Positions 1 to 64,000 of a stretch of 64,000 nucleotides of DNA are shown here, piece by piece. The notes beneath the pieces are model-generated. The model made no database searches and had not been told where the DNA came from. It saw only the letters and a list, made by a program, of their open reading frames with translations. Within the stretch, counting starts at the first letter, position 1. Every line of letters begins with the position of its first letter. The stretch is from Hyphomicrobiales bacterium (lineage in GTDB: Bacteria > Pseudomonadota > Alphaproteobacteria > Rhizobiales > Rhizobiaceae), in contig UCKS01000034.1 in the NCBI GenBank assembly GCA_900473045.1, positions 62,001 to 126,000 on the forward strand, in the 5' to 3' direction. Position numbers and translations under genes: made by a program.

Positions 1-802
1 AAACCGTGAGCGACGTCGCATCGTCCGGCGTATAGGTGATCTGCGGCATGATGAACCCGCGCAGGTCTTCCGAGTAGTCCGAATAATTGTCGCCGCCGGA
101 GACCTTACCGGTGATGCGGTAGGTGATGGTGCCATCGGCATTCAGCTTGTCGTTGGCATCGAAGCCGAAGAACGCATTGCCGAAATTGTTGATGCCGATC
201 TCGGTGGAATAGGCAGGATCTGCCTGCGGGCGCTTGCGCACGAGATCAACGATGCCGCCGGGATTGGAGCCGCCATAAAGAACAGAAGCCGGGCCTTTCA
301 GCACTTCGACACGCTCCATCATGTAGGCATCGGTCTGGAAGCCGCCAAAGCCGTAGGAATAGAGGTTGAGCCCATCGAGGAAGACGCCGGTCTGGGTGGC
401 ATCGAAGCCGCGGATGTAGAACCAGTCTGTATCCGGATCGCTGCCGAAGGGTTCGGTCGAAACACCGGCGGTGTAGCGCAGGGCCTCGTCAATCTTGGTG
501 ACGACGCCGCGATCTTTCAGCTCCTGACGGCCGATAACCGAAACGGATTGCGGAATTTCCGAAATTGACGTTGCTGTCTTCGAACCTGTTCCCGTCGCCT
601 TCGGCACATAGCCGTCGACCGGACCGGTCGCATCGCCCTCACTGGGCTTGCCGCCCTTGCCACCTTCGACAGTCAGGCGTTCCAGCGTCGTGGCGTTGCC
701 GGTTGCAACATCCTGCGCATAGGCCGGCTGCGCTCCAATAATCGCCACAACAGCCGCACTCGCCATCAGGACCCGGTAGAGATCATTCCCCTTGATCTGC
801 AT
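1..802 (-). CDS. TonB-dependent siderophore receptor (N-terminal part, cut by window edge)
   Basis: This is the N-terminal 267 residues of an outer-membrane ferric-siderophore receptor; the rest lies beyond base 1. A signal peptide ends in the AxA-type site AYA at residues 27-29. It is followed by a short TonB-box-like stretch (LERLTVEG) and a plug domain with the typical phrases SISEIPQSVSVIG, DEALRYTAGV, WFYIRGFD, VFLDGL, ERVEVLKGPASVLYG and NPGGIVDLVRK. This wording is that of the FhuA/ferrichrome class. The start is the ATG reading MQIKGNDLYRV. An AraC-type regulator lies immediately upstream on the same strand, a usual arrangement for iron-regulated receptors. No TGA-N9-TCA iron operator was found in the 183 bases between them. 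The exact siderophore cannot be read from the sequence. Confidence 0.9.
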   Translation of the reverse strand, partial: MQIKGNDLYRVLMASAAVVAIIGAQPAYAQDVATGNATTLERLTVEGGKGGKPSEGDATGPVDGYVPKATGTGSKTATSISEIPQSVSVIGRQELKDRGVVTKIDEALRYTAGVSTEPFGSDPDTDWFYIRGFDATQTGVFLDGLNLYSYGFGGFQTDAYMMERVEVLKGPASVLYGGSNPGGIVDLVRKRPQADPAYSTEIGINNFGNAFFGFDANDKLNADGTITYRITGKVSGGDNYSDYSEDLRGFIMPQITYTPDDATSLTV

Positions 803-984
803 GAATTCGTCACCCCAGCTTGAACCGGGCGCCTACGCCCCCGTCGGCGAAACGCGATCCGGCATTTCCATGAATATAAGCGGAGTCTTTAGCTCAACTA
901 TGATGGATCAGGATTGTCTCTGACTGCGGTTCTTGAACGTTTCTGGTCCATATTCCCCATTGCGCCCAGGCAAAGCGCAAATGC

Positions 985-1869
985 TCAAAACCGCTGGCTT
1001 TTCGCCCAGGCCGCAGGCGTTGCACCCACAGACTTGCGGAATACACGGGTAAAATGCGCCTGGTCTGCAAAGCCCGTTTCGGCGGCCACGACGCTCATCG
1101 GCAACTCGCCCTTAAGCATCAACTGCTTGGCACGCTCGATGCGCGCCTTCATCTGCCATTGATGCGGCGGCAAACCGGTCGAGGCCTTGAAGGCGTGGCT
1201 GAAATAGGATTGCGACAGGCCGGTGAGTGTTGCCAGTTCCTCCATCCGGATACCGCGCAAACAATTTTCCTCGATATAGTCGATCGAGCGGCGCAGCTGC
1301 CAGGACGCCAGTTCGCTGCGCTTGCGCGTCCGCACAGGAGCGAGCTTCATGACGTCGACAAACAGCGCCACGGACAGACCATCGCCGTAGAGATCGTGCA
1401 GCGGCTGCGGATTGACGCATTCGGCAGCGATCAGTTCAGCCAGGACCAGGAAGCGCGGCTCGGAAAACATCAGCTGCGGCGTATCCAGCTTGCGCGCGTC
1501 GAGATCCTCCATCAGCCGGCGGCTGAGAACCTCGGCATTTAAATGCAGATCGAGATGGCGGACATAGTTGACATCGACCATCTCGGCCCACAATTCCATG
1601 CCGGCCGGAATGTAGGAAATGATCTGCCGGCGGCTGTCCTCGGCGACAGGCTGGTGTGCCTGCCGCAGCCGGATATTGCGCCGCCCGCCGCCCTTGGCAT
1701 CGAGCACGATAAACAGCCGGGGGTCGTCCGCCACATAAAATCCGCCAGCGGCGGGCGCGCATTCGACATCCCAAAGATCGGCAACGATACCGTTCCACTC
1801 GCGCCGGTTCAGCCCGCCAATGACGGAAAATCCGGAAATCCTGTTGTTCATGCGCGGCTGGAAAGTCAT
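985..1869 (-). CDS. AraC family transcriptional regulator
   Basis: A 294-residue regulator with an N-terminal effector-binding region and a C-terminal AraC/XylS double helix-turn-helix. The first HTH reads MEELATLTGLSQSYFSHAFK. The second includes MSVVAAETGFADQAHFTRVFRK, followed by the family's closing GATPAAW phrase. I chose the ATG at 1869 (MTFQPRMNNR). The reading frame continues upstream to 1959, but only to a TTG inside an AT-rich stretch that looks like promoter DNA. The gene sits directly upstream of the siderophore receptor on the same strand and probably controls it in response to the ferric siderophore. This target is inferred from position only. Confidence 0.85.
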   Translation of the reverse strand: MTFQPRMNNRISGFSVIGGLNRREWNGIVADLWDVECAPAAGGFYVADDPRLFIVLDAKGGGRRNIRLRQAHQPVAEDSRRQIISYIPAGMELWAEMVDVNYVRHLDLHLNAEVLSRRLMEDLDARKLDTPQLMFSEPRFLVLAELIAAECVNPQPLHDLYGDGLSVALFVDVMKLAPVRTRKRSELASWQLRRSIDYIEENCLRGIRMEELATLTGLSQSYFSHAFKASTGLPPHQWQMKARIERAKQLMLKGELPMSVVAAETGFADQAHFTRVFRKSVGATPAAWAKSQRF

Positions 1870-2126
1870 GATATCTCGGCGGAACCGGCTTCGACGGCCG
1901 ATCGGAATAAACCTGCTTTTAATAATCAAGTTTATATTGCCAATCCGGCATCTTTGCAATTGCTGAAATGCCAGAGAAACCCTTGTTTGTCAGGGGTTGT
2001 GTCTTTTTCGTCATGCTGGACCGGCCAAACTGTGGTGACAAATCACTCGGCGCGCACCGTTCGTGTAAAAACCTGCGTTCCTGAACAGGAGTATCTTTTG
2101 CCGTTCTCGCGCGAAACCTTCGATAA

Positions 2127-2444
2127 TCAAGCCGAAAACCGGCCGGCGGCGAGCGGACGTTTGTAGGCGATCACCCAAAGGACCAGCGCGATCAGCAGAA
2201 AGAAGGCAAAAGCCGGCTGCTGCAGCGACCACCGGATCAGCGGATCGAGAAAAGCCCCATTCGCATGCGGCCGCTCCAGGCTCTGCACGATCGACTGCGT
2301 CGATGCCCCGCCGGCCGCAAGCGCTGCGGCCAAGGGCGTCAACACCGGCTGGGATGCCGAGACCGACTGGATGGCATCGACGGCAGCGACAAGCACACCT
2401 ATGACCAGCGCCAGAAAACTCGCAAACCGCAGCAAAAACCGCAT
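2127..2444 (-). CDS. small two-helix membrane protein of unknown function
   Basis: A 105-residue hypothetical protein. The N-terminal hydrophobic segment (FLLRFASFLALVIGVLVAAVDA) and the C-terminal one (FAFFLLIALVLWVIAYKR) are both predicted to span the membrane. The roughly 45-residue middle is Ala/Ser/Gln-rich and would lie outside the cytoplasm if both ends are inside. The positively charged ends (MRFLLR, YKRP) support that topology. The ATG at 2444 places the first helix right at the N terminus. An upstream ATG at 2483 would add a Gly-rich stretch and is less likely. I do not recognise a named family. Confidence 0.65.
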   Translation of the reverse strand: MRFLLRFASFLALVIGVLVAAVDAIQSVSASQPVLTPLAAALAAGGASTQSIVQSLERPHANGAFLDPLIRWSLQQPAFAFFLLIALVLWVIAYKRPLAAGRFSA

Positions 2445-2719
2445 TCCGCCTCCACCATCCGGCCTATTTTCCGGGTCCAGCAAGCAATAAGCACAGGTCA
2501 GGCCAAGTGCAATCCCACCTTTTCAGAGGTGCGGATCGCAAGAAGTCAAAAAACTGTCAGAAATCAGTTGATCCCACGGAATTCATCGGTATATATCGCG
2601 CCGGTCCGCAGGTTCTCACCTGTGGCCTCCCCGGTTTGGTTCAACCGAACGGGTTTTCAGGAGAAAGCAAGCGCTTGTCTCCAATCCACCGGCCCCAACC
2701 GCCAGTGGATTGATAAAAC

Positions 2720-2809
2720 GGACAGGTGGCCGAGTGGTTGAAGGCGCACGCCTGGAAAGTGTGTATACGTGAGAGCGTATCGCGGGTTCGAATCCCGCTC
2801 TGTCCGCCA
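2720..2809 (+). tRNA. tRNA-Ser (anticodon GGA)
   Basis: A complete cloverleaf with an encoded 3' CCA. The acceptor stem pairs GGACAGG with CTGTCC plus a G-T pair. The anticodon arm CACGC/GTGTG encloses the loop CTGGAAA, giving anticodon GGA for UCC/UCU codons. A long variable arm, typical of class II tRNAs, is present. The T arm is GCGGG-TTCGAAT-CCCGC. Confidence 0.97.
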
Positions 2810-3008
2810 TTCTCCTTCCGCTGACTATTCCTCATCCTTTCTTGGTGGTGTTCCCGATGCCGGCACCCTTGTCGCGTTGCGTGGCAGCACGGGACGTTGC
2901 AAGTTGAGCTTTCCGCGAGCGCACGCCTGCGCTACACCATCAGGGCAATCGACAGTCTGCTTCTAACGCGAATTTCCAGTCCGGCCCCTGTGCCAACGCC
3001 AAGGAGAA

Positions 3009-3257
3009 ATGAGCATGACTTATATCGAATCCCCCAAACGCCCCATTGGTCATCCGGAACGCGCGCTCGACTGCGAAGAAGTGCTGCAGGTGGCACTGGA
3101 ACACCTGTCGAACGACGCCTCGCTGACAGAGGAGGACGTCGAGGCAAAGCTGGTTGCAAGCGGCCTTTCAGCCGGATGGGAAGAAGCGGAATTGAAGACT
3201 GCCATCGCGGACCTGCGCCGGAATGCGGCGCTTGGATTGCAGGGCCTGTCGGGATAG
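3009..3257 (+). CDS. hypothetical small acidic protein
   Basis: An 82-residue, acidic, probably helical cytoplasmic protein without cysteine or membrane segments. A good ribosome-binding site (AAGGAGAA) lies just upstream of two in-frame ATGs, at 3009 and 3015. Codon use is like the neighbours. The segment LTEEDVEAKLVASGLSAGWE followed by a second helical block could be a small fold. I do not recognise the family. The next gene follows after a 226-base gap. Confidence 0.55.
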   Translation: MSMTYIESPKRPIGHPERALDCEEVLQVALEHLSNDASLTEEDVEAKLVASGLSAGWEEAELKTAIADLRRNAALGLQGLSG

Positions 3258-3483
3258 ACCGGCCCGCCAACAACTCATCGAACGGCAGCGCAACCGCAAC
3301 CGGGCGGGCAACACGCAACCCATCCGGCTGTGTCAAAAATACAATATGGACCTGCGTCATGAATCGGCCGGGCCGGGCAAGTTGCCCTGTGCAGGCTTGA
3401 CGGCGGGAACGGACTGTGGACTGAGTTCGAGCACAATTCAAAGCTGCCTTGTCAAATCGTGTGTTTTTGTCGGAATCGTATCC

Positions 3484-4758
3484 ATGACCTCAGTATCGAT
3501 CGGCAGGCCTGTCCCCTCTTCATCGCACGGCTTCCTCGGACGCCTGGCCATCATCCTGTCGCTTGTTGCGACGCTCTCTGCCTGCGGCGGACACGCCAAG
3601 GGCGTCATGATGCCACTGAATATTGCTGCCGAGCCGAAGGGAAATGCCGTCGTTGATATGCTGGTGGCGACCAGCCGGCAGCCCTCCGGCGATCCGGCAA
3701 CCCTGTTTTCCGGCGAGCGCAGCGTGCAGGCCTCGCTGACCGATGTGGCCGTTTCCATTCCATCGAGCAAAATCCGCGCTTCGGGCACCGTGCAATGGCC
3801 AAAGAAGCTGCCACCCAATCCGGACACCGATTTTGCGGTGGTCCGCGTCCAGCCGGTGGCGAATGTCCCCCAGGCTCTTGACTGGGTGCGTACGCATTCC
3901 AAGGGTGGCCATGCGATGGTGTTTATCCATGGCTTCAACAATACCTATGAGGATTCGGTCTTCCGCTTTGCCCAGATCGTTCACGATTCCGGCGCTGACG
4001 TGACGCCGGTTCTGTTCACATGGCCATCGCGCGCTAAGGTGTTTGACTACAATTACGACAAGGAAAGCACGAACTACTCACGCACCGCGCTGGAGAACAC
4101 CCTGAAGGCGCTGGTCGAAGACAAGAACATCAAGGACATCACCATCCTTGCCCATTCGATGGGGACCTGGTTGGCGATGGAATCGATCCGCCAGATGGCC
4201 ATCCGCGATGGCGGCCTTCCGAAAAAGATCGAGAACGTCATCTTGGCCTCGCCGGATATCGATGTCGACGTGTTCTCCCGGCAATGGAACGAACTGGGCA
4301 AGAACAAGCCGAATTTCACCATTTTCGTCTCGCAGGACGACCGCGCATTGGCGCTGTCGCGCTACATTTCCGGCGATGTACAACGGCTGGGACAGATCAA
4401 TCCGGCCGAAGAGCCATACAAGACCAAGCTCGAAGCGGCCGGCATCACCGTTGTTGATCTGACCAAGGTGAAATCAACAGATCGCCTCAACCATGGCAAA
4501 TTTGCCGAAAGCCCGGAAATCGTGCAGCTGATCGGTCAGCGGCTGGTGACCGGCCAGACATTGACGGATTCCGACGTCAGCCTGGGCGATGGCATCACGG
4601 CTCTGGTGGCCGGCACTGTCAACACCGTGGGCCAGGTGACGGCAACAACGGTTGCGACGCCTGTTGATCTTTTCTCTGGAAACCTGAAGCTGCCGAAGAA
4701 GAAAAAACCGGGCGAGGTCGACGGCGCCTTCCAAACGGACAATACCCCGTCGCAGTGA
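3484..4758 (+). CDS. lipoprotein alpha/beta hydrolase, DUF900 family
   Basis: A 424-residue serine hydrolase of the DUF900 alpha/beta-hydrolase family. The N terminus is a lipoprotein signal peptide with lipobox LSAC and lipidated Cys at residue 34, so the protein is probably membrane-anchored. The catalytic core includes HAMVFIHGFNNTYEDSVFR, VLFTWPS and the nucleophile elbow LAHSMGTW (Ser at about residue 225). A late SPDID and a C-terminal LNHGKFAE supply plausible acid and His. The substrate is unknown. The start at 3484 gives the signal peptide directly; the frame is open further upstream but that part is unlike a coding region. Two small Pro-rich genes follow. Confidence 0.83.
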   Translation: MTSVSIGRPVPSSSHGFLGRLAIILSLVATLSACGGHAKGVMMPLNIAAEPKGNAVVDMLVATSRQPSGDPATLFSGERSVQASLTDVAVSIPSSKIRASGTVQWPKKLPPNPDTDFAVVRVQPVANVPQALDWVRTHSKGGHAMVFIHGFNNTYEDSVFRFAQIVHDSGADVTPVLFTWPSRAKVFDYNYDKESTNYSRTALENTLKALVEDKNIKDITILAHSMGTWLAMESIRQMAIRDGGLPKKIENVILASPDIDVDVFSRQWNELGKNKPNFTIFVSQDDRALALSRYISGDVQRLGQINPAEEPYKTKLEAAGITVVDLTKVKSTDRLNHGKFAESPEIVQLIGQRLVTGQTLTDSDVSLGDGITALVAGTVNTVGQVTATTVATPVDLFSGNLKLPKKKKPGEVDGAFQTDNTPSQ

Positions 4759-4865
4759 ACGGAACGGCGCTTCGACGGCCTTGAACAGACCGAAGATCCC
4801 GCAGGAACACTCTCGGTGGAACCATCCGCCACTCAGCATCGTTTTACTCCCGATGAAGGAGAACG

Positions 4866-5060
4866 ATGATGCCGACAACAATCCCCACACCACAGGACGA
4901 TAGCCCGCGCGGACCGCAATCCACCCCCGGTATTCCGGATCGTTCGCAAGAAAAACCTGCCACGCCGCCGGTGATCGACAAGGGCGACACCAAAAATCCC
5001 AACGACCCTGTACTGGAGCCAGCGCTGTTGCCGATCGGCGACCCCGCCGGCATGGCGTGA
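4866..5060 (+). CDS. small proline-rich hypothetical protein
   Basis: A 64-residue, Pro- and Asp-rich, probably disordered protein. A strong ribosome-binding site (GAAGGAGAACG) directly precedes the double ATG, which is the main evidence that it is real. A second protein of the same character starts 11 bases after its stop, suggesting one transcript. No family was recognised. Confidence 0.5.
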   Translation: MMPTTIPTPQDDSPRGPQSTPGIPDRSQEKPATPPVIDKGDTKNPNDPVLEPALLPIGDPAGMA

Positions 5061-5070
5061 GGACGGGTTC

Positions 5071-5253
5071 ATGTCCACAGACGACAGCAACGTAACGCCG
5101 GAGCAGATGAAGCCTAGCGATGTTCACCGGCCGCCGGGCCAGCGCTCGAATGCCGACGAAAGATCGAAGGCGCCGCCCATGGTCCAACCGGCCGGCGGCA
5201 AGGACGACAGCGAGAAGCCGGTGGTCAATCCGGTAACCGGTGGAGCGATCTGA
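5071..5253 (+). CDS. small disordered hypothetical protein
   Basis: A 60-residue hydrophilic protein rich in Pro, Asp, Ser and Lys, with no hydrophobic core, so probably disordered. A GAGGACGG ribosome-binding site lies upstream and the preceding gene of similar composition is 10 bases away. Both end in short Pro/Val/Gly-rich tails. The function is unknown. The pair could be a stress-related or spacer protein set, but the sequence does not decide this. Confidence 0.5.
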   Translation: MSTDDSNVTPEQMKPSDVHRPPGQRSNADERSKAPPMVQPAGGKDDSEKPVVNPVTGGAI

Positions 5254-5385
5254 CGACCGTTGTGATTTTCCCGGAAAAGAGATGATGCCGGCCGCTGAGA
5301 GCGCGCCGGCATCTGACGTTTGAGCTTGAGGAGATGGACGCGCAGGGAGAGTCACCCCGTTTCGTGACGCCAATCAATGGCTCCC

Positions 5386-5643
5386 TCAGTGACTCATCAC
5401 TTCCACCTTGTTCTCGACCAGATGAACGCCGATCACCGAGGCAGCTGCCTGCTCGATGCAGCCGATTTCGGTTTCGCAGGAGACATATCCACTGAGAACA
5501 ACCGTACGGCCAAGAGCCATCACAGACAGCCGGGACGTATCGATCAGCGCCGAATACTGGATGTAGCGCATGACCTTGCTGGCCAGTTCATCATCGGTAA
5601 GGTCCGCATGATCATCCTGGTGAACGTAAATCTGTTTGTACAT
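5386..5643 (-). CDS. BON-domain protein
   Basis: An 85-residue protein that is essentially one BON domain: an alpha-helical start (LTDDELASKVMRYIQYSALID), then the beta-strand core LSVMALGRTVVLSGYVSCETEIGCIEQAAASVIGVHLVENKVEV. BON domains usually bind membranes or phospholipids and are often duplicated in OsmY-like periplasmic proteins. This one is a single copy without a signal peptide. The chosen ATG (MYKQIYVHQ) follows a GGAAGGAC ribosome-binding site. The next gene on this strand, a DUF982 protein, lies 72 bases upstream. Confidence 0.8.
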   Translation of the reverse strand: MYKQIYVHQDDHADLTDDELASKVMRYIQYSALIDTSRLSVMALGRTVVLSGYVSCETEIGCIEQAAASVIGVHLVENKVEVMSH

Positions 5644-5715
5644 GGCAATTGTCCTTCCAGGGGGACAACGCAAGTTTTTCCGGAATGTTCCGATTATCTG
5701 AAATGAGATGAAACG

Positions 5716-5970
5716 TCAGGCGCCCGACTGCACGTGAATGTAGGCTTCGACGGCGGCGGCAATGAAATCCTGGCGGGCATAGTCAATCGGCTGTTCTCCG
5801 CGCAAGACGCAGCCGCATGTCCGGATGGCCGCCTGATAGGCGGTGCCGTCATGAACCGGCCACTTGTCGAGAAGGCATTGTGCCGCTTCGCTGGTGTTTC
5901 GAACGATGCGGTAACGTCCTATTCCGTCGAGTTCGAGGACGACGGGTTCCAGCCACCATTTTTCGATCAT
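5716..5970 (-). CDS. DUF982 domain-containing protein
   Basis: An 84-residue member of DUF982, a family largely restricted to rhizobia and often present in many copies per genome. The family signature is visible: hydrophobic start MIEKWWLEPVVLEL, central AAQCLLDKWP, and C-terminal GEQPIDYARQDFIAAAVEAYIHV. The start is fixed by a perfect AGGAGG eight bases upstream of the ATG at 5970; the frame extends further upstream without a credible start. No biochemical function is established for the family. Confidence 0.85.
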   Translation of the reverse strand: MIEKWWLEPVVLELDGIGRYRIVRNTSEAAQCLLDKWPVHDGTAYQAAIRTCGCVLRGEQPIDYARQDFIAAAVEAYIHVQSGA

Positions 5971-6110
5971 CTGGCAACCTCCTGCCGCACTCTGGCATAT
6001 GAGCCTTGCGTGAAATATGCGTGACGCCCGATACTTGCCCTGCACCGGGTTGCGACCGCCGGGCGAATGGGTCTATGGCGGATGTTCCTTTTGCCAAGAG
6101 GCTGCGCCTG

Positions 6111-7055
6111 ATGTCCGATGTCTTTCTGAATGTCGTGCCGATCTTCGTCCTAATCCTGCTCGGCTGGCTGATCGTCCGGATGAATTACCTGAAGGCGTCG
6201 GTCGGAGAGGCGCTCGGAGATTTCGTGTTTCGGGTCGCCGTGCCGGTCCTTCTGTTCCGCACCATTGCCGAAGCCGATTTCCGGGAGGGCTCGCCCTGGC
6301 CGCTCTGGGTCGCTTATTTCTCGGGTGTCTGCGTGACGTGGACGCTTGGGCATCTCGCAGCAACGCTGTTTTTCAAGAAGGATGCGCGGATCGGTGTGCT
6401 GGCCGGCGTTTCATCCGCCTTTGCCAATACCGTCTTCATCGGCCTGCCGCTGGTATCGAGCAGCGTCGGTGAGGAAGGTATCGTGGCTTTGTCCATTCTC
6501 TTGTCCGTGCATCTGCCGGTCATGATGATCGCCGGCACGATCCTGATGGAGCGGGCCGAGCGCAAGACCAGCGGCAAGCCCGGCCAGAGCCCGTTCAAGC
6601 TTCTCAAGGGCATCCTGCGCAACCTGGTGCGCAATCCACTGGTGATCGGGCTCGTCCTTGGGGCGCTGGTTCATCTCGTCGGCATGCCGCTGGGCGGTCC
6701 GGTCAAGATCGTCATCGATCAACTGGCCGGCGTCGCGGCCCCGGCCGCCCTGATCTCGATCGGCATGGCGGTCGATAAATACGGCCTTGCCGGCAACACC
6801 GGCCTTGCCTCGGTCACCAGTGCGCTGAAGTTGATCGTCCTGCCTGCGACGGTCTACGGCACCTGCCAGCTGCTTGGCCTTAACAGCAACTGGACCGCGG
6901 CGCTGGTGCTGACCTCATCCGTTCCCACCGGTGTCAATGCCTGGCTGATCGCCAATCATTTCAACGTCGGTCACGGCCTGGCATCATCGACGATCACCAT
7001 CACCACTGCGCTTGGCGTCCTCTCGGTTTCCACCTGGGCCTATATCCTGCTTTAG
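6111..7055 (+). CDS. AEC family (auxin efflux carrier-like) transporter
   Basis: A 314-residue integral membrane protein of the AEC/BASS-like carrier superfamily, with about ten hydrophobic segments. Family-typical pieces are VVPIFVLILLGWLIVR at the N terminus, FANTVFIGLPLV in the first half, RNPLVIGLVLGALV in the middle and the closing SSVPTGVNAWLIANHF. Bacterial members export organic acids or malate-like anions; the substrate here is unknown. The start at 6111 puts the first helix at the N terminus. ATGs at 6006 and 6075 would add a polar leader. It converges on cycM across a hairpin terminator. Confidence 0.85.
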   Translation: MSDVFLNVVPIFVLILLGWLIVRMNYLKASVGEALGDFVFRVAVPVLLFRTIAEADFREGSPWPLWVAYFSGVCVTWTLGHLAATLFFKKDARIGVLAGVSSAFANTVFIGLPLVSSSVGEEGIVALSILLSVHLPVMMIAGTILMERAERKTSGKPGQSPFKLLKGILRNLVRNPLVIGLVLGALVHLVGMPLGGPVKIVIDQLAGVAAPAALISIGMAVDKYGLAGNTGLASVTSALKLIVLPATVYGTCQLLGLNSNWTAALVLTSSVPTGVNAWLIANHFNVGHGLASSTITITTALGVLSVSTWAYILL

Positions 7056-7082
7056 CAGAAACGACAGAGCCCCAGACGCGAA

Positions 7083-7113
7083 AAAGCCCGGCACATCGGC
7101 CGGGCTCTGTTCA
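7083..7113. terminator. bidirectional hairpin terminator between AEC transporter and cycM
   Basis: AGCCCGGC-ACATC-GGCCGGGCT forms a GC-rich stem between two convergent genes. It is flanked by an A-run on the left (AAAA on +, read as T-run for the minus strand) and a short T-rich right side. Confidence 0.65.
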
Positions 7114-7139
7114 TTCTATCGCGGCTGCGGACGGTGTCC

Positions 7140-7838
7140 TTATGGTGCAGGGGCCGCCTCGGTGGCGGGCTTCGTTGCTTCGCCTTCGGTGGCCGGCTTT
7201 GCAGCTTCGGTTTCCGTCGCAGGCTTGGCAGCATCAGCCTCGGCAGCCGGCTTTGCGGCTTCGCCTTCAGCGGCAGGCGCTGCAGCAGCCGTTGCGGACG
7301 GCAGGGCCACCGGCGTATCGGCCTGTTCGCGCAACCAGGCAATCAGGTTGGCGCGTTCGTCCGGCTTCTTGACGCCGGCAAAGCCCATGGCGGTGCCGGG
7401 AACGTGCTTCTTCGGCGCTTCGACGAAGAAGCTCAGGTGATCGTAGGTCCAGGTCTTGTTGGCTTCGGCGAATGTCTTCATGCCGGCCGAATAGGCGAAA
7501 CCTTCATGCGAGGCGATCGGACGCTCGACCAGACCCCACAGGTTAGGACCAACCTTGTTGGCCCCTCCCTTATCTGCGGTATGACAGCTCGCGCATTTCT
7601 TGAAGACGGTCGCGCCTGCAGCAGCATCCGCGGATGCCAGAAGCGGCTTGATATCGACTTCGACCTCTGCCGTGGCGCCAGCGCCAGCATCCGAAGCGCC
7701 CTCTTCGGCGATGATGGCGAAGCCTTCCTTTTCGGGAGCTTCCGACTTGAAGATGCCTTCCGATGCGATCGATACGGACATCAAAACAAAGACCGTACCG
7801 AGGAAGGCACCCACGCCCATGTTTACATACGAGTTCAT
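7140..7838 (-). CDS. cycM: membrane-anchored cytochrome c (CycM-like) with Ala/Pro-rich tail
   Basis: A 232-residue class I cytochrome c resembling rhizobial CycM. An uncleaved N-terminal helix (about residues 7-27) anchors it in the inner membrane with the haem domain in the periplasm. The haem-binding motif is CASCH at residues 82-86, and the likely axial Met is residue 151 in [17 protein letters not shown] is the usual class I core. After residue 180 comes a low-complexity tail built of repeated AAKPATE-like units, absent from the compact cytochrome fold and resembling a periplasm-spanning linker. The start at 7838 is preceded by AGGGGAG. It probably feeds electrons to an aa3-type oxidase, by analogy with Bradyrhizobium CycM. 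Confidence 0.88.
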
Positions 7839-7994
7839 CCGCAAATGCTCCCCTTGCAACCGGCGCGAACAAAACGCCAGCCTATCTTGAAATCGCGCGG
7901 AACCTATGTCTTTTGGCTTTGTGTTGCAACAGACATTATAAGCCCCGGTCTGAGACCTTTTGACACTTTTCCGGCGCGTTTTGAAGGGCTAAGC

Positions 7995-8747
7995 ATGAAT
8001 AGCGACAATTTGGACAAAACCCTGATTCTAATCCCCGCGCGCATGGCCTCGACGCGACTGCCCGGCAAGCCTCTTGCCGACATCTGTGGCCTGCCGATGA
8101 TCGTCCAGGTCGCCTTGCGGGCAAGGGACGCGCAGGCAGGACGGATCGTCGTTGCCGTCGATCATCAGGACACGTTCGACGCCGTCACCGCTGCAGGTTT
8201 CGAGGCGGTGATGACCCGGGTTGACCATCAATCCGGCTCCGACCGCATTTACGAGGCGCTGTTGAAGAGCGACCCGGAAGGCAAGGCCGAGATCATCATC
8301 AACGTCCAGGGCGACCTTCCGACCATCGAGCCCGAGACTATCCGCGCCGCACTTCGGCCATTGGAAAATCCCGACGTCGATATCGCCACGCTGACCGTCG
8401 AGATCGAGGAAGAGGCAGAAAAGACCAATCCGAACGTCGTCAAGGTCGTCGGTTCGCCGCTCTCGGACACCCGGTTGAAGGCACTCTACTTTACCCGCGC
8501 CACCGCGCCGCATGGCAACGGCCCGCTCTATCATCACATCGGTCTCTACGCCTACCGGCGCGCGGCGCTTGAAAAATTCGTCGCGCTGAAACCATCGCCG
8601 CTGGAAAAGCGCGAATCGCTGGAACAGTTGCGGGCGCTCGAAGCCGGCATGCGCATCGACGTGGAAATCGTCAAATCGGTTCCGCTCGGTGTCGATACAC
8701 CGGCGGACCTTGAAAAAGCCCGGCGCCTTCTTGCCGCTAAAGCCTGA
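7995..8747 (+). CDS. kdsB: 3-deoxy-manno-octulosonate cytidylyltransferase (CMP-KDO synthetase)
   Basis: A 250-residue enzyme activating KDO with CTP for lipopolysaccharide core synthesis in the cytoplasm. Diagnostic motifs are the N-terminal nucleotide loop [24 protein letters not shown], the SGSDRI motif ([10 protein letters not shown]), INVQGDLP and the C-terminal [12 protein letters not shown]...[13 protein letters not shown]. The length is normal for KdsB. The start at 7995 gives the family N terminus after AAGGGCTAAGC. It is divergent from cycM, and pheA follows 12 bases after its stop, so the two are probably cotranscribed. Confidence 0.96.
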
Positions 8748-8759
8748 TCGGACTGCATC

Positions 8760-9614
8760 ATGATTACCAAGACCAACCGGATTTCCTTCCAGGGCGACTA
8801 CGGCGCCAATTCCGACATGGCCTGCCGCGACATGTTCCCCGACATGGAACCGCTGCCCTGCCAGACCTTCGAGGACGCCTTCCTGGCCGTTGAAAACGGC
8901 GAAGCCGATCTGGCGATGATCCCGATCGAGAACACCATTGCCGGCCGCGTTGCCGATATTCATCATCTCCTGCCCGAATCACGGCTGCATATCATCGGCG
9001 AGTATTTCATGCCGATCCGCTTTCAGCTGATGGTGCTTCCGGGCGTTTCGCGCGATGAAATCCGCACCGTGCACAGCCATATCCATGCGCTCGGCCAATG
9101 CCGCAAGATCGTGCGCGCCAATGGCTGGAAGCCGGTGGTCGCGGGTGATACGGCGGGCGCCGCCAAGCTGGTGGCGGAAATGGGCGACCGCTCGATGGCA
9201 GCCCTTGCCCCAAGGCTTGCCGCCGATCTCTACAAGCTTGAAATCATCGCCGAGAATGTCGAGGACACGGAAAACAACGTGACGCGCTTCGTGATTCTTT
9301 CGCGGGACCCGAAGAACATCAAGCGGCAGGCGGAGAGCGACGTCATCGTCACCACATTCGTCTTCAATGTCCGCAACATCCCGGCCGCCCTCTACAAGGC
9401 GCTCGGCGGCTTTGCCACCAACAGCATCAACATGACCAAGCTGGAAAGCTATCAGCTCGGCGGCAAATTCATTGCCACGCAGTTTTATGCCGATATCGAG
9501 GGGCATCCGGACGATGCGCATGTGCGCCAGGCGCTGGACGAGTTGCGGTATTTTTCCGAAAAGGTTCGCATCCTGGGCTCCTATATGGCCCATCCGATGC
9601 GGCTCGTTTTGTAG
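8760..9614 (+). CDS. pheA: prephenate dehydratase
   Basis: A 284-residue monofunctional prephenate dehydratase that converts prephenate to phenylpyruvate in phenylalanine synthesis. The catalytic domain shows ISFQGDYGANSDMA, CQTFEDAFLAVENGEADLAMIPIENT, and the TRFVIL motif just before the regulatory part. The C-terminal ACT domain runs from about residue 195. In it the usual Phe-binding ESRP is ESYQ (MTKLESYQLGGKF), a variant that may alter feedback control. No chorismate mutase domain is fused. It overlaps no neighbour and ends before a strong hairpin. Confidence 0.94.
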   Translation: MITKTNRISFQGDYGANSDMACRDMFPDMEPLPCQTFEDAFLAVENGEADLAMIPIENTIAGRVADIHHLLPESRLHIIGEYFMPIRFQLMVLPGVSRDEIRTVHSHIHALGQCRKIVRANGWKPVVAGDTAGAAKLVAEMGDRSMAALAPRLAADLYKLEIIAENVEDTENNVTRFVILSRDPKNIKRQAESDVIVTTFVFNVRNIPAALYKALGGFATNSINMTKLESYQLGGKFIATQFYADIEGHPDDAHVRQALDELRYFSEKVRILGSYMAHPMRLVL

Positions 9615-9678
9615 ATACTGCCGCAACACCCGCGAGATCCAGCGCAATTTCTAAACCAGCAGCCAGCTGACACTGGCT

Positions 9679-9712
9679 CGGCGTCCGCTCTGGCGGGCGC
9701 CGATTTCATTTA
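9679..9712. terminator. hairpin terminator between convergent pheA and nudC
   Basis: A 10-bp stem, CGGCGTCCGC / GCGGGCGCCG, with a TCTG loop, followed by ATTTCATTTATTT. It lies between two convergent genes and most likely serves pheA. Confidence 0.7.
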
Positions 9713-10684
9713 TTTCGGCCAGTCCAGCCAATCGCGCATCAGCTGATGGGCGATGGCGCCCTTCGGCGGCGGACCGAGCTCACCGGCCGCCAGCGTTACG
9801 CCGGTATTGCGCGCCAGCATCGTTGCCGTTTCCTCGCGCGTGAACCAGCGGCAATCTTCCAGCTCCTGATCGTCGCGATGAATCTCGCGCGACCTCGCCT
9901 CGGCATAACAGCCGATCATCAGCGTGTGCGGCATCGGCCAGGGCTGCGAGGCATGATAGCGGACGCGGCCGACGCGGATACCGGATTCCTCAAGCGTTTC
10001 GCGCCGGACGGCATTTTCCATCGTTTCGCCCGGCTCCACGAAGCCGGCGAGACAGGAATACATGCCTTCGGGGAAATGCGGGCTACGGCCGAGCAGGCAG
10101 AGATCACGCTCCAGATCGATCGTCAGCATGATGACAACGGGATCAGTGCGTGGAAAGACCATATGGCCGCAAGCGGTACAGACCCGCCGGTAGCCGCCGG
10201 CCTTGCCTTCCATGACTGAACCACATTTGCCGCAGAAACGGTTGGTGGCATTCCAGCTCATGAGGCTGGACGCCTGCGCAAACTGGCCAAGCAGCTCGTC
10301 CGTCAGCATCTGCTGGCGATACAGTGTCCTGCCATCCGCCAGCTTGAAGGGTTCCGGCAGTGTCTCCTCGGTCAAGCCGATGGGGACCGCCAGTCGCGGC
10401 TCGCCATTGGGGAGAAAGCCGAGCAGGATGGCGTCGTCGAGAACCGGCTCCAGGCCCGCCAGCTCATAGGGCGCAAACAACGGATCGATGATCTTCTCGT
10501 CATGCTTGACCACAAGCTTGCCGCCGGAAAAGGCAAAGACATGGGCGCCCTGCGTGCGGAAGGCGGCCTCAAGACAATCGTCGGGACGATGTTCCGACTG
10601 TCTGTCCAGATGATTTTCGGAAAAGGCGACGAGCGTGCTCGGCTCAGGATGCGGGCTGTGCAGGTCGAAGATCGATTTCGTCAT
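9710..10684 (-). CDS. nudC: NAD(+) diphosphatase / RNA deNADding Nudix hydrolase
   Basis: A 324-residue NudC that hydrolyses NAD(H) and can remove NAD caps from RNA. A zinc ribbon is visible at Cys151, Cys154, Cys169 and Cys172 (CGKCG...CTACG). The complete Nudix box spans residues 214-236 (GFVEPGE...RETLEESGI). The subfamily signature SQPWP-P is at residues 246-252 as SQPWPMP. The N-terminal substrate domain is about 140 residues long. The HIT gene lies immediately upstream, its stop 2 bases before the nudC start, and is very likely cotranscribed. Confidence 0.96.
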   Translation of the reverse strand: MTKSIFDLHSPHPEPSTLVAFSENHLDRQSEHRPDDCLEAAFRTQGAHVFAFSGGKLVVKHDEKIIDPLFAPYELAGLEPVLDDAILLGFLPNGEPRLAVPIGLTEETLPEPFKLADGRTLYRQQMLTDELLGQFAQASSLMSWNATNRFCGKCGSVMEGKAGGYRRVCTACGHMVFPRTDPVVIMLTIDLERDLCLLGRSPHFPEGMYSCLAGFVEPGETMENAVRRETLEESGIRVGRVRYHASQPWPMPHTLMIGCYAEARSREIHRDDQELEDCRWFTREETATMLARNTGVTLAAGELGPPPKGAIAHQLMRDWLDWPK

Positions 10685-10686
10685 GG

Positions 10687-11091
10687 TCAGAGATTTTCCA
10701 CTATCCGTGCTGCGAATGCCTTGCGCGCCTCGTCGTCCCAGGGCTCGGCGGAACCGAAACCCCAGACCGGCCCCGGCCAGTTGGCGTCACCCTCGCTGCG
10801 GGCGATAACATGAACATGAAGCTGGCGAACGATATTGCCAAGAGCGCCGACATTGATCTTCGTAGCCTGTGTCACTTTTTTCAATGCGGCAGCGACCATG
10901 TTGGTTTCGAATGTCAGCATCGCCTGGTCGAGCGGCGTCAGTTCAAACACTTCCGATATGCCGTTGCGCTGCGGGATCAGCACAAGCCAGGGCCAGCGGC
11001 GGTCTTTGTTGATCCGCAGCTGGCAAAGGCCGAGCGTGGTGATCAGCAATCCATCGCGTTGAAGGCGTTCATCAATATCGAAGGCAGGCAC
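10687..11091 (-). CDS. HIT family protein
   Basis: A 134-residue histidine-triad superfamily protein, probably a nucleotide hydrolase or transferase. The core is LPF-like VPAFDIDERLQRDG, RWPWLVLIPQRNG and QLHVHVIAR. The triad has two of the three consensus His; the third is replaced by Ile/Ala-side residues, as in an alphaproteobacterial subgroup ending WPGPVWG. I chose the GTG at 11091 because a GGGAG sits six bases upstream and it gives normal family length; an ATG-initiated version would need about 79 extra residues overlapping the SRP RNA. The nudC gene follows directly. Confidence 0.85.
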   Translation of the reverse strand: MPAFDIDERLQRDGLLITTLGLCQLRINKDRRWPWLVLIPQRNGISEVFELTPLDQAMLTFETNMVAAALKKVTQATKINVGALGNIVRQLHVHVIARSEGDANWPGPVWGFGSAEPWDDEARKAFAARIVENL

Positions 11092-11159
11092 GCGGATCTC
11101 CCGGGAACAGTGATTTTCCTTTTGTTTCAACAACGATAGCAGTTTTTTGAAGGCGTGGC

Positions 11160-11188
11160 TTGCATTTGGTTTGGATATTGCCGATATG
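11160..11188 (+). promoter_or_regulatory. promoter of the SRP RNA
   Basis: TTGCAT at 11160-11165, a 17-base spacer and GATATG at 11183-11188 give a housekeeping-type promoter. Its expected start, near 11195, coincides with the first base of the SRP RNA stem. Confidence 0.55.
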
Positions 11189-11193
11189 AGAGC

Positions 11194-11295
11194 CGGGAGG
11201 TTGGTGGTGGACGAGCCACTCGCCAACCGGGTCAGGTCCGGAAGGAAGCAGCCCCAACGAGCCAGGCACGGGTCATCGTGCCAGCCTCCCACCCT
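11194..11295 (+). ncRNA. ffs: signal recognition particle RNA, small bacterial type (4.5S)
   Basis: The universally conserved SRP domain IV sequence is present: GGTCAGGTCCGGAAGGAAGCAGCC at 11230-11253, carrying the GGAA tetraloop region and the asymmetric A/C loops. The terminal stem pairs GGGAGG (11195-11200) with CCTCCC (11285-11290), and a T-rich stretch follows. It scaffolds Ffh for membrane-protein targeting. Its position directly upstream of dnaX is typical of alphaproteobacteria. Confidence 0.95.
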
Positions 11296-11359
11296 TTTCC
11301 TTCTGTCCGTATCGGACACGATTTGCAACCAAGCGGCCCCGTTTGGGGAAAAAAGGGCG

Positions 11360-13240
11360 ATGAGCGAAGATAGTCTGATCCCGACATCCGAAAAACCCGC
11401 CGCCTACCGCGTGCTTGCACGCAAATACCGGCCGAAGGATTTCTCCGACCTGATGGTCGGCCAGGAACCGATGGTGCGGACGCTCACCAATGCGTTCGAA
11501 ACCGGCCGTATCGCGCAGGCCTATATGCTGACCGGCGTTCGCGGGGTCGGCAAGACCACCACCGCCCGCATCCTTGCCCGCGCGCTGAACTACAAGACAG
11601 CCGAGATCGACAAGCCGACGATCGACCTTCGCATCCCCGGCGAGCATTGCCAGGCAATCATGGAGGGCCGCCATGTCGATGTCATCGAGATGGACGCCGC
11701 CTCCCATACCGGTATCGACGATATCCGCGAGATCATCGAGCAGGTGCGCTACCGTCCGGTTTCCGCCCGCTACAAAGTTTATATCATCGACGAAGTGCAC
11801 ATGCTCTCGACCCAGGCCTTCAACGGCCTGTTGAAGACGCTCGAGGAGCCGCCGGAGCATGTGAAATTCATCTTCGCCACGACCGAAATCCGGAAAGTTC
11901 CGATCACGGTTCTGTCGCGCTGCCAGCGCTTCGACCTGCGCCGCATCGGTGCTTCCGATCTCGTCGGGCTGTTCACCACCATTCTCGGTAAGGAAGGCAT
12001 TTCTGCCGATCCGGATGCGATGGCGATGATTGCCCGCGCCGCCGAAGGCTCGGCGCGCGACGGCCTGTCGCTGCTTGACCAGGCGATCGCCCATGGCGGC
12101 GGCGTGGTCGAAGTCGAAGCCGTGCGCTCGATGCTTGGCCTTGCCGACCGTGCCCGCATCGTCGATCTGTTCCAGCATATCGTCAAAGGTGATGTGGCCG
12201 CCGCTCTCGATGAATTTTCCGCACAATACGAGGCTGGTGCCAGCCCATCGGTTGTGCTGACCGATCTTGCCGATTTCACCCATCTCGTCACCCGGCTGAA
12301 ATACGTGCCGGATGCCTCCAACGACCAGTCCCTGAGCGAAATCGAGCGCACCCGTGGCGCCGAATTCTCCTCCAGCATTGCCGTGACGACGCTGTCGCGC
12401 ATCTGGCAGATGCTGTTGAAGGGCATTCCGGAGACCGAAAGCTCCTCGCGCCCGGCCGGTGCTGCCGAAATGGTGCTGATCCGGCTTGCTCACGCCGCCC
12501 ATCTTCCCTCGCCGGAAGATGCCGCCCGGCGTCTGCTCGAACTCTCCAGCGGTGACGCTCCGCGCCAGCCGTCCGCCCCGAATGGCGGTAATGGCGGTGG
12601 CGCGCAGGCATCCGTTGGCAACTCTATTCAGGCGCGCGGCAATGACATGCCGCCGGCACAACGGGCAACCGGAAATGGCGCGACCATGCTGCGTGCCGTG
12701 CCCGACGTGGCGCCGTCCCAGGCCATGCCTGTCGGACAGATCGAGGAACGTCCGGTCGAAGCACCGGTGGCGAAGGCTGAACCAAAAGTTCCGGTGCGCT
12801 CGGTCAGCGACATTGCCGACCTTTGCGGCACAAACCGCGATATCAAACTGAAGACTTTGGTACGCGGCTTCGTGCGGCTGGTTAATCTCGAGCCCGGACG
12901 GCTGGAAATCAACCTGCCGGAAGACGCCCCGAAGACGCTGGTTGCCGAGTTGCAGAAGAAGCTCGAAGACTGGACCGGCATCCGCTGGATGGTCATCCTC
13001 AGCCGCGAACCCGGAGCACCAACGCTGCTTGAGGCCGAAACGCGGGAGCAGGAAAAGCGTGTCAGCGATGCACGCCAGGATCCGGACGTTGCCGCCATTC
13101 TCGCCAAGTTCCCCGGCGCCAAGATTACCGACGTACGGATCAAGGGACCGGAGCTGGAAGAGGAAAACGAGCCGGTGGCAGTCGCCGCCGCCGAATCCGA
13201 AGAGGGCGACATCCTTCCCGGCGACGATATCGAGCACTAG
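11360..13240 (+). CDS. dnaX: DNA polymerase III subunits gamma/tau
   Basis: A 626-residue clamp-loader ATPase. Walker A GVRGVGKTT is at residues 59-67. Further motifs are DAASHTGIDDIREI, the DEVHMLS Walker B box, KTLEEPPEHVKF and the SRC sensor/arginine-finger region (VLSRCQRFDLRRI). Of the four zinc-binding Cys of E. coli DnaX, only one is obvious here (GEHC), so the zinc module looks degenerate. Domain III and a Pro/Ala/Gly-rich linker (about residues 395-480) lead to the tau C-terminal domain that contacts the replicase. The ATG at 11360 follows AAAAGGGCG. The ybaB gene follows after 33 bases. Confidence 0.96.
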   Translation: MSEDSLIPTSEKPAAYRVLARKYRPKDFSDLMVGQEPMVRTLTNAFETGRIAQAYMLTGVRGVGKTTTARILARALNYKTAEIDKPTIDLRIPGEHCQAIMEGRHVDVIEMDAASHTGIDDIREIIEQVRYRPVSARYKVYIIDEVHMLSTQAFNGLLKTLEEPPEHVKFIFATTEIRKVPITVLSRCQRFDLRRIGASDLVGLFTTILGKEGISADPDAMAMIARAAEGSARDGLSLLDQAIAHGGGVVEVEAVRSMLGLADRARIVDLFQHIVKGDVAAALDEFSAQYEAGASPSVVLTDLADFTHLVTRLKYVPDASNDQSLSEIERTRGAEFSSSIAVTTLSRIWQMLLKGIPETESSSRPAGAAEMVLIRLAHAAHLPSPEDAARRLLELSSGDAPRQPSAPNGGNGGGAQASVGNSIQARGNDMPPAQRATGNGATMLRAVPDVAPSQAMPVGQIEERPVEAPVAKAEPKVPVRSVSDIADLCGTNRDIKLKTLVRGFVRLVNLEPGRLEINLPEDAPKTLVAELQKKLEDWTGIRWMVILSREPGAPTLLEAETREQEKRVSDARQDPDVAAILAKFPGAKITDVRIKGPELEEENEPVAVAAAESEEGDILPGDDIEH

Positions 13241-13273
13241 TTTAAGATTTATCGAGACATTGAAGAAGAGGAC

Positions 13274-13603
13274 ATGACGATGCGCGACATCATGGGCATG
13301 ATGGGCAAGGTCAAGGAAATGCAGGCCAAGATGGAGAAGATGCAGGAAGAGATTTCTGCGCTCGAAGTCGATGGCTCGTCGGGCGGCGGTCTCGTCACCG
13401 TGCGCATGGACGGCAAGGGCAACCTCAAGGGCTTGAAGATCGACCCGTCGCTGTTCAAGGAAGACGATGTCGAAATCCTCGAGGACCTGATCGTTGCTGC
13501 CCACAAGGACGGCAAGGACAAGGCGGAAGCCATCACCGCCGAAAAGACCCGCGAACTGACCGCCGGCCTGCCAATCCCGCCCGGCATGAAATTGCCTTTC
13601 TAG
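13274..13603 (+). CDS. ybaB: YbaB/EbfC family nucleoid-associated protein
   Basis: A 109-residue DNA-binding protein of the YbaB/EbfC family, usually a dimer that binds DNA around the nucleoid. The long N-terminal helix ([20 protein letters not shown]), the strand-rich centre ending [11 protein letters not shown] and the C-terminal helix ending in PGMKLPF are all typical. Two starts, 13274 and 13280, are possible (MTMRDIM). It sits 33 bases after dnaX. The usual third gene, recR, is displaced by about 2 kb here. Confidence 0.95.
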
Positions 13604-13912
13604 GAAAAGCAGACGCTGGCGGGCCTTGAAGGTGCCCGCCGGTTCCCCCTGATGACAAACTCTGAAATAATTGTCCGGCGAGAGCGATACCCCACTCTCC
13701 GTCATCCTCGCCCTCGTGGCAGGGATCCAGCGACCCGACCTCTGTCGTGTCGAAAGTCTCTTTCAGCTCAATGACTTGAGCTGGCTAGATTGCTGTGACG
13801 AGCACAGGAATGACCGGGAAATTGGCAATCGCATAGTCTCCCTACTATTCAGCAAAATGCCAAGACATGCGTTTGTCCGCAGTCTGGCTGGCGGATCGGG
13901 GACGAGCCCGGA
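13604..13912. other. gene-free stretch holding a palindromic repeat copy
   Basis: A GGCGGGC/GCCCGCC hairpin just after ybaB (13619-13645) may end its transcript, although it has no T-run. The remainder is dominated by repeat copy A (13701-13814). No credible coding sequence was seen. Confidence 0.6.
13701..13814 (+). repeat. rhizobial intergenic palindromic element, copy A (RIME-like)
   Basis: A 114-base element bounded by GTCATCCTCGCCC... and ...GAGCACAGGAATGAC. It is closely related, in inverted orientation, to the copy at 16395-16507: the terminal 30 or so bases on each side match with only two to three differences, and the centre is more diverged. This structure resembles the RIME family of rhizobial intergenic mosaic elements. 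The family name is from memory and was not checked. Confidence 0.8.
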
Positions 13913-14770
13913 TCAATTATCCGGAAGATAGGCGGCGCCGACGATGCGGACCTTGCGCGCCTGTGGCTGGACGAAACTCGTGGTGCCGCGCAGACCAACA
14001 TCCCCCAGAAGCGCCACGTTCAGCGTCTCGACCGGTTGGACGTTTTCCATATTCGAAATCGGCGTATCTGCGGCCGCCGGTGTTTTCGCAAGCACGGTCT
14101 TGTAGAAGCGGTTCATGTCGCAGGTCTTGAGCGGCGATGCCGTCCGGTAGGTGCCGGCGTTCGGCAATTCGGCATAACGCGCGCCTGTCGTTACCGAAAT
14201 CATCTCGTCGGTATTCCGGTCAGCGCCGGTAATCCGGTACACATCCATAGCCGGATCGTCGCAGATGAATTTGCACTGCGCCGCGATCGCGTCCATGTCG
14301 TTGGTGGTGTCGTAACCGGAATTCGGCGTCGGAAACGAATAGCCGTCCGAGAGCCGGACGCATCGTGTTTCGATCTTGGCGCGGATCCGCGGCAGGGCGT
14401 AACCTGCCATTGCGCTGCGGGCCGCAGCCGGGACCGGCCGGCGGGCTGAAGTGCGCTTGGTGACGGCTTGCCTCGCACAGATCTGTTGTGAAGCCCCGGA
14501 CAGACTTGCGATCTGGGCATTGGCCTGCGCAATGCGACTGGCGATTTCGCGGCAGGCAAACGTTCCGCCGGCGGCGCAGCTATATTTCACCTGGAAAGCC
14601 CGGTTGGCGGCGATCTGCCGCTGCAGGCGGGAGATTTCAGGGCTGGATGACGCGCGTGCCGGAGAGCAATCCCCCGCCTGCACGCTCTGGATCGCCAGCG
14701 TGAAAAAAGCGGCGACAACCATCGTGCCTATTCGCCCGATACGGCCTGCAATTCCCGTGAACCCATTCAT
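13913..14770 (-). CDS. DUF2865 domain-containing secreted protein
   Basis: A 285-residue protein with an N-terminal signal peptide (hydrophobic MVVAAFFTLAIQSVQA, cleavage near VQAG). A coiled region with paired Cys (SCAAGGTFACREIASRIAQANAQI) follows. The DUF2865 signature comes next: VRLSDGYSFPTPNSGY, then CKFICDDPAMDVYRI and a late DMNRFYK. It is probably periplasmic. The family has no known function and is mainly found in Rhizobiales. It is inserted, on the opposite strand, between ybaB and recR. Confidence 0.8.
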   Translation of the reverse strand: MNGFTGIAGRIGRIGTMVVAAFFTLAIQSVQAGDCSPARASSSPEISRLQRQIAANRAFQVKYSCAAGGTFACREIASRIAQANAQIASLSGASQQICARQAVTKRTSARRPVPAAARSAMAGYALPRIRAKIETRCVRLSDGYSFPTPNSGYDTTNDMDAIAAQCKFICDDPAMDVYRITGADRNTDEMISVTTGARYAELPNAGTYRTASPLKTCDMNRFYKTVLAKTPAAADTPISNMENVQPVETLNVALLGDVGLRGTTSFVQPQARKVRIVGAAYLPDN

Positions 14771-15011
14771 ATGGACAGCCCCTGCGGCGCACCGTCAACA
14801 GACACAGCTATCCCGACGCTCTGGTCATCACCAAGTCGCTCCGGTCTTGCGGCATTTGCACAGGCATCGATCAATCGCATCAGGCCAGAATGCCCTGTGC
14901 GACAGGGTTTCTCATAGGTTGAGACCGGGTTGAAAGGAAAGCGGAACTTCATCAGATGGTTAAGGACGGAGCGCCTTCCTGCCGGCGAAGATCGCACGGA
15001 AAGGGAGCGGA

Positions 15012-15626
15012 TCATGCGCTGGTGAGCAGGGCTCTGAGCTTGTGATGGATCGGTGCGGCAATGTAGCGGGCGCCGTCGTCATCGGAGAGGTTCTTGCCGT
15101 AGGTTTGCAGCATTTCCGGCATCAGCACGGGAGAGCCGGAATAGGCGTGATAGGTGATGGCATCACCGGCCTGGACGACGCCATCCTTCAGCACGCGGCA
15201 ATAGAAGCCCGGCCGCCCGGCCTTGACGAAACGCTTGGCAAAGCCGGGATCGTCCATGCGAACGGCCAGTGTGGCGCAAGGGATGCGGGCCGATGTGACC
15301 TCAAGTTCGACCGTCTCCGTCTCAAACCGGTCGCCGACGGAGATTTTGCGGCTGTCGGCGCCTTCGATCACCAGATTTTCGCCGAAAGTTCCCGGTTCGA
15401 GGTCGCGTCCCAGCTCTTTCGACCACCAGTCAAGATCGGCTGAACCGAGTGCATAGACAGCCTGATCGACGCCGCCATGGTGTTTGCGGTTGCAGATCCT
15501 GTCGCCGATCAGCCCTTCGCGGTCGATCATCACGCCAGCCTCTATCGGATGCTTGAAGATGCCGGTTTTGTAGGATTTTCCGGGCAGCATTTCGGCATTG
15601 CCGGTGCAGACGGCGCGGATTTTCAT
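15012..15626 (-). CDS. MOSC domain-containing protein (YiiM-like)
   Basis: A 204-residue MOSC-domain protein. MOSC domains bind sulfur or molybdenum cofactor and the YiiM type reduces N-hydroxylated compounds. Visible features are GLIGDRICNRKHHGGVDQAVYAL, WSKELGRDLEPGTFGENLVIEG, GDRFETETVELEVTSARIPCATLA with the conserved Cys, and GRPGFYCRVLKDGVVQAGDAI. I chose the ATG at 15626 (MKIRAVCTGNAE); the frame is open upstream but that part overlaps the recR 5' end. It is divergent from recR, with 58 bases between the starts. Confidence 0.88.
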   Translation of the reverse strand: MKIRAVCTGNAEMLPGKSYKTGIFKHPIEAGVMIDREGLIGDRICNRKHHGGVDQAVYALGSADLDWWSKELGRDLEPGTFGENLVIEGADSRKISVGDRFETETVELEVTSARIPCATLAVRMDDPGFAKRFVKAGRPGFYCRVLKDGVVQAGDAITYHAYSGSPVLMPEMLQTYGKNLSDDDGARYIAAPIHHKLRALLTSA

Positions 15627-15684
15627 GGGCGGCACTTTCTTTTCAGCGATTCCGTTCTGCGGAGATATGGAGTAGAAACCCCGC

Positions 15685-16290
15685 ATGGCAAAGCGAGTCA
15701 CCGGTCCTGAAATTGAAAAACTCATCCAGCTGCTGGCAAAGGTGCCCGGGCTCGGGCCGCGTTCGGCCCGGCGCGCCGCCCTTCACCTCGTCAAGAAAAA
15801 GGACCAGTTGCTTGGCCCGCTGGCCGACGCCATGGGCGAAGCGCACCGCAAGGTCCGCATCTGCTCGTGCTGCGGCAACGTCGATACCATCGATCCCTGC
15901 AGCGTCTGTTCCGACGACCGCCGCGACAATTCGGTGATCATTGTCGTCGAAGATGTCTCCGATCTCTGGGCACTGGAGCGGGCAAGCGCGATGAACACCG
16001 CCTATCACGTGCTCGGCGGCACCCTGTCGCCACTGGATGGCGTCGGGCCGGACGATCTGAATATCAAGGGCCTGATCGAGCGGGTGGCGAAAGGCGGCGT
16101 GCGCGAACTGATCATCGCCGTCAACGCCACCGTCGAAGGCCAGACCACGGCCCACTACATCACCGACCAGCTCGACGGCCTCGGCGTCAAGATCACCCGG
16201 CTCGCCCATGGCGTGCCTGTGGGCGGCGAACTGGATTATCTGGACGAAGGCACGCTGACGGCGGCATTGAGGGCGAGGACGGCGATTTGA
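15685..16290 (+). CDS. recR: recombination mediator protein RecR
   Basis: A 201-residue RecR acting with RecF/RecO to load RecA at gaps. The N-terminal helix-hairpin-helix includes [17 protein letters not shown]. The C4 zinc finger is [16 protein letters not shown]. The Toprim domain begins at [16 protein letters not shown], followed by [16 protein letters not shown] and the C-terminal Walker B-like THRIARGVPVG equivalent ([21 protein letters not shown]). The length is normal. It is usually third in a dnaX-ybaB-recR operon but is here separated by DUF2865 and MOSC genes and two repeat copies. Confidence 0.96.
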
Positions 16291-16394
16291 GGAAGAACGC
16301 GTTAGTGAAAGAAAGTCTCGGCTCGTCCACTGATACCGTTGCACATGCTACGGCAAACTCCGCATTCAAATGGGGAGCCGCAATACTCTCTCCC

Positions 16395-16507
16395 GTCATT
16401 CCTGTGCCCGTCACAGGAATCCAGCCACGCGACGTCCGTCGCGTGAGAGCCTCTTTCGCGCCATGGACATGGCGCTGCTGGATCCCCGCCACAAGGGCGA
16501 GGATGAC
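16395..16507 (-). repeat. rhizobial intergenic palindromic element, copy B (inverted relative to copy A)
   Basis: A 113-base element whose ends are GTCATTCCTGTGCCCGTCAC... and ...GGGCGAGGATGAC. Its reverse complement aligns with copy A at 13701-13814 over both ends. It lies between recR and the lytic transglycosylase, and its last bases include the ATG that begins that reading frame. Confidence 0.8.
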
Positions 16508-17801
16508 GGAGTTTAGAGACGCTCCGCCCCAGGCTCAAGAAGGTCCGCTGAAGCGCAACAAGTCCCGGCATATCCTGTCACTGATCACCGCCGCCCTCGT
16601 CGCACTTGCTCCGATCCCTGCCCTCGCCGCCTCAAAGGCCGAAACCGAAGTGCAGTTCCGCCAATGGCTGCAGACCGATCTGTGGCCGCAGGCGCAGAAA
16701 TCCGGCATCAGTGCCGGCGCCTTCAAGGCCGCCTTTGCCGATGTCAAACTCAACTGGGATCTGCCGGATCTGGTGCCCCCGGGCAGCAAGCCGCCCGGCG
16801 AGCAGAAGCAGAGCCAGGCGGAGTTCTCCTCGCCCGGCGCCTATTTTTCCGAACAGCGGCTGCAGGGCCTGGCGGCGACCGGCCGCAGCCTCGCCAAGGA
16901 AAATGCCGCGACGCTGAGGCGGATCGAAAAGACCTACGGCGTTCCAGGGCAGATCGTCGTTGCCATCTGGGGCCGCGAGTCCGGTTTTGGCCGGGCGAAA
17001 ATCCCGCATCCGATCATGGACGTGCTGGCCACCAAGGCCTTCATGTCGACGCGCGGCGATCTCTTCCGCCGCGAGCTGATCGCCGCCTTGCACATCCTCG
17101 ACAGCGGCGATGTGAAGGAGGCCGATATGCGCGGCTCCTGGGCCGGCGCCATGGGCCAGCCGCAGTTCCTGCCGACCAGCTTCCTCAAATATGCCGTCGA
17201 TTTCGATGGTGACGGGCGCCGCGACATCTGGAAATCGACGCCGGACACGCTGGCCTCGATCGCCAACTACCTGTCGAAAAAGGGCTGGCAGCGTGGCCGT
17301 GACTGGGGTTTCGAAGTCTATATCCCCGCCAACGTGACCTGCGCGCAGGAAGGTCCGGATCTGGCCAAGCCGATCTCAAAATGGGCATCCGACGGCATCG
17401 AGCGGGCATCCGGCAAGGCATTCCCAGCCAGCGAAGCCAAGGCCGAAGGCATGATGCTGGTCCCCGCTGGCCGCAATGGGCCTGAATTCATCGTCACGCC
17501 AAATTTCTACGTCATCAAGGAATACAACAATTCCGACCTCTATGCCCTGTTCATCGGCAATCTTGCCGATCGGATTGCCTCGGGCGGCGGCGCCTTCAGG
17601 CGCGAGTTCGGCGATGTCGGCAAGATGCTGCGCTCGGACGTCCTGAAGATGCAGAAGGCGCTGGAAAAGCAGGGCTACGACATCGGCAAGGCCGATGGCC
17701 TGGCCGGGTACAAGACCCGCCGCTCGATCGGCGCCTGGCAGGCGAAGAACGGCATCGAGCCGACGTGTTTCCCGCAGAAAAGCCTGTTGGGAAAACTGTA
17801 G
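16503..17801 (+). CDS. lytic murein transglycosylase (MltB-like)
   Basis: A peptidoglycan-cleaving enzyme of about 430 residues, exported to the periplasm. After a signal peptide (KRNKSRHILSLITAALVALA...ALAAS) comes the SLT_2/MltB catalytic domain with IVVAIWGRESGFG (catalytic Glu), GSWAGAMGQPQFLPTSFLKYAVDFDGDGRRDIW and DTLASIANYLSKKGW. A C-terminal peptidoglycan-binding domain (MLRSDVLKMQKALEKQGYDIGKADGLAGYKTRRSI) ends the protein. The only in-frame ATG, at 16503, lies in repeat copy B and adds 15 residues before the signal peptide. A CTG at 16548, after AGAAGG, is the alternative and would start right at the signal peptide. Confidence 0.88.
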   Translation: MTEFRDAPPQAQEGPLKRNKSRHILSLITAALVALAPIPALAASKAETEVQFRQWLQTDLWPQAQKSGISAGAFKAAFADVKLNWDLPDLVPPGSKPPGEQKQSQAEFSSPGAYFSEQRLQGLAATGRSLAKENAATLRRIEKTYGVPGQIVVAIWGRESGFGRAKIPHPIMDVLATKAFMSTRGDLFRRELIAALHILDSGDVKEADMRGSWAGAMGQPQFLPTSFLKYAVDFDGDGRRDIWKSTPDTLASIANYLSKKGWQRGRDWGFEVYIPANVTCAQEGPDLAKPISKWASDGIERASGKAFPASEAKAEGMMLVPAGRNGPEFIVTPNFYVIKEYNNSDLYALFIGNLADRIASGGGAFRREFGDVGKMLRSDVLKMQKALEKQGYDIGKADGLAGYKTRRSIGAWQAKNGIEPTCFPQKSLLGKL

Positions 17802-17853
17802 AAGCTTCCTCCAGGCCGGGCGAAACCGCATTCGGTCCCGCCCGGTCCGGCAA

Positions 17854-18297
17854 TCAGGCGGCGGAGAGGCTGGTTTCGAGCAGGTTGAGGATCGCCGTCC
17901 AGCCCTGTTCGTGACCTTGGCGTGCTTCTTCGGATTTGAACTTCACCTGCTTCAGGGTGATTTCCGTGGTGCCGGCATCGACCGTGGCCAGATCGATGGT
18001 CACGACGCTGTCGTCGAGCGAGTATGGCGATTCCCACGTGAACGACAGATGGAAATGCGGATCGATCGCAAGATAGGTGCCCGCATGCGGAATTTCCTTT
18101 TCCGGCGTCACCATGACGATCGAAAACCGGCCGCCCTTCACCGGATCATTCTTGACCTTGCTCGGCTGCGGGCTGCCGAACGGCGGCGCCATGAATTTTG
18201 CCAGCATCACCGGTGAAAGCCAGGCGTTGAACACTTTTTCGCGCGATGCCGCGATTGTGCGGCTGACCGTCAGCTCAAGCTCCTTCATTATCGTCAT
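17854..18297 (-). CDS. SRPBCC (AHSA1-like) domain protein
   Basis: A 147-residue START/Bet v1-type SRPBCC protein of the Aha1-C/YndB class, which bind small hydrophobic ligands. Typical elements are VSRTIAASREKVFNAWLSPVMLAKFMAP, GGRFSIVMV, HAGTYLAIDPHFHLSFTWESP and the C-terminal helix GHEQGWTAILNLLETSL. Starts at 18297 (MTIMKE) and 18288 both overlap the end of the upstream ArsR gene (stop at 18275), showing translational coupling. The ArsR-SRPBCC pairing is common and suggests the regulator controls its own operon. Confidence 0.87.
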   Translation of the reverse strand: MTIMKELELTVSRTIAASREKVFNAWLSPVMLAKFMAPPFGSPQPSKVKNDPVKGGRFSIVMVTPEKEIPHAGTYLAIDPHFHLSFTWESPYSLDDSVVTIDLATVDAGTTEITLKQVKFKSEEARQGHEQGWTAILNLLETSLSAA

Positions 18298-18616
18298 CCT
18301 TTGAAACGAGTAAGTTTTCCAGCGCCGCAAGGCGCAGTTCCCAGATCGACTTCAATTGCGCGAACCAGTTCTCGGTCAGCTTCAGCGGATCGAGCTCGGC
18401 GGCGATGAAATGCTCGCGGCCCAAGGTTCGGCGGGTAACAAGTCCTGCCTCCTCCAGCACCTTGATATGCTTGGAGACGGAATTCAGCGACATGTCGAAA
18501 TGAGCGGCAAGCGCCGTCACTCTCAATGCACCCTCCTGAACAAGCAGCGTCAGGATGCGTCGCCGGGTCGTATCGCCGGCAGCCTTGAGAACCCGTGACA
18601 GATCATCGTCGTCCAT
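18275..18616 (-). CDS. ArsR family transcriptional regulator
   Basis: A 113-residue winged-helix regulator. The HTH reads ALAAHFDMSLNSVSKHIKVLEEAGLVTRR, preceded by DTTRRRILTLLVQEGALRV and followed by the wing GREHFIAAELDPL. It lacks the CVC metal-binding motif of ArsR/SmtB, so it belongs to the metal-independent group paired with SRPBCC proteins. A C-terminal helix (SIWELRLAALENLL) probably forms the dimer interface. It overlaps the downstream SRPBCC gene. Confidence 0.9.
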   Translation of the reverse strand: MDDDDLSRVLKAAGDTTRRRILTLLVQEGALRVTALAAHFDMSLNSVSKHIKVLEEAGLVTRRTLGREHFIAAELDPLKLTENWFAQLKSIWELRLAALENLLVSKDDDNEGA

Positions 18617-18739
18617 TTATTCACCCTAATAGTTGAATATATAAAACATGAGACATAGTCAACCATATGGATGAATATTATTAAACGGGCAAAATTCGAC
18701 CCTCCCCGTGTTTTTCAAGCTCCGGCACGACGGGCAACG

Positions 18740-18773
18740 AAAAGGCCGGCGTTGCGCGTTGCAAAACCGGCCT
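18740..18773 (-). terminator. terminator of the MFS exporter gene
   Basis: Read on the minus strand, AGGCCGG pairs with CCGGCCT and is followed by TTTTCG. It lies 30 bases after the stop of the MFS gene. The loop holds a smaller TTGC/GCAA pairing. Confidence 0.65.
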
Positions 18774-18802
18774 ATCGAAAGATGATAACTGCCAAGCAGA
18801 GC

Positions 18803-20431
18803 TCAGTGCATGTCCATCTGCTGCTTGTAGCGCTCGTACTCGTAAGGAAGGATCGTCTGGCGCTCGATCATCCGGTGAACGCGTGGGGCAGCAGTCCCCC
18901 GGTGCAGTGCCGTCAGCCTGTCGCCGATCTCGGCATCGGCCTGCGTGCGGCGCTGGTTGTGGCGGACATATTCCACCCAGGTCGGCACGTGGTAGGTTTC
19001 GGTCCAGGTGGTCGGGTTTTCCAGGTCGCGCATGAGGCCCCATTGGCCTGCTCCATCCCTGATCCGGATCCGGCGGCGCTCGGCCATGGCCGTCAGGAAC
19101 TCCGGAACGTCATCATCGGCAATCTCGTAGTCGATCATCACGACGATCGGGCCGCTGCGGGGTTTCAGATCCAGTTTCAACAGAGGTTCCGAGAAGCGGT
19201 TGAGCGGATCGAGATTGAGCGACTGGAACTCCGGCAGCGGCAGTTTCAGCCCAATGGCGGCCCCCACGACCATCAGCAGTGCCGAGGCAATCAGGGCGAT
19301 GGCCGGGCCATAGTTCTCCGCCGCCTGCCCCCACATCCAGCTGCCTGCCGCAATGCCGCCAAATGTCGTCGTCTGGTAAAGCGACAGCGCCCGTCCGACC
19401 ACCCAGCGCGGCGTCGAGAGCTGCACGGTGGTGTTGAACAGCGACAGCGCCAGGACCCAGCCCGCACCCGACAGCAGAAGTGCAAGGCTGGTCAGCCAGC
19501 CATAGGGGCTGATCGCCGTGACCAGACTGCTGACAGCGAAACCGGCAAAGGCGATGCGCACCACCCATTCGCTGGACATGTGTTCGCGCAGCCGGGCGCT
19601 GAGCAGCGCGCCACCGATGGCACCAAGGCCGAAGGCACCGAGCATGATGCCGTAGGTCAGCGGTCCACCGGCGACCAGATCGCGGGCAACCAGCGGCAGA
19701 AGCGCGAGGATGGCGCTGGCGGACAGGCCGAAGAAGAAGCCGCGCACCAGCACCTTGCCGATATTCGGCGACATCGCGACATAGCGCAGACCGGCGGAAA
19801 TCGCCCGGCCCATCGATTCGCGCGGCAGCGTCGACAGCGTCTCCTCCCGGCGCCAGCGCAGCAGCGCGTAGATGATGGCGAAATAGCTGAGCGTATTGGC
19901 GGCAAAAGCGGCAGCGGCCCCGGCAGCCGCAACGATCACGCCGCCGATGGCGGGGCCGACCGAGCGGGTGATGTTGAACCCCATGCTGTTCAGCGCAACC
20001 GCTGCCGGCAGGACGTCGCGCGGCACCATGTCCCCGACCGAAGCTTGCCAGGATGGATTGTTGAGCGCCGTGCCACAGCCGATCAGGAAGGTGAACAGCA
20101 AAAGCAGCCATGGCGTGATGAAGCCGAAATAGGCACAGAGCGTCAAAAGCGCCGAGACGCAGAGCATGAAACACTGGCCGATCAGCATGATGCGGCGGCG
20201 ATCGAAATTATCGGCAAGCGCACCGGAAATAAGAGAAAACAGCATGATCGGCAGTGAGGTCGAGGCCTGTACCAGCGCCACCATGTTTACCGAATCGGTA
20301 ATCGAGGTCATCATCCAGGCGGCGCCGACGGCCTGGATCAGTCCGCCGAAGTTGGAGGCAAGGCTTGCCACCCAGATAACCCGGAATGTGTCGTGCTTGA
20401 ACGGCGCCAATGGCGATAATCGATGCGGCAA
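18803..20431 (-). CDS. MFS transporter with C-terminal dimeric alpha/beta-barrel extension
   Basis: A 542-residue major-facilitator protein of the EntS/DUF894 type. The first 400 residues or so contain about 11-12 membrane segments, with the signature ALADNFDRRRIMLIGQ after helix 2 and WVVGRALSLYQTTTFGGIAAGSWMWG in the second half. After about residue 420 comes a soluble domain (VVMIDYEIADDDVPEFLTAMAERRRIRIRDGAGQWGLMRDLENPTTW...YVRHNQRRTQAD) that looks like an antibiotic-biosynthesis-monooxygenase-type ferredoxin-like barrel. The EntS class exports siderophores or drugs; the substrate here is unknown. The gene is divergent from rimP. Confidence 0.87.
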   Translation of the reverse strand: MPHRLSPLAPFKHDTFRVIWVASLASNFGGLIQAVGAAWMMTSITDSVNMVALVQASTSLPIMLFSLISGALADNFDRRRIMLIGQCFMLCVSALLTLCAYFGFITPWLLLLFTFLIGCGTALNNPSWQASVGDMVPRDVLPAAVALNSMGFNITRSVGPAIGGVIVAAAGAAAAFAANTLSYFAIIYALLRWRREETLSTLPRESMGRAISAGLRYVAMSPNIGKVLVRGFFFGLSASAILALLPLVARDLVAGGPLTYGIMLGAFGLGAIGGALLSARLREHMSSEWVVRIAFAGFAVSSLVTAISPYGWLTSLALLLSGAGWVLALSLFNTTVQLSTPRWVVGRALSLYQTTTFGGIAAGSWMWGQAAENYGPAIALIASALLMVVGAAIGLKLPLPEFQSLNLDPLNRFSEPLLKLDLKPRSGPIVVMIDYEIADDDVPEFLTAMAERRRIRIRDGAGQWGLMRDLENPTTWTETYHVPTWVEYVRHNQRRTQADAEIGDRLTALHRGTAAPRVHRMIERQTILPYEYERYKQQMDMH

Positions 20432-20581
20432 CGCGCTTTCCTACCCTGTCTGTGATTGAATCGTCTTTGAGGCCCAATCTAAGCCAGATGACTGGCCGGG
20501 CAAGCAAAAGCGCTATCATCGGCAGGATTTTGCCACTTCTCAACCTGCATTCGGGTTTTGCGGGCCGGTGAGCGGGATATC

Positions 20582-20610
20582 TTGCATTTGCGGATAATCG
20601 AGCGTATATG
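20582..20610 (+). promoter_or_regulatory. promoter of the rimP-nusA-ylxR-infB operon
   Basis: TTGCAT (20582-20587), an exact 17-base spacer and TATATG (20605-20610) form a good housekeeping promoter. The -10 element covers the ATG at 20608, so that ATG cannot be in the mRNA. The expected start is near 20617. Confidence 0.6.
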
Positions 20611-20635
20611 ACCCTCAAATTCTTGATCGGTGATG

Positions 20636-20667
20636 AAGAGTGGGCCCGTCAGGACCCGCTCTTTTTT
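20636..20667 (+). terminator. intrinsic terminator in the rimP leader (attenuator candidate)
   Basis: AAGAGTGGG / CCCGCTCTT forms a stem of about nine pairs around a short loop, directly followed by a run of six T. It sits about 20 bases after the predicted transcription start and before the rimP start codon, so it would stop transcription of the whole translation-factor operon unless read through. Confidence 0.6.
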
Positions 20668-20694
20668 GTTACCGATGTTTTGGGAGAACATCGT

Positions 20695-21312
20695 TTGTCC
20701 GATACGGCAACGGCAGAAAACACACAGGAACCGCGCCTGGTCACCGAGACCGGCATCGACCGGCGCGTCGCCGACATCATCGAACCCGTCCTCATTCCGA
20801 TGGGTTACCAACTGGTGCGCGTGCGCCTGTCCTCGCAGAACGGCGCGACGTTGCAGATCATGGCTGAGCGGCTTGACGGCACGATGACCGTGGAAGATTG
20901 CGAAGCGATCTCGACGGCGATCTCGCCGGTGCTCGACGTGGACGATCCGGTCGAGAAGCAATATCATCTGGAAGTATCCTCGCCGGGCATCGATCGGCCG
21001 ATGGTGCGCAAGTCGGATTTCACCCGCTGGACGGGTCACCTGATCAAGTTCGAAACGTCGGTGCTGGTCGATAGCCGCAAGCGTTTCCGTGGCAAGATCG
21101 TTTCCGCCGACGCCGACACTTTTACGATCGAGCGCGATCAGCCGGCACCCGGCGAAGAACCGCGCGTGGTCATTCCCTTTACGGCGCTGGCCGAAGGCAG
21201 GCTGATCCTGACGGATGAGCTGATCCGCGATGCGCTGACAGCAGACAAGAAGGCAAAGGCAGCCCAGGCTGCCAACGAAAACTTCGAAGACGAAGATTCG
21301 CCGATCAATTGA
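20695..21312 (+). CDS. rimP: ribosome maturation factor RimP
   Basis: A 205-residue factor for 30S subunit assembly. Family motifs are [55 protein letters not shown] and the C-terminal SH3-like domain ([17 protein letters not shown]). I chose a TTG at 20695 with GGGAG nine bases upstream. The only in-frame ATG, at 20608, is inside the promoter -10 element and would translate through an intrinsic terminator. An acidic tail rich in Lys/Ala and Glu closes the protein. It heads the nusA operon. Confidence 0.9.
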
Positions 21313-21370
21313 GTTCATGGGCGCGGGACGCTTCCAAGTGAGGCCCCGGCAATCAGACGGAGACTTTAAT

Positions 21371-22978
21371 ATGGCAGTGAGTGCTAACAGGCTCGAACTT
21401 CTGCAGATCGCGGATGCCGTCGCGCGCGAAAAAGTGATCGACCGCGAAATCGTTCTGGCCGCCATGGCTGACGCGATCCAGAAGGCCGCCCGCTCGCGCT
21501 ATGGTTCGGAAAGCAACATCCGCGCCGACATCAATTCCAAGACCGGCGAAATCCGGCTTCAGCGCCTGCTCGAAGTCGTCGAGGTTGCAGAGGACTACGC
21601 GACCCAGATCCCGCTGGAACTGGCCCGTGACCGCAACCCGGACGCCATTCTCGGCGACTTCATCGCTGACCCGCTGCCACCGATGGATTTCGGCCGTATC
21701 GCGGCGCAGTCGGCCAAGCAGGTTATTGTCCAGAAGGTTCGTGAAGCTGAGCGTGACCGCCAGTTCGACGAGTTCAAGGATCGTATCGGCGAAATCGTCA
21801 ACGGCACGGTCAAGCGCGTCGAATATGGCAACGTCATTGTCGATCTCGGCCGTGGCGAGGGCATCATCCGCCGCGACGAAATGATCCCGCGCGAAAACAT
21901 GCGCTACGGCGACCGCGTCCGCTCGTACGTCTACGACGTGCGCCGCGAACAGCGCGGCCCGCAGATTTTCCTGTCGCGTACCCATCCGCAGTTCATGGTG
22001 AAGCTGTTCACCATGGAAGTTCCGGAAATCTACGACGGCATCATCCAGATTCGCTCGGTTGCCCGTGACCCGGGTTCGCGCGCCAAGATCGCCGTCATTT
22101 CCAACGATTCGTCGATCGATCCGGTCGGCGCGTGCGTCGGTATGCGTGGTTCGCGTGTTCAGGCCGTTGTCGCCGAATTGCAGGGCGAGAAGATCGACAT
22201 CATTCCGTGGAACGAGAACCCGGCTTCGTTCATCGTCAACGCACTGCAGCCGGCAGAAGTCTCCAAGGTCGTTCTCGACGAAGACGCAGAGCGCATCGAA
22301 GTCGTGGTTCCGGATGAACAGCTGTCGCTGGCCATCGGCCGCCGCGGCCAGAACGTCCGCCTCGCATCGCAGCTGACCGGCTGGGATATCGACATCATGA
22401 CGGAAGCGGAAGAATCCGAGCGCCGCCAGAAGGAGTTCAACGAACGCACCGCGCTGTTCATGGAAGCCCTCGATGTCGACGAAATGGTTGGCCAGGTTCT
22501 GGCATCGGAAGGCTTTGCCGCCGTTGAAGAACTTGCCTATGTCGAACTCGACGAAATTGCTTCGATCGAAGGTTTTGACGAGGATACCGCCAGCGAGTTG
22601 CAGACCCGCGCCCGCGAATATCTCGACCGCCTGGAAGCCGAAATGGACGCAAAGCGCGTTGCCCTCGGCGTGTCCGACGAGCTGCGCACGATCAACGGCA
22701 TGACCGGCCAGATGCTGGTCGCGCTCGGTGAAGACGGCATCAAGACGATGGAAGACTTTGCAGGCTGCGCCGCTGACGATCTCGTCGGCTGGTCGGAACG
22801 CAAGGACGGCGAGACGAAGAAGTTTGAAGGCCTGTTCTCCAAGCTCGAAATCTCCCGCGTCGATGCCGAACGCATGATCCTGCAGGCGCGTCTTGCCGCC
22901 GGCTGGATCACCGAAGAAGATCTGGCGCGCGAAGAAGAAGCGCTCGTAGTCGTGGAAGGCGCGGAACAGGACGCCTGA
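21371..22978 (+). CDS. nusA: transcription termination/antitermination factor NusA
   Basis: A 535-residue RNA polymerase-binding elongation factor. In order it has the N-terminal RNAP-binding domain ([26 protein letters not shown]), an S1 domain ([31 protein letters not shown]), two KH domains ([18 protein letters not shown] and [23 protein letters not shown]) and two acidic helix-hairpin-helix repeats. The first of these is [31 protein letters not shown]. The ATG at 21371 starts the conserved N terminus. It lies 58 bases after rimP, and ylxR follows after 49 bases. Confidence 0.97.
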
Positions 22979-23027
22979 CAAGGCGTTTCTGACCGTGATC
23001 CAAGCTGATGCTGCTTGAATTATCGCC

Positions 23028-23714
23028 ATGTTGATTGAAGACAAGGACCCTGCCGGGGACATCGATGGTGAAGCAGTGAACGGTCGCATGTGCATCGTGA
23101 CACGGCAGAGCGGAACGCCGGAAACGCTGATCCGCTTTGTCGCCGGGCCTGATGGCCGGGTAGTGCCCGACCTGAAGAAGCAGCTGCCCGGCCGGGGCTG
23201 CTGGGTCAGTGCAGAACGGGCGGTCGTCGAAAAGGCGATTGCCAAGAAGTTGTTTGCCCGCGGACTGAAGCGGGCGGATGTGACGGCCGGACCGGAGCTT
23301 GCCGATGAGGTGGACCGGCTCCTGTCGATGCAACTGGGCGGCATGATGAACCTGGCGCGCAAGGCCGCGCAGTTCGTCAGCGGTGCCTCGAAAGTCGAGC
23401 AGTCCGTGCGTGGACTGGCGGCGCTCGCCACCTTTCATGCGGTTGATGCCGCAGCGGACGGTGTGCGCAAGATTGACCAGGCGCGCAAGGCGATGAGCTT
23501 TGTCGTCGATGACGGAAAGGAAATACCCTCCTTTCGCTTCTTTACCGAGGCGCAAATGGAAGGGCTTTTAGGCCAGAATGCTTTTATCCATGCCGCAGCG
23601 CTTGCAGGGCAGGCGGGTGAGGGTGTAGTGAAGCGCGCAAACATGCTCGAAAGATACCGGGGAACCGTCCCCGTTCGAGCCGTTGGCGCCGAATCTGGCT
23701 TGCCGACACAATGA
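23028..23714 (+). CDS. ylxR: YlxR (DUF448) RNA-binding protein with L7Ae-like C-terminal part
   Basis: A 228-residue nucleic-acid-binding protein. The N-terminal YlxR/DUF448 domain has MCIVTRQSGTPETLIRFVAGPDGRVVPDLKKQLPGRGCWVSAERA, where the usual GRG is present. The second half (LSMQLGGMMNLARKAAQFVSGASKVEQSVRGLAALATFHAVDAA) looks like an L7Ae/YlxQ-type RNA-binding fold, fused as in other alphaproteobacteria. Gram-positive YlxR homologues have been linked to transcription control or RNase P. It lies between nusA and infB, its usual place. Confidence 0.88.
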   Translation: MLIEDKDPAGDIDGEAVNGRMCIVTRQSGTPETLIRFVAGPDGRVVPDLKKQLPGRGCWVSAERAVVEKAIAKKLFARGLKRADVTAGPELADEVDRLLSMQLGGMMNLARKAAQFVSGASKVEQSVRGLAALATFHAVDAAADGVRKIDQARKAMSFVVDDGKEIPSFRFFTEAQMEGLLGQNAFIHAAALAGQAGEGVVKRANMLERYRGTVPVRAVGAESGLPTQ

Positions 23715-23818
23715 CGCGGGTCACCGGCGCAGGCCGGCACAACCGCGATTGCAAAACAGAAATTGAACGGCGGGGTCTGGTGATACGCATCCGGCCCTGA
23801 TCTTAGGAACGGAACGGA

Positions 23819-26527
23819 ATGACCGACAACAACGACGACAAGACATTCGGCGGAGCCAAGAAGACGCTGACCCTGAAGCCTTCCGGGGTGAGCCAGGGAA
23901 CTGTTCGCCAGGACATGGGTCGCGGCCGGACGAAGGCTGTCGTGGTCGAGACGCGCAAGCGGCGGCCGATGCGGCCGGAAGACGAAAAGCCGGTCGTTCC
24001 GATTGCAGCAGCACCGGTCGTTCCTGTGGCGCGCGTGGTCGAACCACAGCGTCCGGCACCCGTGCAGCAGCAACAGCCTGCACGCCCGGCGCCTCAGCAA
24101 CAGCAGCCGCGCCAGCAGGACAATCGCCAGGACAACAACAACCGCCCACGGGTCGGTGTGGTTCTCAATCAGCTTTCCGCTGGCGAGATCGACGCCCGCC
24201 GCCGTGCGCTTGCCGAAGCCCAGATCCGTGACGCCGAAGACGCCAAGCGCCGCGCTGCCGAAGAGGCACGCCGCGCCGCCGAAGAGGCTGAACGTCTGAA
24301 GGCCGAGCAGGCTGAAGCAGCCCGCCTCGCCGCCGAAGAAGCAGCCCGCACACCTGCGGAACGCGCCGCCGAAAAGGCAGCAGTCGAAGCGGCTCTTGCC
24401 GCCGAAGCTGAAGCAGCCGCCGTTGCCGTGCGCAAGGCGGAAGATCAGGCGCGCGCCGAGGCTGCAAAGCCTGCAACGACACTTTCGACAGTGACCCCGG
24501 CACTCGCCGCCCGCCGCAAGGCGGAAGGCGAAGAGGCAGAGGCCCGTCCGAACCGTGGCGCCACCGCACCGGTTCGCGGCAAGGTCGTTCGCCCGGAACC
24601 TGCCAAGGCCCCTGCCCGTCCGAAGACGGAAGAGGAACGCCGTAAGGGCAAGCTGACACTGACGGCCGCTCTCGACGACGACGGCAACCCGCGCGGCCGC
24701 TCGATGGCTGCCATGCGCCGCCGGCAGGAAAAGTTTCGGCGGAGCCAGATGCAGGAAACCCGCGAAAAGGTCATGCGCGAAGTGATCCTGCCGGAAACTA
24801 TCACCATTCAGGAACTGTCGCAGCGTATGGCCGAACGGGCCGTCGATGTGATCAAGTACCTGATGAAGGAAGGCCAGATGATGAAGCCGGGCGACGTCAT
24901 CGACGCCGACCTTGCAGAACTCATCGCCGGCGAATTCGGCCACACCGTCAAGCGCGTTTCGGAATCCGACGTCGAAGAAGGCCTGTTCACCGGCAAGGAC
25001 GATGGCGATATGATGCCGCGTCCGCCGATCGTGACCATCATGGGCCACGTCGACCACGGCAAGACATCGCTGCTCGACGCTATCCGCAAGACCCATGTCG
25101 TTTCGGGCGAAGCCGGTGGCATCACCCAGCATATCGGCGCCTATCAGGTCGAGCAGAACGGTCACAAGATCACCTTCATCGACACCCCCGGTCACGCCGC
25201 CTTTACCGCGATGCGTGCCCGTGGTGCGCAGGCAACCGACATTGCGATCCTCGTGGTTGCGGCCGACGACAGCGTCATGCCGCAGACGATCGAATCCATC
25301 AGCCACGCAAAGGCTGCCGGCGTTCCGATCATCGTGGCCATCAACAAGGTCGACAAGCACGAAGCCGATCCGCAGAAGGTGCGTAACCAGCTGCTGCAGC
25401 ACGAAGTGTTCGTGGAAACCATGGGCGGTGAAGTGCTCGACGTCGAAGTCTCGGCCAAGACCGGTCTCGGCATCGACAAGCTGCTCGAAGCCATCCTGCT
25501 GCAGGCCGAAATCCTCGACCTGCGCGCCGATGCGGACCGCACGGCAGAAGGCACCGTCGTTGAAGCACAGCTCGATCGCGGCCGTGGTGCCGTGGCCACC
25601 GTTCTGGTTCAGAAGGGTACATTGAAGCCGGGTCAGATCATCGTCGCAGGCGATCAGTGGGGCCGTGTGCGTGCCCTCGTCAACGACAAGGGCGAACACG
25701 TCAAGGAAGCGCCTCCGTCGATGCCGGTCGAGATCCTCGGTCTTTCCGGTACGCCGCTGGCGGGTGACAAGTTCGCCGTCGTCGAGAACGAAAGCCGTGC
25801 CCGCGAAATCTCGGAATATCGTCAGCGCCTGACCCGCGACAAGGCGGTTGCGCGTGCATCCGGCCAGCGTGGTTCGCTGGAACAGATGATGATGACGCTG
25901 CAGAACACCGGCCTCAAGGAATTTCCGCTGGTCATCAAGGGCGACGTGCAGGGCTCGATCGAAGCCATTGCCGGCGCACTCGACAAGCTGGGAACCGACG
26001 AGGTTCGTGCCCGCATCGTGCATTCGGGTGCCGGTGGCATTACCGAGTCCGACATCTCACTGGCAGAAGCCTCGAACGCGGCCATCATCGGCTTCAACGT
26101 TCGTGCCAATGCCCAGGCCCGCACGGCCGCAGAACGCGCCGGTATCGAAATCCGCTACTACAACATCATCTACGATCTGGTGGATGACGTGAAGGCAGCG
26201 ATGTCGGGCCTGCTCTCGCCGGAACGCCGCGAAACCTTCCTCGGCAATGCCGAAATCCTGGAAGTGTTCAACATCACCAAGACCGGCAAGGTCGCGGGTT
26301 GCCGCGTCATCGAAGGCAAGGTCGAACGTGGTGCAGGTGTGCGTCTGGTTCGCGACAACGTCGTCATCCACGAAGGCAAGCTCAAGACCCTCAAGCGCTT
26401 CAAGGACGAAGTCTCCGAAGTGCCGATGGGCCAGGAATGCGGCATGGCCTTCGAGAATTACGAAGACATCCGCGCCGGCGACACGATCGAGTGCTTCCGC
26501 GTCGAGCACATCACCCGCACGCTGTAA
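23819..26527 (+). CDS. infB: translation initiation factor IF-2
   Basis: A 902-residue GTPase that places initiator tRNA on the 30S subunit. The long N-terminal region (about residues 1-290) is charged, Ala/Glu/Arg-rich and coiled, typical of alphaproteobacterial IF-2. It is followed by the IF2_N domain ([35 protein letters not shown]). The G domain shows GHVDHGKTS (G1), GITQHIGAY (G2), DTPGHAAF (G3) and NKVDKHEA (G4). Domains II-IV complete the protein, ending [10 protein letters not shown] strong terminator follows, so it is last in the operon; rbfA is absent here. Confidence 0.97.
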
Positions 26528-26558
26528 TGGCTTTCGGGCTGACAAGATCAATCTTCAG

Positions 26559-26584
26559 AATGGCGGCTTCGGCCGCCATTTTGC
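26559..26584 (+). terminator. intrinsic terminator of the infB operon
   Basis: A perfect nine-pair stem AATGGCGGC / GCCGCCATT with a UUCG tetraloop, followed by TTTG, 31 bases after the infB stop. Confidence 0.85.
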
Positions 26585-26705
26585 TGTTCCGTATCCGGCA
26601 TTCGGCGCAAAGCACCATGGTCAGGCGATCCACCTGAAAATGGCCATGGCGGCGGCGGCTGGCAGCACCTACGCTGCCGCAATTCACCCGCTCGGAAGGT
26701 CCCAC

Positions 26706-27089
26706 ATGCTCGCGCAATTCCTCGCCATCACCCTGATCAACACGTTTACCTGGTTCGGCGGGCAAGGCTATTGCGCCTATGACTTTGCGGTTCTGGAAAG
26801 CGGCGAGGAACTGACGGATGTTTCGCTGACCCTGCGGCCGCAATTCGACCCTGAGAACACAGCGACCGGCGACACGGAACTGCCGGATGAAACCATGACG
26901 TTCGATGTTCTTGGCGGCTCTGCCGTGAATGCGGGAAATACAGCGAAGATCGAGACCGATTGCAATGTCGAAGGGTTCGATATTGTCGCTGCCACAGGGG
27001 CGGCGAATGGGGAGACCCTGGACCTCATCGCGGCGGGGCGTATCGAGATCGACACCTACAAGCCGCTCACCTTGAAGATCGGAGAATAG
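26706..27089 (+). CDS. hypothetical secreted protein
   Basis: A 127-residue protein that I do not recognise. The N terminus (MLAQFLAITLINTFTWFGGQGYC) could be a signal sequence or a membrane anchor. The rest is acidic, Thr/Asp-rich and strand-prone, with two Cys. A GGAAGG ribosome-binding site six bases upstream supports the ATG at 26706. The frame is open further upstream but that part reads through the infB terminator. It converges on the DoxX gene across a GCGCCGC/GCGGCGC hairpin. Confidence 0.55.
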   Translation: MLAQFLAITLINTFTWFGGQGYCAYDFAVLESGEELTDVSLTLRPQFDPENTATGDTELPDETMTFDVLGGSAVNAGNTAKIETDCNVEGFDIVAATGAANGETLDLIAAGRIEIDTYKPLTLKIGE

Positions 27090-27112
27090 CGCCGCAACGT
27101 CAATCGCGGCGC
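27089..27112. terminator. hairpin between convergent genes
   Basis: GCGCCGC / GCGGCGC with a ten-base loop fills the gap between the hypothetical gene and the DoxX gene. There is no T-run, so this is a weak call. Confidence 0.4.
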
Positions 27113-27119
27113 CACACGC

Positions 27120-27569
27120 TTAGATCTGTTTACCGATCTTGGCATCGACGGACTGTGAATTCGATCCGCGAATGGCAAAGTAGAAGAAGATCGCGGCCCA
27201 CAGGATCGACTTTTCAGCGCCGGCCAGGCCTTCGGCCTTAACGATGCCGTGGAAATAGACGGTGACAAGCAGAACGATCATCGCGGCAAACGATGCCGGA
27301 CGGGTGAACAGGCCGATCGCGACCAGGATGCCGCCGAAGAATTCCGTCGCGGCCAGCAGCGGCGACCAGAAGACACCGGGGTAGAAGCCAAGGCTTTCCA
27401 CCATGCCCGCGGCGCCGAAGGGATTGATGATCTTGCCGTAGCCGTGGGTGACGAGCAGAACGCCGGCAACCACGCGCAGCAGTGTTTCGGCTGTCGTATC
27501 GAGCGGCAGATAGAACCGCTGCAGGGCGGGCAGCATGGCTGGCGGCCGGGTCGATGGTAGGTCAGTCAT
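27120..27569 (-). CDS. DoxX family membrane protein
   Basis: A 149-residue DoxX-family protein with four hydrophobic segments. Family features are TLLRVVAGVLLVTHGYGKIINPFG, then FWSPLLAATEFFGGILVAIGLFTRPASFAAMIVLLVTVYFHG and the C-terminal WAAIFFYFAIRG. DoxX proteins are small quinone- or redox-associated inner-membrane proteins without a settled function. The start at 27569 is fixed by GAGGAG seven bases upstream. It is divergent from the SelW-like gene. Confidence 0.87.
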   Translation of the reverse strand: MTDLPSTRPPAMLPALQRFYLPLDTTAETLLRVVAGVLLVTHGYGKIINPFGAAGMVESLGFYPGVFWSPLLAATEFFGGILVAIGLFTRPASFAAMIVLLVTVYFHGIVKAEGLAGAEKSILWAAIFFYFAIRGSNSQSVDAKIGKQI

Positions 27570-27757
27570 GTTGGCTCCTCTTGGTTTTTGCAACGCAGCA
27601 TTCTCTTGCTGCGAAAATTGCGACGATCAAGGGAGGCTCCGCTAAAACATGACAAATTGAGTTGACATTTTCGTGAGGTATTCTTGATCGCGCGCTGTTG
27701 CAGCCCAGTTCGCCGATGGATAACGTCCGCCAACCCGACATTGCCACGGAAGCCGAC

Positions 27758-28039
27758 ATGACAGACAAGCCGCGCATCGCCATTCTCTATTGCACCCAGT
27801 GCAACTGGCTCCTGCGTGCCGCCTGGATGGCGCAGGAACTGCTCTCCACCTTTGGCGACAGCCTGGGCGAAGTGGCGCTCATTCCCGGCACCGGCGGCAA
27901 TTTTGAAATCCATGTCGGCGAGGTGCTGATCTGGGAGCGCAAGCGCGATGGCGGTTTTCCGGGGCCGAAGGAATTGAAGCAGCGTGTCCGGGACGTGATC
28001 GAACCGGGGCGCGATCTCGGTCACACGGACCGGACCTGA
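27758..28039 (+). CDS. SelT/SelW/SelH-family thioredoxin-fold protein (Rdx type)
   Basis: A 93-residue protein of the Rdx/SelW family. The N-terminal strand leads into the redox motif CTQC (IAILYCTQCNWLLRAAWMAQELL), where eukaryotic homologues carry selenocysteine at the second position. It ends with the family's GTGGNFEIHVGEVLIWERKRDGGFPGPKELKQRVRD. It is probably a cytoplasmic thiol reductase-like protein. Longer starts at 27698 and 27716 are open; 27758 matches family length. The YqaA gene begins five bases after the stop. Confidence 0.87.
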   Translation: MTDKPRIAILYCTQCNWLLRAAWMAQELLSTFGDSLGEVALIPGTGGNFEIHVGEVLIWERKRDGGFPGPKELKQRVRDVIEPGRDLGHTDRT

Positions 28040-28043
28040 TGCT

Positions 28044-28481
28044 TTGACTATCGGCCTGCTTTTCGGGGTTTTCAGCGCCGCGTTCCTCTCGGCCACCTTG
28101 CTGGTTGGCCTGTCCGAGGCCGCGCTGGTGCTTGCTACCGGACAGCCGGACGCGCCACTTGTGGCACTTTTTCTGGCCGCCACGGCAGGCAATGTGCTCG
28201 GCGCGGTGGTCAATTTCGTGCTCGGCCGCTTTCTTCTGCGCTTCGAAAGAAGGCGGTGGTTTCCCGTCAGCCCGGTCAACCGCAAGCGCGCCGAAACACT
28301 GTTTGGCCGCTACGGCCAGCCCATCCTGCTGTTCTCGTGGCTGCCGATCGTCGGCGACCCGCTGACACTGGTGGCAGGCCTGCTGCGCATGCCTTTTCCC
28401 ACCTTCCTCATCTATGTGACGATCGGCAAGGCGGCGCGTTATGCCGTGCTGTTATGGGCGTGGGATACACTGGCCACCTGA
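28044..28481 (+). CDS. YqaA-family (VTT/DedA-like) membrane protein
   Basis: A 145-residue membrane protein of the YqaA/SNARE-associated VTT family with about four hydrophobic segments. Typical pieces are FLSATLLVGLSEAALVL, TAGNVLGAVVNFVLGRFLLRF, LFGRYGQPILLFSWLPIVGDPLTLVAGLLRMP and GKAARYAVLLW. DedA-like proteins move lipids across the inner membrane; the exact role of YqaA is unknown. The start is a TTG, the only candidate that includes the first helix, five bases after the preceding gene. Confidence 0.83.
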   Translation: MTIGLLFGVFSAAFLSATLLVGLSEAALVLATGQPDAPLVALFLAATAGNVLGAVVNFVLGRFLLRFERRRWFPVSPVNRKRAETLFGRYGQPILLFSWLPIVGDPLTLVAGLLRMPFPTFLIYVTIGKAARYAVLLWAWDTLAT

Positions 28482-28540
28482 GATCCGCCGAAAATGGAAC
28501 CGGCGGGGAAAGTCCCACCGTTGCCCAGCGTGATGATCCC

Positions 28541-28904
28541 TTAACGGTAGGGAGAGCGGCAACTATGAGGCACCGCTGTTCGACAGGAAACGGTTCGTCG
28601 ACGGATTGTACGGACGGTACCGCGACAGGCACCGGCGGACATGGCGATTGTAACCGTTATGGATGACCGGCGGTGTCACGTAGATCGGCGGCTGGGAATA
28701 AGATGTCCCGAACGATAATAGGGTCGCCCCCGGCCGATAGTGCGGCCTAGCCGGGTGGTGATGCGGCCGGTAGTGTCCCATGACCGGGACGACGGGCAAC
28801 CATCTGGGCATCGGTTTTATGCGAAGCGCCGATATCGGGCACGGGCATGGCCTGCGAACCGGCCGCAGGCATCATGAGGGAGGCCGTGCTCAGCACGCAG
28901 CCAT
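28541..28904 (-). pseudogene. BA14K-family protein gene, broken by frameshifts
   Basis: The reading shifts frame several times. A signal-peptide-like start (VLSTASLMMPAAGSQAMPVPDIG) runs in one frame from about 28896 and reaches a stop. A second frame, from about 28772, gives GHYRPHHHPARPHYRPGATLLSFG and the BA14K core NGYNRHVRRCLSRYRPYNPSTNRFLSNSG, then stops. A third frame restores the expected ending SCRSPYR followed by TAA at 28541. An ATG at 28904 is out of frame with the signal peptide. BA14K proteins are small rhizobial/Brucella surface-associated proteins. Decay, rather than sequencing error, is the simplest reading, but three errors cannot be excluded. Confidence 0.65.
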
Positions 28905-29142
28905 TAACGAAATTTCAAAATCCCGCCATTCTTTCCTCATTTCTCCCAAAGGGGTTTACTCGGTTGGCACCCCTGTTTCACATAAAGGCCGGTATTGTGT
29001 TTCATTGGTGTTTTCGCGGTCATCCGCCTGCAATTCTGGCGTCATTCGCCGTCCAGACCTTCACAATTGGCGGGATGCGCCAATATAGCCAGCAAGTCGC
29101 TCGCCCGATTATCGAAACTCTGACGGCGAGACGGAGGATCCA

Positions 29143-30582
29143 TTGAGCTTGAAATTCGGCACCAGCGGCCTGCGTGGCCTTTCGACTGACCTCAACGGGA
29201 CCCCTGCCGCCATCTACGCAACGGCGTTTGCCCGCTATCTCATCTCGTCCGGACAGGCCAAACCGGGCGATCCGATCCTGCTGGGCCGCGACTTTCGCGC
29301 CTCCAGCCCGGCGATTTCGGCAATCTGCGCCGGAGCCTTGAGACGCGCCGGACTGATCGTTCTCGATTGCGGGACAGTCCCGACGCCAGCTCTGGCACTC
29401 TATGGATTGGAGATCGGCGCGGCTGCATTGATGATCACCGGCTCGCACATTCCCGCCGATCGCAACGGCATCAAGTTTTACCGCCCCGACGGGGAGATCT
29501 CCAAGATCGATGAGGAGGCAATCGGCAAGGAAGCCCGCGCGCTGACGGAACAATCGGCACCCATCGATGCCTCGCCGGGACCCGCTGCCGATCACTCCCG
29601 GCAGGCCGAAGCCCTATTCCTTGCCCGTAACGCCTCACTCCTTCCTGCTGACGCTCTGTCCGGCCTGAAGGTCGGCGTCTACCAGCACAGTACGGTGGCG
29701 CGTGACCTGTTTGTCGAAGTGCTGACCGGATACGGCGCCGACGTCATCCCGCTCGGCCGCTCGGCCGATTTCATTCCGGTCGATACCGAAGCCGTTTCGC
29801 CCGCAACGGTCGATCTGCTCAAAGCGTGGGCCGCCGAGCACTGGCTCGACGCGATCGTCTCGGCCGATGGCGACGGCGACCGTCCGCTGGTCAGCGACGA
29901 AACCGGCCTGCCGTTGCGCGGCGATCTTTTGGGCCTGATCGCGGCACAGTTTACCGGTGCTACCGTTGCCGTGACGCCGGTTACCTCCAATTCCGGCCTG
30001 GAGCGCCAGCCGGGCCTTTCCATCCTGCGCACCCGCGTCGGTTCGCCGTTTGTCATCGAGGGCATGCTGGAGGCTGTCCGCGGCGGCGAAACCGGTGTCG
30101 TCGGTTTCGAGGCCAATGGTGGCACCCTGACCGCAACCGACTTCACCATCAACGAAACCATGCTCAGAGCCCTTCCGACACGTGACAGCTTCCTGCCTGT
30201 GCTTGCCGTGCTTTCACTTGCCGCACACCGTCAGAGGCCTCTTTCGACGTTAGCCGTGGACTTCGCGCTGCCGGTGGCACTCAGCGACCGAATCGAGAAC
30301 TTTCCACTGGAGACCAGCGCCGCGCTGATGAGTCATCTCCGGTCCGGGATGGACACTCTGGCGACTTTTCTTGCCTCGATCGGAAAACCGGCATCGGTCA
30401 GCGACATCGATGGATTGCGCGTGACGCTGACCGATCGCAGCGTCGTTCACTTCCGCCCTTCGGGCAATGCGCCGGAAATGCGCTGCTATGCCGAAGCGGA
30501 AACCGCCGATCAGGCAAAGCGGGTGCTTGAACAGGGGCTCGCCTGCATCCGTGCCTTTGGCCAGCAACACCGCACAGCCTGA
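29143..30582 (+). CDS. phosphohexomutase (phosphomannomutase-like)
   Basis: A 479-residue alpha-D-phosphohexomutase. The N terminus KFGTSGLRG is diagnostic. The phosphoserine loop is TGSHIPADRNGIKF (Ser at about residue 102), where TASHNP is the common form. The metal-binding loop is SADGDGDRP. The sugar-binding region reads GFEANGGTLT. The C-terminal phosphate-binding domain ends VHFRPSGNAPEMRCYAEAET. It probably makes mannose-1-phosphate or glucose-1-phosphate for exopolysaccharide or LPS. The start is a TTG after GGAGG. It stands alone between the BA14K remnant and tRNA-Leu. Confidence 0.9.
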   Translation: MSLKFGTSGLRGLSTDLNGTPAAIYATAFARYLISSGQAKPGDPILLGRDFRASSPAISAICAGALRRAGLIVLDCGTVPTPALALYGLEIGAAALMITGSHIPADRNGIKFYRPDGEISKIDEEAIGKEARALTEQSAPIDASPGPAADHSRQAEALFLARNASLLPADALSGLKVGVYQHSTVARDLFVEVLTGYGADVIPLGRSADFIPVDTEAVSPATVDLLKAWAAEHWLDAIVSADGDGDRPLVSDETGLPLRGDLLGLIAAQFTGATVAVTPVTSNSGLERQPGLSILRTRVGSPFVIEGMLEAVRGGETGVVGFEANGGTLTATDFTINETMLRALPTRDSFLPVLAVLSLAAHRQRPLSTLAVDFALPVALSDRIENFPLETSAALMSHLRSGMDTLATFLASIGKPASVSDIDGLRVTLTDRSVVHFRPSGNAPEMRCYAEAETADQAKRVLEQGLACIRAFGQQHRTA

Positions 30583-30681
30583 TTGCAGGAGATTGCGCGA
30601 AATCGTTTTGTCGAAAATCTTTGCTCTTCAACGGTTTGCTCAACTTTCCTGCGCATTTTCAAGAAAACTTCAAAAACCCTG

Positions 30682-30710
30682 TTGACACAAAAGCGTGGGG
30701 CCCGTACACC
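30682..30710 (+). promoter_or_regulatory. promoter of tRNA-Leu
   Basis: A consensus TTGACA (30682-30687), a 17-base spacer and TACACC (30705-30710) place transcription start near 30717, just before the tRNA. Confidence 0.6.
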
Positions 30711-30720
30711 CCCGCTCGTC

Positions 30721-30807
30721 GCCCAGATGGCGGAATTGGTAGACGCGCCAGCTTCAGGTGCTGGTACTCGAAAGGGTGTGGAGGTTCGAGTCCTCTTCTG
30801 GGCACCA
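30721..30807 (+). tRNA. tRNA-Leu (anticodon CAG)
   Basis: The acceptor stem GCCCAGA pairs with TCTGGGC and the 3' CCA is encoded. The anticodon loop TTCAGGT in stem CCAGC/GCTGG gives anticodon CAG, reading CUG. A long variable arm and the T arm GAGG-TTCGAGT-CCTC are present. Confidence 0.97.
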
Positions 30808-30845
30808 ATTTCATATTCACGACTGCTCAGGCAGTTCTGAAGATC

Positions 30846-30873
30846 AAAAAAGCCCGGTTCGCCGGGCTTTTTT
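30846..30873 (+). terminator. intrinsic terminator downstream of tRNA-Leu
   Basis: A near-perfect AAAAAAGCCCGG-TTCG-CCGGGCTTTTTT hairpin with T-runs in both directions. It can end both the tRNA transcript and the AraC gene that converges on it. Confidence 0.9.
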
Positions 30874-30919
30874 CGTTTTGGGAATTTGGCGTTTCCGGCA
30901 AGCATTGCAACGCAGACCA

Positions 30920-31948
30920 TCAGCCCTTGCGCGTCAGCATGACGTGGCGCGGGGTGGTGCCGAACTGCCGGCGGAAGGCGGTGGCAAAGTTCGCCGCCGT
31001 TGAGTAGCCGGCAATGGCACTGGCCTCCTGCACCGTCACCTCGCCTCTGCTCAGGGCCGCGAAAGCGCGCTCCAGACGCAACGTGCGGACATATTCGAAG
31101 ATGCTCTGGCTTTCAGAAATCCGGAACAGCCGCTGCAGGCCGCTGGCGCTGACACCGGCGGCACGAGCAATCATATTGACATTGAGCGGAGCGGCCCAGT
31201 GGACGGTGATGTAATCCTTTGCCCGCTCCAGGCAGACGGCGTCCTGACGGGTCAGCAACACGCCTCCCGGCGCACGCCGGCTGGCGTGGAGCACGGCCGC
31301 CATCGTTTCGGCGACAAGCTCCACAGCCCGGCTTTCGAGGTAAAGGTCGCGCATTGCCGGCAGAAGCGGCAAGGGCGCAAAAACCTGCCGGACGAGTTCG
31401 GTCATCCGCGGCGTCAGTCTCCAGCGATGCTCTGCCAGATGCTCACGCATCAACCGTTCACCGCCCTTGGTATCGGCAACCTCCTCCAGGGCATCGAGAT
31501 GCAGCCATTCGGGCGTTGCCGAGACGACCAGATGCCGTAAACGCTGGCGTCCATGCGAGGCGCGCTGGAAACTCTCCGGGTTGGCATTCATGATGGCGAC
31601 GCCGCTTGCCACCCCCTTCTGCGCCTGGAACGCGAATCGCCTGTCGCCGATGGCAAGGTCGACATTGCCGTCGAGAAAGAAGATGCAGGACAGCTCTTCG
31701 CCGAGCTGCGATATCGCGGTGAACGGCCGTTCCTCGATCGCGTCACTGACATGCAGCACCAGGCCACGGCGGAGTTCCCGATGCAGGAATTTACCCTTCA
31801 TCAGCGTATCGTCGAGCGAGAGCTGGTCATCCGGGCTCTCCAGCACGACGCCGTCCTGGCGCAGGAAATCGCGCACCCGCAGCCGCTTGGCCGCGCCGTG
31901 CTGCCCATAGCCGGCTTCGATATCCGGTTGGATCGTGGAGGACGTCAT
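30920..31948 (-). CDS. AraC family regulator of siderophore uptake (PchR-like)
   Basis: A 342-residue regulator. The N-terminal part (FTAISQLGEELSCIFFLDGNVDLAIGDRRFAF) resembles the siderophore-sensing domain of PchR/YbtA-like AraC proteins. The C-terminal double HTH includes NVNMIARAAGVSASGLQRLFR and TVQEASAIAGYSTAANFATAFRRQFGTTPRHV. The start at 31948 follows GAAGGG; an ATG at 31972 is a close alternative. It is divergent from the TonB-dependent receptor, with the iron operator lying in the shared region near the receptor. It probably activates uptake when the cognate siderophore is inside. Confidence 0.86.
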   Translation of the reverse strand: MTSSTIQPDIEAGYGQHGAAKRLRVRDFLRQDGVVLESPDDQLSLDDTLMKGKFLHRELRRGLVLHVSDAIEERPFTAISQLGEELSCIFFLDGNVDLAIGDRRFAFQAQKGVASGVAIMNANPESFQRASHGRQRLRHLVVSATPEWLHLDALEEVADTKGGERLMREHLAEHRWRLTPRMTELVRQVFAPLPLLPAMRDLYLESRAVELVAETMAAVLHASRRAPGGVLLTRQDAVCLERAKDYITVHWAAPLNVNMIARAAGVSASGLQRLFRISESQSIFEYVRTLRLERAFAALSRGEVTVQEASAIAGYSTAANFATAFRRQFGTTPRHVMLTRKG

Positions 31949-32118
31949 CGCCAACCCTTCGAAACGCGTCATGCCCCCGGTTTGCACCGGGAACCTTACC
32001 AACCGCCTTGCGCCCGCTGCCGGAATGAAAACTTTGGCTGCGAACAAACATATCTGCGCGGTGCGCAAAGGTCCCTTCGTTGCCGATCATGGGACAAGTG
32101 CCCTAAAGCAATATCTTA

Positions 32119-32139
32119 ACTTGATTTAAGTGGTCAAGT
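32119..32139. promoter_or_regulatory. iron-responsive operator (IRO/RirA-type box)
   Basis: ACTTGA-N9-TCAAGT, a 21-base inverted repeat that contains the rhizobial iron-responsive motif TGA-N9-TCA exactly. It lies 35 bases upstream of the receptor start codon, well placed to repress the receptor operon when iron is plentiful. Confidence 0.7.
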
Positions 32140-32173
32140 TTATCAGAGATGCGATTGCGTAAGGGACAGGTTC

Positions 32174-34429
32174 ATGAGCGGCGGGCAGAAGACGGGTTTG
32201 GGCGAAGATCATCAGGCAAAATCCGTGAAGCGGGCGACCACCCCCAAACGCAAACAGATCTTGCTGGCCTCGACCATGATATGCGGCCTGATCAGCCTCT
32301 GCGCTCCAGTCCTTGCCCAGGAGGCCGGCTCCGCCACGTCGCTCGAAAAGATCACGATCGAAGGCGGCAAGGACAACCCGAAGGGACCGGACAAGGGCAT
32401 CGTTGCCAAGCGCAGTTTGAGCGGCTCCAAGACCGACACTTCGCTCCTGGAAACGCCACAAGCGGTTAGCGTCGTCACGCGCGACCAGATGGATGCGCAG
32501 GGCGTCAATACCGTAGCGGAGGCTCTGCGCTACACGCCGGGCATCCTGTCGGATCCGAACGGCTACGACATCCGCTACGACTGGCTCTACATCCGTGGTT
32601 TCAACACCTACGGGACGGTCTGGCTGGATGGCTTGGTCCTGCCCGGCGACCCCAACAACTACGCGACGCCCAGCATCAACCCCTATGCGCTGGAACGCAT
32701 CGAGGTGATCAAGGGGCCGGCATCGGTGCTCTATGGCCGCTCGATCCCCGGCGGCCTCGTCAACGAAGTCAGCAAGCGGCCGCAGCCGGAAAGTCATAAT
32801 GAACTCGGGATCGAGACCTCCTCCCATGGCGGTATCCAGGGTACGTTCGATTTTACCGGTCCCGTCAGCGAGGGCAGCGACTGGTCCTATCGCCTGACCG
32901 GCCTTGGCAAGAACATGGGCACGCAGATCGACAGGGAGCGGGAGCGCCAGATGATGCTGGCGCCGAGCCTGACCTGGGCACCGACCGACCAGACGGAACT
33001 GACGCTTTACGGTTATTACCAGAAAGACCGGCCGAAGGATTTCAACCCGCGCTTCTATCCGGCGATCGGTACCTTGATCGAAAACCCGCTCGGACAAATC
33101 CCGCGCGACCTGTTTCTCGGCGATCCCGACGCCAGCATCTTCGAGCGGGATTTCTACGCGCTGGGCTATGAATTCTCCCACGAGTTCAACGAGACCTGGA
33201 CCGTGCGCCAGAACCTGCGCTACGGCCGCTCCGACCAGAACATGTTCCTCGTACTCGTCAATCCGGCCTTCGCCTACCAGCCGGACGGCCATACGCTGAA
33301 CCGTGTCTCGGCTGTTTCCGACGATTGGGTTTCGAGTTTCAATGTCGATACCCAGCTTGAAGCCCGCTTCGATACCGGCGCCTTCGATCACACTGCTCTC
33401 TTCGGGATCGACTATGTGAGTGCCGACTCCTCGACGAAGTTCGGCAACGGCTTCGCCGGCGTGCCGCCGCTCGACTATCTCGACCCGGTTTATGGCGCCG
33501 GCTCCATTCCGAAGCCGGCCATCCAGCGCTCGGGGCTGCAGAAACAGCGGCAGCTCGGATTCTATGCCCAGGATCAGATCCGCTACGACAACTGGATCGG
33601 CACCTTCGGCCTGCGCTACGACCTCTCCGACATCGATACGCAGAACCGGATGCTTGCGGGATCGCCGACCGTTTCCAACGACGATCGCGAACTGACCTGG
33701 CGGGCGGGCCTGACCTATCTGTTCGACAACGGCATCGCACCCTATGCCAGCTATTCCACCACCTTCCTGCCGGCGCTTGGCTCCAGTCAGGCCGGCACGC
33801 CGTTCGAGGCGCAGAAGGCCGAGCAATACGAGATCGGCGTGAAATACGAACCGCCGGGCGGCAACGGCATGATCACCGCCTCGCTGTTCGACCTGACGCT
33901 GGAAAACGGCCTGACGCCGGATCCCACCAGCGCACTCTACAGCGTGCAAAGCGGAAAGCAGCGCGTGCGCGGCCTGGAACTGGAGGCCAAATACGAAGTC
34001 ACGCCGCAACTCGACCTGCTTGCGGCCTATGCCTATTCGCACTCCGAGGTGCTGGAAAGCACGAATGCCATTGCCAAGGGGCGCGAGATGCTGCGCCTGC
34101 CGGAGCATCAGGCCAGCGCCTGGGTAAACTATCGCCCGGCCATCATCGAAGGCCTGTCGCTCAGTGCCGGCGTGCGCATGACATCGTCTTACCAGACAGA
34201 CGCCAATTATCTCGACGCATTGCGTATCCCCGGCCGGGCGCTTGTCGACATCGGCGCCCAGTACGATTTCGGCGCCATGGACAAGGCGTTTGCAGGGACA
34301 ACGCTGCGCGTCAATGTCACCAACCTCTTCGACAAGGAGTACGTCTCCCATTGCCTCAACATCACCGGCGGCAGCTGCAACTACGGTGCGGGCCGGGCCG
34401 TCACCGCGAGCCTGAAATACGTATGGTAA
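32174..34429 (+). CDS. TonB-dependent siderophore receptor
   Basis: A complete 751-residue outer-membrane receptor of the FhuA/ferrichrome-like class. An extended N terminus (KSVKRATTPKRKQ) precedes the hydrophobic signal segment ending VLAQE. Then come a TonB-box-like LEKITIEGG and a plug domain (LLETPQAVSVVTRDQMDAQG, ALRYTPGI, WLYIRGFNTYG, VIKGPASVLYGRSIPGGLVNEVSKRP). The 22-stranded barrel ends with NVTNLFDKEYVSHC...NYGAGRAVTASLKYVW, the usual C-terminal aromatic. The stop overlaps the start of the binding-protein gene by seven bases. The siderophore is not identifiable. Confidence 0.95.
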   Translation: MSGGQKTGLGEDHQAKSVKRATTPKRKQILLASTMICGLISLCAPVLAQEAGSATSLEKITIEGGKDNPKGPDKGIVAKRSLSGSKTDTSLLETPQAVSVVTRDQMDAQGVNTVAEALRYTPGILSDPNGYDIRYDWLYIRGFNTYGTVWLDGLVLPGDPNNYATPSINPYALERIEVIKGPASVLYGRSIPGGLVNEVSKRPQPESHNELGIETSSHGGIQGTFDFTGPVSEGSDWSYRLTGLGKNMGTQIDRERERQMMLAPSLTWAPTDQTELTLYGYYQKDRPKDFNPRFYPAIGTLIENPLGQIPRDLFLGDPDASIFERDFYALGYEFSHEFNETWTVRQNLRYGRSDQNMFLVLVNPAFAYQPDGHTLNRVSAVSDDWVSSFNVDTQLEARFDTGAFDHTALFGIDYVSADSSTKFGNGFAGVPPLDYLDPVYGAGSIPKPAIQRSGLQKQRQLGFYAQDQIRYDNWIGTFGLRYDLSDIDTQNRMLAGSPTVSNDDRELTWRAGLTYLFDNGIAPYASYSTTFLPALGSSQAGTPFEAQKAEQYEIGVKYEPPGGNGMITASLFDLTLENGLTPDPTSALYSVQSGKQRVRGLELEAKYEVTPQLDLLAAYAYSHSEVLESTNAIAKGREMLRLPEHQASAWVNYRPAIIEGLSLSAGVRMTSSYQTDANYLDALRIPGRALVDIGAQYDFGAMDKAFAGTTLRVNVTNLFDKEYVSHCLNITGGSCNYGAGRAVTASLKYVW

Positions 34430-35580
34430 CCGTGCAGCCAACAATCGCCACAAAGAGGGCCGCCGGTTTACTGGCCGCCCTTTTTCTGCTCGCATTCGGC
34501 GCTCTCTCGCTCCTGTCGACATCGCCTGCCCACGCCGAAATCCGGTTCACCGACGCGGCCGGGCGGGAGGTGCGCCTTGCCAAACCGGCCGAGCGTATCG
34601 CCACCAATGAGAGCCTGCTCGTCCTGTCGCTGGCGCTGATCGAGCCCGATCCAATCTCCCGCATCGCCGGCTGGGCAGCGCCGCAGCGGATCGATCGGGG
34701 CTTCTACAACGATCTCAAGCAGCGCTTTCCGGCCATCGATGCCATTCCCGTCGCTGGTGGTGTGGTGGCGTCGAAGACGTCACCGGAAGCAATCCTTGCC
34801 ATCAGGCCGGATGTCTATGTCGTCTCCATCTGGGACCATGGCTGGATGGAGATCGCCGCGACGCTGGAATCCGCCGGCGTGCCCGTCGTCTTTCTCGATG
34901 GCCCGCAAAACCTTGGCGACGGCCCCGCTGACACAACCATCTTTTCACTCGAACTTCTCGGTAAGGTCATCGGCCGGGAGGCGGAGGCCCAGACGTTCGG
35001 CGAATTTCTCCGGCCGCTCTATCAGCGGATCACCGAGCGTACCAAGGGGATTGCCCGCAAGTCTGTTCTGGTCGATGCCCATGCCGGCGCCATCTGCTGC
35101 TCCACGCCGGGACGTGAAAACCGGATGACGGACTATCTGCGGCTGGCGGGCGGCGAAAGCATCGGCGCCGATATGCCCGGCTATGACGGAAGGCTCAGCG
35201 CCGAGTTCGTGCTGGAGAAAGATCCGGACGTCTATATCGCCACCGGCGGCCCGCATCTTGCCGCCCAGGGCGGTCTGGTGCTCGGCGGCGATGTCGGCGC
35301 AGAAGCAGCATCCCAGTCCTTCGCCGGCGTGGCTTCCAACGATGTGCGCGCCAACCTGACGGCCGTGCGCGAGGGTCGTGCCCATGCCCTCTCCCATCAG
35401 CTTTCCATTTCGGTTCTCAATATTCTGGTCTTCGAATGTTACGCGAAATGGATTCACCCGGAACTGTTTCGGGACATCGACCCCACTGCGACCCTGGCCG
35501 AGATCAACAGGCGGTTTTTGACCGTGCCACTCAAGGGCACCTTCTGGCTCGACTTCGACGCCTCGCGTTTGCCGCAGTAA
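34423..35580 (+). CDS. periplasmic iron-siderophore/haem-type binding protein
   Basis: A 385-residue periplasmic binding protein of the FepB/BtuF (cluster A) fold. A signal peptide (RAAGLLAALFLLAFGALSLLSTSPAHAEI) is followed by ITFTDAAGREVRL-type phrasing (IRFTDAAGREVRLAKPAERIATNESLLVL), the first lobe and a long linking helix. The ATG at 34423 overlaps the receptor stop (ATGGTAA), so translation is coupled. No cognate permease or ATPase is in the cluster, so it may share a transporter encoded elsewhere. Confidence 0.87.
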   Translation: MVTVQPTIATKRAAGLLAALFLLAFGALSLLSTSPAHAEIRFTDAAGREVRLAKPAERIATNESLLVLSLALIEPDPISRIAGWAAPQRIDRGFYNDLKQRFPAIDAIPVAGGVVASKTSPEAILAIRPDVYVVSIWDHGWMEIAATLESAGVPVVFLDGPQNLGDGPADTTIFSLELLGKVIGREAEAQTFGEFLRPLYQRITERTKGIARKSVLVDAHAGAICCSTPGRENRMTDYLRLAGGESIGADMPGYDGRLSAEFVLEKDPDVYIATGGPHLAAQGGLVLGGDVGAEAASQSFAGVASNDVRANLTAVREGRAHALSHQLSISVLNILVFECYAKWIHPELFRDIDPTATLAEINRRFLTVPLKGTFWLDFDASRLPQ

Positions 35581-35592
35581 AAGGATCTTCCA

Positions 35593-36660
35593 GTGGACGA
35601 TAGAACCTATACGGCACAGGCGCTCATCGACCTCGCCGACCCGCAGGCCGTGATTGCTGAACTCTGCAATCACATGCTCGAACACAACGCCGAGATCAGC
35701 GGCGAAGCCGGTGATGTGCTGCTGCGCCTTTCCGGCTGCAGCGCCCGCTTTTCCACCGAGGGGGCGCTGACACGTATCGATATCGAAGCACCGGACTTCG
35801 AGCACCTTTATTTCGCGCGTTTGACCGTTGCATCCCATATCCTCGAATTCGCGGAGGAAGCCGCGCCGGCGATCTGTTGGAGCGGCGACCATGACGATGC
35901 CGCACGGCCGCCGAATTTTCAAATCCTGACGGTTACCGGCTGCATGGACGTGACACCGCATATGCGCCGCATCACCTTCCGCTGCGAGAACGCCGCCCGT
36001 TTTGCCCGTCTCGATGCCCTGCATCTGAACCTGCTGATCCAGCAACCCGGCCTTGCGGAGCCGCAATGGCCCTTCGTCGGGACAAGCGGCATCATCGAGT
36101 GGAAGCGGCCGGATTTGAAGCCGTCGCTGCGAAAATACACCGTGCGCTCGGTGGATCTGGCAACCGGTCAACTCGATATCGATTTCGTGCTGCATGCCGA
36201 TGCCGGACCGGGATCGAGCTTTGCCGAAACCGTGAGCATCGGCACGGACGTGGGCGTCCTCGGCCCCGGCGGCGGCGGGCTTGCGGATGCAGACTGGTAT
36301 CTGTTTGCCGGCGACGAGACCGCTCTTCCAGCCATTGCCCGCATGCTGGAAAACCTGCCCGCCGATGCGGCCGGCATCACCTATCTCGAAGTTTCCGGCA
36401 CTGCCGAAATCCAGAACCTGCACAAGCCTGCGGCCGTCGATATTCACTGGCTGATCCGCAACGGGGAGAAATTCGGGGCGCTGCTTGTCGAGGCCGTGAG
36501 CGCAACGCCACAGCCGCAGGGCGACCAAAATATCTACCTTTGGGCCGCCTGCGAATTCGCAGCCTTCAAAACCATCCGGCAGTTCGCCCGCCAAACCTGG
36601 AAACTGAAAAACGAACGCCATCTTGTCGTTGCCTACTGGCGAGACGGCAAGACATTGTGA
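35593..36660 (+). CDS. siderophore-interacting protein (ferric-siderophore reductase) with DUF2218 domain
   Basis: A 355-residue cytoplasmic flavoprotein. The N-terminal 95 residues look like a DUF2218 domain (LIDLADPQAVIAELCNHMLEHN...LYFARLTVASHILEFA). Then come the SIP FAD-binding barrel (ILTVTGCMDVTPHMRRITFRCENAARF, RKYTVRSVDLATGQLDIDFVLH, GPGSSFAE) and the NAD-binding SIP lobe (WYLFAGDETALPAIARMLENLP, ending WKLKNERHLVVAYWRDG). Such proteins release iron by reduction. The start is a GTG 12 bases after the preceding stop. It is the last gene of the receptor operon. Confidence 0.9.
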   Translation: MDDRTYTAQALIDLADPQAVIAELCNHMLEHNAEISGEAGDVLLRLSGCSARFSTEGALTRIDIEAPDFEHLYFARLTVASHILEFAEEAAPAICWSGDHDDAARPPNFQILTVTGCMDVTPHMRRITFRCENAARFARLDALHLNLLIQQPGLAEPQWPFVGTSGIIEWKRPDLKPSLRKYTVRSVDLATGQLDIDFVLHADAGPGSSFAETVSIGTDVGVLGPGGGGLADADWYLFAGDETALPAIARMLENLPADAAGITYLEVSGTAEIQNLHKPAAVDIHWLIRNGEKFGALLVEAVSATPQPQGDQNIYLWAACEFAAFKTIRQFARQTWKLKNERHLVVAYWRDGKTL

Positions 36661-37041
36661 AATCTCGCCTTCGGCGGCCAAGTCGAAGGTGTCACCCGCA
36701 CATCGTGACATCCGGGTTGGAATTATCGGCACTTGAAAAGCTCATCATCGAGCGCGAACGACAATGCCGGCGCCTCAGAATTCGGCAAATACAAATTTCG
36801 CTGAGGCGACCTCAATATGAGGATTACCCCTATTGAAATCGCATTTTCGAAATCCCATTTGTTTTTGGCGAGCAGCGACCGAGGTAATCCGGGCCGCATT
36901 CTCCCGGAACGATTGGCGATCCAATCCAGCGGGTGCAGTTGTATTGCCGACGAGGCCTCTGGCGTTAAAGCGCTGGAGAGTTTTACTATGTCTGCACTAA
37001 TCATCTAGTTTTTTCAAAAGTGTGCAGTAGTATGTGCCCTC
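36661..37041. other. gene-free stretch upstream of the Rrf2 regulator
   Basis: About 380 bases of lower GC than the neighbours. A 93-codon frame on the minus strand (36723-37004) has no recognisable product or ribosome-binding site. The only structure seen is the inverted repeat next to the Rrf2 start. Confidence 0.4.
36984..37032. promoter_or_regulatory. imperfect inverted repeat upstream of the Rrf2 gene (candidate autoregulatory site)
   Basis: TACTA-(TGT)-CTGCAC at 36984-36997 is mirrored by GTGTGCAGTAGTA at 37020-37032. The second arm ends ten bases before the start codon. Rrf2 regulators commonly bind such sites in their own promoters; binding here is an inference. Confidence 0.35.
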
Positions 37042-37503
37042 ATGATGGACACACGCTTCTCTTCGGCCCTGCAGATCATTATTACAGTCGCCGTCAATGA
37101 AAAGAACAACACGCGCTCGACGAGCGATGCACTGGCAGCGAAGCTCGATGCCAGGCCCAGTCTGGTGCGCAAATTGGTAGCGCCACTGATGCACAAGGAA
37201 ATCCTTGTGTCGTCGGAAGGCTATCAGGGTGGATATAGACTTGGGCGGCCGGCTGGCGCGATTTACCTGAGCGAGATTTACCTTGCCGTCATGCCGGACA
37301 AGAAAATCTGGGGCACGCGCGACGACATTCCCGCCGATTGCTTCATTTCAAGCAACATGAATGAATGGTCGGCAACACTCAGCAAAAAGGCGGAACAAGC
37401 CTTGCTGGGCCTTCTGGGGGAAAAATCGGTGGAGGATGCCATCTCGGAACTGGCGCATATCGACGGCGGCAAATGTCCGGTGGGAAGGGCGATTGCGCCC
37501 TGA
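37042..37503 (+). CDS. Rrf2 family transcriptional regulator
   Basis: A 153-residue Rrf2-type winged-helix repressor. The DNA-binding part is SSALQIIITVAVNEKNNTRSTSDALAAKLDARPSLVRKLVAPLMHKEIL, followed by the wing GYQGGYRLGRPAGAIYLSEIYLAV. It has only two Cys (PADCF and GGKCPVG) instead of the three clustered Cys of Fe-S members such as RirA or IscR. It therefore belongs to the YwnA-like group that probably senses redox by thiols. ATGs at 37042 and 37045 are both possible. It is a single gene, convergent with the porin. Confidence 0.87.
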   Translation: MMDTRFSSALQIIITVAVNEKNNTRSTSDALAAKLDARPSLVRKLVAPLMHKEILVSSEGYQGGYRLGRPAGAIYLSEIYLAVMPDKKIWGTRDDIPADCFISSNMNEWSATLSKKAEQALLGLLGEKSVEDAISELAHIDGGKCPVGRAIAP

Positions 37504-37643
37504 GACCGCCGCCTGATGCGGCCGTGTGGGACGGCCGGAGGGAGCCGGACCGTCCCCGTCACTGATCGGAGGTCAATCAAATCCGTGACGAACCGTTGGT
37601 CAGCCGCACCTTTGGCGCGGCTAACCGGATGTCGAACGGCGAC

Positions 37644-38645
37644 TTAGAAATCGCGCTGCAGACGGACGAAGCCGAGAACTTCGTCGTTACCATTGTCTTC
37701 GTCGTGATACTGAAGGCTCACCTTGCTGCGGAGACCATCGGTGATCTGGTAGTCGACAGTCACGCCGCCTGTCCAGGCATCGCCACCACCGAAGCTGTTG
37801 CCGTTCAGATCGATGTTGTTGAAGTACTGAACGCCAGGTGTGATTGCGAACTTTTCGTTGATCTTCAGTTCGTACTGAGCGCCAACAGTCCACTCGGACT
37901 CTTCGTAGTAGTAGTTGGCACCGGTAGCATATGCACCGTAGATGCCGAGCTGGCCTGGGCCGAGATCGGCATAGATGATTGCGCGGACGGCGCCTTCTTC
38001 GCTATCGGTATCATAACCGCCAAGCAGGTACGCGGTGACAATGCCGACCGTACCCGAAACCTGGCCAGTGATGCCGACATTGTTCGGACGCGCGGTGTCT
38101 TCCAGCTCTTCCACTGCGATACCGGCCTTGAACGCGTCGGTTTCGTACTGGTAGCGAATGGCGTTGTGACGGGTCTCGTTGCTGGCGATAACGTCGGTTT
38201 CGCCGCTCAAGTCGTCATCCCACCAGCTGTACTGCATACCAAAGCGCAGTCCGGCAATTTCGATGTAAGCCTGGTCGAGGAACGTGTCGTTATCCGAAGA
38301 ACCGGACGAATCCCGGGCGTTCGTACGCAGGGCAACGAGGCTCGACAGCGTGCCGAATTCGGTGTCGTTCTTGGCTTCGAACTCGAGCTGAGCGCGCGTG
38401 AAGGTGTTCCAGTCAGACGTACCCGACTGATCACGGCCGAAGTCGGTCTGAAAACGGATGTAACCGCCGATTTTCAGGCAGGTTTCTGTTCCCGGGATGT
38501 AGAAGTAGCCAGTGCCGAACGCGTCGCAGACGCGGACGTATTCCATTGGCTCGGGTTCAGCAGCAACGATAGCGTCGGCGGCAAATGCGCCGTTTGCTGT
38601 GGTCAAGGCCGCAGCGGAGGCAAAAAGAATAGCCTTCATAGTCAT
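37644..38645 (-). CDS. outer-membrane porin (rhizobial RopA-like, Porin_2 family)
   Basis: A 333-residue porin with a cleavable signal peptide (MTMKAILFASAAALTTANGAFAAD). The diagnostic rhizobial porin opening is EPMEYVRVCDAFGTGYFYIPGTETCLKIGGYIRFQ. Alternating strands rich in Tyr/Gly follow, and the protein ends in the outer-membrane signature VRLQRDF with C-terminal Phe. The frame continues upstream of 38645, but only that ATG gives a signal peptide at the N terminus. A hairpin (37600-37626) lies after the stop. A CTGTAA-N9-TTACAG repeat is found 133 bases upstream of the start. Confidence 0.93.
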   Translation of the reverse strand: MTMKAILFASAAALTTANGAFAADAIVAAEPEPMEYVRVCDAFGTGYFYIPGTETCLKIGGYIRFQTDFGRDQSGTSDWNTFTRAQLEFEAKNDTEFGTLSSLVALRTNARDSSGSSDNDTFLDQAYIEIAGLRFGMQYSWWDDDLSGETDVIASNETRHNAIRYQYETDAFKAGIAVEELEDTARPNNVGITGQVSGTVGIVTAYLLGGYDTDSEEGAVRAIIYADLGPGQLGIYGAYATGANYYYEESEWTVGAQYELKINEKFAITPGVQYFNNIDLNGNSFGGGDAWTGGVTVDYQITDGLRSKVSLQYHDEDNGNDEVLGFVRLQRDF

Positions 38646-38777
38646 TTCGGATCCAATCAAGTTTCGATTGGGCACAGGTTTTCGCGGCTGAAAAATCAGC
38701 GTCCCCCACCCCAGATATCGATTCAAGCCCCAATGGCAGCGGTCGCAACCGCACGCCGAGATTACATAGGCAAAGAA

Positions 38778-38798
38778 CTGTAACAATCAAAATTACAG
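38778..38798. promoter_or_regulatory. CTGTAA-N9-TTACAG inverted repeat upstream of the porin
   Basis: A perfect six-base inverted repeat spaced by nine bases in an AT-rich stretch. Size and spacing (centre to centre 15 bases) fit a dimeric regulator. Which protein binds it is unknown. Confidence 0.35.
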
Positions 38799-39162
38799 TC
38801 TTAATCTGTCATATTTACGGGTTGAGATTGTGAGTGTTGCCGAAACGCAACGGCGGGAGAACCGCGATCGTGAGCACCCTCACTACCTTGAATGGGTACC
38901 GAAGTCACATCACAAACCAGAGAGGGTGTGACCGGTAACATCTTGTACGGTTCATGTAGTGTCCCTTACCCCAGACTGCAAGTCAGATGCGTTGACGTTT
39001 TCGTGAAGCAGGCCAAAACGGCACAATGCGCACGAATCTTGCGACCCAATCCGAGCCCGCGCAGTATTATAAGCCAACGGCTCCGGCTGGATTGTGAGGG
39101 CGCTCAATAACGAATCACTCAGCCATCCCCGTTCCAAAGGCATCGCGCCAAGCGAATCGCGC

Positions 39163-39191
39163 TTGACACGGCATCGATGCCCGTATTTTAA
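39163..39191 (+). promoter_or_regulatory. promoter of the amiC operon
   Basis: A consensus TTGACA (39163-39168) and TTTTAA (39186-39191) are separated by 17 bases; an overlapping TATTTT gives a shorter alternative. The predicted start is near 39198, about 115 bases before amiC, leaving a structured leader. Confidence 0.5.
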
Positions 39192-39249
39192 TCCTGCCGA
39201 CAGATTAAGCACTTCCTTGACATGACCCTATGGTCGACGGGCAGTTTGG

Positions 39250-39297
39250 CCCCACGATGCTCCCATCACAGATGGGCCCGGCGTCGTGGGGTTTTTG
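39250..39297 (+). terminator. intrinsic terminator in the amiC leader
   Basis: CCCCACGA (39250-39257) pairs with TCGTGGGG (39284-39291), enclosing an inner CCCAT/ATGGG hairpin and followed by TTTTTGGTTTTT. A small GGGC-AGTTTG-GCCC hairpin at 39239-39252 shares bases with the left arm, so the two structures exclude each other. Confidence 0.65.
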
Positions 39298-39312
39298 GTT
39301 TTTGGCGGAACG

Positions 39313-40449
39313 ATGAACAACACGGTCAAAATAGGCATCCTTTATTCCACGACCGGCCCCTATGCCGAGATCGGGCGCGACGCCCGCGACGGCGCCGATT
39401 TTGCGATCGAAGAACTTCGCGCCACCCATGGCAAAGCCATCGAGCCGGTCGTCATCGATCCCCATGCCGAGATCGCCGCCTATCTCGAAGGGGCCCGTGC
39501 GATGCTGCGCGACCATGGCTGCCGTCACATCGTCGGCACCATCACTTCGCTGGCCCGCAAGGAAGTCATTCCACTTGTCGAAAAACATGACGGCCTGCTC
39601 TGGTACATGTGCCCCTATGAGGGCTTCGAAGCCAATGACAATGTCATCTATACCGGCGGCTGTCCCAACCAGCATCTCTTGCCGCTGTTCGACTATCTGA
39701 TCCCGCGCTTTGGACGCCGCCCCTATCTGGTCGGTGCCAATTATGTCTGGGGCTGGGAAATGAACCGGCTTGCCCGCGAACTGATCGAGGACGCCGGCGG
39801 CGAGGTGCTCGGTGAACGATACCTGCCGCTGGAGGAAACAGCGGTCGAGCGCATCGTGCTGGATATCGAGCAGCGCCGCCCGAGCTTTATCCTCAACAAC
39901 TTCATCGGCCCGTCCAGCTACGCCTTTCTCGCTGCCATCCGCGCGCTTGGCGCGCGCAATCCGGCCTTCCTCCCGGAAAACTGCCCGGTCGTCAGCTGCG
40001 ACCTGCAGGAAAGCGAACTCCCCCATATCGGCCTCGGGGTCGCCACGGGCCAGCTCTGCGCCGCCGCCTATTTCGATACGGTCGCGACACCGGAAAATGC
40101 CGTCTTCAAAGCGCAGGTTGCAGCCAAATTTGGCAGCCAGCGGCGCATCTCCAGCGTCTTTGCCAGCGCCTATGCTTCGGTCAAGCTTTGCGCCGAGGCC
40201 ATCATCACCGCCGGAACGGATGACCCGATGGCGGTGTCGCGTCTGCTGTCGGCAGCGCCCCGGCCAACTGTTCTCGGTCCGATCCTGATCAATCCCGATA
40301 CCCGCCATGCCGCCCTGCCTTTCCATCTCGGCCGGATCAACGATGAAGGTGGTTTCGATATCATCGCCGCACAGCCGGCCATCGCCGCCGATCCCTATCT
40401 CACCCGCCGCCGCGCCCGTCCGCCGGAACAGTTGAGGGTTGTGTCATGA
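39313..40449 (+). CDS. amiC: AmiC-like amide sensor / periplasmic-binding-fold protein
   Basis: A 378-residue type I periplasmic-binding-fold protein without a signal peptide. It reads like AmiC, the cytoplasmic amide sensor of Pseudomonas: VKIGILYSTTGPYAEIGRDARDGADFAIEEL, VGTITSLARKEVIPLVEKHDGLLWYMCPYEGFE and YVWGWEMNRLARELIEDAGGEVLGERYLPLEE. It also resembles urea/short-amide binding proteins, but lacks an export signal. The start at 39313 is preceded by GGCGGAACG and a leader terminator. Its stop overlaps amiR by four bases (ATGA), matching the AmiC-AmiR partnership in which AmiC holds AmiR inactive. Confidence 0.87.
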   Translation: MNNTVKIGILYSTTGPYAEIGRDARDGADFAIEELRATHGKAIEPVVIDPHAEIAAYLEGARAMLRDHGCRHIVGTITSLARKEVIPLVEKHDGLLWYMCPYEGFEANDNVIYTGGCPNQHLLPLFDYLIPRFGRRPYLVGANYVWGWEMNRLARELIEDAGGEVLGERYLPLEETAVERIVLDIEQRRPSFILNNFIGPSSYAFLAAIRALGARNPAFLPENCPVVSCDLQESELPHIGLGVATGQLCAAAYFDTVATPENAVFKAQVAAKFGSQRRISSVFASAYASVKLCAEAIITAGTDDPMAVSRLLSAAPRPTVLGPILINPDTRHAALPFHLGRINDEGGFDIIAAQPAIAADPYLTRRRARPPEQLRVVS

Positions 40450-41027
40450 GGGAAACACCGAACTTTACCGGCTGGCGCGCTACGATCCTGCACCGGGAAG
40501 ACAACACCACCGAACGCCTGACCCGCCAGCTGAAGCTGATCGGATTTCAGGTGACGGTGCAATGGCAACCGCTCGACGCCACCGACCTGCCGGATATCAT
40601 CCTGGTTGATGCCGATCAGGGCTGGGACGGTCTTTTGCCCTGGAGCGACGAAAATGCCCCACGACCGCTGGTGGCCCTGCTCGGTTCCGAAGCGCCCGGC
40701 CGTATCGCCTGGGCGATGGAACAGGGCACCAGCGCCATCATCGCCAAACCGCTGGCCTCCTCGGCCGTCTATCCGGCTTTGGTCATGGCGCTCGGCATCC
40801 ACCGCGAGCGCAAGGCCGTGATCGACAAGCTGAACCATCTGGAAGAGCGCGTCCGGCTGCGGCCACTGGTGCATGCCGCCGTCGAGCGCATCATTGCCGA
40901 GCGCAAGGTCGACGAGGAGCTCGCCTACACGATCCTGCGCAATTGCGCGATGCGGCGCCGGATGCCGATGGAACAGGTCGCGGCCTCGATCCTCGGTGGC
41001 GCCGAGCCCATGCCGGAGGCCGGTTGA
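40446..41027 (+). CDS. amiR: AmiR-like ANTAR-domain antitermination regulator
   Basis: A 193-residue protein. The N-terminal pseudo-receiver domain (RATILHREDNTTERLTRQLKLIGFQVTVQW...PDIILVDADQGW) lacks a normal phosphorylation site. A coiled linker leads to the C-terminal ANTAR RNA-binding domain (VDEELAYTILRNCAMRRRMPMEQVAASIL). AmiR binds leader RNA and prevents termination when amides release it from AmiC. It overlaps amiC by four bases and shares one base with the next gene's ATG (TGATG), giving tight coupling. The leader terminator upstream of amiC is its likely target. Confidence 0.88.
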   Translation: MRETPNFTGWRATILHREDNTTERLTRQLKLIGFQVTVQWQPLDATDLPDIILVDADQGWDGLLPWSDENAPRPLVALLGSEAPGRIAWAMEQGTSAIIAKPLASSAVYPALVMALGIHRERKAVIDKLNHLEERVRLRPLVHAAVERIIAERKVDEELAYTILRNCAMRRRMPMEQVAASILGGAEPMPEAG

Positions 41028-41875
41028 TGCGCATCCTGAAAAACATGATCCGTCAGCCGTCGGCGCTGTTCGGCCTGGCGATCGTCGCCCTGGTCATCTT
41101 CATGGCGGTCGCGGCCCCACTGATCGCCCCTTACAACCCCGATGAACAGATGTTTGACGGCTTGACGCTGGAAGGCGCGCCGATGCCGCCGAGTGCCCAG
41201 TTCCTGCTCGGCACCGACACGCTCGGTCGCGACCTGTTCTCGCGTCTCCTCTACGGAGCCCGCACTTCGCTCATCATCGGCCTCGTTGCCAATGGCATTG
41301 CCGTGACGATCGGACTGCTGATCGGCATCCTGTCCGGATATATGCGCGGTTTCGTCGGCAATGCGCTGATGCGCTTCACCGACCTGATGATGGCCTTTCC
41401 GGCTCTGCTTCTGGCCATCGTGCTGGCCGCGCTGTTGCGTCCCAGTCTCTGGATCGTTGCGATGGTGATTGCGCTGGTCAACTGGGTGCAGGTCGCCCGC
41501 ATCGTCTATACCGAGACCCGCGGCCTGGTGGAGCGCGACTTCATCCGGGCCGAACGCTCGCTCGGGGCCGGCCATGTCCGCATCCTGTTTCATCACATCC
41601 TGCCGCATCTGATGCCGACGGCGATCGTCTGGGGCACGCTCGGCATTGCCACGACGGTGCTTCTGGAAGCGACACTCTCCTTCCTCGGCATTGGCGTGCA
41701 GCCGCCAACGCCCTCCTGGGGCAATATCATCTTCGAAAGCCAGAGCTATTTCCAGGCGGCCCCCTGGCTGGTGTTCATTCCCGGTGCCGTCATCCTGTTG
41801 ACCGCGCTCTCCTTCAATCTGGTCGGCGATGCGCTGCGCGATATTCTCGACCCGACCCAGCGCGGGAGGGGTTGA
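41027..41875 (+). CDS. ABC transporter permease (DppC/OppC type)
   Basis: A 282-residue inner-membrane permease with about six helices. It has the DppC-type N terminus (IRQPSALFGLAIVALVIFMAVAAPLIAPYNP), the FLLGTDTLGRDLFSRLLYGARTSL motif and the EAA loop RAERSLGAGHVRILFHHILPHLM. It ends in SFNLVGDALRDILDP, the universal DppC closing phrase. The start codon overlaps the amiR stop. With the next permease it forms the channel for the operon's substrate, presumably short amides. Confidence 0.94.
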   Translation: MRILKNMIRQPSALFGLAIVALVIFMAVAAPLIAPYNPDEQMFDGLTLEGAPMPPSAQFLLGTDTLGRDLFSRLLYGARTSLIIGLVANGIAVTIGLLIGILSGYMRGFVGNALMRFTDLMMAFPALLLAIVLAALLRPSLWIVAMVIALVNWVQVARIVYTETRGLVERDFIRAERSLGAGHVRILFHHILPHLMPTAIVWGTLGIATTVLLEATLSFLGIGVQPPTPSWGNIIFESQSYFQAAPWLVFIPGAVILLTALSFNLVGDALRDILDPTQRGRG

Positions 41876-41876
41876 G

Positions 41877-42797
41877 ATGATCTTTCTGATCCTGCGGCGG
41901 CTCGTCCAGACGGCGCTGATCCTGTTCGGCGTTGCGGCCATCACTTTCCTGCTGCTCTACGCCCTGCCCGCCGATCCCGCCCGGATGATCGCCGGCCGCA
42001 GCGCCACCGCCCAGACGGTCGCCAATATCCGCCATGAACTCGGCCTTGATCAGTCGCTGCTGGCGCAGTTCTGGAATTATCTGAAGGGCCTTGCCGAGGG
42101 CAATCTCGGCCGTTCCTATGCGCAGAAGACCGATGTCGGCGCGCTGATCGCGGCCCGGCTTCCGGCAACGCTGATCCTGATGGCGGCCGGTATCTTCGTC
42201 GAGGTGGTGCTCGGCCTTCTGCTCGGCGTTATCGCTGCCGTCCGCCGGGGCGGGCCGGTCGATCGCTTCGTGATGATGGCCTCGTTCGTCGGCGTATCGG
42301 CACCGCAGTTCGTCGCCGCCCTCCTGCTTCTCTATGTTTTTGCGGTGACGCTCGCCTGGTTCCCGATGAGCGGCTTCGGCACCTTCGCCCATGTCGTGCT
42401 GCCGGCCACCACGCTCGGCATTCTCGGCGCCGGCTGGTATGCGCGCATGGTGCGCTCGGCGATGATCGACGTGCTCAATCAGGATTACGTCCGCACCGCC
42501 CGCGCCAAGGGCCTGTCGTCTGCCCGCATCGTCTTTCGCCATGCGCTGCCGAATGCGCTTTTGCCGATCATCGCCATGATCGGCATCGATATCGGCCAGT
42601 TCATGAGCGGCGTCGTGGTGGTCGAGGCCGTTTATGGCTGGCCCGGCATCGGCCAGCTCGCCTGGCAGGCGATCCAGCAGGTCGATATTCCGATCATCAT
42701 GGGCGTGACGCTGGTTTCAGCGCTGGCCATCGTCATCGGCAATCTCGTCGCCGATCTGATCGCGCCACTCATCGATCCGCGCATTCGTGCGCGCTAG
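41877..42797 (+). CDS. ABC transporter permease (DppB/OppB type)
   Basis: A 306-residue permease with the DppB N terminus (ILRRLVQTALILFGVAAITFLLLYALPADPARMIAG), the substrate-side LGLDQSLLAQFWNYLKGLAEGNLGRS, the EAA loop RTARAKGLSSARIVFRHALPNALLPI and VYGWPGIGQLAWQAIQQVDIPIIMG near the end. Its ATG begins one base after the preceding stop codon (TTGAG-ATG). The DppC gene preceding the DppB gene is the reverse of the usual order. Confidence 0.94.
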   Translation: MIFLILRRLVQTALILFGVAAITFLLLYALPADPARMIAGRSATAQTVANIRHELGLDQSLLAQFWNYLKGLAEGNLGRSYAQKTDVGALIAARLPATLILMAAGIFVEVVLGLLLGVIAAVRRGGPVDRFVMMASFVGVSAPQFVAALLLLYVFAVTLAWFPMSGFGTFAHVVLPATTLGILGAGWYARMVRSAMIDVLNQDYVRTARAKGLSSARIVFRHALPNALLPIIAMIGIDIGQFMSGVVVVEAVYGWPGIGQLAWQAIQQVDIPIIMGVTLVSALAIVIGNLVADLIAPLIDPRIRAR

Positions 42798-42830
42798 TCC
42801 ATATCAGCAACCAAAAAGGGGAACTTCAAA

Positions 42831-44453
42831 ATGTTCAAACGCTGGCTTCGAAACTCGACAATCGCGATGGCACTCGCCTTCACCCCGCTGCCCGCCTTCG
42901 CGCAGGACGCCATCAAGCAGGGTGGCGATATCGTCATCACCTACAAGGACGACATCGCCACGCTCGATCCGGCCATCGGTTACGACTGGGTCAACTGGTC
43001 GATGATCAAGAGCCTCTATTCGCGGCTGATGGACTATACGCCGGGCACGCCGGACCTGATCCCGTCGCTGGCCGAAAGCTTTACCGTTTCGCCCGATGGC
43101 CTCACCTACACATTCAAGCTGCGCAAGGGTGTCAAATTCACCAATGGCCGCGAACTGGTCGCCTCCGACGTCAAATATTCGATCGAGCGCGCCGTCGATC
43201 CGAAGACGCAAGGCCCGGGTGCCGGCTTCTTCGGTGCCATCAAGGGTTTTGACGCCGTCACCGGCGGCACGTCTACGACGCTGGACGGCATTGCCACACC
43301 GGATGATCAAACCGTGATCTTCACGCTGTCGCGCCCCGATGCCACCTTCCTGCATGTTCTCGCCATCAACTTCGCCTCGGTCGTGCCGAAGGAAGCCGTC
43401 GAGGCGGCGGCCGGCGATTTCGGCAAGATGCCGGTCGGTTCGGGCACGTTCGTGCTGAAGGAATGGACCGTCGGCCAGCGCCTCGTGTTCGAGCGCAACC
43501 CGGATTATTTCGTCAAGGACATGCCGCATATCGACAAGTTCACCGTCGAAGTCGGCCAGGAGCCGCTGGTGGCGCTGTTGCGCCTGCAGAAGGGCGAAGT
43601 CGATATTGCCGGTGATGGCGTACCGCCGGCCAAGTTCCTCGAGATCAAGAACTCGCCCGAGGGGGCCGAGATCATCGTCGATGGCGCGCAGCTGCACACC
43701 GGCTACATCACACTCAACACCAAGGTGAAGCCGTTCGACAATGTGAAGGTGCGCCAGGCCCTCAACATGGCCATCAACAAGGAGCGCATCACCCGCATCC
43801 TCAACGGCCGCGCCACCGCTGCCAACCAGCCGCTGCCGCCGCTGATGCCGGGCTACGACAAGACCTTCACCGGTTATGCCTTCGACGTCGAGAAGGCCAA
43901 GGCGCTGCTGGCGGAAGCAGGCTTCCCGGATGGTTTCGAGACGATCCTCTATTCGACCAATACCGATCCGCAGCCGCGCATCGCCCAGGCGATCCAGCAG
44001 GATCTGGCCGCGGTCGGCGTCAAGGCCGAGGTGCGGGCGCTGGCCCAGGCCAACGTCATTGCCGCCGGTGGTACCGAAGGCGAAGCGCCGATGATCTGGT
44101 CGGGCGGCATGGCCTGGATCGCCGACTTCCCGGATCCGTCCAACTTCTACGGCCCGATCCTCGGCTGCTCCGGCGCGGTCCAGGGCGGCTGGAACTGGTC
44201 CTGGTATTGCAACAAGGACCTGGACGCCCGCGCAATCGCCGCCGATTCGATGTCGGACCCGGCCAGGGCTGCCGAGCGTCAGGCCGAATGGGGCAAGATC
44301 TTCACCGACATCATGGCGGACGCACCATGGATTCCGCTCACCAACGAACGCCGCGTCGTCGCCAAGTCGCCCCGCATGGGCGGCGAGGGCAATATCTACG
44401 TCGATCCGACCCGCGTCATCAATTACGACGCGATCTTCGTGAAGGACGAATAA
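42831..44453 (+). CDS. ABC transporter substrate-binding protein, family 5
   Basis: A 540-residue periplasmic solute-binding protein of the SBP_bac_5 (DppA/OppA) family. The signal peptide is RWLRNSTIAMALAFTPLPAFAQD. The family signature PDGLTYTFKLRKGVKFTNGRELVASDVKYSIERA is present, with the middle FDNVKVRQALNMAINKERI and the later GGMAWIADFPDPSNFYGPIL. The family usually binds peptides, nickel or opines. The operon context suggests an amide or N-formyl compound. A ribosome-binding site AAAAGGGG lies upstream. A repeat element follows its stop. Confidence 0.93.
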   Translation: MFKRWLRNSTIAMALAFTPLPAFAQDAIKQGGDIVITYKDDIATLDPAIGYDWVNWSMIKSLYSRLMDYTPGTPDLIPSLAESFTVSPDGLTYTFKLRKGVKFTNGRELVASDVKYSIERAVDPKTQGPGAGFFGAIKGFDAVTGGTSTTLDGIATPDDQTVIFTLSRPDATFLHVLAINFASVVPKEAVEAAAGDFGKMPVGSGTFVLKEWTVGQRLVFERNPDYFVKDMPHIDKFTVEVGQEPLVALLRLQKGEVDIAGDGVPPAKFLEIKNSPEGAEIIVDGAQLHTGYITLNTKVKPFDNVKVRQALNMAINKERITRILNGRATAANQPLPPLMPGYDKTFTGYAFDVEKAKALLAEAGFPDGFETILYSTNTDPQPRIAQAIQQDLAAVGVKAEVRALAQANVIAAGGTEGEAPMIWSGGMAWIADFPDPSNFYGPILGCSGAVQGGWNWSWYCNKDLDARAIAADSMSDPARAAERQAEWGKIFTDIMADAPWIPLTNERRVVAKSPRMGGEGNIYVDPTRVINYDAIFVKDE

Positions 44454-44460
44454 GCAAGAT

Positions 44461-44578
44461 TGCCCCTCACCCTAGCCCTCTCCCCGCTTGCGGGGAGAGG
44501 GGACGACGGAGTTTGCCGCTTGTCCCTTCTCCCCGTTTTACGGGAGAAGGTGGCCGACAGGCCGGATGAGGGGCATGG
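44461..44578. repeat. palindromic rhizobial repeat inside the amide operon
   Basis: Two successive hairpins, CTCTCCCCGC-TTG-CGGGGAGAG and TTCTCCCCG-TTTTA-CGGGAGAA, sit between CCCCTCACC and GGATGAGGGGC ends. It lies between the binding-protein and formamidase genes and could affect differential expression within the transcript. Confidence 0.75.
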
Positions 44579-44612
44579 CCTCACAGTAAAAAAACCAATC
44601 CGAGGAAACATC

Positions 44613-45557
44613 ATGTGCGTCGCCTGCACCCACACCATCCACCGCGCCCAGCACAATTTCGGCTGGAACAAGGATTTCGAGCCTGCTCTCATCGCCAAGC
44701 CCGGTGAGACGATCCATTTCGAATGCCTGGATTCCTCCGGTGGCCAGCTCGGTGCCGGTTCGACGCTCGAAACCCTGGCCGCGCTCGATTTCAACAAGAT
44801 CAACCCCGTCACCGGCCCCGTCTATGTCGAAGGTGCCAAGCCCGGCGATGCGCTGAAGGTGACGATCCGCCGCTTCATTCCGTCCGGCGTCGGCTGGACC
44901 GCGAATATTCCGGGCTTTGGCCTGCTGGCAGACCAGTTCAAGGAGCCGGCCCTGCACATGTGGTCCTACGATCCCCACAGCATGGCGCCGTCGCTCTATG
45001 GCCCCGGCGGCAAGGTGCCGCTGAAACCCTTCGCCGGCACGATCGGCGTTGCACCGGCAGAACCCGGCCTGCATTCCGTCGTGCCGCCGCGCCGGGTCGG
45101 GGGCAATCTCGATATCCGCGACCTGACCTCGGGCGTGACGCTCTATCTGCCGGTCGAAGTCGAAGGCGCGCTGTTTTCGATCGGCGACACCCACGCCGCC
45201 CAGGGCGACGGCGAAGTCTGCGGCACCGCCATCGAAAGCCAGATGGAAGTCGAGGCGACGATCGAACTGGTCAAGGACGCGCGCCTGCACAGCCCGCGCT
45301 TCACCACCACCGGACCCGTCACCCGCCATCTCGACGGCATGGGCTACGAGGTCACGACCGGCATCGGCCCGGACCTGATGACCGGTGCGCGCGAAGCGCT
45401 GATGCGGATGATCGATCTGCTCGGGTCCGAGCATGGCATGAACCCGGTCGATGCCTATCTGCTCTGCTCGGTCTGCGGCGATCTCAGAATCAGCGAAATC
45501 GTCGACATGCCCAATTGGGTCGTCTCCTTCTACTTCCCGAGGATCGTGTTCGCGTGA
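44613..45557 (+). CDS. fmdA: acetamidase/formamidase family amidohydrolase
   Basis: A 314-residue enzyme of the FmdA/AmdA family, which hydrolyses formamide or acetamide to the acid and ammonia. It shows the family's GETIHFECLDSSGGQLGAGST, NPVTGPVYVEGAKPGDALKVTI, AGTIGVAPAEPG, GDTHAAQGDGEVCGTAIES and the C-terminal MNPVDAYLLCSVCGDLRISEIVD. It is cytoplasmic, with no signal peptide. A CGAGGAAACA ribosome-binding site precedes the ATG. Its presence in an AmiC/AmiR operon with a transporter makes an amide-scavenging pathway clear. Its stop overlaps the GTG of the ATPase gene. Confidence 0.92.
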   Translation: MCVACTHTIHRAQHNFGWNKDFEPALIAKPGETIHFECLDSSGGQLGAGSTLETLAALDFNKINPVTGPVYVEGAKPGDALKVTIRRFIPSGVGWTANIPGFGLLADQFKEPALHMWSYDPHSMAPSLYGPGGKVPLKPFAGTIGVAPAEPGLHSVVPPRRVGGNLDIRDLTSGVTLYLPVEVEGALFSIGDTHAAQGDGEVCGTAIESQMEVEATIELVKDARLHSPRFTTTGPVTRHLDGMGYEVTTGIGPDLMTGAREALMRMIDLLGSEHGMNPVDAYLLCSVCGDLRISEIVDMPNWVVSFYFPRIVFA

Positions 45558-47236
45558 CATCTGCTTTTCCCGTTTCCCCATCCGTCCTCACCGTCGACAG
45601 GCTCTGCGTCGATGCCCGCACGCCGGAAGGCCGCAGGCGCGTTCTCGATGATGTCAGTTTCGATTTGAGGCTTGGGGAAACGCTCTGCATCGCCGGTGAA
45701 AGCGGTTCGGGCAAATCGGTAACGTCGCTTGCGATCATGGGGCTTCTGCCGAAGGCATCGCTGCAGATCGCCTCCGGCAGCATCGCGCTGGAGGGCCGCG
45801 AACTGTCGCGCCTGTCCAACAGCGCCATGCGCAGCGTGCGCGGCGGCGATGTCGCCATGGTGTTCCAGGAGCCGATGACCTCGCTCAATCCGGTGATGTC
45901 GATCGGCGCGCAGCTGACCGAGGCCATTCGCGAGCATCAGGGATCGGAAGGCGACAGCGCCGATGCGGTGGCGCTGCGCATGCTCGATGCCGTCCACATG
46001 ACGGAACCGGCGAAGCGGCTGAAGCAATATCCGCACGAACTGTCCGGCGGCATGCGCCAGCGGGTGATGATCGCCATGGCGCTTTCCTGCCGGCCGAAAG
46101 TGCTGATCGCCGACGAGCCGACAACGGCGCTCGACGTGACGGTACAGGCGCAGATCCTCAAGCTGATGGACGAGTTGAAGCGCGAATTCGGCGCCTCGAT
46201 CATTCTCATTACCCATGACATGGGTGTCGTCGCCCAGATGGCCGACCGCGTCGTCATCATGCAGGCCGGCAGCATCATCGAGCAGGGCGATGCCTTGCCG
46301 ATCTTTAATGCCCCGACGCAGCGCTATACCCAGGATCTGCTGGCCGCCGTTCCCCGGCTCGGCGCCCATGCCGGCACCGATGGCCCGCCGCGCATCAGCC
46401 CGGCAGCGGTGGCTAAGCCTGCGGTCGATCGCACGCAGGTGCTGACCGTACGCGGACTGGACGTCACGTATGGCAAGGCGACCGGCTGGCTCTCGGGCAA
46501 GAAGCCGCCTGCCTCCGCCGTCAGCGATGTCTCCTTCGAGATCCTGCCCGGCCAGACGCTCGGCCTTGTCGGCGAAAGCGGTTCGGGAAAATCCACCACA
46601 GGCAAGGCCGTGCTCGGCCTCATTCCCTTTACCGGCGACGTTGTCATCGATGGCCAGAACATTGGCGGCCTCAGCCAGCGCCAGATGCGGCCGGTGCGGC
46701 GCAGCGCGCAGATGATCTTCCAGGATCCCTATGCCTCGCTCGATCCGCGCATGGCGGTGGGCGCCGCGATTGCCGAGCCGCTGATCATCCACGGCCTTGC
46801 CAACAAGGGCGAACGCGACGATCGCGTGGCGGAACTCTTGCGCCGCGTCGGCCTGCAGCCGGATGCCGCCAGCCGCTATCCGCACGAATTTTCCGGCGGC
46901 CAGCGCCAGCGCATCTGCATCGCCCGGGCGCTGACGCTCGGACCCAAGCTGATCGTCGCGGATGAAAGCGTTGCAGCGCTCGATGTCTCGGTGCGCGCCC
47001 GCGTGCTCGACCTGATGCTGGAACTGCAGGAGACCATGGGGCTCGCCTATCTGTTGATCTCGCACGACATGGCGGTGATCGAGCGCATGTCGCACAATGT
47101 TGCCGTCATGCGCTCCGGCCGCATCGTTGAAATGGGCTCGCGCCGTTCGGTGTTCGAAAACCCGAAGGACGCCTATACCCAGGCCCTGATGGCCGCAGTG
47201 CCGATCCCCGATCCGGCCTTGCGCAACGTGGCGTAA
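45554..47236 (+). CDS. fused ABC transporter ATPase (DppD-DppF type)
   Basis: A 560-residue protein with two ATPase domains in one chain, energising the DppB/DppC pair. Domain 1 has Walker A GESGSGKS, signature ELSGGMRQRV and Walker B VLIADEPTTALD. Domain 2 (from about residue 290) has GESGSGKS, EFSGGQRQRI and LIVADESVAALD. In domain 2 the usual Pro after ADE is Ser. Each domain carries the oligopeptide-type C-terminal extension (NAPTQRYTQDLLAAVP, NPKDAYTQALMAAVP). The start is a GTG overlapping the formamidase stop (GTGA). It is the last gene of the operon. Confidence 0.94.
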   Translation: MTSAFPVSPSVLTVDRLCVDARTPEGRRRVLDDVSFDLRLGETLCIAGESGSGKSVTSLAIMGLLPKASLQIASGSIALEGRELSRLSNSAMRSVRGGDVAMVFQEPMTSLNPVMSIGAQLTEAIREHQGSEGDSADAVALRMLDAVHMTEPAKRLKQYPHELSGGMRQRVMIAMALSCRPKVLIADEPTTALDVTVQAQILKLMDELKREFGASIILITHDMGVVAQMADRVVIMQAGSIIEQGDALPIFNAPTQRYTQDLLAAVPRLGAHAGTDGPPRISPAAVAKPAVDRTQVLTVRGLDVTYGKATGWLSGKKPPASAVSDVSFEILPGQTLGLVGESGSGKSTTGKAVLGLIPFTGDVVIDGQNIGGLSQRQMRPVRRSAQMIFQDPYASLDPRMAVGAAIAEPLIIHGLANKGERDDRVAELLRRVGLQPDAASRYPHEFSGGQRQRICIARALTLGPKLIVADESVAALDVSVRARVLDLMLELQETMGLAYLLISHDMAVIERMSHNVAVMRSGRIVEMGSRRSVFENPKDAYTQALMAAVPIPDPALRNVA

Positions 47237-47281
47237 AAGTTTGCGCGCAGCTGTCGAAGGACTGCCGCGCGCAGCAAATTC

Positions 47282-49108
47282 TCAGATGACGAAGAAGTCC
47301 GCATTGGTGAGGACGAGGTTGGCGGCGAGCGTGGCGAACTGGACCGAGCCACCCGTCGCATTGCCGTTGCTGTCGTAAAACAGCTTGCCGGTATCGGTCT
47401 CGTAAACAATGCGGTCGTTGCTGTCGCCGGCAAGGCCGGTGGTGTTCTTGACGAACTGCGCCGCTGTCAGCGTGCCGGTTCCGGAAATCGCGGTGAAGAT
47501 CGCATTGTCCAGATGGATCGTGTCATCGATAACGGCGAAATCCGTGATCCGGTCCACATTGGTCGTGGCATTCAGGGCCGTGTTGAACACGAACTTGTCC
47601 GCACCGATACCGCCGGTCAGGACGTCGTTTCCAAGACTTCCATTCAACGCGTCATTGTTGGCGCCCGTGTTCAATGTGTTGATCGCGCTGTTGCCGACAA
47701 GAACATTGGCCCCGCCAGTGCCGGTCGCATTGATCGCGGCGCTGCCGGTCAATACCAGGTTTTCAAAGGTGCCGATGACCTTGCTGCTGGCCGCCAGGCT
47801 GAAGCTGATCGCGGATTTCACCGTGTCCGTCCCGGCACCGCCATTGGCGGTTTCGTTGACGATGTCGTTGATGTTGTCGACCAGGTAGGTGTCATTGCCT
47901 GCGCCTCCGATCATCGTATCGGCATTGGCGCCGCCATTCAGCACGTTGTTGCCAACGTTGCCCGTCAGTGTGTTGACACCGGCGTTGCCCGTCGCGTTGA
48001 CGGCACTGGTGCCGATCAGCGTCAGCTTCTCCACGGTTCCGAGAACCTTGGTACTGGCAACGAGGCTGAAGGTCAGCAACGACTGGACGGTATCGAGGCC
48101 GGCGCCGCCATTGGCCGTTTCATTGACGATGTCATTGGCGTTTTCGACGACATAGGTGTCATTGCCTGCGCCACCGATCATGGTGTCGGCATTGGTGCCG
48201 CCGTTCAGAACATTGTTGGCGGCGTTGCCGGTCAGAATGTTGGCACTGCTGTTGCCGGCCGCGTTGATGGCGCCGCTACCGACCAGCGTCAGGTTTTCGA
48301 CCACGCCGCCGACGCGGGCGCTCTGCACCAGACTGAAGCTGATCGAGGATTTCACGGTATCGATGCCGCTGCCGAGGTCGTTGAGTTCATCGACGATATC
48401 GCCGGCGTTATCGACGAGATACGTGTCGTTTCCCGCGCCGCCGATCATTTCATCGCCACCTGCCCCACCGTCCAGCGTATCATTGCCGGCCCGGCCGACG
48501 ATCTGGTCGTTGCCGCCGCGGCCTTTGATGATGTTCGCGACGGACGATCCGAAAAGCACATCGCTGACATTGGTGCCGGTGACATTTTCGATGCTGACGA
48601 AATCCTCGATCCGGGTGCTACCGGTATTGGCAAATCCCTGATCCAGCTGGACGGTGACGCCGCTGTCGCCGAGCACGGAGCTCTCGTCGCGCAGTTCATA
48701 GCTCAGCGTATCGATACCTGCACCGCCGTCGAAAAAGTTCTGCCAGCCTTCGGACACGAACGTGTCATTGTCGGCCTCACCAAAATACTGGCTGTGAAAG
48801 GTCACGACTTTCATCGTGTCATTGCCCGCGCCGCCCAAGACCCTGTCGAAGCCCTCGCTGCTCAAGGCAAATCCCTGGCCGAAATAACGATCATTATTGG
48901 CGCCGAGGCGGATATCGTTGCCTCCTTCGGTTCGGTTATCGACAATGTCGTCGCCGCTGCCGGCATCGACGAAATTGCCCCCGCCGAGATTGCCGACAAG
49001 GTTGAGGACGATGACGTCATTGCCGCCGAGTGCATTGACGATGATCTCCGACCGGTTGCCTTGAATGATTTCGTTTTTGTTGTTGTCGCCTGTAATCGTC
49101 ACGCCCAT
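47282..49108 (-). CDS. RTX-type calcium-binding repeat protein
   Basis: A 608-residue acidic protein with many nonapeptide-like GGxGND motifs (ALGGNDVIV, GGAGNDTYLV, GRGGNDQIVGRAGNDTLDGGAGGDEMIGGAGNDTY). Calcium would bind in beta-roll turns. About 89-residue units repeat at least three times, visible as a 267-base period (47626-48427 and beyond). The C terminus (DRITDFAVIDDTIHLDNAIF...VQFATLAANLVLTNADFFVI) is the kind of uncleaved signal used by type I secretion. No secretion genes are adjacent. The start at 49108 has GAGG nine bases upstream; an ATG at 49117 lacks proper spacing. Confidence 0.87.
   Translation of the reverse strand: MGVTITGDNNKNEIIQGNRSEIIVNALGGNDVIVLNLVGNLGGGNFVDAGSGDDIVDNRTEGGNDIRLGANNDRYFGQGFALSSEGFDRVLGGAGNDTMKVVTFHSQYFGEADNDTFVSEGWQNFFDGGAGIDTLSYELRDESSVLGDSGVTVQLDQGFANTGSTRIEDFVSIENVTGTNVSDVLFGSSVANIIKGRGGNDQIVGRAGNDTLDGGAGGDEMIGGAGNDTYLVDNAGDIVDELNDLGSGIDTVKSSISFSLVQSARVGGVVENLTLVGSGAINAAGNSSANILTGNAANNVLNGGTNADTMIGGAGNDTYVVENANDIVNETANGGAGLDTVQSLLTFSLVASTKVLGTVEKLTLIGTSAVNATGNAGVNTLTGNVGNNVLNGGANADTMIGGAGNDTYLVDNINDIVNETANGGAGTDTVKSAISFSLAASSKVIGTFENLVLTGSAAINATGTGGANVLVGNSAINTLNTGANNDALNGSLGNDVLTGGIGADKFVFNTALNATTNVDRITDFAVIDDTIHLDNAIFTAISGTGTLTAAQFVKNTTGLAGDSNDRIVYETDTGKLFYDSNGNATGGSVQFATLAANLVLTNADFFVI
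47626..48694 (-). repeat. 267-base tandem repeats within the RTX gene
   Basis: The segment around CATTGCCTGCG recurs at 47893 and 48160, and in diverged form at 48427: exactly 267 bases apart each time, equal to 89 codons. The repeats are similar enough to recombine. Confidence 0.7.
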
Positions 49109-49370
49109 GATTTTCATCCTCAAATGATTGAAATATGCAGGCAGGATAACAGAGCAGATCACATGTCTGCTGTTTCGGTTGGAACAGGAGGCTGTCCATA
49201 TTTGGGGTGTTTCCGGCAAATGCCCACTCTTGCCGATCACCAGACGCAGCGGCTGTCATCTTCGCCTTTAGCGGGCATGCTCCGACGGGTTGACGGGCAC
49301 CGCATGTTCGGCTTGCCGGCAATTCGGTATTGAAAAGCGCGCGTATCAAGCCGGAGGCATCTCTCCCTCG

Positions 49371-50423
49371 TCAGTGGGGAGCGGCGAGAGAATCCCGTTC
49401 GATGAGATTGCAGTCCATCTTGGTCAGCGGATAGCCGTCTTTCCCGGATTTCCGGCCCTTGCCGAGCTGCCCGATCGCCCAGGCGCCCATGGCCCGGTGC
49501 GGCAGGATCAGCGTGCTCAGCTGTGGCCGCAGGTGGCGGCAGAGTTCGTCATCGTCATAGCCGATGACGGAGACATCCTGCGGGATTTTCAGGCCGGCGT
49601 CGCGCAGCGCGTTGTAGCAGCCCGACGCCATCTTGTCGTTCTGGCAGAAGAAGGCGGTTGGTCGGTCCTTCAGCCCGAGAAACCGTTGTGTCGCCTCGAA
49701 ACCCGAGGTCGGCGACCAGTTGCCCTCGCCAACCAGGTCGGCATCATAGATGATACCGGCCTTCGCCAATGCCCTCTTGTAGCCCTTCAGCCGGTCCTGC
49801 GCGGCCTGCATGAACGGTTCGCCGACGATGGTCGCGATGCGGCGATGGCCAAGCCGGATCAACGTTTCGGTTGCCGCAAAACCGCCAGCGGCTTCATCGG
49901 GAACGACGGACGGAAAGCGGCTTTCCGGCGCATAGCAGTTCAACAGCACGACAGGAACGGGCAGCTCTTCGAGGAAGGCCGGTGGCGTTACCTGCCGGGT
50001 AAAGATCGTCATGTAGATCAGTCCCTCGATGCCGCTACGCAGCATCGCCTCGACGGCCTTTTCCTCGCGCTCCGGATTGCCCATCGTCTGGGCGACGAGG
50101 ATGGTGGCGCCCTCATCCCAGCAGGCCTGCCGCGCGCCCTCGATGGCATTGACCGATTCCGGCGTCGTCGCCAGCTGGTCGCAGAGGAACCCGATGGTGC
50201 CGCTCCCCAGATTGCCAAGCACCGGCCGATGGATCAGCGACGCGGCGCCATAGCCCAGCGTGCGGGCCGCCTCGATCACCTTGCCGCGCGTTTCCGCCGA
50301 GATCGTCACGCCTGTCGCATTGTTCAGAACAAACGACACCGTTGCCTGCGAACAGCCGGCAAGCCGTGCGACATCCGTCATCGTCACGCGGCGCGGCGGC
50401 TTCTCATGTTTGGTTTTCGTCAA
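49371..50423 (-). CDS. LacI family transcriptional regulator
   Basis: A 350-residue repressor. The N-terminal HTH reads VTMTDVARLAGCSQATVSFVLNN, followed by the hinge EAARTLGYGAASLI. The periplasmic-binding-fold sensor includes GTIGFLCDQLATTPESVNAIEGA, IRLGHRRIATIVG, PTAFFCQNDKMASGCYNALRDAGLKIPQDVSVIGYDDDELCRHLRPQLSTL and the closing helices. The ligand is unknown. It is divergent from the phytanoyl-CoA-dioxygenase-like gene, with a perfect palindrome between the two, and probably represses that gene and itself. Confidence 0.93.
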   Translation of the reverse strand: MTKTKHEKPPRRVTMTDVARLAGCSQATVSFVLNNATGVTISAETRGKVIEAARTLGYGAASLIHRPVLGNLGSGTIGFLCDQLATTPESVNAIEGARQACWDEGATILVAQTMGNPEREEKAVEAMLRSGIEGLIYMTIFTRQVTPPAFLEELPVPVVLLNCYAPESRFPSVVPDEAAGGFAATETLIRLGHRRIATIVGEPFMQAAQDRLKGYKRALAKAGIIYDADLVGEGNWSPTSGFEATQRFLGLKDRPTAFFCQNDKMASGCYNALRDAGLKIPQDVSVIGYDDDELCRHLRPQLSTLILPHRAMGAWAIGQLGKGRKSGKDGYPLTKMDCNLIERDSLAAPH

Positions 50424-50482
50424 GACTGTTTTCCCCGGATCGAGTGGGAAAACCTAGCTCATTTATTCTCATAAGCATATTG

Positions 50483-50498
50483 ACTAATAATTATTAGT
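50483..50498. promoter_or_regulatory. perfect 16-base palindrome, candidate LacI-type operator
   Basis: ACTAATAATTATTAGT lies in the 109-base divergent region between the LacI regulator and the dioxygenase gene, 35 bases upstream of the latter. The size and symmetry fit a LacI-family site, although the usual central CG is AT here. Confidence 0.55.
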
Positions 50499-50532
50499 TA
50501 CATTACGCTGGGATGAACGGAGGAGAACGATC

Positions 50533-51369
50533 ATGAACGCACCGGCACAATTTACGTATGACCTGCAGGGCAATCTCAAGACCCTGAAGGAAGACGGCAT
50601 CACCGGACTGAAGGGCGCCTTTGCGCCCGAATGGGCCGATGCGATGCGGGAGGACATGATGACCGCTTTCTGGTCGGCCATTCAGCGTCCGGGCGGCGCC
50701 GTCGGCCGCGGTCCGCGGCGCTGGTATGTGGAAATCCATCCGCAGAATTTCGGCGGCTTCGTCGATCTGATCATGCACCCGTGGGTGATCGCCATGTGCG
50801 AGAACGCGCTGGGGCCGGATTACCAGATCGTCGAAATCGGCCTGGACGTGCCGTTCGAGGGTGCCAGATACCAGCCCTGGCACCGCGATTTTCCGTCACC
50901 GGAAGACACCTACGTGGACCGCCGCATCACGTCGCTCGCCTTCAACCTGACCGGCGTCGATGTCACGCCGGACATGGGGCCGTTCGAGATCGCACCCGGC
51001 ACCCAGTATGATGACGGCCGCGACTGGAAGCATGAGATGTTTCCCGACAAGGCGCTCTGGGGCCGGTTCCAGGACCGCGCCACCCGCAAGTTCCCGCAGC
51101 GCGGCGATATTTCCTGCCGCTCGGCTTTGACCGTCCATCGCGGCACGGAACACCTGTCGCCGATCGCAAGACCGGTCATGGTGCTCGGCGTCGATGCTCC
51201 CGGCGCCGGCCATGCCGAACTGCACGACATGATGGTGACGCAGGACTATTTCGATGCCCTGCCCGAGAAAGCCAAAAAGCACCTCGTCTGCCGCGTTGTC
51301 GACGAGCTGGTGCCGATCACCCAGAAACATGACATCGAGGGCCTGGTGATGGGCGCCGATCCGGCCTGA
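50533..51369 (+). CDS. phytanoyl-CoA dioxygenase (PhyH) family protein
   Basis: A 278-residue Fe(II)/2-oxoglutarate-dependent oxygenase. The facial triad is visible as the HxD of WHRDFPSPED and a distal His in LTVHRGTEHLS, followed by an Arg (ARPV) suited to bind 2-oxoglutarate. The N-terminal part (LKEDGITGLKGAFAPEWADAMREDM) matches the family's opening helix. A clear ribosome-binding site (ACGGAGGAGAACG) precedes the ATG. The substrate is unknown; PhyH proteins act on fatty acyl-CoAs, ectoine or natural products. It is regulated, by position, by the divergent LacI protein. Confidence 0.87.
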   Translation: MNAPAQFTYDLQGNLKTLKEDGITGLKGAFAPEWADAMREDMMTAFWSAIQRPGGAVGRGPRRWYVEIHPQNFGGFVDLIMHPWVIAMCENALGPDYQIVEIGLDVPFEGARYQPWHRDFPSPEDTYVDRRITSLAFNLTGVDVTPDMGPFEIAPGTQYDDGRDWKHEMFPDKALWGRFQDRATRKFPQRGDISCRSALTVHRGTEHLSPIARPVMVLGVDAPGAGHAELHDMMVTQDYFDALPEKAKKHLVCRVVDELVPITQKHDIEGLVMGADPA

Positions 51370-51494
51370 CGCAAAGCGTCCCTGCACGGCCAGCGACTCG
51401 TCCTTTTGTCTAACGACCCCCATGCCGGCACGATCGGAGATTTCCTTCGATCGTGTTTCCGGCTAAGCAGGAGACAAAGACGGCGGGAGGAAGC

Positions 51495-53027
51495 ATGCGC
51501 AATATCATCGACACCGTGGAAGCGCGCCGCGCCGAGGCGCGTCTCGGCGGCGGGCAGAAGCGCATCGACGCGCAGCATGCCAAGGGCAAGCTGACGGCGC
51601 GCGAGCGCATCGAGGTGCTGCTCGACGAAGGTTCGTTCGAAGAATACGACATGTATGTCACCCACCGCGCCGTCGATTTCGGCATGGCCGAACAGAAGGT
51701 GGCCGGCGACGGCGTCGTCACCGGCTGGGGCACGATCAACGGCCGCCAGGTCTATGTCTTCTCCCAGGATTTCACCGTGCTCGGCGGCTCGCTGTCCGAG
51801 ACCCATGCGCAAAAAATCTGCAAGATCATGGACATGGCCGTGCGCAACGGCGCGCCGGTGATCGGGCTGAACGATTCCGGCGGCGCCCGCATCCAGGAAG
51901 GTGTCGCCTCGCTTGCCGGTTACGCCGAAGTGTTTCGCCGCAATGCCGAGGCATCCGGCGTCATCCCGCAGATCTCCGTCATCATGGGTCCCTGCGCCGG
52001 CGGCGCGGTCTATTCGCCCGCCATGACCGACTTCATCTTCATGGTCCGCGACACATCCTACATGTTCGTCACCGGTCCGGACGTGGTCAAGACCGTCACC
52101 AACGAGATCGTCACGGCCGAAGAACTGGGCGGCGCCGGTACCCATACGAAAAAATCCTCGGTCGCCGACGCGGCCTATGAAAACGACATCGAGACGCTGG
52201 AGCAGGTCCGGCTGCTGTTCGATTTCCTGCCACTGAACAATCGCGAAAAGCCGCCGGTCCGCCCCTTCCACGACGATCCGGCCCGCCTCGAAAACCGGTT
52301 GGACACGCTGATCCCCGACAGTTCGGCAAAGCCCTACGACATGAAGGAGCTGATCCACGCGATCGCCGACGAAGGCGATTTCTTCGAGCTTCAGGAAGCC
52401 TTTGCCCGCAACATCATCACCGGCTTCATCCGGCTGGAGGGCCAGACCGTCGGCGTCGTCGCCAACCAGCCGATGGTGCTGGCCGGGTGCCTGGATATCG
52501 ACTCATCGCGAAAAGCCGCCCGCTTCGTCCGCTTCTGCGATGCCTTCTCGATCCCGATCCTGACCCTGGTCGACGTGCCCGGCTTCCTGCCCGGCGTGGC
52601 CCAGGAATATGGCGGCGTCATCAAGCACGGCGCCAAGCTCCTGTTCGCCTATAGCCAGGCGACGGTGCCGATGGTGACGCTGATCACCCGCAAGGCCTAT
52701 GGCGGCGCCTATGACGTCATGGCCTCCAAACATATCGGCGCCGACGTCAACTATGCCTGGCCGACCGCCGAAATCGCCGTGATGGGCGCCAAGGGCGCGA
52801 CCGAAATCCTCTACCGCTCCGAACTCGGCGACGCCGAAAAGATCGCAGCCCGGACAAAGGAATACGAGGAGCGCTTCGCCAACCCCTTCGTCGCCGCCGA
52901 ACGCGGTTTTATCGACGAAGTGATCATGCCCCACTCGTCACGCCGCCGCATCGCCCGCGCCTTCGCCTCGCTGCGTGGCAAGCGGCAGGAACAGCCGTGG
53001 CGCAAGCACGATACGATTCCGCTATAG
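51495..53027 (+). CDS. pccB: propionyl-CoA carboxylase beta subunit (carboxyltransferase)
   Basis: A 510-residue carboxyltransferase subunit that moves CO2 from biotin to propionyl-CoA, forming methylmalonyl-CoA. The two crotonase-like halves are recognisable: [84 protein letters not shown] in the first; [56 protein letters not shown] and [17 protein letters not shown] in the second. The ATG at 51495 follows GGGAGGAAGC. It works with PccA, encoded 2.4 kb downstream. Confidence 0.96.
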
Positions 53028-53073
53028 CCTTGGCAGTTTCAGGGACTTCGGGTGAATAGGACGAAAGCGTGTC

Positions 53074-53643
53074 ATGTCGGCAAGTATCAGTAAATTTCTG
53101 AGTTATGTTCTGCGCCACTCGCCGGAGTGCATTGGGCTTGCGCTGGACAACCAGGGCTGGGCCAACGTGGCGGAGCTGTTGGAAAAGGCGACGATTTCCG
53201 GAACATCACTTGATGCAGCGACGTTGCGAGAAGTTGTTGCTGAAAACGAAAAGAAGCGCTTCACGCTATCCGACGACGGCACCCGCATCCGGGCCGCGCA
53301 GGGGCATTCGATTTCGGTCGATCTCGGCAGACCCGCAATCACGCCTCCGCAAACATTGTTCCATGGCACGGCGACCCGCTTTTTGCCGCCAATCATGGAA
53401 AATGGGCTGTTGCCAGGCAGCCGCCAGCAGGTCCATCTTTCAGCAGATTCCTCCACGGCAAATGCGGTTGGGCAACGGCATGGAAAGCCGGTCGTCCTGC
53501 TTGTCGCCGCCGGACGCATGTTTGCAGACGGCCATACATTCTTTCAAGCTGACAATGGCGTCTGGCTGACAGACACTGTACCGGCCATCTACATCACGCT
53601 CGACGAAACAAATTTTTCGGCAGATGGTCAGGAGCAGCAATAG
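53074..53643 (+). CDS. kptA: RNA 2'-phosphotransferase (KptA/Tpt1)
   Basis: A 189-residue NAD-dependent enzyme that removes an internal 2'-phosphate from RNA; in eukaryotes it finishes tRNA splicing. Diagnostic motifs are SKFLSYVLRHSPE (catalytic Arg-His), GWANVAELLEKA, KKRFTLSDDGTRIRAAQGHS, LFHGTATRFLPPIMENGLLPGSRQQVHLS and VLLVAAGRMFADGHTFFQADNGVWLTDTVPAIYI. Bacteria lack the splicing pathway, so its substrate here is not known. It sits between pccB and the GST gene with 46 and 76 bases on either side. Confidence 0.95.
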   Translation: MSASISKFLSYVLRHSPECIGLALDNQGWANVAELLEKATISGTSLDAATLREVVAENEKKRFTLSDDGTRIRAAQGHSISVDLGRPAITPPQTLFHGTATRFLPPIMENGLLPGSRQQVHLSADSSTANAVGQRHGKPVVLLVAAGRMFADGHTFFQADNGVWLTDTVPAIYITLDETNFSADGQEQQ

Positions 53644-53719
53644 GAAATTCCACTCCCGGCTTCCCATATGCCTATGTGCTCTCCTCTCGCGCACATCTCC
53701 CACGATCAAGGACCACACC

Positions 53720-54640
53720 ATGACCGAAAAAAACCTCGCCGATAACTTTCCCGCCGGTTACGAAGTTCCGAAAGTCTGGACATGGGACAAGGGCAATGGC
53801 GGCGCGTTTGCCAATATCAACCGGCCGATCGCCGGGCCGACGCAGGAGAAGCCGCTGCCGGTCGGAAAACATCCGCTGCAGCTCTATTCGCTGGGCACGC
53901 CGAATGGCGTCAAGGTGACGATCATGCTGGAGGAACTGCTCGCAGCAGGTCATACAGGTGCCGAATACGACGCCTGGCTGATCAAGATCGGCGATGGCGA
54001 CCAGTTCGGCTCGGGTTTTGTCGACGTCAATCCGAACTCGAAGATCCCGGCGCTGATGGACCATGCGCCCAAGGGCGGCGGTGCGCCCCTGCGCGTCTTC
54101 GAATCCGCCTCGATCCTGCTCTATCTCGCCGAAAAATTCGGTGCCTTCCTTCCGGCCGACCTGCGCGCCCGCACCGAGACGTTCAACTGGCTGTTCTGGC
54201 AGATGGGCTCGGCGCCGTTCCTCGGCGGCGGCTTCGGCCATTTCTACGCCTATGCGCCGATCCACATCAAATACGCCATCGACCGCTATGCCATGGAGGT
54301 GAAGCGCCAGCTCGACGTGCTCGACCGGCACCTGGCCGACAACCAGTTCCTGGCCGGTTCCGACTACACCATCGCCGACATGGCCACCTGGCCCTGGTAC
54401 GGCAATCTGGCGCTCGGCCAGGCCTATGGTGATGCCGGGACGTTCCTCGATGTTGCGAGCTACAAGCACGTCCAGCGCTGGACGACCGAGATCGCCGCCC
54501 GCCCGGCGGTCAAGCGCGGCCGCATGGTCAATCGCCTGAGCGGCGATCCCTCAGAACAGCTGCATGAACGCCACGACGCCTCCGACTTCGATACGAAGAC
54601 GCAGGACAAGATCGCCCCGGCCAGCGCGGCCAAGGCGTAA
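53720..54640 (+). CDS. yghU: glutathione S-transferase, YghU type
   Basis: A 306-residue nu-class GST. The thioredoxin-like N-terminal domain is HPLQLYSLGTPNGVKVTIMLEELLAAG..., with the YghU-specific leader EVPKVWTWDKGNGGAFANINRPIAGPT. PNSKIPALMDH and FESASILLYLAEKFGAFLP follow. The all-helical C-terminal domain includes GSAPFLGGGFGHFYAYAP and NQFLAGSDYTIADMATWPW. YghU proteins bind two glutathiones and reduce organic disulfides or peroxides. The start at 53720 gives the family N terminus. The next gene begins ten bases after the stop. Confidence 0.93.
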   Translation: MTEKNLADNFPAGYEVPKVWTWDKGNGGAFANINRPIAGPTQEKPLPVGKHPLQLYSLGTPNGVKVTIMLEELLAAGHTGAEYDAWLIKIGDGDQFGSGFVDVNPNSKIPALMDHAPKGGGAPLRVFESASILLYLAEKFGAFLPADLRARTETFNWLFWQMGSAPFLGGGFGHFYAYAPIHIKYAIDRYAMEVKRQLDVLDRHLADNQFLAGSDYTIADMATWPWYGNLALGQAYGDAGTFLDVASYKHVQRWTTEIAARPAVKRGRMVNRLSGDPSEQLHERHDASDFDTKTQDKIAPASAAKA

Positions 54641-54650
54641 GGAGACCACG

Positions 54651-55028
54651 ATGGCCAAGCGGCCCGAGATGACAAAACACAGGGGCTTTCCCTCCGGCTT
54701 GCCGGGCCACGGCCATCATTTCACCATCCGGCGGGCGAACGAGAAGGGCGTCACACCGCTCAAGGCGCTGCAGCGCCTCGCCCGCCCGAACTCGATCGAA
54801 CAAAAGGTCGATGCCGCCTTCCTGCATGCCCTCTGGCACCAGTTCGGCACCGAGCCGTTCGAGCGCGGCAATCTCGATGCCGGACGGTTGAACCTTTTGT
54901 TCGGCCGCGAAGTCGTGCCGGCCGAGGAGCCGTTCAACGCCACCTCCTATGAAGCGTTGCTGCGGATCGATGAACGGGTTGGGCGCAAGAACTTCCCGGA
55001 AGCTTTCGAAGACGTGTTCGAGGTGTGA
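54651..55028 (+). CDS. conserved hypothetical protein, tandem paralogue 1
   Basis: A 125-residue cytoplasmic, basic protein that I do not recognise. It is clearly a paralogue of the next gene. Shared features are MAK-PEM-KHRGFP-GL, an RRAN-K-VTPL segment, ALW--FGT-PF-RGNLD--RL--LFGRE--PAE, then SYEALL and RKNFP-AFED. The last motif block is helical. There are no Cys, no signal peptide and no membrane segment. A strong AAGGAGACC ribosome-binding site precedes it. The two genes sit in one operon-like run from the GST gene to pccA, so a link to propionyl-CoA carboxylase assembly or regulation is possible but unproven. Confidence 0.72.
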   Translation: MAKRPEMTKHRGFPSGLPGHGHHFTIRRANEKGVTPLKALQRLARPNSIEQKVDAAFLHALWHQFGTEPFERGNLDAGRLNLLFGREVVPAEEPFNATSYEALLRIDERVGRKNFPEAFEDVFEV

Positions 55029-55032
55029 CGCC

Positions 55033-55443
55033 ATGGCCAAGACCCCTGAAATGCCCAAGCATCGCGGCTTTCCGCCCGGCCTGCTCGGAACCCAGTGGCA
55101 GTTCACCCTGCGCCGGGCCAATTCCAAGGTCACCCCTTTGACGGCCTGGCCGCGGCAGCGGACCATGGATCAGACGGTGGCGCTGGCCGATATCGGCTTC
55201 GTGCAGGCGCTGTGGCAGTATTTCGGCACGACGCCGTTCCAGCGCGGCAATCTGGACGGTGAGCGGCTCTGCCGCCTGTTCGGTCGCGAACTGCTGCCGG
55301 CCGAACGCGGCTTCGATCCGGCCTCCTACGAGGCGCTGCTGAAGTTCAACGAGCCCTTGGCCCGCAAGAATTTTCCGCAGGCCTTCGAGGATGAGAAGAA
55401 GGACGCGAGCCCGGCGCGCGTCACCAGGAAAACCGCCGAATGA
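55033..55443 (+). CDS. conserved hypothetical protein, tandem paralogue 2
   Basis: A 136-residue protein about half identical to its upstream neighbour over its first 120 residues, with an added charged C-terminal tail (EDEKKDASPARVTRKTAE). All the blocks listed for paralogue 1 are kept, including FGT-PF-RGNLD and RKNFP-AFED. It begins four bases after the first gene, and its stop overlaps a possible pccA start (ATGA). Tight spacing on both sides indicates translational coupling with pccA. The function is unknown. Confidence 0.72.
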   Translation: MAKTPEMPKHRGFPPGLLGTQWQFTLRRANSKVTPLTAWPRQRTMDQTVALADIGFVQALWQYFGTTPFQRGNLDGERLCRLFGRELLPAERGFDPASYEALLKFNEPLARKNFPQAFEDEKKDASPARVTRKTAE

Positions 55444-55463
55444 GCGAGCGAGGTCAGCCATCG

Positions 55464-57467
<2,004 letters not shown>

Positions 57468-57490
57468 TGCTGTGCCGGGGAAAACTTGAG

Positions 57491-57662
57491 CCCCTCACCT
57501 ATAAAATCTAGCACTTAGCTTCGCTAAGTCCTGATTTTATGTCCTCTTCCGCAAGGGAGAGGGAAGCCGCAGCGACGGCGGCGATATATCTCCTCCTTGC
57601 GGGAGAGAAAGCAATTTCAACATCTTAGCTTCAGCTAAGTGTTAGAAATTGCAAGTGAGGGG
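57491..57662. repeat. composite palindromic element with two related inner hairpins
   Basis: CCCCTCAC (57491-57498) and GTGAGGGG (57655-57662) form the ends. Inside, a 40-base palindrome ATAAAATC...GATTTTAT (57501-57540) and a 42-base palindrome GCAATTTC...GAAATTGC (57611-57652) share the core CTTAGC-TTC(A)-GCTAAG but differ in their outer arms. Between them lie CTCTTCC-GCAA-GGGAGAG-type hairpins. Confidence 0.75.
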
Positions 57663-57773
57663 GTCCGCGTTGGAATGGGAAGGGAGAAGGGAGCGCAATT
57701 GGAAACCAAAAAATCGACCGATTCTGGCCGCCTGCATTTTCCCCGCCCAAAGCACCCGTGCCATACTCTATCC

Positions 57774-57818
57774 ATCCCGCCATCGGATACGCTGCCAGGC
57801 GTGGCAGTCAGGCGGGAT
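57774..57818. repeat. nested hairpin unit
   Basis: ATCCCGCC (57774-57781) pairs with GGCGGGAT (57811-57818), enclosing CTGCCA-GGCG-TGGCAG (57792-57807). It is part of the pccA-scpA mosaic. Confidence 0.55.
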
Positions 57819-58047
57819 CGGCGCTTGGTGCAAGGGGATGACGCAAATCCTTTCATCGGGGGTCTGCGGAAAATGGTCTCCCTCCGGCGACAGGGGAGAA
57901 GCGGTGAGGCAACGGATCGTCCTTCCCGCTTCGGATGCCCGAAAGAGCGCGCCGGGCGTGCCTGTGCGGCACACAGGGTGGCAGACGGAATGGTTTCGCC
58001 GGGCATGCCGAATGTCCGTCCGATTTCTCTTCTATCGTCCGGGTTGA

Positions 58048-58068
58048 TCCTCGGGTTTAACCCGAGGA
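58048..58068. repeat. short palindrome CCTCGGGTT-T-AACCCGAGG
   Basis: A perfect nine-base inverted repeat around a single T. It resembles the terminal hairpin of the rhizobial intergenic elements at 13.7 and 16.4 kb (TCATCCTCGGG-type ends). Confidence 0.55.
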
Positions 58069-58345
58069 CGAAGACGGCGACGGGGAATTCGGAGGCACCG
58101 GCGGTGGCCGGGTGGAGTGTTGCCGATAAATTGGTTCGGCCGGGCTCCATCGGGTCAGACGAACACCATTCTGGCACGTCACCTCAGAGGGACCCAAGTC
58201 GCAGGCAAAAACCGCTGAACGGGGCGCTGAAGGGTGCCATCTCTTCTACTCTCTCGCGGCAGCTTCCAGCGCCCCGTCCGAGTGTCCTGAAAGCAAACCC
58301 ACGGCGCGGATCGCGCGCGTGGTTGAAGGCGGTTGAGGCAGAGTT

Positions 58346-58472
58346 CTACCTCCCCCTTGAGGGGGGAGGTCGCCGCAAAGCGGCGGGTGGGGGTGATTGT
58401 CAGGGACGCTTGACGCGTCACCCCACCCCGGCACTGCGTGCCGACCCTCCCCCTCAAGGGGAGGGTGTATAT
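58346..58472. repeat. CCTCCCCCTTGAGGGG palindromic pair upstream of scpA
   Basis: CCTCCCCCTTGAGGGGGGAGG at the left and CCCTCCCCCTCAAGGGGAGGG at the right are each self-complementary. Between them GCGGGTGGGGGTGA is mirrored by TCACCCCACCCCGGC. The whole is an inverted pair around a roughly 25-base centre, ending 26 bases before scpA. Confidence 0.75.
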
Positions 58473-58497
58473 CTGATCGACGCAAGGAGACTGAGCC

Positions 58498-60639
<2,142 letters not shown>

Positions 60640-60805
60640 AGCGAGAATTCGCCACAATTAATCATCGCTGAAAAGTTGTGCTTCCGATTTCAAGGAAATG
60701 TCGCATTGTGTTCTCGTGCTCGGGTGATTCGCCTCATGTGCCTGCGTCCAGGCCGGATTGAGAGCAGAACGACAACGCTAAATGATTTAGCCGGGGGGCA
60801 GCGCA

Positions 60806-60994
60806 ATGCAGAAGCGCGACGACGTCGAAAACTGGGCAGTTTACAGGGCACAACAAATTTTGATGCGCGAGGGCATGGACCTCGCTCTGTCGGCACGCGA
60901 TTTCGACAGCGGCGCCATCAGAGCCAAGGGCAAGCTTCTCGCCATGGCGATCGCGGCCTCCCTGGTCGAAGCGTCGGCAGCCCGGGCGGATTGA
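60806..60994 (+). CDS. small hypothetical protein
   Basis: A 62-residue, probably helical protein (ENWAVYRAQQILMREGMDLALSARDFDSGAIRAKGKLLAMAIAASLVEASAARAD). A GGGGGGCAGCGCA ribosome-binding site precedes the ATG, and the composition is that of a soluble protein. I do not recognise the family. No clear neighbour relation was seen, although it sits on the same strand as scpA. Confidence 0.45.
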   Translation: MQKRDDVENWAVYRAQQILMREGMDLALSARDFDSGAIRAKGKLLAMAIAASLVEASAARAD

Positions 60995-61140
60995 CCGGGC
61001 AAGCGGAACCTTTCAGAAACCATATCGTTACCCGGCTCCACCGCCGCGTTTCACCCCCCAAATCTGGGAATTGTCAGCGCCTCCCTTGGCTCTAGACTGT
61101 TTCTTCAAATCGGGTGTGTTTCGAGCGATAGGGTGAAGCA

Positions 61141-61347
61141 ATGTCGTTTCTGTCGGACATGGCCTTGAACCAGAGTGAAATCGAAGTGGTCTGTGGCGCG
61201 CTGGAGGAATGGTGCGAGGAAACCCGCACGGCCCTCGACAGCGACGATGGCCGCGACGTCGCCACCGTGATGCTCGGCCTCTACAAGACCGGCCACGGCA
61301 CCAAGGACTCGATTCTCGAAGCGATGCGCCGGGTCAACGGCGAGTGA
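61141..61347 (+). CDS. conserved small hypothetical protein
   Basis: A 68-residue acidic, helical cytoplasmic protein (MALNQSEIEVVCGALEEWCEETRTALDSDDGRDVATVMLGLYKTGHGTKDSILEAMRRVNGE). The tidy helical pattern and normal codon use argue that it is a real gene. The upstream GATAGGGTGAAGCA gives a modest ribosome-binding site. The function is unknown. The HxlR gene follows after 46 bases. Confidence 0.55.
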   Translation: MSFLSDMALNQSEIEVVCGALEEWCEETRTALDSDDGRDVATVMLGLYKTGHGTKDSILEAMRRVNGE

Positions 61348-61393
61348 TCCCGAGCGACTTGCAGGATGCAAGCCGAGCCTCTACATAAGAGCC

Positions 61394-61840
61394 ATGCAGC
61401 GCCGGAACTTCGATGAAATGAACTGTCCCATCGCCCGCACCCTCGACCGGGTGGGCGAATGGTGGAGCATCCTCATCCTGCGCGATGTTTTCTTCGGCCG
61501 CACGAAGTTCGATGAATTCCAGAAAAGCACGGGCATCGCGCCGAACATCCTGACCCGCCGGCTGAAATCGCTGGTCGAGGCCGGCCTCCTGGAAAAACGC
61601 GCCTATCAGGACCGGCCGGTGCGCTATGAATATCTGCTGACAGACATGGGGCGCGAGATGCAGCCTTTGCTGATCGCGCTATCGATGTTCGGCAACCAGC
61701 ATTTCGCCGATCGCGGCGTCACCATGCGGTTGACCGATAAGGAAACCGGTGCCGCAGCACAACCGGTCTATATCGACAGCCTGACCGGCAAGCCGATCGA
61801 TGCCGCAAATTTCTCCCTGAAATCGGTTCACCTGGCCTGA
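61394..61840 (+). CDS. HxlR family transcriptional regulator
   Basis: A 148-residue HxlR-type winged-helix regulator. The family opening CPIARTLDRVGEWWSILILRDVFFGRTKFDEFQKSTGIAPNILTRRLKSLVEAGLLEKRAYQDRPVRYEYLLTDMGRE is fully visible, with the Cys used for redox sensing in some members (CPIA). A longer C-terminal tail (DKETGAAAQPVYIDSLTGKPIDAANF) extends it by about 40 residues beyond the minimal domain. Its target is unknown. It lies upstream of the catalase gene on the same strand, 287 bases away. Confidence 0.9.
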   Translation: MQRRNFDEMNCPIARTLDRVGEWWSILILRDVFFGRTKFDEFQKSTGIAPNILTRRLKSLVEAGLLEKRAYQDRPVRYEYLLTDMGREMQPLLIALSMFGNQHFADRGVTMRLTDKETGAAAQPVYIDSLTGKPIDAANFSLKSVHLA

Positions 61841-62127
61841 ATTTTCCCCACGAGGCTGATGGCCGTGCGATCCCCGGCCGACCGTGTCACCAACGCGATC
61901 CGTGTCAGTATGTGTGGTCCAGCGTTTGCGATAATCACCAAAACTGGAAGTGCTGGGAGGGTCCTTCAAATGCCGGATGTCCGCTGGTAGCCGCCCATCT
62001 CGCTGTGAGGCGCGGTAGCCAATAACAGCTGGCCGACCGGTGGATTTGGAAAAGCCCCACATTGAAGGGAACAAAAGGCCGCCACGGGAGATTGAGGTGC
62101 ACCCATTCCCGGTATCGGAGACCTTTC

Positions 62128-64000
62128 ATGGCCAAGACGTCAAAAACGACCTCACCTGCCAATGTCGCGACCATCCACGACCAGAAACTGCACCGTGGAG
62201 AAGGCGGAGAGCTTCACCAGATTGCCGAAGACGGTGTGCCCATCTTGACCACGGCCCAGGGTGGCCCTGTTTCTGATGATCAGAATACGCTGCGTGTTGG
62301 GCCCCGTGGCCCCACATTGATCGACGATTTCCATTTTCGCGAGAAGATTTTCCACTTCGACCATGAACGCATTCCGGAGCGGGTGGTTCATGCCAGGGGC
62401 TATGGCGCACATGGCTTCTTCGAAGCCTACGAGTCCCTGGCCGCTTATACCCGCGCCGATCTGTTCCAGCGCCCCGGCGAGAGGACCCCCGCTTTCGTGC
62501 GGTTTTCGACCGTTGCGGGCAGCAAGGGGTCGGCCGACCTTGCCCGGGACGTGCGCGGTTTCGCCGTGAAAATGTATACCAAGGAAGGAAACTGGGATCT
62601 GGTTGGCAACAATATTCCCGTGTTTTTCATCCAGGATGCCATCAAGTTCCCCGACCTGATCCACGCTGCAAAACCTGAGCCGGACCGCGCCTTTCCCCAG
62701 GCCCAGACGGCGCATGACACGTTCTGGGACTTTATCAGCCTGACACCCGAAAGCATGAACATGGTCATGTGGACCATGTCGGACAGGACCATTCCGCGCT
62801 CCTTCCGGTTCATGGAAGGTTTCGGGGTACACACGTTCCGGTTCGTCAATGCCAAGGACGAATCGACCTTCGTAAAATTCCACTGGAAACCCAAGCTGGG
62901 GCTGCAGTCGGTGGCGTGGAACGAAGCGGTCAAAATCAACGGTGCGGATCCGGACTTCCATCGGCGCGATCTCTGGCAGGCGATCCAGTCCGGCAATTTT
63001 CCGGAATGGGAGCTGCAGGTTCAGCTGTTTGACCAGGCGTTTGCCGACGGTTTCGATTTCGACGTACTCGATCCGACCAAAATCATTCCGGAGGAAATAC
63101 TACCGCCGCAGCCCGTCGGCCGCCTGGTCCTTGACCGCATGCCCGACAACTTCTTTGCCGAGACCGAGCAGGTCGCCTTTATGACCCAGAACGTACCGCC
63201 GGGCATCGACTTCAGCAATGACCCGCTGCTGCAGGGCCGGAATTTTTCCTATCTCGATACACAGCTGAAACGCCTTGGCGGACCGAACTTCACCCACCTG
63301 CCGATCAACGCGCCGAAATGTCCCTTCGCGACGTTTCAGCAGGATGGCCATATGGCCATGCGCAATCCGTCCGGCCGCGCCAACTACCAGCCGAATTCGT
63401 TTGGCGAAGGTCCAAGGGAGGCGCCCGTTCAAGGCTACCGTCATTTCCCCTCCGAGGAGCAGGGCCCGAAAGTCCGGCTGCGGCCGGAGAGTTTTGCCGA
63501 TCACTACAGCCAGGCCCGGCAGTTCTTCATCAGCCAAACCCCGCCGGAGCAGCGCCATATCGCCGCCGCTCTGATCTTCGAACTGTCGAAAGTCGAAACG
63601 CCCGTTATTCGTGAACGGATGGTCTCCCACCTGATGAATATCGACGAGACGCTTGCGAGCAAGGTCGCCCATGCCCTCGGGCTCAAGTCGATGCCGCAGC
63701 CTGCCGATGCCGCCAGGCCGACGCGTCAGGATCTGCAGCCGTCGCCGGCGCTCAGCATCGTCGAGCGTGGCCCGAAGCGGTTCGAAGGACGAAAGCTCGG
63801 CATCCTGGCGACCGACGGTGCTGACGTGCAGATTTTCAAGGCGCTGCTCGACAACCTGACCAAGCAGAAGGCGGCGTTCGAGATCATTGCCCCCAAAGTC
63901 GGTGGCGTGACTATGTCGGATGGAAGCTGGGTCGAAGCCCACCAGATGATCGACGGCGGCCCGTCCGTGCTTTACGACGCAGTCTGTCTCGTCGTTTCCG
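62128..64000 (+). CDS. katE: large-subunit monofunctional catalase (partial, cut by window edge)
   Basis: At least 624 residues of a clade II, HPII/KatE-type haem catalase that splits hydrogen peroxide. The core has the active-site His in [15 protein letters not shown], the distal Asn in [63 protein letters not shown] and the haem-Tyr region [22 protein letters not shown]. After the catalase core comes the flavodoxin-like C-terminal domain typical of large subunits ([24 protein letters not shown]), which runs off the end at 64000. The ATG at 62128 follows CGGAGACC. Confidence 0.95.

Follow-up and report, generated by a model that had tools for sequence, protein, structure and literature searches.

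A small protein family, unnamed in the searched libraries, linked to the propionyl-CoA carboxylase genes in Rhizobiaceae and Rhodobacteraceae

Two small adjacent genes, here called U1 and U2, lie between the genes for the two subunits of propionyl-CoA carboxylase (PCC) in a 64,000-nucleotide stretch of a Hyphomicrobiales bacterium (contig UCKS01000034.1, positions 62,001 to 126,000 of the forward strand; hereafter the window). An earlier note, made from the letters of the window, had proposed for them a role in assembly, biotinylation or control of PCC. The question raised by the locus is whether these genes serve the enzyme, its expression or a neighbouring gene, or are passengers of the operon.

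The pcc locus and its two small genes

The gene order was pccB, kptA, yghU, U1, U2, pccA, a gap of about 1 kb and a mutase gene, all on the plus strand:

51495..53027, plus strand: pccB, carboxyltransferase subunit; inferred start ATG 51495, with the mechanical ORF running from GTG 51453
53074..53643, plus strand: kptA/Tpt1, RNA 2'-phosphotransferase, inside the pcc gene cluster
53720..54640, plus strand: yghU, glutathione-dependent disulfide-bond oxidoreductase (NCBIfam PRK11752, E=4.1e-155, above cut-off)
54651..55028, plus strand: U1, 125 aa, unnamed family; RBS-like AAGGAG upstream
55033..55443, plus strand: U2, 136 aa, paralogous to U1, its C-terminal tail longer
55464..57467, plus strand: pccA, propionyl-CoA carboxylase alpha subunit (biotin carboxylase, BT, biotin carrier); PCC_BT domain, E=4.8e-32
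57513..57529, plus strand: terminator-like hairpin 3' of pccA (consensus scan only)
58498..60639, plus strand: methylmalonyl-CoA mutase, next pathway step; named by similarity, the like-placed gene of Agrobacterium vitis being annotated so

The two small genes stand end to end, 4 nt apart, between the YghU-type gene and pccA, as the earlier note had described. The products, said there to be about half identical over 120 residues, were found to share 70 of 121 residues (58%), with 67% positives. dN/dS was 0-0.13 for U1 (against seven relatives) and 0.08-0.14 for U2 (against four relatives); both are real genes under purifying selection. A search of the source genome (6.78 Mb, 125 contigs) found no third U copy. 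Elsewhere in this genome (L104, G000:C37:36000-42283) another pccA adjoins another mutase gene; this pccA is 82% identical to the window pccA and has no U within the readable 6.3 kb.

Consensus scans listed no plus-strand terminator-like sites from 53000 to the pccA start and no promoter-like sites in 53000-58600, and Rfam gave nothing above the gathering score in 50000-62000. Behind pccA (57530-58497), mechanical ORFs contain PLEGGG- and PPPQGEG-like runs, which we take to be typical of rhizobial palindromic repeats.

Distribution of U and its linkage to pccA

U was present in 49 of 151 genomes of the window's own family (Rhizobiaceae) and in 91 of 100 genomes of a second family, f25. The latter was assigned to the Rhodobacteraceae because a search with its U member listed proteins of Shimia, Phaeobacter and Ruegeria at 83-96% identity. 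A sample of the order gave 2/150 genomes (the window and G752) and a sample of the class 5/385 (the window and four of f25); a broader profile (A2) applied to the class sample yielded four extra matches at E 0.08-0.09, which were taken as noise, and no further U. PccA, scored by the PCC_BT domain, was found in 135/151 own-family, 97/100 f25 and 215/385 class-sample genomes. Every genome with U in the two family samples also had PccA (49/49 and 91/91, 140 in total; by tblastn in G414 and G472); Fisher tests of co-occurrence, uncorrected for kinship, gave p = 0.0015 in the own family, 0.09 in f25 and 0.07 in the class sample. U is not required wherever PccA occurs, since 86 of 135 own-family and 8 of 97 f25 genomes with PccA lacked a U match (one of the eight, G412, being 86% complete).

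In f25, PCC_BT followed within 4 kb downstream on the same strand at 85 of 92 U places (100 genomes). Five of the other seven adjoin pccA by tblastn; there the contig breaks off or PccA has diverged beyond the reach of the domain model. G459 and G467 have no pcc gene within about 5 kb of U. U stood upstream of pccA at 42 of 51 places in the own family (151 genomes). In G594 it faces a nearby pcc operon of the opposite strand, and the remaining eight places are unlinked to pccA, seven of them beside yghU. The rough chance of a position upstream of pccA is 0.0005 per genome. Among 37 loci of named records close to the window, pcc genes were found beside U in 36 by tblastn, the exception being L034 (labelled Rhizobium tropici); an ORF-based recount gave 35 because L004 has only part of pccB. 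Both U1 and U2 were present in 27 of these 37 loci. In G752 and G472, diverged copies about 37-39% identical to U1 are still flanked by pccB and pccA. G752 belongs to a third family; its copy (about 37%, the BLAST alignment covering mainly the C-terminal part) gave, as a query, a list of matches that includes Rhodosalinus and Roseovarius proteins at E about 1e-15.

Named plasmid records are in agreement. An Agrobacterium vitis plasmid has pccB, two hypothetical genes (one a U match), pccA and the mutase gene, with valine catabolism genes adjoining, and two places of this record match U. A Paroceanicella plasmid has pccB, three small genes including RidA, U, one small gene and pccA. On a Shinella plasmid yghU and U stand together with no pcc within 6 kb, and on a plasmid of Rhizobium sp. 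CCGE532 U has neither pcc nor yghU nearby. Two records labelled as other groups, L019 (an Arenimonas MAG; 89% identical to the window U1) and the plasmid match H6 (Roseateles; 72%), match Rhizobiaceae U and are possibly mis-binned or mislabelled.

Linkage in distant genomes, which the earlier note had set beforehand as the test of its idea, largely held (85/92, 42/51 and the diverged third-family copy). Scattered homologues, named there as the contrary outcome, were confined to a minority (8/51 places in the own family and 2/92 in f25), and no match to a family with an unrelated function was found. U is intact where it is separated from pccA, which was counted in favour of an action in trans.

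Ten query genes from the space between pccB and pccA were compared across families, and only U was present at every one of the 57 Rhizobiaceae and 20 f25 loci. kptA occurred in 4/37 near loci, 5/57 Rhizobiaceae loci and 0/20 f25 loci; yghU in 30/37 near loci and 15/20 further own-family loci (45/57 Rhizobiaceae), again with 0/20 in f25. DUF6497 (16/20 f25 loci), cupin, RidA and three small f25 ORFs were found in 0/57 Rhizobiaceae loci. The other intervening genes were turned over between the families while U stayed. The f25 genes named here lie between pccB and pccA (e.g. L121:2991-4492, L157:447-941), and DUF6497 may also be pcc-linked. In Rhizobiaceae yghU is also linked to pcc in its own right: at L136 and L143 it is located between pccB and pccA even without U.

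The earlier note had further argued from translational coupling of U2 to pccA. The letters are present: ATGA at 55440-55443 contains the U2 stop and, overlapping it, an ATG (55440) in the reading frame of the window pccA. Comparison with relatives makes ATG 55464, which is conserved and begins MIQKILIANRGEIACR, most likely the pccA start, with the in-frame ATG 55440 as the alternative. In the window, ATG 55440 is in frame only through four extra bases between the two ATGs; in the four relatives compared (L033, L007, L015, L021), the matching ATG falls outside the pccA frame, and 16 nt separate the U2 stop from the pccA start. With the upstream in-frame ATG that these four bases (within 55440-55463) supply, PccA may gain 8 residues in automatic annotation. 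The pccA start lay within 40 nt of the U stop in 21 of 76 loci with both genes, and tight spacing recurs (e.g. 0 nt in L103, -4 in L184); the other spacings were larger, in f25 mostly hundreds of bases. With such variable spacing and the overlapping ATG out of frame in four relatives, translational coupling was rejected as a general rule, and as an argument for a role on PCC it fails.

Conserved features and relatives of the U family

In a tree of 57 U rows, the U2-type rows formed one clade apart from U1 (13 rows, SH-aLRT 99; row L017_a, a chance ORF match of the profile, is to be disregarded), and U1 clustered with the single copies of other Rhizobiaceae. A U2-type copy occurs alone at L112. 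The motifs listed in the earlier note coincide with the conserved blocks of the family alignments. Alignment A2 (34 rows, the two most diverged copies included) has the core F-x-RGNLD-x-x-R and the invariant columns P14, D54, F70, R72, G73, N74, L75, D76, R79, E87, F95 and P116. The N-terminal 50 residues are basic, with a net charge of +7 in U1 and +6 in U2, and the U alignments contain no conserved Cys.

Protein searches gave 6003 matches with U1 and at least 7996 with the f25 member; the best 120 listed for each query were named hypothetical or uncharacterized protein, bar three Fido domain-containing labels. Pfam, NCBIfam, PHROGs and PADLOC provided no usable match. A Pfam scan of 34 U members at E up to 1 gave two families, each matched by a single member (best E 0.099); in PHROGs, two unnamed families were matched, at best E 0.035 in 4/34 members, and PADLOC gave none. 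Foldseek returned no match to U at E <=0.001. U is thus a genuine family, unnamed in the searched libraries, and has a strong conserved linkage to pcc.

The order of predicted elements in U (helix 49-65, short strand, helix 77-83, strand 88-90, loop, strand 103-106) may correspond to that of winged-helix proteins (MarR/ArsR, forkhead, cullin WHB). A weak profile match (E=0.036, profile positions 25-97) was obtained to 2cpm_A, which we take to be the R3H domain of SPAG7.

The Fido labels are UniRef names on P0027, P0033 and P0052. PFxRGN of U resembles the PFxxGN motif of Fic proteins. The Fic catalytic motif is HxFx[DE]GN. At the place of the motif His, the 34 rows of A2 have E (23), Q (7), T (1), A (1), S (1) and H (1, in L071); R replaces D/E within the invariant RGN, the rest of the U motif has a 3-residue insertion, and Pfam gave no Fic match. 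Alignment by hhalign of U with a profile of 29 Fic segments reached probabilities of 13% and 6% over 18 and 15 columns, and the matches listed by structure searches included no Fic/Doc chains. Fido membership was rejected, the resemblance being local.

Possible roles of U

In 16 of 20 fetched loci without U, pccB was kept by pccA. U is absent from otherwise very similar pccB-pccA operons, so that making PCC does not generally depend on it. In a PccA tree of 90 proteins (18 loci that were short, near-duplicate or at contig ends excluded, together with PccA ORFs under 550 aa), the presence of U changed 10 times, at least six of these changes being forced by starred branches; shuffled labels gave a mean of 19.2 changes, and 0/500 shuffles were as low as 10. 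The change count does not distinguish gain from loss, though repeated loss would fit the shared position of U. U as a marker of a PccA subtype was rejected, as PccA with and without U are interleaved on the tree. Five f25 PccA proteins without U were more diverged in every domain, and their PccB likewise; 11 own-family ones were not. The median PCC_BT score in f25 was 132.9 bits with U (87 values) versus 93.2 without (8 values), contig-end fragments of the U genomes G444 and G480 being left out. A tie between U and divergence of the BT domain, seen in f25 and not in the own family, is not claimed.

Distances were compared over 63 U loci for which PccB was required (exclusions similar to those of the PccA tree, plus L188). 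U distances followed PccA beyond PccB with a partial r of 0.39 (17/999 permutations as high), and PccB beyond PccA with 0.24. Within families, the partial r of U with PccA beyond PccB was 0.36 in f25 and 0.29 in the own family, and with PccB beyond PccA -0.21 and -0.01, respectively. After removal of L103 and L118 the values did not separate (0.18 for PccA vs 0.19 for PccB), and domain-level correlations were contradictory. The distances are weak support for a relation between U and PccA.

Most of the sampled Rhodobacteraceae, and roughly one in three of the sampled Rhizobiaceae, have a U copy between pccB and pccA, which points to a probable accessory of PCC. Since U is missing from many working pcc operons, it would help PCC or its expression without being required. 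An accessory acting on PCC is tentatively favoured over a regulator, a passenger and a partner of YghU. U as a passenger of the ancestral pcc operon with an unrelated housekeeping role would agree with its repeated absence from working operons and its retention at unlinked places; it is quite unlikely given that the other genes between pccB and pccA were turned over between families while U stayed and that PccA is missing from none of the 140 U genomes. A partnership with YghU, or another thiol or redox function linked to pcc only via the shared operon, would account for yghU near U in 30/37 near, 15/20 further and 8/9 non-upstream loci of the own family. It appears improbable, because yghU is absent from all 20 f25 loci, where U is nevertheless kept upstream of pccA, stands between pccB and pccA without U at L136 and L143, and would have as its partner a protein lacking a conserved Cys.

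The winged-helix-like order and the basic N-terminal arm would also suit a nucleic-acid-binding regulator with a reduced winged-helix-like core, tuning pcc expression or translation or propionyl-CoA metabolism; this is considered unlikely. The favoured accessory would be a small soluble protein dedicated to PCC, acting in trans on the enzyme, most likely through contact with PccA. It would be non-catalytic, contributing to stability, holo-complex formation or activity tuning; its effect would fall on the enzyme rather than on its expression, and it would be useful, not essential. In the window, U is duplicated as U1 and U2, both kept under selection.

MeaB of C. sphaeroides, the chaperone of methylmalonyl-CoA mutase, would offer a parallel for a helper protein reserved for one enzyme of the propionyl-CoA pathway. 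MeaB differs from U in helping to insert the B12 cofactor of the mutase (PMC12632250); U lacks a Pfam match, and many genomes with PCC do not carry it. In C. sphaeroides, transposon hits in the gene cluster of the methylmalonyl-CoA pathway abolish growth on propionate/HCO3-, and the passages on the cluster name pccB, pccA, mcm, pccR and meaB and no small gene (PMC12632250). A Streptactin column retained PccA and PccB of D. shibae, which the authors of that study attribute to biotin; an unexplained protein, Dshi_1084, co-eluted (PMC10890935). A small gene, a candidate U only, shares a transcript with SPO1095 and the putative PCC gene SPO1094 (PMC3305630). Passages available from PMC10370305 and PMC4809877 contain nothing on U. 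No title or abstract start matched within the open-licence literature names a U gene, and locus tags of candidate U genes (R. sphaeroides, Paracoccus, Ruegeria, D. shibae) retrieved from it one paper, where SPO1099 appears only in a target table. Ruegeria and Roseobacter presumably fall in the group in which 91 of the 100 sampled genomes carry U. The PCC that was crystallised is a Ruegeria/Roseobacter chimera produced recombinantly (Huang 2010, as cited in PMC10148081), and for this alpha6-beta6 enzyme the passages of that source name only alpha and beta subunits.

A more specific proposal, which we regard as doubtful, is that PCC of the Rhodobacteraceae and part of the Rhizobiaceae has an undescribed third protein, compact and of arm-plus-winged-helix-like build, that would bind PccA and promote or gate assembly or biotinylation. 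It would be absent from the solved recombinant enzyme, and in the window lineage it would have diverged into two copies, each specialised. Across most genera sampled from a major marine family, the uncharacterised U keeps its place between the pcc genes. If U acts on PccA, a layer of control or maturation would have been missed by recombinant work; if it is a regulator, it would add to PccR.
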